Below, piece by piece: positions 1 through 35,278 of a DNA stretch of 35,278 bases. The notes beneath the pieces were generated by a model, which did no database searches, had not been told where the DNA came from, and worked only from the letters and a program-made list of their open reading frames with translations. The position numbers and the translations under genes are program-made. The DNA is taken from contig BQIW01000045.1 of the NCBI GenBank assembly GCA_021604105.1, positions 1 through 35,278 of the forward strand. Reading direction: 5' to 3'. Each line of letters starts with the position of its first letter. Position 1 is the stretch's first letter. This stretch comes from Nitrospirales bacterium (GTDB lineage Bacteria > Nitrospirota > Nitrospiria > Nitrospirales > UBA8639).

Positions 1-215
1 TCAGATCTTGAATCACTCGATCGTAGCAGGCCGTCTCAGCCAGATTACGAAAATATTCCGGTTGTTTTTTGTGCACGGATGCTCGAAAAATCCAATAGGG
101 AAAAGGTCAAGAATTCTTATGCCAGCAACAAACCCGCGACACGGCCCCAGCTACTACGGTAAGAATTTCGTCCCAGATCGGAACCGGAGATCGGTTTCAA
201 CAATGAATTCGGGAA

Positions 216-494
216 TCACAGCCCCAAGACCTTATTAAAGGTCAATCGAGTTCCTTGAATCCCGATTTCCACATGAGGAAGATAGCTGGTTTCCTCGATA
301 TCGATACCCGCTTGCGCTTCTTTGTATTTTGCAAGCGATTCCCGTACTGAAGGATAATGCTCTAGGGCATAGTCGATGGCCTGCGACAAGGGCAGGAAGT
401 CAGAAGATGGGGATTGAGTATCATCCTCTATTTACGTTGTGAGCAATGCATCAATACCCAGGAAGGCCCAGCCGATCACCCATGGCTTCTTCAT
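216..494 (-). pseudogene. Remnant of a TolC-family outer-membrane efflux protein
   Basis: Read on the minus strand, an ATG at 494 follows a strong ribosome binding site (AAAGGAGG about 8 nt upstream) and begins a short signal-peptide-like stretch (MKKPWVIGWAFLG). Codon 21 (432-434) is an in-frame TAA. The same frame then continues for 71 codons with the typical start of an outer-membrane efflux protein repeat: a LSQAIDYALEHYPSVRE segment, then KEAQAGIDIEETSYLPHVEIG, matching the family pattern of an LxxAIxxAL..NP helix followed by an A..I..A...YLP turn. It ends at a TGA at 216, leaving roughly four fifths of a normal TolC-like protein missing. I could not find the rest in 1-215. The intact start signals suggest recent decay. 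The family call rests on these motifs only. Confidence 0.62.
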
Positions 495-637
495 TCTGAA
501 TTCCTCCTTTGAAAAAATACGGATAGATAGATGAACCCAAACCTACTATGCTAGCATTCTAATCAAAATTCTCCCCGTGGAATGGCAGAGGAGCGACACC
601 AATGTAGGATAGCCCGCCCCTCGCCCTCTTCACTGTC

Positions 638-1981
638 ATGGCCACAGTTCCATCACTTCCCCCAAACTCGGAACGACCTGTTGCTATTCCATTTTGGCTG
701 GCCTTTCGTTACTGGCTGCTTTTGGGTTTCATCAACTTTGGCGGACCGGCTGGACAAATTGCGTTGATGCACCGGGATCTGGTGGAGCGCCGCAGCTGGA
801 TTTCCGAGCCGCGATTTCTCCATGCCCTGAATTTTTGCATGCTGCTCCCCGGCCCGGAAGCGCAACAATTGGCCATCTATATTGGGTGGTTGCTCCATGG
901 GACATGGGGAGGCATCGCAGCCGGAGTGTGCTTCGTTCTCCCTTCGGTTTTTGTTCTGCTCGCCCTATCGTATGTCTATGCCGCATACGGTTCAATCTCC
1001 ATAGTCGCCGGCCTATTTGCAGGGTTAAAACCGGTAATTGTCGCCATTGTCCTGGAAGCCGGCCTTAAAATCGGTAAACGCGCTTTGATTCGTCCCCTCC
1101 ACCTCTGGACAGCAGGGATCGCCTTTCTTGCCATCTTTATCTTTAATATTCCTTTTCCCCTCATTGTCGTGGTTGCCGGACTTGTGGGTTGGGGGGTCGC
1201 TCGGGCACGACCTGAGGCCTTCACCTCAACGGAAACAGATCCGGATAGGGATCACAATACAATTGGTATCGACCGGAAGGTGTCTCCAAAACTATCCGCC
1301 CCCTTCCATCAAACATCCCCGAAGCGGATTATTTTCGTCTTCCTTGGCCTATGGCTTATCCCCTTTCTTGTCCTCATTATGCCATCGTATCCCAGCAATT
1401 TCTTTTTACAAATCTATCTCTTTTTTACCCAAGCGGCCTTTGTCACCTTTGGAGGGGCCTATGCGGTATTGGCCTATGTCAGCCAATCCGCCATCGATAC
1501 CTATGGATGGCTCACACATGGCCAAATGATGGATGGATTTGCACTGGCGGAATCAACCCCTGGTCCGTTAATCATGGTCCTTCAATTTATCGGGTTCATG
1601 GCGGGCTGGAACCATATCGGGAACTTCAGCCAGATTAACACCGCCGTCTTGGCTGCGGTGATAACCACTTACTCGACCTTCCTCCCCTGTTTTCTGTTTA
1701 TCTTTTTAGGCGCACCGTATATCGAAGTCCTCAGGGGAAACCGAGGTCTTTCCGGAGCGTTATCGACCATTACCGCAGCCGTTGTGGGAGTGATCATGAA
1801 CCTGGGCATCGTCCTGGGCCTTTCGGTATTCTGGCCGCATGGATTGGAGGATTCCTTCAATGGGATGGCGTTGGCCCTTTCGATCGTTGCATTTGTCGCA
1901 CTGTATTGGTTGAGATTGAATATCCTTTGGGTTTTGCTCATCGGGGGCCTCCTTGGCCTCGCCCTAACATTCGGAGATTGA
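638..1981 (+). CDS. chrA: Chromate transporter, ChrA family (two-domain)
   Basis: This is an inner-membrane transporter of the CHR family, whose characterised members export chromate by proton antiport. The 447-residue protein is the normal length of the two-domain form. The N-terminal CHR domain (about residues 20-185) carries the signature FGGPAGQIALMH followed by LLPGPEAQQLAIYIGW. The C-terminal domain (about 235-445) repeats the pattern as FGGAYAVLAYV and ESTPGPLIMVLQFIGF. Hydrophobic segments run throughout, with a hydrophilic linker near residues 190-230. The ATG at 638 has no clear ribosome binding site, but it gives the expected short N-terminus before the first motif. It is followed after 83 nt by sixA on the same strand. 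No phosphate-box repeat is visible upstream, so it looks unrelated to the phosphate genes. Some homologues may move sulfate or other oxyanions, so the substrate is inferred. Confidence 0.93.
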   Translation: MATVPSLPPNSERPVAIPFWLAFRYWLLLGFINFGGPAGQIALMHRDLVERRSWISEPRFLHALNFCMLLPGPEAQQLAIYIGWLLHGTWGGIAAGVCFVLPSVFVLLALSYVYAAYGSISIVAGLFAGLKPVIVAIVLEAGLKIGKRALIRPLHLWTAGIAFLAIFIFNIPFPLIVVVAGLVGWGVARARPEAFTSTETDPDRDHNTIGIDRKVSPKLSAPFHQTSPKRIIFVFLGLWLIPFLVLIMPSYPSNFFLQIYLFFTQAAFVTFGGAYAVLAYVSQSAIDTYGWLTHGQMMDGFALAESTPGPLIMVLQFIGFMAGWNHIGNFSQINTAVLAAVITTYSTFLPCFLFIFLGAPYIEVLRGNRGLSGALSTITAAVVGVIMNLGIVLGLSVFWPHGLEDSFNGMALALSIVAFVALYWLRLNILWVLLIGGLLGLALTFGD

Positions 1982-2064
1982 TAATATTTCCTTAGCCCCA
2001 GAATCTTGGATTTCGAACCTGCTGAGAGAATTGGTTGTTTGCGACCAGAAAAGGAGAGACTTAC

Positions 2065-2562
2065 ATGCATTGTCTTCTACTTCGCCATGGCATTGCCGTT
2101 AACACCGAGGAATGGGAGAGCTCTGAACGCGAACGCCCTCTGACCAAAGAAGGGATTACCAAAACCAAACAGGTGGCGGCCGGACTCAAACGAATCGACA
2201 TAAAGCCCTCACACCTTTTATGCAGCCCATTAATCCGTACGCAACAAACGGCTGAGATAACCAGGGAGGCTCTCCAAATCAAGGCAACCATTCAGCTTTG
2301 TCCTGAGTTGGTCTATGATCAATCCCCCATGCTGCTATTCGAGACTTTACAAACATTGCCAAAGGATGCCTTTGTCATGTGCGTCGGGCATGAACCTCAT
2401 CTTGGCCAAACAGCCGCATTGATGATTTTTGGGAAAAACTGCTCCGGCCTTTCAGTCAAAAAGGCAGGAGGCTGTCTTATTTCTTTTGATGGAACCGTCG
2501 GAGTAGGGCGGGGAAATTTAGTATGGTGGATGGCCCCTGCGCAGCTCAGAGCGCTACCCTAA
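2065..2562 (+). CDS. sixA: Phosphohistidine phosphatase, SixA type (histidine phosphatase superfamily)
   Basis: A 165-residue cytoplasmic phosphatase of the RHG branch of the histidine phosphatase superfamily. The catalytic LLRHGIA motif (His8) is at the N-terminus, followed by the CSPLIRTQQTAEI segment and the second conserved histidine in GHEPHLGQTA (about residue 108). SixA in E. coli dephosphorylates the phosphohistidine of NPr/HPt-type proteins. I chose ATG 2065 rather than the in-frame start at 2035 because AAGGAG lies 8 nt upstream and because family members begin M-x-x-x-x-x-RHG. SixA homologues often sit near CHAD and Ppk genes, as here, so a link to polyphosphate metabolism is possible but inferred. 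Its start lies 83 nt after chrA; it converges on the bactofilin gene. Confidence 0.88.
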   Translation: MHCLLLRHGIAVNTEEWESSERERPLTKEGITKTKQVAAGLKRIDIKPSHLLCSPLIRTQQTAEITREALQIKATIQLCPELVYDQSPMLLFETLQTLPKDAFVMCVGHEPHLGQTAALMIFGKNCSGLSVKKAGGCLISFDGTVGVGRGNLVWWMAPAQLRALP

Positions 2563-2673
2563 GGGCCTTGTGGACCACGATTCACCATGAGTCGAACTTG
2601 GGAATAAGAGAACAATACGCGTTCGATGTCATGGCTTTTCACTCGGTGCATTGATTAAATACGTACCCCTGGC

Positions 2674-3066
2674 TTATGAGACTGTGGGGCCCACTACCCC
2701 CATTTTCACCACCCCATTAACGAAGACGCCTTCTTCAAGCAGAAAAACCGGTGCATCGATTTTCCCTTCCAATGTCGCTGGGGCCAGCAGTTGTATCTTT
2801 TGTTGAGCAACGAAGTCCCCTCGTAAAGGACCCTGTGCGACAATGTCTTTTGCTTTAACCGTAGCTTCAAGTTTTCCATCTTTTCCCACCTGAATCAGAT
2901 CGCTTCCATAAATCTCCCCTTCAACAAATCCATCGATTCGCGCCATCCCCTGGACTTTCAATACACCGTTCAATCGGCACTTCTGGCCTAAATACATTTG
3001 ATATCCTTCCTCTTCAAGTCCAACCGTTGACACTTGCAATGCACCGATTTGATAGGATTCTGCCAT
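2674..3066 (-). CDS. Bactofilin (polymer-forming cytoskeletal protein)
   Basis: A 130-residue protein made almost entirely of the bactofilin fold, a right-handed beta-helix that polymerises into filaments without nucleotide. Evidence is the run of short strand repeats spaced by glycine: GVLKVQGMARIDGFVEGEI, then VGKDGKLEATVKAKDIVAQG, then GDFVAQQKIQLLAPATLEGKI, with VKAKDIVAQGPLRGDF close to the family consensus. The N-terminal tail (about 25 residues) carries the short hydrophobic sequence of many bactofilins; the C-terminal tail is very short. The start has an excellent ribosome binding site (AAGGAGGCGTT-ATG). Bactofilins scaffold envelope or polarity functions; which one applies here cannot be read from the sequence. 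It lies alone between sixA (convergent) and ppx (same strand, 323 nt upstream). Confidence 0.87.
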   Translation of the reverse strand: MAESYQIGALQVSTVGLEEEGYQMYLGQKCRLNGVLKVQGMARIDGFVEGEIYGSDLIQVGKDGKLEATVKAKDIVAQGPLRGDFVAQQKIQLLAPATLEGKIDAPVFLLEEGVFVNGVVKMGVVGPTVS

Positions 3067-3389
3067 AACGCCTCCTTGTGGTTAAAATAGGACGTTTCTG
3101 TTCGAAGGGAACCCAAAGAATCAATCCGTGGAACCGTTAGATTAAAAAGACGACGTAAAAGGTACCATCCCTAATATGAGGGACTGAGTAAATTTCATCC
3201 CGGCGACAAATTCTCTTAAACAAAAAGATACCTGCCGTAATGTGAAAAAATGATCAGTTCACAATGAGGGAAGGAGGAGAGTGCAGGGAGGAACTCGAGA
3301 AAGGCCTGGCAGATGATCGTTTATGGTATCGAGGGATATTCCTGAAACAATGATTTCTTCTTAAGAAAGACAAACAGGACGAGAAGCCA
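3067..3389. other. Intergenic region between ppx and the bactofilin gene
   Basis: A 323-nt gap holding the end of ppx and the promoter side of the bactofilin gene. I see no convincing gene, terminator hairpin with a U-tract, or phosphate-box repeat. Long reading frames crossing it are extensions antisense to, or out of frame with, ppx. Confidence 0.5.
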
Positions 3390-4949
3390 TCAGGCGACCG
3401 ATTGAGATTCAACCGTGGGTGCCACCAATTCAATAGAACAATGAAAAATTTTCTCAAAGAGTTTTTTCCTTCGTTCCGTGGTCCAAAGTTCCAATTCCGG
3501 GTCATAGCGAAACCATACATGGAGGCGCAGAGGATTTCCGGGTTCAAGAGAAATTTTCCTGACCACAGAAAAATGACTACGATCCAGACCATCGGCAATT
3601 CGTAGAATCGCACTGAGACATGGCACAACTTTTCTCTGATCGCGATGTAAGAGTCGAAATCCTTTATGCCTGATCGTAGGTTGGCCGCGTCGGTGATATC
3701 GGGCCACATTGGCGATAATGGCTACTTCTTCAGACGAAAACCCGGGAAGATCGGCATGGGTGATCAAATAATAGGTATGTTTGTGGTGTTTCTTCTCACT
3801 AATATGATGCCCGATATCGTGAAGGATGGCTGCATATTCCAACCACTCCCGTTCTTTGTCTCCAAGTTGATGCAACGATTGGGTCTGATCGAACAAACTT
3901 AATGCCAACTTGGCCACATGATGCGCATGGACTTTTGGATATTGATATCGTCTGGCCAATAATAAGACCTGTCGGCGACGGATATGCGGAATTTCCTGTT
4001 CCGCCCGCAACCCTGCCTGATGCTGTTGGATGAAATCGTAAATGACCCCTTCACGAATCGCTTTATCGCTGATGCGCGCTTGCTTGACCCCGATACGTTC
4101 CATAAGCATACGCAACACCAAGGCACCGGAATACAGGGTATCCACACGTCTGGGGTCCAGGCCGGGGATCTTCAATCGCGCCTGCGTATCTTTTGTTCGC
4201 AAAAGCCTCTCAACCTCTCTGACTTCATCTAACTCGATCGTGGCCATGTCGATTTGCGAAAGGGGCCTCCCGGTGCGGGCCAGATAAATGATTTCCGTGA
4301 GGTTTCCCGCCATCCCGGAAGTGGCCACAAGTTGATTAAATTGAAGGTTGCGGTTCTTAGAGGATAAGGATTTCTTCAAGGTTTGACCCACCAGGTTTTC
4401 CAGACGTTGGATCATTTTTTTATCAGAAGTATCCGCCTTGAGGAATTGATCCTTCAACCGAATCGCACCTAATTTGAGGCTTCTCACAAATTTCAAGCGC
4501 GTTGGCGTACAAGCCATTAATTCCACGGACCCACCCCCGATATCCACAATCATGGCGGGAAAATGGGAGAGGTCCATACTATTTCTTACACCTAAATAAA
4601 TAAGGCGGGCCTCTTCCTCACCGGTGATGACCCGCACTCTAAGCCCCAGCTCTTTGCGAACGAGCTTTAAAAAATCCCCTCCATTTTTTGCCTCTCGGAC
4701 CGCACTGGTGGCAATCGGCACTATAGGATCGAATCCCTTATTCTTTGCCAGCATGGAAAACCGTTTTAGGACGCTCAACCCACGGTCCATGGCCTCTGGA
4801 GACAGCCGCTGAGTTGTAAAGGTTCCATCCCCCAACCTGGCCATTTCCTTTATACGGTCGACAATCTTATAGGAAAACCCCTTTCCAATTTCGGCTAAAA
4901 CCATGTGAATGGAATTGGTGCCAATATCGATAACCGCAAGTCGTTTCAT
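3390..4949 (-). CDS. ppx: Exopolyphosphatase, Ppx/GppA family, with C-terminal HD domain
   Basis: This enzyme hydrolyses terminal phosphate from polyphosphate and/or pppGpp. From ATG 4949 it is 519 residues, the length of two-part Ppx proteins. The ASKHA-fold N-terminal part begins LAVIDIGTNSIHMVLAE, continues with TSAVREAKNG, the catalytic region TGEEEARLIYLGV, and VDIGGGSVEL, the ATPase-like phosphate loop. The C-terminal part is an HD-type helical domain with LEYAAILHDIGHHI and HHKHTYYLI, as in known Ppx-HD enzymes. I prefer ATG 4949 over the in-frame TTG at 4967 because AAGGA precedes it and the protein then starts MKRLAVIDIG. It is 93 nt downstream of the winged-helix gene, so the two probably share the Pho-type box at 5480-5508. 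Ppx versus GppA specificity cannot be settled from sequence alone. Confidence 0.93.
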   Translation of the reverse strand: MKRLAVIDIGTNSIHMVLAEIGKGFSYKIVDRIKEMARLGDGTFTTQRLSPEAMDRGLSVLKRFSMLAKNKGFDPIVPIATSAVREAKNGGDFLKLVRKELGLRVRVITGEEEARLIYLGVRNSMDLSHFPAMIVDIGGGSVELMACTPTRLKFVRSLKLGAIRLKDQFLKADTSDKKMIQRLENLVGQTLKKSLSSKNRNLQFNQLVATSGMAGNLTEIIYLARTGRPLSQIDMATIELDEVREVERLLRTKDTQARLKIPGLDPRRVDTLYSGALVLRMLMERIGVKQARISDKAIREGVIYDFIQQHQAGLRAEQEIPHIRRRQVLLLARRYQYPKVHAHHVAKLALSLFDQTQSLHQLGDKEREWLEYAAILHDIGHHISEKKHHKHTYYLITHADLPGFSSEEVAIIANVARYHRRGQPTIRHKGFRLLHRDQRKVVPCLSAILRIADGLDRSHFSVVRKISLEPGNPLRLHVWFRYDPELELWTTERRKKLFEKIFHCSIELVAPTVESQSVA

Positions 4950-5042
4950 AGGGCTAAATTCCTTCAAATGGGGCTCTACCCGTTCATGCCCACAAGGATT
5001 CCAAAAGCCAAACAGGCATCAAACTTTGCAAGGAGGAAATCT

Positions 5043-5363
5043 TCAGGAGGAGACAGGACTATCATCAATGATTTGAATACGATACCCCACACCCCAGACG
5101 GTTTCAATAGTGGGGCCTTGATCCCCCAATCGCTGCAATTTCCGCCGGAGTCGAACTATGTGAGAATCTACGGTCCGAACTTCGACAGATACCTGCGGTC
5201 CCCAGACGCGGTTCAAGAGATCCTGGCGATACAGAAATCTCCCCTCGCAATCAAGCAACTGTTCCAATAACCGAAATTCGAGGCGTGTCAGAAAGACCTC
5301 TTGCGCGCGAAAGACAACTCGAAAGGTTTGTGGATCAAGGACAAGATCCCTCATAACGATCAC
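5043..5363 (-). CDS. Stand-alone OmpR/PhoB-type winged-helix DNA-binding protein without receiver domain
   Basis: A 106-residue protein that is essentially one Trans_reg_C winged-helix domain. Visible landmarks are TRLEFRLLEQLLDCEGRFLYRQDLLNRVWG, the recognition-helix segment VRTVDSHIVRLRRKLQRLG and the wing ETVWGVGYRI, matching the C-terminal half of OmpR/PhoB regulators. No receiver domain is encoded upstream: 5364-5628 has no matching frame. The GTG at 5363 gives the longest form; ATG at 5354 is an alternative, and neither has a strong ribosome binding site. The repeat box at 5480-5508 lies about 117 nt upstream in the orientation seen for pstS. With ppx directly downstream it may be a constitutively DNA-binding regulator of polyphosphate genes. 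That role is inferred. Confidence 0.8.
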   Translation of the reverse strand: MIVMRDLVLDPQTFRVVFRAQEVFLTRLEFRLLEQLLDCEGRFLYRQDLLNRVWGPQVSVEVRTVDSHIVRLRRKLQRLGDQGPTIETVWGVGYRIQIIDDSPVSS

Positions 5364-5479
5364 GTGACACTCTCGGATTATCTGGTCATTCCCTTATGAA
5401 CACGTTCAAATCAGCCATAAAAATTTACATGTATGGTACCCGACCTGGCGGAGATGGTATCTGACACACATTTCCTACC

Positions 5480-5508
5480 CGTTATGGGAATGTTACAACC
5501 GGGTAAAC
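5480..5508 (-). promoter_or_regulatory. Putative Pho box, three 11-bp-spaced units
   Basis: On the minus strand the 7-mers GTTTACC, TGTAACA and CATAACG start exactly 11 bp apart, the same pattern as at pstS. It precedes the winged-helix/ppx genes, with about 116 nt to the first start codon. PhoB binding is inferred from the period and the sharing with pst genes. Confidence 0.55.
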
Positions 5509-5628
5509 CTCAGCCAATTTCATGGAGAGGGTTGGAAGCACTGGAGACATGCTTATAACGGGGGCCCGATACAGCACGACAGGAATGCCGCGGGAAGGAA
5601 CCCATCTGCCGGAAATACCCCGCTGATT

Positions 5629-6426
5629 TTAAAAGGCGAGTTCGCGCGCAAGATGGTGAACGAGCAAACGGGTCCCAAATACGGCATCAACCTTTCCGGA
5701 AACCTTCGAAGGACGAAGGATTGCCGCACCTCCGGCCTCCTCAATTAATACCTGAGTAGCCAGGATATCCCACGGGTTCAAGGCCGGATCCACCATTGCG
5801 CCAAGGGCTCCACTGATCACGAGCCCATGACCAAAACAATCGGTATACCCTCGCACATACCCGGACATGCTTAACAGTTGATGGTAATCAGCCTCCCGTT
5901 CAACACTGGAAAACTGAGCAAAATCGCCCACCCCGATAATGGCCTCTTCAATGGACACATCTTCAGGAAGATGCAAGACTTTTCCTTGTCGGGTGGTCCC
6001 TTGTCCCCTGGCCGCGGCATAGGTGAGTCCGAGCATGGGAAGATGAATCACCCCGAGGACAGGAAAGGTTTCCCGAGTATCAACCAAAGCGATAAGGGTC
6101 CCGAATAACGGGATCCCATGGATAAAGGATCGTGTTCCATCAATAGGATCCACGACCCATTGCCATCTTGTCCCCGTTCCCTGAAACCCTTCTTCTTCAC
6201 CGAGAATATCAAGAGGCCCGATGGCGGCCTTGGCAAGCAGGTGAGTGCGGATGAGCGCTTCCCCTTCCTGATCGGCTTGAGTCACCGGGGAACCATCACT
6301 TTTTTCTGTGATTCGAAGATCCTGCTTTTCAAAATAGGCTCGAATCGGAACAGCCGCAACGTGGGCCGCCTCAACAGCGGTTTGCAATAATTGAGTCAGT
6401 TGCTTACTGGACAAGTCTTCATACAT
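5629..6426 (-). CDS. hisN: Inositol monophosphatase-family phosphatase, HisN-like (histidinol-phosphatase)
   Basis: A 265-residue Mg-dependent, Li-sensitive-type phosphatase. Metal-binding motifs are all present: GSPVTQADQEGEALI (Asp at the end of strand 1), LGEEEG, the family signature WVVDPIDGTRSFIHGIPLFGTLIAL, and a C-terminal DPALNPWDILATQVLIEEAGG (the WD motif). The combination DGTRSF..GIPLFGTLIAL and YTDCFGHGLVISGAL resembles HisN histidinol-phosphate phosphatases more than CysQ or SuhB, but substrate calls in this family are unreliable. ATG 6426 is preferred to TTG 6429, with AGGAG 8 nt upstream. It sits between the winged-helix gene and the divergent CYTH-CHAD gene and shows no 11-bp box of its own. 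Confidence 0.82.
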   Translation of the reverse strand: MYEDLSSKQLTQLLQTAVEAAHVAAVPIRAYFEKQDLRITEKSDGSPVTQADQEGEALIRTHLLAKAAIGPLDILGEEEGFQGTGTRWQWVVDPIDGTRSFIHGIPLFGTLIALVDTRETFPVLGVIHLPMLGLTYAAARGQGTTRQGKVLHLPEDVSIEEAIIGVGDFAQFSSVEREADYHQLLSMSGYVRGYTDCFGHGLVISGALGAMVDPALNPWDILATQVLIEEAGGAAILRPSKVSGKVDAVFGTRLLVHHLARELAF

Positions 6427-6879
6427 CAATTTTTCTCCTGTGTAGTCTGTCCCTCCCTTCCCCTCCTGGTAGTATACTGAACTTCCGTTTTTGGTGACAT
6501 AGGTTTTCTCGTATTCAGGAATACAAAATGTTTTTTACCAGTCCTATTCAGATTTAATCACCCCTCATGTGACAGAGCTTGCAGGAAGAGATACCCGTTT
6601 CCTTAGATCAAGTGCGCTCACCCCGTGATCACCGGGGCGCAAATGTGGCCCCATAGGCCCTGCAGGGGAAAACCCGACATTTATCATGTAAATATAGGTG
6701 ATTACCCGAAAACTTCACACTTTCTTGGGATCCATTCAGGTAAAATGAGACCGATTTTTTCCTTTCTTTTTCAATGATTTTCTGAGAAAGTAGCGCGTAT
6801 GTCTTGAATCTCAACCCAGTCCCGTGAAGATTTCTATCAAACGGACCACGGCACATTGAATATTGCAAGATGAGTTGTT
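6427..6879. other. Divergent intergenic region between hisN and the CYTH-CHAD gene
   Basis: A 453-nt region with promoters for two divergent genes. It contains a GC-rich inverted repeat, CCCCG at 6621 pairing with CGGGG at 6633 around TGATCAC, without a T-run. I looked for 11-bp repeats here and found only weak partial matches. Reading frames in it have no ribosome binding site or recognisable motif. Confidence 0.4.
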
Positions 6880-8322
6880 ATGCCATGGAAAATTCACCAA
6901 ACGATTGAATACGAAATTAAGTTTCGGATTCCATCTGGTTTCCAAATCCCTACCGACATCGGGGAACCGATCCCGACCCGCGTATTCACATCCACCTATT
7001 TTGACAGCGAGCACCATCGACTCGGGCAATTGGGTCTGACACTCCGAAAACGAGTGGAGCATGCCCATGGGGTCTGGCAATTAAAGATACCCAGCGGTGA
7101 CGTTCGACTGGAGTTGAACATTGATTCCGGCAGTCGGAGCATTCCCTGGGAATTTCAGGACTTATTAACGGCTTTTTTGAGAAAACAGGAGGCCATTCAA
7201 CTCGGAAAACTCCGGACAAAGAGAAAAGGGGTACGCATTCGGGAAGACAGCCAGATCATCGCGGAAGTCGTCCAGGATTCCGTGGCCCTCATTAAAAACA
7301 AAAAAGTTGTGCATTCATTCCAGGAATTAGAGGTTGAATTACAGGAAGGCACAGCCGCTCAACTCAAGCCTATCCGCAGGATTTTGCTTCATGCCGGGGC
7401 AGAGGAGAAACCATTACAACCCAAGATTTTTCAGGCCCTGCAACTTCCCTATCCGCTTATCCCTGAGTTCAGTGGTCCTTCTGCGCCACCGACCGAACAT
7501 ATTCGGGAAAGGCTTCACTCTCAATTTTTTCAGATGTTGCAACATGATCCCGGGACCCGTTTGGGTCGGGATAGCGAAGCGCTCCATCGCATGCGAGTCG
7601 CGACCCGCCGCATGAGAGCCATCGTTCGAGCGGCACGGGGTTTTTTCACGCCGGAATGGACCGGGCATATCCGCCAGGAGCTGGGCTGGGTTGGTTCTTT
7701 GTTGGGCGAGGTCAGAGATTGGGATGTTCTGTTAATTTCATTGCGGCAAAATTTCCAGGACCTCTCCATACACGAGCAGCGTGCATTTCAATCAATTCTC
7801 AAGAAATTTGAAGATCAGAGGTCTATGGCCCGTGCCCAACTTCTGGAGGGATTACGGAGCGACCGGTATCTCCATCTCCTGACTCATTTTGAGGACTCAT
7901 TAAGCCGTTTACCATTTCAGCCATCTCCACTGACGATTTCGGATTTAGCGAAAAAAGCCTTTCACAAAGTTCAAGATTTTGTAAATGCCTCAAATAGTTT
8001 ATTCCCGAAAGCTGACCTGCATCGCACTCGAATACTCTTGAAACGGGCGCGATATGCGATTGAACTCGCCGAGCCCTTGTTCGGCAAGCGTGGCAAACGG
8101 TTTCTTGAGCAAGCGAAATACACGCAGGATCTTCTGGGACACCATCAAGATGCGGTGGTGGCTGAGCAACGGCTCCTCGCTATCAAACAACACTCCAGGG
8201 GAACCGGCATAGCCTATGTCACCGGACTGATGGTTGAACGGTTACGAAACCAGCAAGCCCAGGTGTATCAACAAATCTCGAAACAATGGAAAAAACTTCA
8301 AAAACAAGGGGGAAAACTTTAG
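6880..8322 (+). CDS. CYTH and CHAD domain protein (polyphosphate-associated)
   Basis: A 480-residue two-domain protein. The N-terminal CYTH (triphosphate tunnel) domain starts with the defining ExExK motif in EYEIKFRI (about residues 10-14) and continues through YFDSEHHRLGQLGLTLRKR, LKIP and ELEVELQEG, the acidic and basic residues that line the tunnel. The CHAD domain (about 215-475) has the histidine-rich helices LHRMRVATRRMRAIVRAARGFF and HRTRILLKRARYAIELAEPLFG. CHAD domains bind polyphosphate, and CYTH enzymes cleave inorganic triphosphate or related polyphosphates. The start has only a weak ribosome binding site (AAGATGAG). Its position 127 nt before ppk1 on the same strand supports a role in polyphosphate granule binding or short-chain hydrolysis. 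The exact reaction is inferred. Confidence 0.9.
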   Translation: MPWKIHQTIEYEIKFRIPSGFQIPTDIGEPIPTRVFTSTYFDSEHHRLGQLGLTLRKRVEHAHGVWQLKIPSGDVRLELNIDSGSRSIPWEFQDLLTAFLRKQEAIQLGKLRTKRKGVRIREDSQIIAEVVQDSVALIKNKKVVHSFQELEVELQEGTAAQLKPIRRILLHAGAEEKPLQPKIFQALQLPYPLIPEFSGPSAPPTEHIRERLHSQFFQMLQHDPGTRLGRDSEALHRMRVATRRMRAIVRAARGFFTPEWTGHIRQELGWVGSLLGEVRDWDVLLISLRQNFQDLSIHEQRAFQSILKKFEDQRSMARAQLLEGLRSDRYLHLLTHFEDSLSRLPFQPSPLTISDLAKKAFHKVQDFVNASNSLFPKADLHRTRILLKRARYAIELAEPLFGKRGKRFLEQAKYTQDLLGHHQDAVVAEQRLLAIKQHSRGTGIAYVTGLMVERLRNQQAQVYQQISKQWKKLQKQGGKL

Positions 8323-8449
8323 CCACACCTCAATCCTCCTTGAACCGTTTACGTCGGCATAGACCGTTTTATTGGATAATGTGCCAGAATCATTTCAGAC
8401 AGGTACAATACCCCTTCATCCCCTCACAGGCATAATAGGAGATCTGATC

Positions 8450-10609
8450 ATGACTCATCAGACAAAACCGAAGGCACCCAACAAATCTGATGTCCTCGAT
8501 AATCTTGAGGACCCCAAACTGTTCCTGAACCGGGAACTGAGTTGGCTGGAATTCAATAAACGGGTGCTGGAAGAGGCAGAAGATCCGAGCCACCCATTAC
8601 TGGAACGAGTGAAATTCCTTTCGATTTTTTTTAATAATCTTGACGAGTTTTTCATGATCCGGATTTCTGGATTACGCGAACAATTATCCAGCGGGGTTCT
8701 GGAAGCCGCACTGGATGGTATGAGTCCCTCCGATCAATTGGGGCAAATCCGGGACACCCTTCTCCGGAGTTTTTCCCGCGTCACACAATGTTGGCAGGAT
8801 GACCTGATGACGCGTCTGAGCCAGACAGATATTCGCCTTCTTTCCTACCAGGACATCAAACCCAAACAACGATCCCTACTCCGCCGATATTTTCGAAAAG
8901 AAGTTTTCCCCGCACTGACTCCTTTGGCCTTTGACCCCAGCCACCCTTTTCCCCATATCTCCAACCTTACGGTCAACCTGGCCGTCGTGGCCCACGATCC
9001 GGACCGTGGAGAATGTTTTGCACGCATTAAGGTTCCGTCGTTGTTCCCAAGATTGATCAGAATTCCAGACGAATCGCAGGTAGCAGACGATGAACAATTG
9101 GGATTAGCTACCGGAGCGGAGAGCACCAACTTTGTGTGGCTGGAGGATATCATCGCCGCCAATCTGGATTTATTGTTTCCGGGCCTGGAGATTCAGGCCT
9201 CCTATTATTTTCGCATAACCAGGGATGCCGATTTTGAAATTGAAGAAGATGAAGCTGGCGACCTGCTGGCGGCCATTGAGGAACAAATTGATTTACGCCA
9301 GTTCGGGTCGGTCGTGAGATTAGAATTGGACCGGCATATGCCGGATTCCATCAAAGATATCCTGGTCAGAAATCTGAACCTGGCCCCCTATCAGGTCTAC
9401 ACCTATGATTTCCGCCTCGGCCTTTCGAATCTCATTGAACTCACGGCCATTGAACGACCGGATCTGAAATTTTCACCACATTTCCCTAATACTCTGCACG
9501 ACCCCACCTCAAAGGAATCATTATTTTCACTCATCAAACGGGAAGACATCTTCCTTCACCACCCATACGACAGCTTCTCACCCGTCGTGGATTTCATTCG
9601 ACAAGCCGCTCTGGACCCGAATGTGTTAGCCATTAAGCAGACACTCTATCGAGTGGGCATCAACTCCCCTGTGGTAGATGCCCTCATGGAGGCCCGACAA
9701 AATGACAAGCAGGTTGCCGTACTCCTGGAACTCAAAGCCCGGTTCGATGAGGAAAACAATATTGAATGGGCGAGAAAATTAGAAGATGAAGGCGTCCATG
9801 TGGTGTATGGCGTCCTGGGCCTGAAAACACATGCCAAGGTCTCTATGGTCGTTCGTCGGGAATCAGATGGCATTCGTCGATATCTGCATCTCGGAACCGG
9901 CAATTACAACCCCATCACCAGCAAATTCTATACGGATTTCAGTTTATTTACCTGTCATCCGGTATTCGGCGAAGATGTCACTGATCTGTTCAATGCCTTG
10001 ACCGGGTACTCCAAAAAGGATTCTTACACGAAACTCCTGATTGCGCCGGTCGGGATTCGAACGAATATTATCGAACGAATCAATCGGGAAATCTCCCGCC
10101 AACAACAACATGGAGACGGCTACCTGGCATTCAAGGTGAATTCGCTCGTCGACAAAGCCTCAATTCAGGCTTTGTATCGAGCCTCTCAGGCAGGGGTCAA
10201 GATTGAACTCATGGTGCGTGGAATGTGCGGGCTTCGCCCTGGGATTCCCGGGCTCAGCCAGACCATCACGGTCAGGTCTCTTGTCGGACGATTCCTTGAG
10301 CATTCCCGATGTTATTATTTTCGGAACGGAGGTCAGGATGAATTATTTCTGGGAAGCGCCGATCTCATGCCACGCAATATGGACCGGCGTGTTGAAATTT
10401 TGTTCCCGATTGAGAATCCCACACTCCGAACTTTCATTGTTGAGACCGTCTTAGGTCCCTACCTGAAAGACAATATGTCCACGCGACAACTTCAAGCCGA
10501 TGGAACCTATACTCGCGTCAAGCCTTTGGAGAATGAAGCACCATTTCAAGCCCAGGATTGGTTTATTGCAAACTGGAAGGGGAAGCACACCAAGCCGCCT
10601 TCATTCTGA
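8450..10609 (+). CDS. ppk1: Polyphosphate kinase 1
   Basis: Makes inorganic polyphosphate from ATP, reversibly. From ATG 8450 the protein has 719 residues, normal for Ppk1. The four-domain order is visible: N-terminal helical domain starting FLNRELSWLEFNKRVLEEA; head domain; and two phospholipase-D-like C-terminal domains with LAIKQTLYRVG, VLLELKARFDEENNI, and HAKVSMVVRR, where the His (about residue 461) matches the phosphorylated His435 of the E. coli enzyme. LHLGTGNYNP and SADLMPRNMDRRVEILFPI complete the active site. ATG 8450 has AGGAG 8 nt upstream, whereas the frame extends back to a TTG at 8372 without one. It likely forms a transcription unit with the CYTH-CHAD gene; no 11-bp box is visible just upstream. 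Confidence 0.97.
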   Translation: MTHQTKPKAPNKSDVLDNLEDPKLFLNRELSWLEFNKRVLEEAEDPSHPLLERVKFLSIFFNNLDEFFMIRISGLREQLSSGVLEAALDGMSPSDQLGQIRDTLLRSFSRVTQCWQDDLMTRLSQTDIRLLSYQDIKPKQRSLLRRYFRKEVFPALTPLAFDPSHPFPHISNLTVNLAVVAHDPDRGECFARIKVPSLFPRLIRIPDESQVADDEQLGLATGAESTNFVWLEDIIAANLDLLFPGLEIQASYYFRITRDADFEIEEDEAGDLLAAIEEQIDLRQFGSVVRLELDRHMPDSIKDILVRNLNLAPYQVYTYDFRLGLSNLIELTAIERPDLKFSPHFPNTLHDPTSKESLFSLIKREDIFLHHPYDSFSPVVDFIRQAALDPNVLAIKQTLYRVGINSPVVDALMEARQNDKQVAVLLELKARFDEENNIEWARKLEDEGVHVVYGVLGLKTHAKVSMVVRRESDGIRRYLHLGTGNYNPITSKFYTDFSLFTCHPVFGEDVTDLFNALTGYSKKDSYTKLLIAPVGIRTNIIERINREISRQQQHGDGYLAFKVNSLVDKASIQALYRASQAGVKIELMVRGMCGLRPGIPGLSQTITVRSLVGRFLEHSRCYYFRNGGQDELFLGSADLMPRNMDRRVEILFPIENPTLRTFIVETVLGPYLKDNMSTRQLQADGTYTRVKPLENEAPFQAQDWFIANWKGKHTKPPSF

Positions 10610-10667
10610 AGACGGTCAATGATTAGTCGTCTCTGGGTTAGCGATGCCAACACATCGCAGGATAGAA

Positions 10668-10874
10668 TTAACTCGTGACGTCGCTAGGCACTAAAAACCA
10701 ATTTTCAGAAAGGAACACGGTTTCCAACTCCCTCAGAGGACATTCCTCTTGATAATAAGCGGGCTCCCACTCCAGACCACAACTACGGCATCGCAATTGG
10801 ATCGTACCGGACTTTTTCTGAGACGAAGCCTTAGGGGTACGGTCTCCCTCACCTTGCGATCTCACTCTGCTCAT
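10668..10874 (-). CDS. Small zinc-ribbon-like hypothetical protein
   Basis: A 68-residue protein starting at ATG 10874, chosen because GGGAGGG lies 6 nt upstream; the frame could extend to 10907. The N-terminal third is basic and polar (MSRVRSQGEGDRTPKASSQKKS) and probably disordered. A CRSCGLEWEPAYYQEEC segment follows, with a CxxC pair and a third cysteine 11 residues later, suggestive of a zinc ribbon with one ligand missing or supplied by another residue. I do not recognise a family. It converges with ppk1 (58 nt) and lies 158 nt downstream of nothing obviously linked, so no function can be assigned. Confidence 0.55.
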   Translation of the reverse strand: MSRVRSQGEGDRTPKASSQKKSGTIQLRCRSCGLEWEPAYYQEECPLRELETVFLSENWFLVPSDVTS

Positions 10875-11031
10875 GACATTCCCTCCCTTTTCTTGGAACA
10901 TCTCCATAAACCAGAGCCCGACAATCGGGCCGGCTCTTCACCCTAACCCGGGCCCTCAGAATAGCTAATAATTGTGAGCCTCAAGGTCAGCTTTCAGCCG
11001 GCACCTCAATCTCATTGGATCATCAGATTCT

Positions 11032-12099
11032 CTAGCCCATAATCACGGTGAACGCATCCTGAACCGTCTCGTTCTTCCGGGACTTCACCCAGAACCGTCC
11101 TACCGTCTCGCTATCCACTCCACAAAGATCACCTCGCCTCATACATGCGATGGTCTCTTGAATGCGCTCAGGTCTTCCCCAATCACTCCAATAGACCCCT
11201 GTCAAATCTATCATGTGTAGGTGCTGAGGGATCAGCGATAAGAGATCGCTGGAAAAATTTCTCGTGGGCATCGTTCGATAAAGATGCAGCAATCGTTGAT
11301 GTTCACTTGAGGTTCCAATTCCGCCCGCATGTTCTTCAAGAGGCATCACCACTTCCGGAATACACTGACGACCGGCTTCCCATAAGGTTTGGACATTGGC
11401 AATCAATACCAGGGTATTCCATTGCCCTCCACTCAGGGCAATGTCCTCAAGCTGGTTCCCCTGTGGTTTTTCCACAAATCGTCGCACCTCCCGGACCTGC
11501 ATCCCTCCCGGATGGGGGAGGCGATTACCTGGAATTACCCACCCATAGTCTTGCTCTCGCGATTGAGGAGGAACAGTCAACAACACCATACGATGTGGGT
11601 GTTGCTGGACCAAGGCCGCCGCGTCACGAACCACTTGGATCATCGGTTCAACGGGAAAAATGAAATGATCAGAGGGCCACAGAACGACCGTGGCCTGAGG
11701 ATCATGCGCTCGAATATAGGAGAGCGGTAGAAAAACCCCAGGTCCGGTTCCTCGATTATCAGGTTGCCAAACCACCCGGCCAAGGGGTTCCTGGATCAAT
11801 TGCGTCCGTACGTAGCCCCAGTGGGATTGATCCATGACCGTCACTACCTGGTGAGGAAGGCAAAGGGCTTTCGCCCGCCTCCACGTATGTTGGATCATCG
11901 ATCGTTTTCCCATAAACGTACAATATTGCTTCGGTCGATACGCACCGAAACACTGTTCGGTATATTCCCGGAGGCGCTCTCCATGTCCACCAGCCAATAC
12001 CAGAGACCACAGTGAACCAGAGCTTTGTGAACAGAGGGACATAGCCTGGCCTTGAGAATACCGTGAGGAACCTCCGCGAGTGTCAATCCATCTTTGCAT
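11032..12099 (-). CDS. Sugar-1-phosphate nucleotidyltransferase (mannose-1-phosphate guanylyltransferase-like)
   Basis: A 355-residue NTP_transferase enzyme that would activate a sugar-1-phosphate with GTP or another NTP for glycan synthesis. The N-terminal signature SLVLAGGHGERLREYT followed by YRPKQYCTFMGKRSMIQHTWRRA is typical of ManC/RfbA-type proteins, as are the substrate loop QPDNRGTGPGVFLPL and VVLWPSDHF. The later FVEKPQG and YWSDWGRPERI are also family-typical. There is no C-terminal isomerase (cupin) domain, so it is not the bifunctional ManC. ATG 12099 is chosen over 12117 because AAGGAG stands 7 nt upstream. A four-unit 11-bp repeat box at 12168-12207 and a TATAGT -10 hexamer (12153-12158) precede it, so control by phosphate starvation is likely. 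Sugar specificity is inferred only. Confidence 0.82.
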   Translation of the reverse strand: MQRWIDTRGGSSRYSQGQAMSLCSQSSGSLWSLVLAGGHGERLREYTEQCFGAYRPKQYCTFMGKRSMIQHTWRRAKALCLPHQVVTVMDQSHWGYVRTQLIQEPLGRVVWQPDNRGTGPGVFLPLSYIRAHDPQATVVLWPSDHFIFPVEPMIQVVRDAAALVQQHPHRMVLLTVPPQSREQDYGWVIPGNRLPHPGGMQVREVRRFVEKPQGNQLEDIALSGGQWNTLVLIANVQTLWEAGRQCIPEVVMPLEEHAGGIGTSSEHQRLLHLYRTMPTRNFSSDLLSLIPQHLHMIDLTGVYWSDWGRPERIQETIACMRRGDLCGVDSETVGRFWVKSRKNETVQDAFTVIMG

Positions 12100-12167
12100 A
12101 CCATTCTCCTTCCGCATGCATTGGTGATCTGTTGATGATTATTCTTGCCCAGACTATACGTCTGAGA

Positions 12168-12207
12168 AATGACACCCCTATCACAGACAGGTAAATTTTT
12201 TGTGACA
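12168..12207 (-). promoter_or_regulatory. Putative Pho box, four 11-bp-spaced units, close to the E. coli type
   Basis: Minus-strand 7-mers TGTCACA, ATTTACC, TGTGATA and TGTCATT start 11 bp apart. Two contain TGTCA like the E. coli Pho box. A TATAGT -10-like hexamer begins 9 nt after the box and the nucleotidyltransferase start follows. Confidence 0.58.
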
Positions 12208-12751
12208 GAGACTAAGAGGCTGAAGCGGGAAAATACACCAAGAGAAAGGGACGACGGGAAAAGAGCAGGCAGGGAGAGGTATCCAGGAATTTTGGACAGA
12301 GTGTTCCGCGACAATTGATGGCAAAAGGACGGTCATGGATTATGCGTCACACCCGTGACCTGCCCCTAATATTTTGGCAGTTGGATTGGTAATTTTTCCG
12401 GACCTTGCGAAGTCTCTGTTGTCTAGCCCAGTTAGAGAGCGAGGTCTGTTCCTCGATCGGACCTTGTGAATTAAGTCGGCAGGGCGGTGCAAGCACGGGT
12501 TTTTTCAGCATCGCGACAAGTCATTCTACCAAGAGCCTTTTCCTTTGGTAGCATCTTCTCCTTTCCCCAATCAGCGAGATTACACCACAACATTCGCTGG
12601 AATTTTGGACGACAAAATTGGGAGCCGACTGCTTTCACCATTGTATACGTTCATGATGTCAGAGGCTCCAGGCCAATCATAACAATCGACTAAAATTTTG
12701 ACCGGGCAAAACTCATCTTTTAAGAACAATTACCTAGCAGCAATAATTTTG
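12208..12751. other. Intergenic stretch upstream of slp1
   Basis: Part of a 761-nt gap between the nucleotidyltransferase and slp1. It holds two near-identical 13-mers, CGGACCTTGCGAA at 12399 and CGGACCTTGTGAA at 12458, flanking a small hairpin (CGAGG/CCTCG, 12440-12455). No frame here has a ribosome binding site or a recognisable motif. I assign no gene. Confidence 0.4.
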
Positions 12752-12763
12752 TCACAATTGTGA
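12752..12763. promoter_or_regulatory. Perfect 12-bp palindrome TCACAATTGTGA
   Basis: A perfect inverted repeat about 100 nt before the slp1 start and 10 nt before the phosphate-type box. Size and symmetry suit a dimeric repressor or activator operator. The binding protein is unknown. Confidence 0.35.
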
Positions 12764-12773
12764 AATTTTCTTA

Positions 12774-12802
12774 GGTTACCTATTTGTTAATTGTAGGTTA
12801 AT
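12774..12802 (+). promoter_or_regulatory. Putative Pho box ahead of slp1, three 11-bp-spaced units
   Basis: Plus-strand 7-mers GGTTACC, TGTTAAT and GGTTAAT start 11 bp apart. Orientation is ambiguous because the units are nearly palindromic; in the pstS orientation they read GGTAACC, ATTAACA, ATTAACC on the minus strand. A TAGAAT -10-like hexamer at 12814-12819 begins 11 nt after the box and points to slp1. Confidence 0.5.
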
Positions 12803-12860
12803 CAGACAGGGAGTAGAATTAAAGATGAGTAAATGAAAATTATAAATAAGGAGGTGAATC

Positions 12861-13400
12861 GTGAGAAATTCAATCATTCTTGCGACAGGGGCGTTGTTAA
12901 CATTCAGCATGGGGTGTGCCTCGCAATCTCTTTTTCCTTCCAATGGGAGTGAAGCTCTGAAATCAAAATCAGAGTTTGGTGTCTTAACGGCACAACCTGA
13001 TGTGTTCCAAGGAAAAGCGATTAAACTGGCAGGGCGTATGATCGGCGTCGAAGACACCGCGGAAGGGTCCATTGTCAGGGCTGAATGGTTGCCGTATCCT
13101 AACAATGAATTTGAGGGGCCAACTGAAAAGAGCGGGTTGAATTCAGATCAATTCGCCCTGTTTTATCCTGGACAACTCGATTGGGAGGGGAGGTTACCGG
13201 GAAATAAATTTCTTGTTGTCGGGGTAATGGAAGGGACCACATCAATGGTTTCGGCAGTAGGCCAATCCCGAAAGGTACCTTACCTCCATGCCCGTTGCCT
13301 TCACGTGTGGAAAACGGGTGGTTCGGAAATTGAGCACCACCAACCGAATGTGGATTTAGGTTATCCGGTCATGAAAGAAATGTATTGTTCCGGCACATAA
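12861..13400 (+). CDS. Slp-family outer-membrane lipoprotein (copy 1)
   Basis: A 179-residue lipoprotein of the Slp (starvation lipoprotein) family. The signal peptide ends in FSMGC, a lipobox with Cys19. The domain shows VFQGKAIKLAGRMIGVE, VRAEWLPYPNNEFEGP, NKFLVVGVMEGT and a C-terminal CLHVWKTGG and MYC. GTG at 12861 is the start: a near-perfect ribosome binding site (AAGGAGGTGA) lies directly upstream. In E. coli, Slp is induced by carbon starvation and stationary phase; its molecular function is unknown. Here a phosphate-type repeat box, a TAGAAT hexamer and a palindrome precede the gene, suggesting starvation control. A second copy lies at 15736-16362 and shares most of the motifs. A terminator follows at 13416. 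Confidence 0.8.
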   Translation: MRNSIILATGALLTFSMGCASQSLFPSNGSEALKSKSEFGVLTAQPDVFQGKAIKLAGRMIGVEDTAEGSIVRAEWLPYPNNEFEGPTEKSGLNSDQFALFYPGQLDWEGRLPGNKFLVVGVMEGTTSMVSAVGQSRKVPYLHARCLHVWKTGGSEIEHHQPNVDLGYPVMKEMYCSGT

Positions 13401-13415
13401 AGCCAAAATGTAAGG

Positions 13416-13464
13416 CGACCCTGCTGTGGTCCTTGTTTTTCAGGAATCGCAGGGTCGTCTTTTT
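13416..13464 (+). terminator. Rho-independent terminator after slp1
   Basis: CGACCCTGC (13416-13424) pairs perfectly with GCAGGGTCG (13449-13457) around a 24-nt loop, followed by TCTTTTT. It separates slp1 from the convergent TPR gene. Confidence 0.75.
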
Positions 13465-13488
13465 CAATCATTTTTTCTCGTGTAAACG

Positions 13489-14361
13489 TCACAACGATTG
13501 AGGTGCAGCAGTGGAATGGAGAGTTTTGCTGCACGCTTGAACAACATTCCGCTCACAGGCCAGTTGATATTCCTGGGCAGCATTCACTACGTCTCCTGCC
13601 ATCGATAGGGCTACCGCTTGATTGTAATGGACCAACCCACCATCTGCCCCCAGACGAATCGCGGTAGTAAAATCCTGAATGGCTAACTGAGTATCTCCTT
13701 CCCCTAACGCGAGAATTCCTCGGCTTTCATACGCCTGAGAAAGCGAACGATTGAGAAGGATAGCCTCATCCAGGTCCCTTCGTGCTTCATCCACAAGTCC
13801 GGTTTTCATATAGTCCACAGCTCGATTGAGATAGATTTCACTCTGATGATTATCAAGTTGTAAAGCTTTTGAATAATCACGAATGGCTTCTTGATACCTA
13901 CCCAGTCGGCTAAATGCCAAACCTCGATGATTCAACGTTTGGGGTGAATCCGGGGCATGCTCCAAAACCTGTGAAAAATTTCGTAAGGCCCTTTCAGGAA
14001 ACCCCGCTTGCAATAAGGCTACTCCAAGGTTATCGGCATATTGACGGTTTTGTGGAGCCAGTCGAACCGACTGTTCAAAATCCTTAATCGCTCTACCCCA
14101 CTCTCCCCGTCTAGCATAGACATACCCCCGAGCATTTAAGATCTCGGACTGATGAGCATTCTCTCGAAGAGCCTTTGAAAATATTTCTTCCGCTTCGTTG
14201 AGCCTTCCCTCATTGAACAACTGTTCTCCTTGAACCAGAGCAGTGGAGACACCATTCACCGAATTCACGCTTGCACAACCAATGGGACCCACAAAAAGGA
14301 CAACGACCAGGCACAATTGAATAGGAATAATCCACATTTTCATTCGAAGCCTCCAACGCAT
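13489..14361 (-). CDS. TPR-repeat lipoprotein
   Basis: A 290-residue exported protein: basic start MRWRLRMK, a hydrophobic stretch and a lipobox ending VGPIGC (Cys29), then about seven tetratricopeptide repeats, each with the W/L..G/A..Y/F..A..P pattern (for example EILNARGYVYARRGEWGRAI, TLNHRGLAFSRLGRYQEAI, EIYLNRAVDYMKTGLVDEA). TPR lipoproteins usually scaffold envelope complexes. The start has GGAGG 9 nt upstream. One of the clearest phosphate-type boxes, four 11-bp-spaced units at 14402-14441, and a TATATT hexamer at 14382 precede it, so it probably belongs to the phosphate regulon. It converges with slp1. Partner and exact role are unknown. Confidence 0.85.
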   Translation of the reverse strand: MRWRLRMKMWIIPIQLCLVVVLFVGPIGCASVNSVNGVSTALVQGEQLFNEGRLNEAEEIFSKALRENAHQSEILNARGYVYARRGEWGRAIKDFEQSVRLAPQNRQYADNLGVALLQAGFPERALRNFSQVLEHAPDSPQTLNHRGLAFSRLGRYQEAIRDYSKALQLDNHQSEIYLNRAVDYMKTGLVDEARRDLDEAILLNRSLSQAYESRGILALGEGDTQLAIQDFTTAIRLGADGGLVHYNQAVALSMAGDVVNAAQEYQLACERNVVQACSKTLHSTAAPQSL

Positions 14362-14401
14362 TTGGGAATTCCTCCAACTGGAATATATTGTGTGCCATAA
14401 T

Positions 14402-14441
14402 TGTTACCCAAAAATGTCGACTATGTTACGTCCATGTTAAA
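14402..14441 (-). promoter_or_regulatory. Putative Pho box, four 11-bp-spaced units
   Basis: Minus-strand 7-mers TTTAACA, CGTAACA, CGACATT and GGTAACA start exactly 11 bp apart. The first two are identical to those at pstS. A TATATT hexamer lies 14 nt downstream, then the TPR lipoprotein start. Confidence 0.65.
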
Positions 14442-14870
14442 TTTACCCTTGATTAATTGATTCCAAACCATGATTAATCCCATCACATTTTATACGCTGG
14501 TCCCGATAATTCTATTTTTTGATTATGGACGGGCAACCATAAGACATGTCATACCTCGAATCTGCCCTTCTCCGAAAAACTCCTAACAGAATGATTTCGA
14601 AAGGTATCGAGGCCTGTTCGACCGTCAAAGAGAAATTGGGCATGGTTGGTCTATGGGTTATTCAGACCATTCCTGTTTTTCCGGCGAATGTTAAAATAGA
14701 GCGCCGCGTAAGCGCTTGAATGATCGACTTGTTGTTCGAAAGCATCGGCCATGTCTCCAGAAAAGATTTAAGCCATGTTGACGGGTTTTTCTCTTCAGGG
14801 AGTGTTGAATAATAAGGATGTTCAAGGGCAAATTTACGCAGAATAAGATTCCTCATCAAAGGCTTCGGGT

Positions 14871-15008
14871 CGGTTCAAAAAAGCATGCCCTGAGTCTTCC
14901 CGAAGGGTCAGTCCGGCAAGACCGCAGCCGTTTTTCCGCGCGGAGCGTAAGCTTCGTACGTGAGCACGGGAAAATGGCGAGAACGCCGCTGGCGGCTTTT
15001 TTCAACAG
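14871..15008. repeat. Possible MITE-like or REP-like intergenic repeat with inverted ends
   Basis: The stretch begins CGGTTCAAAAAAGC and ends with the complement of CTGTTGAAAAAAGC, an imperfect inverted pair about 14 bp long. Inside are a GGCAAGACCGCAGCC segment and a GCCGCTGGCGGC hairpin followed by six T, which could also terminate transcription. A shorter relative of the left end occurs at 28689. From memory this resembles dispersed intergenic repeats in Nitrospira genomes; I could not verify that. The remainder of 14442-15225 contains no supported gene. Confidence 0.45.
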
Positions 15009-15225
15009 ACCCCTTCACCATTCACAGACCCAACCCTTCCTCACCACAAACTTGGAACGGCGGGTTGTCAACGCAAAAAATAAAAGGACAAACAGGGTAT
15101 GGAGTTAGGTAAATATGTAGAGTTGCAAATTAGGGGAAAAAGTATAAGATAAAAGAACCTTTTCAAACCTAAGCGAAATGCACTGTAATGAGTCCATTTT
15201 GGCAACGTAAAGGAGGGGTCAGCTC

Positions 15226-15498
15226 ATGAGGATCAGGCCTGGAGACTTCGTTGTTTTCAGCAAGAGCAAAACTTCTTCCCATCCAAGTCCGCGGGCCAAA
15301 GCCATCCAGCCTACCCAACACGGGGAATTCTACTCCTACATCATTGAAAAGTTTTGGAAGGTGGTGCAGGTAATCGATGATGGAACTATCGAAGTAGAAA
15401 CTCGACGTGGAAAACGACACCGTTTGGATAAGAATACGCCAATGATGCGCAGGGCCGGCCTTATGCATCAATTAATTTACCGGGATCGATTTTTTTAA
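15226..15498 (+). CDS. Small conserved hypothetical protein
   Basis: A 90-residue cytoplasmic-looking protein with a strong ribosome binding site (AAGGAGGGG, 7 nt before ATG). It starts MRIRPGDFVVFSKSKTSSHP, continues with HGEFYSYIIEKFWKVVQVIDDGTIEVETRRGKRHRLDKN and ends LMHQLIYRDRFF. The alternating hydrophobic pattern around WKVVQVIDDGTIEVETRRGK looks like a small beta-barrel (SH3-like) fold. Similar short proteins with the GKRHRL and YRDRF motifs are, as I recall, widespread hypotheticals. No signal peptide or metal motif is present. It is followed by a terminator, so it is a single-gene transcript. Function unknown. Confidence 0.7.
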   Translation: MRIRPGDFVVFSKSKTSSHPSPRAKAIQPTQHGEFYSYIIEKFWKVVQVIDDGTIEVETRRGKRHRLDKNTPMMRRAGLMHQLIYRDRFF

Positions 15499-15509
15499 AA
15501 TCAAATGGG

Positions 15510-15535
15510 AAAAGCTTCCATACGAGAGCTTTTTT
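15510..15535 (+). terminator. Rho-independent terminator after the 90-residue hypothetical gene
   Basis: AAAAGCT (15510-15516) pairs with AGCTTTT (15527-15533) around a 10-nt loop; the T-run extends to 15535. It begins 12 nt after the stop codon. Confidence 0.6.
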
Positions 15536-15735
15536 GCGCGATCCGTCATGATCCCATGTACCCTGCTCCTCACTTCCCAATCATTCATCGAATCAATGAG
15601 CCTCCCTCCTCAATAGGGTTGGCGGGATTGCTTTACGGAAGATTGGGAGCATTTCTGCTGAATCCGACAAATAAGAGAAATGTATGAAATGTTACCCGTG
15701 GTACGCCGCTTGTGCCTGCAGGTAAGAGCGATTCC

Positions 15736-16362
15736 ATGGAACATTCCCTGACCAGCCATCAGAAGGAACGGGAATTCTTTTTTTTGGTGTACCTTGACAG
15801 TCTTGGTGTTTGGTGTGTCCTACTGACTCTTGTCGTGCACGGCTGTGCACACCTTCCGAGCTTTCCAATTCCAGAAGTGCCAATCATCAAAACTGCCGAG
15901 GATTATGATGCAGTCGGGAATCATCCGATGCAGTTTCACAACCAACCGGTTCAACTTGCCGGACGTATTGTACGTGCCGAAACCACCACAAGGGGTGTGA
16001 CGGTTAAGGCCGAGTGGTTACCCTTTCCTGAGAACACCTATTCAGGACCTGAGACACGGTCGACTCCAGCACCCCAACCCCATCGTCCCTTCTATATGCA
16101 TTTTTCCGGAACTATTGACGACGACGGAAAGTGGCAAGGCAATGAATTCCTCCTGATTGGCCACATGGCAGGTCTGGAAGACATGGTAACGCTTCAAGGA
16201 CAAACGAAAGCCGTTCCCTCTTTCAACGTCCAATGCCTCCATATTTGGAAAACGGCAGGCACGGATCTTTACGAATTTATCGGGATGGCTCCCCTTAATA
16301 TGCGATACCCCCCACCTTTAGAGGAAACCTATTGTGTTGACCAACCCATTTCTAAAAATTAG
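15736..16362 (+). CDS. Slp-family outer-membrane lipoprotein (copy 2)
   Basis: A 208-residue paralogue of the slp1 product. Shared motifs include the AGRIVRAETTTRGVTVKAEWLP region with PENTYSGP, NEFLLIGHMAGLEDMV, GQTKAVPSFNVQCLHIWKTAG and the ending PPLEETYC. The signal peptide ends LVVHGC, a lipobox, but is preceded by an unusually long hydrophilic N-terminus from ATG 15736. That start has only a weak ribosome binding site; a GTG at 15712 has none. A run of eight T at 15778-15785 within the leader is a possible slippage or sequencing-error site, and a shorter leader could be the real one. Unlike slp1, no 11-bp box is seen upstream. Function is unknown. Confidence 0.72.
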   Translation: MEHSLTSHQKEREFFFLVYLDSLGVWCVLLTLVVHGCAHLPSFPIPEVPIIKTAEDYDAVGNHPMQFHNQPVQLAGRIVRAETTTRGVTVKAEWLPFPENTYSGPETRSTPAPQPHRPFYMHFSGTIDDDGKWQGNEFLLIGHMAGLEDMVTLQGQTKAVPSFNVQCLHIWKTAGTDLYEFIGMAPLNMRYPPPLEETYCVDQPISKN

Positions 16363-16587
16363 CGGGGTTGGTCCTGTTCCGTATTCAGTTGCCAGACACC
16401 CTACCCGCCGTGCGTGCGAATAGCTATCCCCTTTTAATCAGACCTGTGCCTCTGCACCCGTCATCCTACCTGAACGCTCCAAGAGCGCCTCACGATACAT
16501 TCTGTCAGGAATGACAAGAACAGTTCTATTTGTCTGAGGAGGACAGAGCAGATGAAAAGCCAGGGAGAAACGTTCCTGACATGATGA

Positions 16588-17250
16588 CTAACTAGATGGG
16601 GACATATGGCGGATGATTTTTCCTTCCACCATATATACAACCAATTCCGCCACATTCGTTGCATGATCGGCAATCCGTTCAAGGTATTTCGAGATAAATG
16701 ACAGCCGGATCGCACGCGAAATGGTTTGAGGATTTTCTATCATAAAAGACAATAGTTCACGAAAAATTTGTTCATTCAGTTCATCGACAAAATCATCCTC
16801 GTTGAGGACCTGTCTGGCAAGAACCGAATCCCCCCGCACAAACGCATCTAGGGATTCTCCCACCATTTTGATAGCACGCTCGGCCATCCGGGGAATATCG
16901 ATATACGGTTTCAATTGGGGTTCGGCATGCAACTCGAGGGCACGCTCACAAATATTTTCGGCCAAATCGCTCATGCGCTCTAATTCAGTGGAAATTTTCA
17001 TGGCGGTCGTGACAAACCGAAGGTCTTTCGCCGCCGGTTGGTGAAGCGCCAACAATTCGAGACAGAGTTCGTCGATGACCACATCCATCGTATTCACCTG
17101 ATGATCATTCTGAATGACCTGAATGGCTATGTCATCATCACGATCCACAAGTGCGGTAAGCGCTTGACGAATTTGCCCTTCAACGAGGGCTCCCATGCGC
17201 AAAATTCTCTGCCTGAGGTCCGCCAACGAATCATCAAAATGTCGCTTCAT
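16588..17250 (-). CDS. phoU: Phosphate-signalling regulator PhoU
   Basis: A 220-residue two-bundle helical protein that restrains the Pst transporter and PhoR when phosphate is plentiful. Both halves carry the PhoU metal-site repeat: ELERMSDLAENICERAL near residue 95 and YLERIADHATNVAELVVYMVEG near residue 200. The N-terminus MKRHFDDSLADLRQRILRMGALVE and AAKDLRFVTTAMKI are typical. AAGGA lies 6 nt before the ATG. It is the last gene of the pstS-pstC-pstA-pstB-phoU run, 29 nt after pstB. The next 225 nt downstream contain no gene. Confidence 0.97.
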   Translation of the reverse strand: MKRHFDDSLADLRQRILRMGALVEGQIRQALTALVDRDDDIAIQVIQNDHQVNTMDVVIDELCLELLALHQPAAKDLRFVTTAMKISTELERMSDLAENICERALELHAEPQLKPYIDIPRMAERAIKMVGESLDAFVRGDSVLARQVLNEDDFVDELNEQIFRELLSFMIENPQTISRAIRLSFISKYLERIADHATNVAELVVYMVEGKIIRHMSPSS

Positions 17251-17279
17251 CGTGATCCTTTATTCTGGTCTACCGGAAA

Positions 17280-18188
17280 TCAGCCGAACCGCCCTGTCAC
17301 ATAATCTTCCGTTCGGGGATCGCCCGGATTGGTGAAAATTTTCTTGGTGTCATCGAATTCGATTAATTCCCCTAACAAGAAAAATCCCGTCAAATCAGAG
17401 ACTCGGGCAGCCTGTTGCATGTTATGTGTCACGATGACAACCGTGAGCCGCTCTTTCAACGTATGAAGAAGCTCTTCGATCCTCCCGGTAGAGATAGGAT
17501 CCAGTGCGGAACAGGGTTCATCCATCAACAATACTTCCGGATTCACCGCAAGTGCCCTGGCAATACAGAGTCGTTGTTGTTGACCTCCCGACAAGCCCAA
17601 GGCGTTGGCATGCAGCCGATCTTTGACCTCATCCCACAGGCCTGCTCCCTGAAGACTTGTTTCCACGATTTCGTCAAGGATGGCACGTTTGCGGATCTTC
17701 TGCAATTGCGGACCATAGGCCACGTTCTGCCAGACGGTTTTCGGAAACGGATTCACTTTCTGAAAGACCATACCAACCCGAGTTCGAAGATCGGTCGCAT
17801 CGACCTCAGGCCGATAAATATTTTCCTCATCCAGGAGAATAGTTCCTTCGACCCTGGCACCATCAACCAGATCGTTGAGACGATTGAGGCAGCGTAAGAG
17901 GGTGGATTTTCCACAACCCGAAGGCCCGATAAATGCCGTCACTTTATGAGCGGGAACGGTCATATTCACACATTTGAGAGCCTGAACATTTCCATAGTAA
18001 AAGTTCATATCTTGAATGACGATTTTCGCAGGTCCATCCGTTGATGAATGTTGAGCCGTTTCGGATTCGACAAATGTCTTTTTCATGGGATCCGTCTGCA
18101 TGGTTTCAACCACCAGCCTCTGAGATTGTGCCTCGGATGTCTTGACCACAGACATAGATGGTTTCAAAAATTTCTGTTCGATTTCCAT
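17280..18188 (-). CDS. pstB: Phosphate ABC transporter ATP-binding protein
   Basis: Energises phosphate import in the PstSCAB complex. Walker [10 protein letters not shown] (residues 88-96), Q-loop [12 protein letters not shown] signature LSGGQQQR (199-206), Walker B LLMDEP (220-225) and the switch histidine VTHNMQQA are all present. RCLNRLNDL and [13 protein letters not shown] are specific to PstB. At 302 residues it is about 40-50 longer than typical; the extra N-terminus is polar and low in motifs. The ATG at 18188 is kept because GAGGT precedes it. Internal ATGs (for instance the MKKTF start near residue 35) remain possible. It starts 13 nt after the pstA stop. Confidence 0.97.
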
Positions 18189-18201
18189 AATTGTACCTCA
18201 T

Positions 18202-19833
18202 TTAGACCGAAGCACCAGCATACCGCTTTCGCATTCGTGTACGGAGGGCAATCGCCGTCATGTTCAAAAGAAGGACGACCAGAACCAGGACAAGGGTCGT
18301 GACGTAGACCATGGGTTTTGCCGCTTCCACATTAGGGGATTGAAATCCTACATCATAGATATGAAATCCCAAATGCATAAATTTTCGGTCAAGATGCAGA
18401 AAAGGAAACTGACCATCAACCGGCAGGGCCGGAGCAAGTTTGACTACGCCGGTCAACATCAGTGGCGCCACCTCCCCCGTAGCCCGGGATACCGCGAGAA
18501 TCAACCCGGTTAATATTCCCGGCATAGCGCAAGGCAGCACAACCCGCATGAGCGATTCAAATTTTGTGGCGCCCAACCCCAACGATCCTTCACGATATTC
18601 TCTGGGAACGGCCGACAAGCCTTCCTCCGTCGCCACAATGACCACCGGGACGGTCATGAGGGCCAACGTGAGCGAAGCCCATAACATTCCCCCTGTCCCA
18701 AAGGTCGGATTCGGCAATGAGGCGGAAAAAAGTAATTGATCAATCGTCCCTCCCACTGCATACACAAAAAACCCCAGGCCGAACACACCAAAGACAATTG
18801 ACGGAACCCCTGCAAGATTATTCACCGCAATCCGGATCATTCGAGTCAGCAGGCCCTGCCTGGCATATTCCTTTAAATACACGGCAGCCAGGACCCCAAA
18901 CGGCACCACCACCACACTCATCACCAAGACCATCATGACCGTACCAAAAATTGCGGGAAAGATCCCACCTTCGGTATTCGCTTCCCGTGGCTCTTCGGTT
19001 AAGACGTTCCAGAAGTTTTCCACATACATCAACATTTTGTCCGGCACAGTCATGGCATTCGGACGCCACGCTTTAACAAGGCCGCCAACCGGAAATGTTT
19101 TTTCCTCGCCGGTGACATCTACGAGGGTGACACGATACCGGTTCAGTCGCTCATACAACCCCACCAAGCGTTCGATCTGCTCCTGATAGGCCGCTTCCCG
19201 TTGTTGAATCTCCCGTTCAAGAATGTCGGCTGAATCCTGAGGTATTTCCCCTTTTGATTCCAAAACCTTCAGATTCAGGCGAGCGCGTTCCATGTCAGCG
19301 TTTATAGCGCCAATCACATCGTGTTCAATATGATGAATCTCCCGGTGAATGGACTCGGTTTGCTCAAGAAAGGGATACCAGTCGCTCCATGCGATGTCCC
19401 GGCCCTCAGCCAGAGGTGTGTCCCCATCCCATACTGCCGTGACCCAGCCATAAAAATTTCCCCATTCCCGTCGTTCAAATGCAATCACGTCCTTGGGCCA
19501 GGACCGTTGGGCTATGTCGGTTTCATCAACCCACCGGAAATCCAGTCCGTACACATCCCGGTTGCCCACCTTCAGTTGAATGCGAGACTGCCCATCGGGA
19601 AAATCTGCGCTGATGGTTTCTGGAATACGCTGGGTATCCACGATTTCCCCGAGCACCCGGGTGTCATCCTTGAGCGTCAACTGCACAAGATCCTTCGGCC
19701 AAAAATACCCCATGCCATTAATAAAAATAAGCGCCAGGAGGCCGCCGATCAGGAGCAGAGAACACGCTAAGGCACCCCCTGCCAACCAGATAAATAATGT
19801 GCCGGATGCAAAAAACCGTTGAAAAAATTTCAT
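18202..19833 (-). CDS. pstA: Phosphate ABC transporter permease PstA, large form
   Basis: One of two membrane permeases of the Pst system. It has 543 residues against about 290 for the short form. The first membrane helix (about 15-40) is followed by a roughly 240-residue extracytoplasmic segment with beta-rich parts (TLKDDTRVLGEIV, IQLKVGNRDVYGLDF) and a charged, probably coiled-coil helix (about 165-230). The permease core with several membrane helices follows, carrying the cytoplasmic EAA loop EEGLSAVPREYREGSLGLGA. Long PstA forms of this kind are known in Pseudomonas and Vibrio, so this is not an artefact. It begins 11 nt after pstC, with only a weak ribosome binding site, implying translational coupling. 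Confidence 0.94.
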   Translation of the reverse strand: MKFFQRFFASGTLFIWLAGGALACSLLLIGGLLALIFINGMGYFWPKDLVQLTLKDDTRVLGEIVDTQRIPETISADFPDGQSRIQLKVGNRDVYGLDFRWVDETDIAQRSWPKDVIAFERREWGNFYGWVTAVWDGDTPLAEGRDIAWSDWYPFLEQTESIHREIHHIEHDVIGAINADMERARLNLKVLESKGEIPQDSADILEREIQQREAAYQEQIERLVGLYERLNRYRVTLVDVTGEEKTFPVGGLVKAWRPNAMTVPDKMLMYVENFWNVLTEEPREANTEGGIFPAIFGTVMMVLVMSVVVVPFGVLAAVYLKEYARQGLLTRMIRIAVNNLAGVPSIVFGVFGLGFFVYAVGGTIDQLLFSASLPNPTFGTGGMLWASLTLALMTVPVVIVATEEGLSAVPREYREGSLGLGATKFESLMRVVLPCAMPGILTGLILAVSRATGEVAPLMLTGVVKLAPALPVDGQFPFLHLDRKFMHLGFHIYDVGFQSPNVEAAKPMVYVTTLVLVLVVLLLNMTAIALRTRMRKRYAGASV

Positions 19834-19844
19834 GGCCGTTCGAC

Positions 19845-22145
19845 TTAAAACTGAGAATATTTTTGGCGGAGCCGTTGCCGGACGATTTCGGCAATCGTAT
19901 TAATCGTAAACGTGAAGCCAAACAAAATCAGACCGGACAGGAACAACACACGATACAGGGTCCCGCCATGAGGAGCTTCTGGCATTTCCACTGCAATGTT
20001 GGCCGAGAGCGTACGAAATCCATTGAACATACTCCAATCCATGATCGGGGTATTTCCGGTGGCCATCAGCACAATCATCGTTTCGCCTATCGCACGCCCA
20101 AATCCGATCATCAATGCCGAGAAGATTCCCGGACTGGCCGAAATGAGGACCAACCGGGTCAAGGTCTGCCAACGCGTCGCCCCCAGAGCCAGGGATCCGG
20201 CGACAAGTTGCCGGGGAACATTGGCAATGGCATCTTCAGCAATACTGAATATAATCGGAATCACCGCAAACCCCATGGCAAAGCTAATGACAATGGCATT
20301 ACGTTGATCATAGGTTAACCCTAAATTCTGCGCCAACCACTGTTTGAAATTTCCTCCGAACAACCAGCCTTCAATCGCATGATTGGCCAGCAAACAGCCA
20401 CCCACGGTGAGAACAATGGCGATCATCATGACCAATAAATCAAATCCATACACATCCAGGCGTCTCACCCGAATGGGGAGAAATTGCCAGGCGAGACAAC
20501 ACGCCGCGATCACCAGAGGCAGGAATCCCACGATGGCGACCACCGCGGGAAAAATTTTCTCCAAAAGAGGAGCAAACCAAAGGCCCGCGAGAAAACCCAA
20601 TACGACCGACGGCAGGGCCGCCATCAATTCCAATGAGGGCTTCACAACCGCCCTGAGGTGAGGATGCATGAACATCGCGGTATAAATGGCTCCCATGACC
20701 GCAAGAGGTATGGCCAACACCATGGCATACAACGTCCCCTTTAACGTCCCAAACATGAGTGGGATGAGACCCAATTTCGGCTCAAACTCATCCGATCCGC
20801 TGGAGGATTGCCAAATCATCTCCGGACGGTCATAGCCTTCATAGGTTACTGGAAAAAATAAGGATTGAAAGGTCACCTCCGGATGAGGATTATCAATAGC
20901 ATAGGTCTGGAGCGTGCCATCTTCCTCCAACCACACCATGCCATCGGCTTTAGGAGCATAGCGTAGCGATTCGATGGCCTTGCCCGTCCCAGGAATTTCT
21001 AAAATCGTTTCTCCTGTCGTGGAGTGATGCAGCAACACGGTTCCCTCTTCGTCTGCCGTGAGAAACCCCTTATCCCGTTGGGACACGGATAGACTAGTCA
21101 CCGCACGGGCATGAGAGGTGAACGTATGGACTTTTCTCAGGATTTTCCCGGACGGCCCGGACTGATCAGCTGAGAACCCCCACGTACTCACGCTACCGGA
21201 CCTAGTGCCGGCCACCAGCGTTCGTTCGCCTAACACATATGAGAGAGCAGTCACGCTATCCCCCGTCGCACCAACAGGAACGGATTGAGGCATGGCATCA
21301 AATCCCTGCCGTCCCCATTCCCATACCAGGAGATGGCCATCGTTCGTCCCGGCCACCAATCGTTTTCCCGCACTATCCAAGGCCAAAGTCCTCAAAAGAG
21401 CCTTCGGTGGAAGAACCAGTCCATTGCTGGTAACAACGACTTCATCAGAAAAAGAAAATTCCCCCGGTTCTTCAATCCTGGTCACCCAAAGCTCCCCGCT
21501 TCCGGTGAGGGCTACAATGGTTTGAAATTCATCCCGTCGAGTGACATGCGCATGGAGGATAATCCGTGTTCCGTCAGGAACCACCCGCACCGGATCGTTG
21601 ACATTCACACTCGGGAGAATGGTTCGCCGGTTCCCTTGGAAATCCGAGCGATACAATATCTTGACCGGATAGACGAGTCCCTGATCGGTCCCGACGCTAA
21701 GGGTATGGCCTTTTAACCCGACACGCACCACAGAGGTCGGCTCACCTTCGATTGCCAACTCCCCTCCCGCCTCAGGCATGGGCGTGTCATTCGGTAGGGA
21801 AAAAAACTTGAGTTGCTTCCCTTCCAAAATAAACGGCACTTCCCGATATTCATCTATACCCACCATCATGTGAGTCCCTTCGGACACTTGAGTCCCGGGA
21901 AGTGACATGGGCAGAGTCAGTTCAGGAGAGACAGTCGCGGGTTGAAACAGAGGCATCACTTCCCACACCAGATACACAAAAATTCCAAGGATACTGAAAA
22001 TCGTCGCAAAGCCTCCCGCTCCAACGATATACTTGGCCGCAGAGTCAAAAAAGTGACGAATCCGCCTTCGAGTACCGGTACGGGAAACGCCGGCCCGCAA
22101 TTGTCTGTTAGATTCCAAAGAGGAGGAGGAAGATACGGATGGCAT
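19845..22145 (-). CDS. pstC: Phosphate ABC transporter permease PstC, large form with WD40-like periplasmic domain
   Basis: The partner permease of PstA. From ATG 22145 it has 766 residues, about twice the short form. After a basic N-terminus and one membrane helix (about residues 40-62) comes a region to about 450 with repeats ending in a G-x-L/V-x-x-W pattern, for example AGTNDGHLLVWEW, AGTRSGSVSTWGF and TADEEGTVLLHHS. That pattern suggests a WD40-like beta-propeller outside the membrane. The permease core follows, with the EAA loop EDAIANVPRQLVAGSLALGA. A TTG at 22208 in the same frame is an alternative start; I prefer ATG because the TTG falls at the end of a hairpin (22207-22241) and its ribosome binding site would be sequestered. 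ATG itself has no clear ribosome binding site. Confidence 0.92.
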   Translation of the reverse strand: MPSVSSSSSLESNRQLRAGVSRTGTRRRIRHFFDSAAKYIVGAGGFATIFSILGIFVYLVWEVMPLFQPATVSPELTLPMSLPGTQVSEGTHMMVGIDEYREVPFILEGKQLKFFSLPNDTPMPEAGGELAIEGEPTSVVRVGLKGHTLSVGTDQGLVYPVKILYRSDFQGNRRTILPSVNVNDPVRVVPDGTRIILHAHVTRRDEFQTIVALTGSGELWVTRIEEPGEFSFSDEVVVTSNGLVLPPKALLRTLALDSAGKRLVAGTNDGHLLVWEWGRQGFDAMPQSVPVGATGDSVTALSYVLGERTLVAGTRSGSVSTWGFSADQSGPSGKILRKVHTFTSHARAVTSLSVSQRDKGFLTADEEGTVLLHHSTTGETILEIPGTGKAIESLRYAPKADGMVWLEEDGTLQTYAIDNPHPEVTFQSLFFPVTYEGYDRPEMIWQSSSGSDEFEPKLGLIPLMFGTLKGTLYAMVLAIPLAVMGAIYTAMFMHPHLRAVVKPSLELMAALPSVVLGFLAGLWFAPLLEKIFPAVVAIVGFLPLVIAACCLAWQFLPIRVRRLDVYGFDLLVMMIAIVLTVGGCLLANHAIEGWLFGGNFKQWLAQNLGLTYDQRNAIVISFAMGFAVIPIIFSIAEDAIANVPRQLVAGSLALGATRWQTLTRLVLISASPGIFSALMIGFGRAIGETMIVLMATGNTPIMDWSMFNGFRTLSANIAVEMPEAPHGGTLYRVLFLSGLILFGFTFTINTIAEIVRQRLRQKYSQF

Positions 22146-22206
22146 TATACGTGGTCGTCGGGAAGGAGAAATGAGAAAACGAGCTGCTAATGATATCAGA
22201 ACACCC

Positions 22207-22241
22207 AACCGCTCTCCAAAAGATTTCTCTGGGAGGCGGTT
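22207..22241 (-). promoter_or_regulatory. Stable hairpin between pstS and pstC
   Basis: AACCGC-T-CTCC pairs with GGAG-GCGGTT, ten base pairs with one bulged base and a 14-nt loop. No U-tract follows, so it is unlikely to be a full terminator. Position in the gap after pstS suggests mRNA stabilisation or partial attenuation. Confidence 0.6.
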
Positions 22242-22262
22242 AGAATGTTCCTTAAGGTATTC

Positions 22263-23273
22263 CTATTTGAAATGCTTCGACTGTTTCCCAATGATCTTTT
22301 CCGAGATCGGGAAATAGCCATCTTTAATGACGACCTTCTGTCCTTCACTGCTATACACATATTTCAAAAACTCTCGAACAATCGGCGACAACGGTTGATT
22401 GGGAGCTTTGTTCACGTACACAAACAGATACCGTGCCAAAGGGTACTTCCCGCTGGTGGAATGTTCATAGGTTGGCTCCACAAAAGGTTCCCCTGCCTTC
22501 ATGGAAAGAGGAAGCGCATGGACACTGGAGGTACGATATCCGATACCGCTATATCCGATCCCTGCCTGATCTTCAGTCACCCCTTGCACGACAGAGGCCG
22601 AACCGGGCTGTTCCTTTACTTCATCTTTAAAATCACCATTTTCCAGCACCGCTTCTTTGAAAAACCCGTAGGTCCCTGACGCCGAATTCCGCCCATAAAT
22701 ACTAATCGGCATATCCGCGAACATTCCGGTTAAACCCAATTGTCCCCAACTGGTGAGGTTTTCCTTATATCCCTGCTGCCTGGTCTTGGAAAACACCGCG
22801 TCGACTTGCTGAATCGTCATCCCTTGAATGGGATTGTCCTTATTGACATAGACCGCCAACGCATCTACCGCAACGGGAAAGGGGGTAGGTTTATAACCGA
22901 ACTTCGACTCAAAAGCATCGATTTCTTTCCCCTTCATCTTACGAGACATCGGCCCCAATTGAGCCGTTCCTTCAATGAGGGCAGGGGGGGCAGTACTGGA
23001 TCCCTTTCCCTCGATTTGAATTTTGACATTCGGGTATTGCTTCCGGAATCCTTCAGCCCACAACGTCATAAGATTGTTCAGGGTATCCGACCCAATACTA
23101 TTGAGGTTCCCGGAGACCCCACTTACCTTGGCATAATTCACCCAATTAGGGTCTTCCATTTCGTCCTGGGCCAAAACCGGAGAACCTCCAAGGATCGCGG
23201 CCCCAAAGCCCATAAATACTCCTATTCCCAAGCCCAACACCCACATTTGCCTTCGTTTCTGACTGTGTTTCAT
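22263..23273 (-). CDS. pstS: Phosphate-binding periplasmic protein PstS
   Basis: The periplasmic receptor that delivers phosphate to PstCA. From ATG 23273 it has 336 residues. A signal peptide ([16 protein letters not shown] to a predicted cut after VLA near residue 36) is followed by the ligand-site motifs of this family: [18 protein letters not shown] (T/S of the phosphate loop), [37 protein letters not shown] and a [16 protein letters not shown] loop. The ATG is preferred over the adjoining TTG at 23276; GGAGG lies 8 nt upstream. The strongest Pho-type box (23327-23355) and a TACACT hexamer at 23301 precede it. It heads the pst operon. Confidence 0.96.
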
Positions 23274-23326
23274 CAATCGTGCCTCCTCATGTAAGTAAAT
23301 AGTGTAGGTCCAACAGGTTTCTTCTA

Positions 23327-23355
23327 TGTAACGGCAATGTTACGAACGTGTTAAA
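23327..23355 (-). promoter_or_regulatory. Putative Pho box of the pst operon, three 11-bp-spaced units
   Basis: Minus-strand 7-mers TTTAACA, CGTAACA and CGTTACA start exactly 11 bp apart, the clearest example in the window. A TACACT -10-like hexamer (23301-23306) begins 20 nt after the box. The stop codon of the preceding gene (23351-23353) lies inside the box. Confidence 0.7.
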
Positions 23356-23662
23356 TACCCATCCACCGATCCCCCGATTTTGACCTGGTATACCCCGTCA
23401 GAACATCCTCCTCGTTTCCGGTTGACACCGAATGGATGGCCCGGACTTCAAATTGAAACTCCTTTTGGCACAAAATTACCGTCCCTTCTTGCAGACATTC
23501 CCCAAGGATGGAAAATAAATGTCCCCACCGCATCCATGGCAGATGTTCCAAAAGGTCTTCTATTGTCACCCCCGGACTGGCAGAAATAACCGCTAACACC
23601 TGATCATGATCATTCTGCTCGACATCAACCGGACGCATCCATTCTGTGCTTTGTGTTCCCAT
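23351..23662 (-). CDS. Small protein of unknown function preceding pstS
   Basis: A 103-residue cytoplasmic protein I do not recognise. The start at ATG 23662 has a good ribosome binding site (AGGAGAG). The central part, VLAVISASPGVTIEDLLEHLPWMRWGHLFSILGECLQEGTVILCQKEFQFEVRAI, has a helix-turn-helix-and-wing-like pattern (helix, PGV turn, LLEHLPW, then a hydrophobic helix and a hairpin GTVILCQKEFQFEV), so a winged-helix DNA-binding or adaptor fold is possible. It has its own three-unit box at 23767-23795 and ends inside the pstS box, so its transcript would feed the pst operon. I infer a phosphate-related regulatory role; nothing catalytic is visible. Confidence 0.68.
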   Translation of the reverse strand: MGTQSTEWMRPVDVEQNDHDQVLAVISASPGVTIEDLLEHLPWMRWGHLFSILGECLQEGTVILCQKEFQFEVRAIHSVSTGNEEDVLTGYTRSKSGDRWMGI

Positions 23663-23766
23663 GGGCCTCTCCTGTCATTGTCGTCTCAGGTTGAGACAGT
23701 TCCAGAGCTCGGCAGTCTGATTATTCAACCCCGCAATCGTATTCTAGCGAGTGCCTATTGCACCTC

Positions 23767-23795
23767 TGTGAGGGCCGGGTTACAAACGTGTAACG
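23767..23795 (-). promoter_or_regulatory. Putative Pho box ahead of the 103-residue gene
   Basis: Minus-strand 7-mers CGTTACA, TGTAACC and CCTCACA start 11 bp apart. A TAGAAT hexamer (23741-23746) begins 20 nt after the box, the same spacing as at pstS. Confidence 0.55.
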
Positions 23796-24226
23796 TTTTA
23801 AAAAGATTAGGGGAAAACAACCCAAGGAATTGGGTTTCAGAAGAAGAAACTAGGAATCTGACAAACGATTATCTGAGAGGTTTTGGAAGTAAAAATGCGA
23901 ACAATCCACTTCCGTCTCTAGAATCATTTTTTGATAGTTGGTACCGACCTCTGCCAAACGGATCCTTCAGTAAAAATTCTCAAAAAATGGGCTGGGGAAT
24001 CGCTATGAAAAAGGCCTTTTACCTACAAACTGGCGGAAGGGTCTTCAAGGTCACAAAATATCCAGGGAGCATACGCGGAAGGAGTCACCTCGGCCTTTGT
24101 TCCTATCTATCGAAAAGCGACTCAAAATCTCTTTTTCTCGATTCGTTTCGTTTAGATATTGGGTTTAAAAAAACAGCGCCCCCCCTAGCTTGCTGAGGGA
24201 AGGTTCACCCGTAGCGGAAGAAAGCC
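23796..24226. other. Non-coding stretch downstream of the pyruvate kinase gene
   Basis: Holds no supported gene. Its left part (to about 23895) resembles the region to the right of the box at 26406 and the very 3' end of phoR, as described in the findings. A plus-strand frame of 196 codons overlaps it and the box but has no ribosome binding site, no motif and a composition typical of chance. Confidence 0.4.
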
Positions 24227-26119
24227 TCATAAGGTTTCATTCGGTAACGTATGGGCCAACCGCAGTTCCCTAAGCATGGCCCGCTTTTTGGCTTGGTGCG
24301 CCTGCATACGCCGAAGAATACCGTCCAGAAAACATACCGCGTTGACTACATAGGGCCCTTTATTGAGCATGACACACTCAGCTCGATGTCCCATCGCCGC
24401 ATCCGTGATCTCAGCGCGGGACGGGATCCCTTCTTTGGCAAGGTTTTCCAACACTTGGGTGGCCCAAATCACCGGAACATGAGCGGCCTCACATATCCAA
24501 AGGATCTCTTCTTGAACTTCCGCGAGACGTTCAAATCCGCATTCAACGGCCAGATCGCCGCGGGCGATCATCACCCCGCAATACGGAGCCCGCATGGCCG
24601 CTAGCAACATGTCCGGTAAGTTCTCGAAACCACGACGCGTTTCGATTTTCAATACGATAGCAGGCTGCCGACTCCCGAAGCGACCTAGATGCTCCTGGAG
24701 CATTTCCACATCTCTGACCGAATTGGCAAAAGATAACTCCACAATATCGGCATGCCTGGCCACAAAGGACAAATCCGCCACGTCCTTGGAGGTCATAGCC
24801 GACAGGTGAAGGTCACTGTCGGGGAGATTGATGCCCTTATCGGCTCGCAACTTCTCAGTCCGCAGGCGTGGGTAAGTTATTCGGACAATAACCCGCGTAT
24901 CCTCGACCTTCTCGATAACGCCCCCGATCCTACCGTCGTCAAACCAGATTGATTCCCCAGGTCGGACGTTCTTGAGAACCTCTGGAATCGTGCAACCGAT
25001 CACCGCGGGGGCCAAATCCTTCCCCCCACTGTCGTAGGTTTCCGGATGGCCAGTCTGAAGGTCGCGGCTCAAAATGAGTACATCGCCTTCCCGCAAAGAG
25101 ATGGCGTTCTCACGGCGTGGAAGCTTGCCCACGGAGGCTTTACAGTCCTTTCGATTCGCTAGCCTGGGCTCGTGATGCAGAACCGTGCCCGGGACAACAT
25201 AAGTCGTCTTGGTTGCCTCCACCCAGCACCCATTACCGGTCACATTAACGACTGTAAAGATCCTTCTAGAGTTCCGAGCATCAATGAGTTTCACCCGCTC
25301 GCCAGAGCGCAGGCCGGTCAGCCAAGTAGCCGGAACAGGCAGAGAAGCGTCTGCCGGCAAGGGTGGCGGGGAAGGAGAAGACTCCGCAGTCAGCCACACC
25401 CGCGCAGGGTCGATGACACGCCCATACACATCGCGGCGGGGACGAATCCTGACCACAGCCTGACCCGGCTCAATCGGCCCAGTGCGCAACTTCGGTCCAG
25501 CCAGGTCCATGACGATCCGGCAGGATCGTCCCAAAGAGTGTTTGGCTCGCCTCAGATGCTCGATCATCCGAAACCACGTCGGGGCGTCGTCATGGGCGCA
25601 ATTGATGCGCATGCAATCCATGCCTTGCTGAAGCAGATTGTGAACGAGAGTGTAATCATTCGCCGCCTCGGCGGGCATGGTGACCATAATCCGGACTCCA
25701 CGCTCGGGAGTGGCCTGGCCCAAAAGACCCTCGGTGTGCTCGGAAAGTAGCTGATCCCCATGCCGGAAATCGACCACTGCCGCCTCTTGCGATCTCACCT
25801 GCCAAGAACATCCCCTCAGGCAATGCAGAACTTCAAGAACTGCATCGACGGTGGCTAGAACATGCGACTCGGCCCGCCCGAGGGATGAAAGTCCCAACGC
25901 GGCTAACTGCAACTGCAACGGTCGGAGGTCCCGGCGCCGGAGGGTAAGATAATGCAGTAGGTTTCGAGCGCTCCCTCGATAATTGACATGTACCTTTTCG
26001 AGACGTGCCAGAGACCTGGCCGCCTCAGTGACCATATCCGTACGGATGGCGAGGAGTTCCTTGAGGACCCTATCAATATGCCCATTTCCCGAGTAAGCGC
26101 CGTCCGTGGTATTTCCCAT
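24227..26119 (-). CDS. Atypical long pyruvate kinase
   Basis: A 630-residue protein from ATG 26119. Pyruvate kinase motifs appear in the second part: RIMVTMPAEAANDYTLVHNLLQQGMDCMRINCAHD, RIVMDLAGPKLRTG, a long B domain, IWFDDGRIGGVI, INLPDSDLHLSAMTSKDV, VLKIETRRGFENL and GVMIARGDLAVECGFERL, which is the active-site signature. PVIWATQVLENLAKEGIPSRAEITDAA closes the barrel. It lacks the C-terminal regulatory domain and instead carries about 135 extra N-terminal residues, helical and rich in Leu and Arg, with no motif I recognise. The in-frame GTG at 26215 could extend it. The usual exchange of phosphoenolpyruvate and ADP is likely, though the activity and direction are inferred. It sits between phoR and the pst genes and a two-unit box (26406-26423) precedes it. 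Confidence 0.86.
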   Translation of the reverse strand: MGNTTDGAYSGNGHIDRVLKELLAIRTDMVTEAARSLARLEKVHVNYRGSARNLLHYLTLRRRDLRPLQLQLAALGLSSLGRAESHVLATVDAVLEVLHCLRGCSWQVRSQEAAVVDFRHGDQLLSEHTEGLLGQATPERGVRIMVTMPAEAANDYTLVHNLLQQGMDCMRINCAHDDAPTWFRMIEHLRRAKHSLGRSCRIVMDLAGPKLRTGPIEPGQAVVRIRPRRDVYGRVIDPARVWLTAESSPSPPPLPADASLPVPATWLTGLRSGERVKLIDARNSRRIFTVVNVTGNGCWVEATKTTYVVPGTVLHHEPRLANRKDCKASVGKLPRRENAISLREGDVLILSRDLQTGHPETYDSGGKDLAPAVIGCTIPEVLKNVRPGESIWFDDGRIGGVIEKVEDTRVIVRITYPRLRTEKLRADKGINLPDSDLHLSAMTSKDVADLSFVARHADIVELSFANSVRDVEMLQEHLGRFGSRQPAIVLKIETRRGFENLPDMLLAAMRAPYCGVMIARGDLAVECGFERLAEVQEEILWICEAAHVPVIWATQVLENLAKEGIPSRAEITDAAMGHRAECVMLNKGPYVVNAVCFLDGILRRMQAHQAKKRAMLRELRLAHTLPNETL

Positions 26120-26405
26120 TGTGCTTTTCCAAATATGGAAAACGATGCCTCGCCACAGCCAAGGCAGGTGAGACAAGCATGTTCTAATTTTAACCGGCGG
26201 CCTGGCGGAAATCACGGCTCATGCCGCTTCACGAACTTCCAACTCACCAAAAACCCCGGCATTCAAAATTTTTACTACCTGCTGCCCTAACCTAATCTTC
26301 TTTTCGCCGTCCAATACCCAGCCAGCGCCACCCACCGAATTCTGTGCCTAGCGAAGCTTTCAACAGAATCCTAGCCCAGAGACTATTTCGCCGCCATGGA
26401 TTTTA

Positions 26406-26423
26406 CGTTACACGTGTGTGACA
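26406..26423 (-). promoter_or_regulatory. Possible Pho box, two 11-bp-spaced units, ahead of pyruvate kinase
   Basis: Minus-strand 7-mers TGTCACA and TGTAACG start 11 bp apart; no third unit is convincing. A TAGGAT hexamer is at 26368-26373. The site is almost 290 nt from the pyruvate kinase ATG and may instead be a leftover of a duplicated pst promoter. Confidence 0.4.
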
Positions 26424-26487
26424 TTTTTAGAAATTTTTGGCAAAGAACAACCAAATGAAGGAGTTACGGAAGAAGAAAATTGAAATA

Positions 26488-27870
26488 CTATAAAAGGTTG
26501 GTTGAGAGATTGGGCGGGGAAACGGGCAAAATCACCTCCACGGTGGTACCTTTTCCCAATTCACTCTGTATGCGAAGTTTGCCATCGAGCAATTGGAGCA
26601 AATGCTTGACGATGGAGAGCCCAAGGCCCGTCCCACCTTCTGCACGGGACCGCGCTCGATCCACCCGATAAAATCGTTCGGTGATCCTTGGAAGATCCGT
26701 CGAAGGAATACCCTGGCCTGAATCCGTGACCTGCAGTGAGATCCGCTCATCTCCAAAAGATAGGGCTTGAAACGATATGGTGCCACCGGAAGACGTAAAT
26801 TTAATGGCATTATCCACGAGATTCACCAGAATCTGAATCAACCGATCTCTATCAACCCAGGCACTGAACTCGACGCCGATCGTATTGGAAATCTGCAGAT
26901 GTTTTTTCGACAGTTGATGTTGAAACATCTCACAGACATCCTGCGCCACTTCACACAACGGTACCGATTCACAACGCAGGACGACTTTTCCCGATTCAAT
27001 TTCCGAGAGGCTTCGTAGGTCTTCTACTAACCGACTGAGCCGCACCGCATGTTGGTGGGCAACCTGCACAAATTTCCGATTGTTCGGAGTTTCCAAGGAC
27101 GGTTCATCCACAAGCGTTTCCAAATATCCGACAATAGCCGTCAGCGGGGTGCGCAGTTCATGGGAGACGTTCTCAACAAACTCGGTCCTTACCTGTTCCA
27201 ATTTGCGAAGTTGGGTGACGTCGTGCAACACCAGCACACTTCCCTTTTTCTGATTGGACAAGGGAAAAGGGAGCGCATAAACCTCTAACACCATGGAAAC
27301 GGGAGGATGCAATTCAACCTCAGCTTGTCGCTGCTCATGCCACGCCAATTCCTGACAGCCTTCAACCAAATTTGCCAGCTCCTGATTTCTGATGATTTCC
27401 CACAGGGATCGTCCTTGAATCGCCTGGGCATCCAATCCCAATATTCGCTGGGCACTGGAATTGGTAAACAACACCTTCCCCTTGGGATCGAAGGCCACCA
27501 CTCCTTCCACCAAATTTTCCATGATGGCGATAATTTTCGTACGTTCCTCCTCCAGACTGGTCATCCGCGTCTTCACATTTTCCACAAGGCGCTGGATGTG
27601 GCCTCCCAATGCATCGGGTTCCAACACACGGGAAGCTCTCGCCCCATCAATCCCGCCGAGCAGTTCAAGTTGACGAATACCTGTCATAAAATCTTCATGG
27701 TTTTCCCGTGTCTGAGCCCGGATGTCCCGGGTCAGCAACACCGCTACACCAACCAGACCAGCCCCGGATACCACCACCACCCAGAATGGCCATTCCCAGG
27801 CGACCGCCACACCCACGCCGATCATGGCCGCTACCATCCAGCCCACAAGAATGAGCGAAGGATTAGGCAT
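26488..27870 (-). CDS. phoR: Phosphate-regulon sensor histidine kinase PhoR
   Basis: A 460-residue membrane kinase, partner of PhoB. Two adjoining membrane helices (about 7-27 and 30-47) with almost no periplasmic loop, then a linker and a PAS domain (about 112-215; IMENLVEGVVAFDPKGKVLFTNSSAQRILG), a HisKA domain with the phosphorylated His237 in VSHELRTPLTAIVGYLETL, and a HATPase domain with NLVDNAIKFT, DSGQGIP, ERFYRVD and GGTGLGLSIVKHL. The absence of a sensor loop fits PhoR proteins that read phosphate through Pst and PhoU. It begins 29 nt after phoB ends; the ATG has GGGA upstream. No 11-bp box is seen ahead of phoB-phoR. Confidence 0.95.
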   Translation of the reverse strand: MPNPSLILVGWMVAAMIGVGVAVAWEWPFWVVVVSGAGLVGVAVLLTRDIRAQTRENHEDFMTGIRQLELLGGIDGARASRVLEPDALGGHIQRLVENVKTRMTSLEEERTKIIAIMENLVEGVVAFDPKGKVLFTNSSAQRILGLDAQAIQGRSLWEIIRNQELANLVEGCQELAWHEQRQAEVELHPPVSMVLEVYALPFPLSNQKKGSVLVLHDVTQLRKLEQVRTEFVENVSHELRTPLTAIVGYLETLVDEPSLETPNNRKFVQVAHQHAVRLSRLVEDLRSLSEIESGKVVLRCESVPLCEVAQDVCEMFQHQLSKKHLQISNTIGVEFSAWVDRDRLIQILVNLVDNAIKFTSSGGTISFQALSFGDERISLQVTDSGQGIPSTDLPRITERFYRVDRARSRAEGGTGLGLSIVKHLLQLLDGKLRIQSELGKGTTVEVILPVSPPNLSTNLL

Positions 27871-27899
27871 TGATGAAAGTCCCTTTCATCAGACTCACC

Positions 27900-28592
27900 T
27901 CAGACCGCTCCCGACTCAAAACGATAGCCCACTCCTTTGACCGTCACAATTCGCGTGTATTCCCTTCCTAACTTTTCCCGGAGCCGTCGAATGTGCACAT
28001 CCACCGTCCGCGATTCAATATCCACGGCATTGGAATAGCTCCATACCGTTTCCAATATTTGCTCTCGGCTCAATACCCGGCCATTCGCCCGCATCAACGC
28101 ACAGAGCAGATCGAACTCCTTGACGGTTAACTCCACCACGGTTCCTTCCACTGTCACCTGGTGTTTCCCTTCATCCACCTGGAGTGCTCCAACCCGTTTG
28201 ATTAACGGCATGTCCAACCCTTGACCCCGCCGCAACACGGCTTTCACTCTGGCGATAAGTTCCCTCGGGCTAAAGGGTTTCACCATATAGTCATCGGCCC
28301 CCATCTCCAGCCCCACAATACGGTCCACCTCCTCGGCCTTCGCCGTCAGCATGATAATGGCGATCGAAGATGTTTTCGGGTCTTTTCTCAACTTCCGGCA
28401 GACCTCTAAACCATCCACTCCCGGTAACATCAGATCCAGGACCATTAGATCCGGAGTACGTTCCCTGGCCACTTGCAAAGCCGTTTCCCCATCACGCGCC
28501 TCCAGGCACTTAAGCCCTTCCTTTTCCAAATGATACTTGACTAACTCCACCAGATCCTTTTCATCATCAACGACTAACACGGTTGTAGCCAT
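27900..28592 (-). CDS. phoB: Phosphate-regulon response regulator PhoB
   Basis: A 230-residue OmpR-family regulator. The receiver shows the acidic pair VVDDEKD (about residues 8-14), the phospho-acceptor Asp53 in LMVLDLMLPGVDGLEV, the switch threonine in MLTAKAE and Lys105 in MVKPFSPREL. The C-terminal winged helix runs from VELTVKEFDLLCALMRANGRVLSREQIL through the recognition helix SRTVDVHIRRLREKLG to TVKGVGYRFE. AAGGAG precedes the ATG. With phoR immediately downstream, it is the natural candidate to bind the 11-bp repeat boxes in this window. Confidence 0.96.
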   Translation of the reverse strand: MATTVLVVDDEKDLVELVKYHLEKEGLKCLEARDGETALQVARERTPDLMVLDLMLPGVDGLEVCRKLRKDPKTSSIAIIMLTAKAEEVDRIVGLEMGADDYMVKPFSPRELIARVKAVLRRGQGLDMPLIKRVGALQVDEGKHQVTVEGTVVELTVKEFDLLCALMRANGRVLSREQILETVWSYSNAVDIESRTVDVHIRRLREKLGREYTRIVTVKGVGYRFESGAV

Positions 28593-28688
28593 AAGACATT
28601 CTCCTTAGCAGAGACTCTTGAATAATGGAATTTTCACCAGATAAACAGATCCGATCCCATTTCGCGGAAATCAGAAGCAATGGGGGGA

Positions 28689-28741
28689 CGGTTCAAAAAG
28701 CCCCCTATCCTGAGGTTCCTCGAAGGAAAAACCACAGGATG
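28689..28741. repeat. Partial relative of the intergenic repeat at 14871
   Basis: Starts CGGTTCAAAAAGC and continues with CCTGAGG..TTCC..CGAAGG, matching the left part of the element at 14871 (CGGTTCAAAAAAGC, CCTGAG..TTCC..CGAAGG). The right end is not recognisable. It lies in the 278-nt gap between phoB and the nuclease gene, which has no other feature. Confidence 0.35.
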
Positions 28742-28870
28742 GCTTCCAGCGTCCCGGAGGGCACGTCCATTCTCGGAAAGCGGATCGTACAGGTGAATAC
28801 GTCGGCCTGACAAATGAGCAGCTCCGGCAAATACAGGGAAAGCCATGAACGGACGTTTTAACATTCCCCT

Positions 28871-30361
28871 TCAATGTGTCTGTCCTTCAGCCCTACCCTG
28901 ACTCTTATGTGCATGATGGTCAAAATATCGTGCAATGGCTGCCATGGCATAGCAATCATCCTCGTTATATTCCAAAATTCTATTCAGCAGCGCTTCATTA
29001 GCCGGATTCGCTAAATAATCGTTATACCAGGCAATGGAGTTGGCTCCGGACGGGTCCACGTCTCGCCACTGAAACCCGATAAACTTCGCAATATGTTTAA
29101 TTCCGTATGAAAATGTCGGCCAATCAGAATATTCCACAATGAGGTCTTGATACAAATCAAATTCACAGGCCTTATATTTTTCAAACGTCTCGGCATCCAG
29201 ATCATATTTTTCCATCAGACGTTTCAGCGTCGACCGTTCCTTATGGGAATACACATAATAGACAGCACGGTCCGTCGATTGAATAAATTCCCAGAAGTCC
29301 CTGACCGTCTGCTCTTCGTCTTCCGGTCTTTTAGCCAAAAAATACGTAAAGTGAGAGGGCCTCTTCCCATCCTGAATGACCATACCGAACAAATAGGTGA
29401 CGCCACGGGTCGGGTCATCTTCAATATCAAAATAGATCTCCCGTTCCGCCTCCGGAAACGTATAGCCCGGGCGGATTTTCGGCTTCCCCTCGACCAACAC
29501 CTGCGCCCGCTCTTTCATCCGGGTTAGTGAGACTTTTCCCATTCGCGGAATCTTATGAGGCGGCTTGAGATAGGTTTGCACATCCATGTGGGCAATATCT
29601 CCAATCGTTCGAAGCCCCTGCTCCCTGAGCGCAAATTTTTGCTTGCCCACAAAGAACAAACCGGTGGGATCGGATTCGTCTTTCACCCATCGGTAGCAGC
29701 GGCTAAACCATCCGCACATGGTGCAGTGACTTCCCAGCACCGGTTCCGACGTCTCTTCTCCGGACACCAGTTGCTGAACATCCTGCATGGCCTGGGTAAA
29801 CCGTTCCTCAAATGGAGCCGGATCAAATTCTTCCAGCTCTTTGTCCACATTAATGATCCGGCCACCCGCTGGAACTGTTCCCTGAATCTTCTCAAGTAAC
29901 AGCCGATAAAACAAAATCTGAAAGGCGTAATGTTCTTTAAACTTGGGTTTCTTGCCGTCCGCTTCTTCCCAACCTTTTCCAGCTTTAATATCAATCGGCT
30001 CATAAAGATATGTGCCAAAGCGAGACGTCCCCTCTTCACGTTTCACTAACAAATCCGGTCGCCCTACAAATTGTTCATGGATCAGACAGCCTTGATAAAT
30101 CACAGGGGCTCCATGCTCCATGGCCAACAGGGTTTCCTGAAATGCCGGCTCTACCGCTAGATTTTGCAGATCCACGGTCTCCTGATCGCCGAGCGAAGTC
30201 ATATAATCCCGTTCAGTCTGCAACCCCACTTCCCACAACAATTTCACAAATGAACTGACTTCGGATTTCTCCGAAGGATCGCCATTGCTATCCAGGTACA
30301 CGCGATGCAGACACTTGGTGTAATTATAGAGGTCTTGAGCGGTGACTCGATGCCGGGCCAT
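28871..30361 (-). CDS. RecB-like nuclease with RNase H-like exonuclease domain (TM0106 family)
   Basis: A 496-residue predicted two-nuclease protein. The N-terminal part is a RecB/Cas4-like PD-(D/E)xK domain: PDLLVKREEG, the catalytic EPIDIKAGK, a helix with HYAFQILFYRLLLEK, and four cysteines, one near the N-terminus (YTKCLHR) and three in HCTMCGWFSRCYRW, which suit an iron-sulfur cluster. A helix-hairpin-helix-like segment (about 245-280, LREQGLRTIGDIAHM) follows. The C-terminal part is a DEDD-type RNase H-like exonuclease: YFDIEDDP, YVYSHKERSTLKRL, FDLYQDLIVEY and YNEDDCYAM. The domain order matches the TM0106 family. Its cellular role (DNA repair or defence) is not known. It lies alone between phoB and the divergent phytase-like gene. 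Confidence 0.88.
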   Translation of the reverse strand: MARHRVTAQDLYNYTKCLHRVYLDSNGDPSEKSEVSSFVKLLWEVGLQTERDYMTSLGDQETVDLQNLAVEPAFQETLLAMEHGAPVIYQGCLIHEQFVGRPDLLVKREEGTSRFGTYLYEPIDIKAGKGWEEADGKKPKFKEHYAFQILFYRLLLEKIQGTVPAGGRIINVDKELEEFDPAPFEERFTQAMQDVQQLVSGEETSEPVLGSHCTMCGWFSRCYRWVKDESDPTGLFFVGKQKFALREQGLRTIGDIAHMDVQTYLKPPHKIPRMGKVSLTRMKERAQVLVEGKPKIRPGYTFPEAEREIYFDIEDDPTRGVTYLFGMVIQDGKRPSHFTYFLAKRPEDEEQTVRDFWEFIQSTDRAVYYVYSHKERSTLKRLMEKYDLDAETFEKYKACEFDLYQDLIVEYSDWPTFSYGIKHIAKFIGFQWRDVDPSGANSIAWYNDYLANPANEALLNRILEYNEDDCYAMAAIARYFDHHAHKSQGRAEGQTH

Positions 30362-30870
30362 GTTTCAGGAAGGAATGAAGCAGATGTTCACATTGGGAAT
30401 AACCTGTCATCGCTGTGGGCACCCATACTAACACAACAGGAAGAAAAGACCGAACAGTCCTCGACCTTACCTGGACATGACTTGAATCACCCTAGACATA
30501 GAATTCTGCAGACTGAGGAACCTCTTGCACATTTCAGCGCTGGACTCGGTAGAACCTTCCCAGCGCAACCGGATACCCCACAATACCCCCAGCCACCTTC
30601 CTTGGAGTCCTCCGGAGACACCTTCGTTCTCGTCAATTTTACATTGATGTGATCGACCCCTAACAGACTGGCAACTTTCAGCACGTACTCTTGCCTCCAT
30701 CAGAACAGACACGGAAGCCAGGAAACGTTGTCCTTCCATTGCGTTCCAATTGACACACATATCTCATCATCAGGGGAGGATTCCCACACATGTTTTGGGA
30801 AGCTGGAATGAAATGGTTGATCGTATCCATCTGTTCAATAGTACACCACCAATTCAACAAGGAGGATTCT
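30362..30870. other. Divergent intergenic region with a long leader for the phytase-like gene
   Basis: A 509-nt gap. It holds the four-unit box at 30637-30676 and a TACTCT hexamer at 30686-30691 that would give a leader of about 170 nt. Minus-strand frames at 30467-30760 and 30487-30684 have no convincing ribosome binding site; I do not call them genes. Confidence 0.4.
30637..30676 (+). promoter_or_regulatory. Putative Pho box, four 11-bp-spaced units, ahead of the phytase-like and phoX genes
   Basis: Plus-strand 7-mers TTTTACA, TGTGATC, CCTAACA and GGCAACT start exactly 11 bp apart, in the direction of the downstream gene. A TACTCT hexamer begins 9 nt after the box, the same spacing as at the nucleotidyltransferase. 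Confidence 0.5.
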
Positions 30871-33165
30871 ATGACCGTACGGAAGGATGTTGCACAACCT
30901 GAGCCCTCATGGTCAGGCACAAAGCCTCGTGGACGGGAGGTCTTCGCATTCATCGCGGGATTGGCAATAATCGGAACTACCCTGACCTCTCCGTTGCATG
31001 CCGGGGACAGGGAATCCCGAAGTCCGGAGAAATATTTCCGTCGGATTGCCACATTTCCCGTCTTTCTCAATTCGGACGTCAATACAGAAACCGTCGCAGA
31101 AATTTTGACGGCGAGTGAAAATGGGCGATTGCTCATCTACACGGACAGTCAAACACAGAATATCGGATTTGTGGATATCAGTGATCCATCGGATCCCCAA
31201 CCTGATGGGACCCTTGCTGTTGGTGGAGAACCTACGTCAGTCACGGTTGTACGGAAGTATGCGCTGGCTGTCGTCAATACCAGTGAAAACTTTGTCAATA
31301 CTTCCGGTGTGCTACAGATCATTAATCTCAAGACACGCCAAATCGTACGAAGTATCGATCTCGGAGGACAGCCGGACAGTATTGCCGTCAGCCCCGATGG
31401 AAAGTACGCAACCATTGCGATTGAGAATGAACGGGACGAAGAACTGGGAAATGGTGAACCTCCTCAATCGCCACCCGGCTTCGTGGTCATCGTCGATCTT
31501 AAAGGCCATCCCAAGCACTGGACCACCCGCACAGTGGATCTGGTGGGAATCCCCACTCAGTTCCCAACCGATCCAGAGCCGGAATTTATCGATATCAACC
31601 AGAAAAATATCGCAGTCGTCACCCTGCAGGAAAATAACCATCTGGTTCTCATTGACCTTCAAACAGGGAACGTGATCAAGCATTGGGAAGCGGGAACCGT
31701 CAATCTCACGGACATTGATACCAATGAAAACGATCTCATTGAGTTGAATAGCGGCTTGAATGATGTCCGCAGAGAACCGGATGCCGTGAAGTGGATTTCT
31801 AAACGTCAATTGGCGACGGCCGATGAAGGGGATTTAGTGGGAGGAAGCCGGGGTTTTACTATCTTCAATACCGACGGGGATGTACGCTTTGCCTCTGGCC
31901 ATTCCATGGAACACCTGATGGCTCGTATCGGGCATTATCCTGAAGCTCGCTCCGAGAATAAAGGCAACGAACCCGAAGGAATTGAATACGGGGACTATGG
32001 AAGGAACGACTACCTCTTTGTGGGATCCGAACGCTCAAGTGTCATTACGGTGTATCGACTCCGACGCAATCACCGTCCTAAATTTCTCCAGGTCCTCCCT
32101 ACAGGCAACGGTCCGGAAGGATTGAAAGCCATTCCCCATCGAAATTTATTGGTGTCCGCCAGCGAAAACGATGATCGAGGGGCCGGATTCCGGAGTGTCA
32201 TCACCCTATATAAATTGGGACGTTACAAGCCGACCTATCCAACGATTTTATCGGCCAACGATCAAAATAACCTGCCAATTCCCTGGGGGGCTCTGTCCGC
32301 ATTGGCAGCGGATCCCACAACCTCCGAGCACGTGTATACGGCGCAAGATAGTTTCTATAAAGAAAGCCGCCTGTTCAAAGTGGATGTAACGGAATTTCCA
32401 GCGGTCATCACTCAGCCCATCATTCTCAGAGAAAACGGTCACCCCGTCAATTTAGATATAGAGGGTTTGGCCGTTCGACCTCCCGGGGGCTTTTGGGTCG
32501 CATCGGAAGGTGGGGGAAGTGTTGATGACCCTGAACGTCCGGTGACCTCCCTGAATGAGTTAATCCGCGTCGCCGATGATGGAACTCTCCTGGAACGCGT
32601 TTCTCTTCCGGATGCCACCAACGCCAAACAACGACGTTTCGGATTCGAAGGTGTCGCCACCGTTGAGCAACCCTCAGGCACAGGGGAATTCGTGTATGTG
32701 GCTATTCAGCGAGAGTGGGTAGACGATCCGGAAGGGTATGCGCGAATTGCCCGGTATGATACGAACACCAAGGAATGGGCATTTTTCTATTATCCCCTTG
32801 ACCCACGGGAATCGCCGAATGGTGGCTGGGTGGGATTATCGGAAATTGTCGCAGTCGGTCCCGAGACGTTTTGGGTCATCGAGCGTGACAATCAAGCCGG
32901 CAGCGATGCCCGCATTAAAAAAATCTATGCGTTTTCTGTCAACGGGATTGATCCGGTTGCCGAAGGGGGTACATTTCCTATCCTGACCAAATCCTCAGTC
33001 CGTGACCTAATTCCAGACCTTCAATCACCCAAAGGCGCCATTATTGAAAAGGTTGAGGGGTTAACCGTCCTTCCGAATGGAAACACCCTCATAGCGACGG
33101 ACAATGACGGAGTCGACGGTTCAAACGGAGAGACGCAGTTCATCAATCTTGGGCGCCTCAATTAA
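30871..33165 (+). CDS. Secreted beta-propeller protein with esterase-like phytase domain
   Basis: A 764-residue exported protein from ATG 30871, chosen for its AAGGAGG site; the frame extends back to 30790 without one. A late signal sequence (EVFAFIAGLAIIGTTLTSPLHAGD) precedes an N-terminal propeller with repeats such as GRLLIYTDSQTQNIGFVDISDPSDP and PDSIAVSPDGKYATIAIEN (choice-of-anchor-I or LVIVD-like). The C-terminal part (about 485-764) matches the esterase-like phytase domain: IEGLAVRPPGGFWVASEGGGSV, FGFEGVATVEQPSG, SEIVAVGPETFWVIERDNQ and VEGLTVLPNGNTLIATDNDGVDGSNGETQF. It would hydrolyse organic phosphate in the periplasm or outside the cell. It is 118 nt ahead of the PhoX-like gene and has a four-unit phosphate-type box upstream. 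Confidence 0.84.
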   Translation: MTVRKDVAQPEPSWSGTKPRGREVFAFIAGLAIIGTTLTSPLHAGDRESRSPEKYFRRIATFPVFLNSDVNTETVAEILTASENGRLLIYTDSQTQNIGFVDISDPSDPQPDGTLAVGGEPTSVTVVRKYALAVVNTSENFVNTSGVLQIINLKTRQIVRSIDLGGQPDSIAVSPDGKYATIAIENERDEELGNGEPPQSPPGFVVIVDLKGHPKHWTTRTVDLVGIPTQFPTDPEPEFIDINQKNIAVVTLQENNHLVLIDLQTGNVIKHWEAGTVNLTDIDTNENDLIELNSGLNDVRREPDAVKWISKRQLATADEGDLVGGSRGFTIFNTDGDVRFASGHSMEHLMARIGHYPEARSENKGNEPEGIEYGDYGRNDYLFVGSERSSVITVYRLRRNHRPKFLQVLPTGNGPEGLKAIPHRNLLVSASENDDRGAGFRSVITLYKLGRYKPTYPTILSANDQNNLPIPWGALSALAADPTTSEHVYTAQDSFYKESRLFKVDVTEFPAVITQPIILRENGHPVNLDIEGLAVRPPGGFWVASEGGGSVDDPERPVTSLNELIRVADDGTLLERVSLPDATNAKQRRFGFEGVATVEQPSGTGEFVYVAIQREWVDDPEGYARIARYDTNTKEWAFFYYPLDPRESPNGGWVGLSEIVAVGPETFWVIERDNQAGSDARIKKIYAFSVNGIDPVAEGGTFPILTKSSVRDLIPDLQSPKGAIIEKVEGLTVLPNGNTLIATDNDGVDGSNGETQFINLGRLN

Positions 33166-33283
33166 GGGAAATCAATAGAACAAGTTGGGGAATGCATGAT
33201 GGGACCACATCAGGAGTCTCTTCATTTCCAATACAGATTCATTCAACCTCAGTGGCTGGGAAAACTTAACAAGGGAGACAAAC

Positions 33284-35251
33284 ATGGCCAAATGTGATGA
33301 AGACAACCCAGTAAGTAATCCTTCTGAAAATAATACCTTCAACGAGGTCCTTGGAACTCGAATGTCCCGCCGCCATATCCTGAGCGGAACCCTGGCCGCA
33401 GCAGCGACACTTTCGCTGGGAGGAATTGAAGCCCTACTTAATGCGGTACCCGTTTCCGCTCACCGATGGGGTCGGAACAACCATCCGGTACTTGGGTTTC
33501 AAGGCATTCCCGTTTCTTCGGAAGATACCGTCGTCGTTCCTCCGGGATACAAGGCCGATGTGCTTATTTCATGGGGCGATCCCATTTCCCGTGGGCCATT
33601 CTTTAAGCAGGATGCAAGTAATTCTGCAGATGATCAAGCCTTGCAATGGGGAATGCATAATGACGGGTTGGCGTATTTTCCAATTCTCGGGTCCCGACGC
33701 GGGCTCCTCGTTCAAAATAACGAGTATACCGATGATGAACTCCTGTTTCCGGATGGAACCGCAAATTGGGACTCGGAAAAAACGAGGAAATCGCTTCATG
33801 CGCATGGTGTGTCCATTATCGAAATTCGACAGCGGCATCAGGGCATGAATGATGATGATGACGCCAATAAGGAAAACCAGTTTTTCTACCGGTATGGTCG
33901 ACGAAAAACATGGCAGATCGTTCGCCGTTCCCGTTTCGCGCGTCGAATTACCGGGTTGACTCCTATCAACATTAGCGGACCCGCTGCAGGAGATCCTCGC
34001 CTCGTCACCAGCGAAGATCCAACAGGTAGGAGGGTCTTAGGCACATTGAACAATTGCGCCATAGGAGTGACCCCCTGGGGAACCTATCTGGCATGCGAGG
34101 AAAACTTCAACGGGTATTTTCGGAAAAACCAGCCTCCGACCGAACTGGAAGCCAGGTATGGAATAGACAGTGAAGGTTTTGGGTATCTTTGGCATACCAC
34201 AGACAAACGTTTCCAAGTGGATGAAGAGCCTCATGAACCACATCGCTTCGGCTATGTCGTGGAGATTAATCCCTTTCAGCCTCATTCGATTCCAGTGAAG
34301 CGTAGCGCGCTCGGTCGTTTCAAACACGAAGGGGCCAAGGTTCAGGAAACCAAACACGGAAAAGTCGTGGTGTATATGGGCGATGATGAACGGTTCGAAT
34401 ACGTATATCGCTTTGTGTCACATCTACCCTGGCGCAGGGCACTGCGAAGCGGAATTCATCCTCTGGATGACGGCATCCTGTATGTGGCCAAATTTCATGA
34501 TACGGGATTTGGCGAATGGATTCCGTTAACACCAGACCATCCGATGTTGACCGGTTGGGACTTAAATGACATTCTGATCAATACCCGTGGGGCTGCAGAT
34601 GCGGTTGGAGCCACGAAAATGGATCGACCAGAATGGATCGACACCTTCCCTGAGTCGCTGACCGTCATCGCCACTTTCACCAATAATACTCGCCGGGGCA
34701 CCGAATCGAATCCTCCAATTGATGCCACGAACCCCCGCAGCCCGAATCATTTCGGGCACATTATTACCTGGAAATATCAGCACGATTGGACAGATAAATC
34801 CTTTGAATGGGATATTTTTGCTTTGTGCGGCGATCCAGGAGAGGCCTCGCATGGATCCACCATCTTCGGAGACAAATACGGTTCACCAGACGGCGTGTAT
34901 GTGGCCCCCAGCGGCCGGACATGGATTCAAACTGATGTCTCCGCCAGCACCACCAATTCGGGAGAATATGCCGGATTCGGAAATAATCAAATGCTGTGCG
35001 CCGATCCAACCACACGTGAGACGCGGCGGTTCCTCGTTGGGCCTAACGGCTGTGAAATCACGGGGATATCCACCACACCCGATGAGAAGACGATGTTTGT
35101 GGGGATCCAACACCCGGGAGAGGCCCCAACGGCCAACGACCCGGCTGACCCGAAGCGCTACAGTTCGTGGCCGGATGGTGAAGCCGGAGGGCGGCCTCGC
35201 TCATCGTGCATTGTCATCACAAAAGACGACGGGGGTCCAATCGGAAGTTAG
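33284..35251 (+). CDS. phoX: PhoX-family alkaline phosphatase (DUF839), Tat-exported
   Basis: A 655-residue phosphatase that releases phosphate from organic esters; known PhoX enzymes use calcium and iron. The Tat signal MSRRHILSGTLAAAATLSLGG begins at residue 27 with the twin arginine and would be cut near VSA-HR (about residue 59). Family motifs are NNCAIGVTPWGTYLACEENFNGYF with the conserved Cys and Glu pair, YMGDDERFEYVYRFVS, HGSTIFGDKYGSPDGVYVAPSGRTWIQTD and NGCEITGISTTPDEKTMFVGIQHPGE. Length agrees with the family. AGGGAG lies 6 nt before the ATG. It is likely transcribed with the phytase-like gene from the box at 30637. The gene is complete; the window ends 27 nt later. Confidence 0.93.
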   Translation: MAKCDEDNPVSNPSENNTFNEVLGTRMSRRHILSGTLAAAATLSLGGIEALLNAVPVSAHRWGRNNHPVLGFQGIPVSSEDTVVVPPGYKADVLISWGDPISRGPFFKQDASNSADDQALQWGMHNDGLAYFPILGSRRGLLVQNNEYTDDELLFPDGTANWDSEKTRKSLHAHGVSIIEIRQRHQGMNDDDDANKENQFFYRYGRRKTWQIVRRSRFARRITGLTPINISGPAAGDPRLVTSEDPTGRRVLGTLNNCAIGVTPWGTYLACEENFNGYFRKNQPPTELEARYGIDSEGFGYLWHTTDKRFQVDEEPHEPHRFGYVVEINPFQPHSIPVKRSALGRFKHEGAKVQETKHGKVVVYMGDDERFEYVYRFVSHLPWRRALRSGIHPLDDGILYVAKFHDTGFGEWIPLTPDHPMLTGWDLNDILINTRGAADAVGATKMDRPEWIDTFPESLTVIATFTNNTRRGTESNPPIDATNPRSPNHFGHIITWKYQHDWTDKSFEWDIFALCGDPGEASHGSTIFGDKYGSPDGVYVAPSGRTWIQTDVSASTTNSGEYAGFGNNQMLCADPTTRETRRFLVGPNGCEITGISTTPDEKTMFVGIQHPGEAPTANDPADPKRYSSWPDGEAGGRPRSSCIVITKDDGGPIGS

Positions 35252-35278
35252 CCGCTAATTCCTTGGGTCCCTCGAAGA

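Follow-up and report, generated by a model that had tools for sequence, protein, structure and literature searches.

A mini winged-helix gene ahead of pstS, between two predicted Pho-type promoters: a candidate accessory regulator in Nitrospira relatives

The Pho system is a textbook regulon. PHO boxes are described as 11-nt direct repeats (PMC4415409), and in Escherichia coli such boxes lie ahead of pstS (PMC4415409, PMC10294691; excerpts of both articles). The locus described here has in common with the E. coli PhoB/pst system the 11-nt-repeat boxes ahead of pstS, and it carries phoB-type and phoR-type genes with the pst genes, but its repeats are of the type TTAACA/GTAACA rather than CTGTCAT, and a gene separates its two predicted Pho promoters, which lie in tandem. 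A further point of comparison is PtrA of marine Synechococcus, a CRP-family second-tier regulator under PhoBR control, which gives rise to a cascade (PMC11098088, in excerpt). As far as that excerpt goes, the ptrA gene is itself Pho-controlled, as the one described here is predicted to be from its promoter sequence; however, PtrA belongs to the CRP family, whereas the small protein, of only 103 residues and with no Pfam match to a CRP-family architecture, is predicted to be a bare mini winged helix encoded within the pst unit. In the main text of the Nitrospira marina genome paper, as far as available, the word "pst" is absent and "phosphate" occurs only in unrelated uses (PMC8115632). No description of the small gene was found in the open-access literature searched.

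The analysed stretch of DNA (hereafter, the window) comprises 35,278 nucleotides of contig BQIW01000045.1 from a Nitrospirales bacterium (assembly GCA_021604105.1). Its genes of interest all lie on the minus strand, in the order phoB-type, phoR-type, pyruvate kinase gene, small gene, pstS, pstC, pstA, pstB and phoU (Table 1). The genus of this bacterium we take to be a marine-type Nitrospira lineage. A first-pass annotation, made from the letters of the window, had pointed to a 103-residue gene with a strong ribosome-binding site, its own box upstream and a stop codon that falls within the pstS box, in the first position of the pst transcription unit. The open reading frame is present and begins with ATG, and an AGGAG motif precedes it; its stop codon, TAA (23353-23351), lies within repeat unit 1 of the pstS box, TAACACGTTCGTAACATTGCCGTTACA. 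The upstream box (P1) is an exact match to TNACA-N5-GTAAC-N7-TNACA, and the equal spacing claimed for the two boxes is seen when counting from the third 11-nt unit. As far as the sequence can tell, the small gene is also the first in a P1-driven pst transcription unit, no terminator having been found in a sequence scan between it and pstS. Rfam gave no match anywhere in the window.

The two regulatory genes upstream are probably Pho-type, judging by best match and place, with scores below the equivalog cut-offs: the PhoB-type protein reaches 263.7 bits with TIGR02154 (cut-off 296.2), and the PhoR-type protein 303.5 with TIGR02966 (cut-off 334.2) and 364.4 with NF046044 (cut-off 400). The permeases are unusually long (PstC, 787 aa, 19845-22208; PstA, 543 aa, 18202-19833; both on the minus strand); the permease models cover only approximately residues 556-779 of PstC and 275-535 of PstA, leaving large extra domains, of which that of PstC resembles, by eye, beta-propeller repeats.

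Table 1. Features of the pst locus and its surroundings, in window coordinates
Feature	Position	Strand	Remarks
pstC, pstA, pstB, phoU	16588..22208	-	PstA, PstB and PhoU above cut-off; PstC just below (193.1 vs 196.45 bits)
pstS	22263..23273	-	TIGR02136 above cut-off; ATG start at 23273
P2 (pstS) -10-like hexamer TACACT	23301..23306	-	20 nt after unit 3
P2 (pstS) box, units 1-3, TAACA-N5-GTAAC-N7-TTACA	23327..23353	-	Small-gene stop codon falls in unit 1; GAAACC at 23321-23316 may be a weaker fourth unit
Small mini winged-helix gene	23351..23662	-	103 aa; ATG start; core at about residues 20-76; variable tail
Ribosome-binding site AGGAG	23669..23673	-	6 nt before ATG; read by eye
P1 -10-like hexamer TAGAAT	23741..23746	-	20 nt after unit 3
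P1 box, units 1-3, TTACA-N5-GTAAC-N7-TCACA	23767..23793	-	GCAATA at 23761-23756 may be a weaker fourth unit
Pyruvate kinase gene	24227 to ~26119	-	NF011314 type, 825.7 bits (cut-off 642)
Decayed copy of P1 box and front part of small gene	26129..26475	-	Immediately precedes the pyruvate kinase gene; remnant of the box, GTCACACACGTGTAAC, at 26422-26407
Upstream regulatory genes, phoR-type and phoB-type	26488..28592	-	Best or near-best Pho models, both below equivalog cut-offs

Both P1 and P2 display the feature tested for, an 11-nt direct-repeat box with a -10 hexamer at constant spacing, and are accordingly classed here as putative Pho-type promoters, with PhoB binding predicted from promoter anatomy. 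In the 4.9-Mb assembly, they are the only two exact matches to the box expression; 3 further matches carry one mismatch, and the reversed control, with up to one mismatch, gives 2. The two boxes are present in all 21 pst loci of the 20 genomes of the genus (G005 has two pst loci, and in G001 the boxes are split over two contigs), and TANNNT stands at the fixed offset behind P1 in 21/21 and behind P2 in 20/21 loci, the exception being CATAAT in one of the G005 loci (G005b). Elsewhere in the family, outside the genus, the regular expression matched both boxes in G020, G023, G022, G217 and G203, the pstS-near box alone in G157 and G113, and neither box in G209. A scan based on the sigma-70 consensus was rejected; it missed both P1 and P2, and its match counts fell below those of shuffled sequences.

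The combined pattern TWACR-N5-GTAAC-N32-TANNNT gives 3, 3, 3, 3 and 2 matches in G000 (the window genome), G010, G018, G014 and G008, respectively, where the reversed control gives 0, 1, 0, 2 and 0; in each of these five genomes, the matches include P1 and P2. The third match in the window genome, where the control gave 0, lies ahead of a second PstS-type gene. Among loci of other genera, the pattern occurs 19 times in 9 pst-bearing loci and is absent from 13 loci without pst, as it is from the shuffles. Two of the 9 loci (L135 and L146) come from genomes which had already been used in shaping the pattern, so that only the seven loci of genus g10, with 15 matches (none in L123), represent an independent check.

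This third match in the window genome (L159, G000:C53 near 12516) is a full Pho-type promoter pattern, and the PstS-type gene behind it scores 195 bits with TIGR02136 (cut-off 206.6); it adjoins an ArsR-type gene and a third PstS-type gene on the other strand, a layout which recurs in G014 (L160). Full patterns in near-identical sequence were also found in G018 (L157, G018:C1:3675804) and G010 (L158, G010:C1:1656719); among the genes scanned at L157, no recognised phosphate gene lies beside the match.

The suggestion that the small protein is winged-helix-like is borne out by the predicted structure of its core. The core model (window residues 10-79 together with four relatives; pLDDT 87.3, pTM 0.73) has the secondary-structure order HHHEE, corresponding to the helix-helix-helix-strand-wing-strand topology of winged helices; of five core models, with pLDDT of 87, 74, 54, 48 and 48, only the best is confident. 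The full-length model was poor (pLDDT 44) and was set aside for the core model, from which a dimerisation helix is absent. In the VIA-align comparison, the core aligned with LmrR (Z 11.5, rmsd 1.4, 69 aligned), Rpc34 (Z 11.3), YodB (Z 10.8) and MarR (Z 10.6), and 573 of the 998 aligned PDB chains reached Z ≥ 8. Foldseek also placed Rpc34 on top, with a best E-value of 3.5e-3 and no match to the core model at E ≤ 0.001. The modelled core is a winged helix, a commonly matched fold, and such matches show fold rather than function.

In line with its earlier description as unrecognised, the window protein lacks a usable match to Pfam or NCBIfam models (the best being Utp12 at 0.28). The winged-helix fold of the core is common to repressors of the PadR/MarR/BlaI type (LmrR, MarR, MecI); unlike these, the window protein has no Pfam or NCBIfam match to MarR, ArsR or PadR family profiles at E ≤ 10, and its core model shows no dimerisation helix. 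Searches of PDB sequences with both alignments returned chance matches only. A profile-profile comparison (hhalign) with A4, a mini winged-helix family of Nitrospirales, gave a probability of 98.2 and an E-value of 5.8e-14, and the A4 profile retrieves the window gene at 1.1e-12. Members of A4 are 67-94 aa long and carry the motif LTWNQVF, the W-x-x-x-F core of which is common to the window protein. The window protein is a distant member of this unnamed mini winged-helix family, which is expanded in Nitrospirales. Genomes of family f3 contain up to nine copies in mixed settings, the window genome has one, and most genomes of its genus have a single, pst-bound copy. Pfam and NCBIfam cover this family poorly: TFA2_Winged_2 is matched by 6 of 19 A4 members, weakly (best 7.7e-4), and HTH_24, DeoR and others in single members. 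Although Rpc34 is the Foldseek top match and these 6 relatives recall TFIIE-beta, the window protein itself matches neither model, and the likeness is likely to reflect general winged-helix similarity.

The small gene or a relative was detected in 24 of 40 relatives by protein search and, by profile search, in 18 of the 20 genomes of the genus (15 intact and 3 broken copies). The synteny with pstS, proposed as a check on the gene, is conserved across the genus (18/18 genomes carrying it) and in two further genera; a related protein occupies the same place in G020 and G023. The G005 draft contains two pst loci (L017 and L028), each with its own small gene; one of its PstS proteins groups outside the genus on the tree, which may reflect contamination or transfer.

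The intact proteins fall into two clades: those of clade A, to which the window protein belongs, are 98-124 aa long and have a variable tail whose frame is free, and those of clade B, at 79-83 aa, stop after the wing. Ten columns are invariant across the 15 proteins, including W43, W46, G47, F50 and E59. For the core (residues 20-76), NG86 dN/dS ranges from 0 to 0.40, mostly 0.05-0.3, over 51 within-clade pairs (36 in clade A and 15 in clade B), and the PstS values for the same genomes are approximately 0.05-0.19 where computable; in the N-terminal stretch and the tail, pN is close to pS. The core of approximately 57 residues is under purifying selection, and the tail is nearly neutral. By this pattern of conservation, the small open reading frame is a real gene.

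Frequent frameshifts, which the first-pass annotation had named as a sign against a real gene, are found in part. The G009 copy is broken by a stop codon and a frameshift, that of G018 by an internal deletion in a complete, single-contig genome, and that of G019 by a frameshift of one base within a run of Gs, which may be an assembly error; together with the absence of the gene from G006 and G015, where no reading frame is left between P1 and P2, this amounts to 3 of 18 copies broken and 2 of 20 genomes without the gene. On the PstS tree, the losses are scattered and the broken state requires 3 changes. Given the selection on the core, the broken copies are best read as repeated loss of a real accessory gene, and the small gene is not essential to pst control. 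The gap between P1 and P2 is 63-74 nt in G015 and G006 versus 324-399 nt in the intact copies of the genus, and three g4 genomes likewise keep P1 and P2, with a gap of 66-91 nt. The persistence of both promoters where the gene has been lost indicates that P1 is of use independently of the gene, which is accessory.

Relatives of the small gene have a second Pho-linked setting. In genus g10 of family f3, a PsiE-type gene followed by a mini winged-helix gene stands beside pstS-pstC-pstA in 6/6 full loci (L120, L121, L122, L123, L125 and L126), and a seventh locus, on a short contig (L141), contains the PsiE and small genes. The three g10 PsiE proteins tested all score above the Pfam cut-off. In L120, L121, L122 and L141, psiE is preceded on its own strand by a match to the promoter pattern, the nearest matching box points the other way in L125 and L126, and L123 has no full match. 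These loci were picked for the presence of the relative, so that the psiE-pst link holds for them and not for all g10 genomes. That the pst-linked (f1) and the psiE-linked (f3 g10) relatives share an origin is at most a possibility, the family tree giving one clade for each and a weak deep order. In genus g7, the relatives (67-75 aa) lie beside Wzz-like, AAA-TPR and phosphohistidine phosphatase genes in the one locus scanned (L134), with no phosphate link seen there; g7 is counted among the 13 loci without pst in the pattern comparison.

Among the genomes of the genus examined, the pyruvate kinase gene separates phoR from the small gene only in the window genome and G016; in the remaining ten of the twelve clade-A genomes, phoR and the small gene adjoin each other. 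The decayed second copy ahead of the pyruvate kinase gene, also present in G016 (L033), is 67.7% identical over 310 bp to the G009 copy (E 8.5e-19). The pyruvate kinase reading frame, as listed, opens with 32 codons that are mostly this remnant read in frame, and the true start is probably the ATG at 26119. The arrangement suggests that a duplication placed pyruvate kinase behind a P1-like box, through which it has possibly been drawn into the Pho regulon.

With moderate confidence, we propose that the small protein serves the Pho/pst response as an accessory regulator induced by PhoB. When phosphate is limiting, the PhoB-type regulator of the locus would activate P1 and P2 through their near-identical 11-nt-repeat boxes, and transcripts from P1 would read through the small gene into pstSCAB-phoU, so that the small protein would be made first and only under starvation. 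Its core of approximately 60 residues, a predicted winged helix reduced to three helices and a wing of two strands, with weakly constrained flanking ends, would then act as a second-tier modulator by contacting either promoter DNA or a protein partner, for which PhoB, PhoR, PhoU and RNA polymerase are candidates; its role would be accessory, the tandem promoters persisting without it. As to DNA binding, which had been put forward as possible, the fold speaks fairly for it, but the window protein itself gives weak grounds, its helix 3 and wing being slightly acidic. Helix 3 and wing together have a net charge of -1 or -2 in the nine intact proteins of clade A (core pI 4.6-5.4) and 0 to +3 in the six of clade B, which keeps FRREG in helix 3, and in 19 distant relatives it ranges from -1 to +3, 15 being positive. 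With this acidic face, proteins of the window's clade are at least as likely to contact a protein partner as to bind DNA sequence-specifically.

The same evidence bears on a classical autoregulator, a winged-helix dimer bound near P1 or P2 and repressing or activating pst by feedback. Its fold is closest to regulators of the PadR/MarR/MecI type, the gene heads a unit that its product could control, and clade B has FRREG and the higher charge; yet the basic residues are gone from clade A, the core model lacks a dimerisation helix, both promoters remain where the gene is lost, and the P1 leader alignment, inspected by eye only, reveals no operator common to 12 loci, which together make this reading unlikely, if still worth serious consideration. 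An inverted repeat, GTCTCA-N3-TGAGAC, lies between the P1 -10 hexamer and the ATG in G000 and G010; as a leader RNA or operator it was dropped, being untraceable by eye through the 12-locus alignment. Decidedly unlikely, in our estimate, is that the reading frame is mainly filler between tandem pst promoters serving, for example, graded or interfering transcription, with the small gene a passenger being lost. The genomes that keep P1 and P2 with short gaps (G006, G015 and the three g4 genomes), the three broken copies and the free reading frame of the tail all fit such a view, but the core is under purifying selection in both clades, G020 and G023 carry a related protein at the same place, and a relative occurs with psiE in another Pho-linked unit.

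Control of pstS through translation of the reading frame, as a regulatory leader peptide or in a structured leader RNA, is suggested by the position of the frame ahead of pstS and of its stop codon inside the pstS box. We regard it as very improbable, considering that Rfam gives no match, that beyond the frame pstS is served by a promoter and a ribosome-binding site of its own, that the core has a conserved fold and stand-alone protein relatives elsewhere and that the clade B frames stop well before the box. The frameshifts in G009, G018 and G019 might even point to a spurious reading frame, but this is hardly credible in view of conservation, selection and fold, and is in the main refuted by the core dN/dS. 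A bolder version of the accessory-regulator proposal, in which the mini winged helix, specific to Nitrospirales, would not repress sequence-specifically but would be bound to PhoB or RNA polymerase at Pho promoters in the manner of Rpc34/TFIIE, with its own Pho promoter in the pst unit and coupled to psiE in a second family, is improbable and offered as speculation.

Nitrospira relatives are nitrite oxidisers and drive nitrification in marine and wastewater settings. In these bacteria, a conserved extra player without a family model heads the pst unit, and the marine-type relatives probably make it as an extra helper regulator under phosphate shortage, on the reading of promoters and genes given here. 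The pattern TWACR-N5-GTAAC-N32-TANNNT offers a route to charting the Pho regulon in Nitrospirales. If the small protein modulates PhoB output, an unannotated family would gain a testable role, and, if true, this would show how phosphate control is tuned in nitrifying bacteria.
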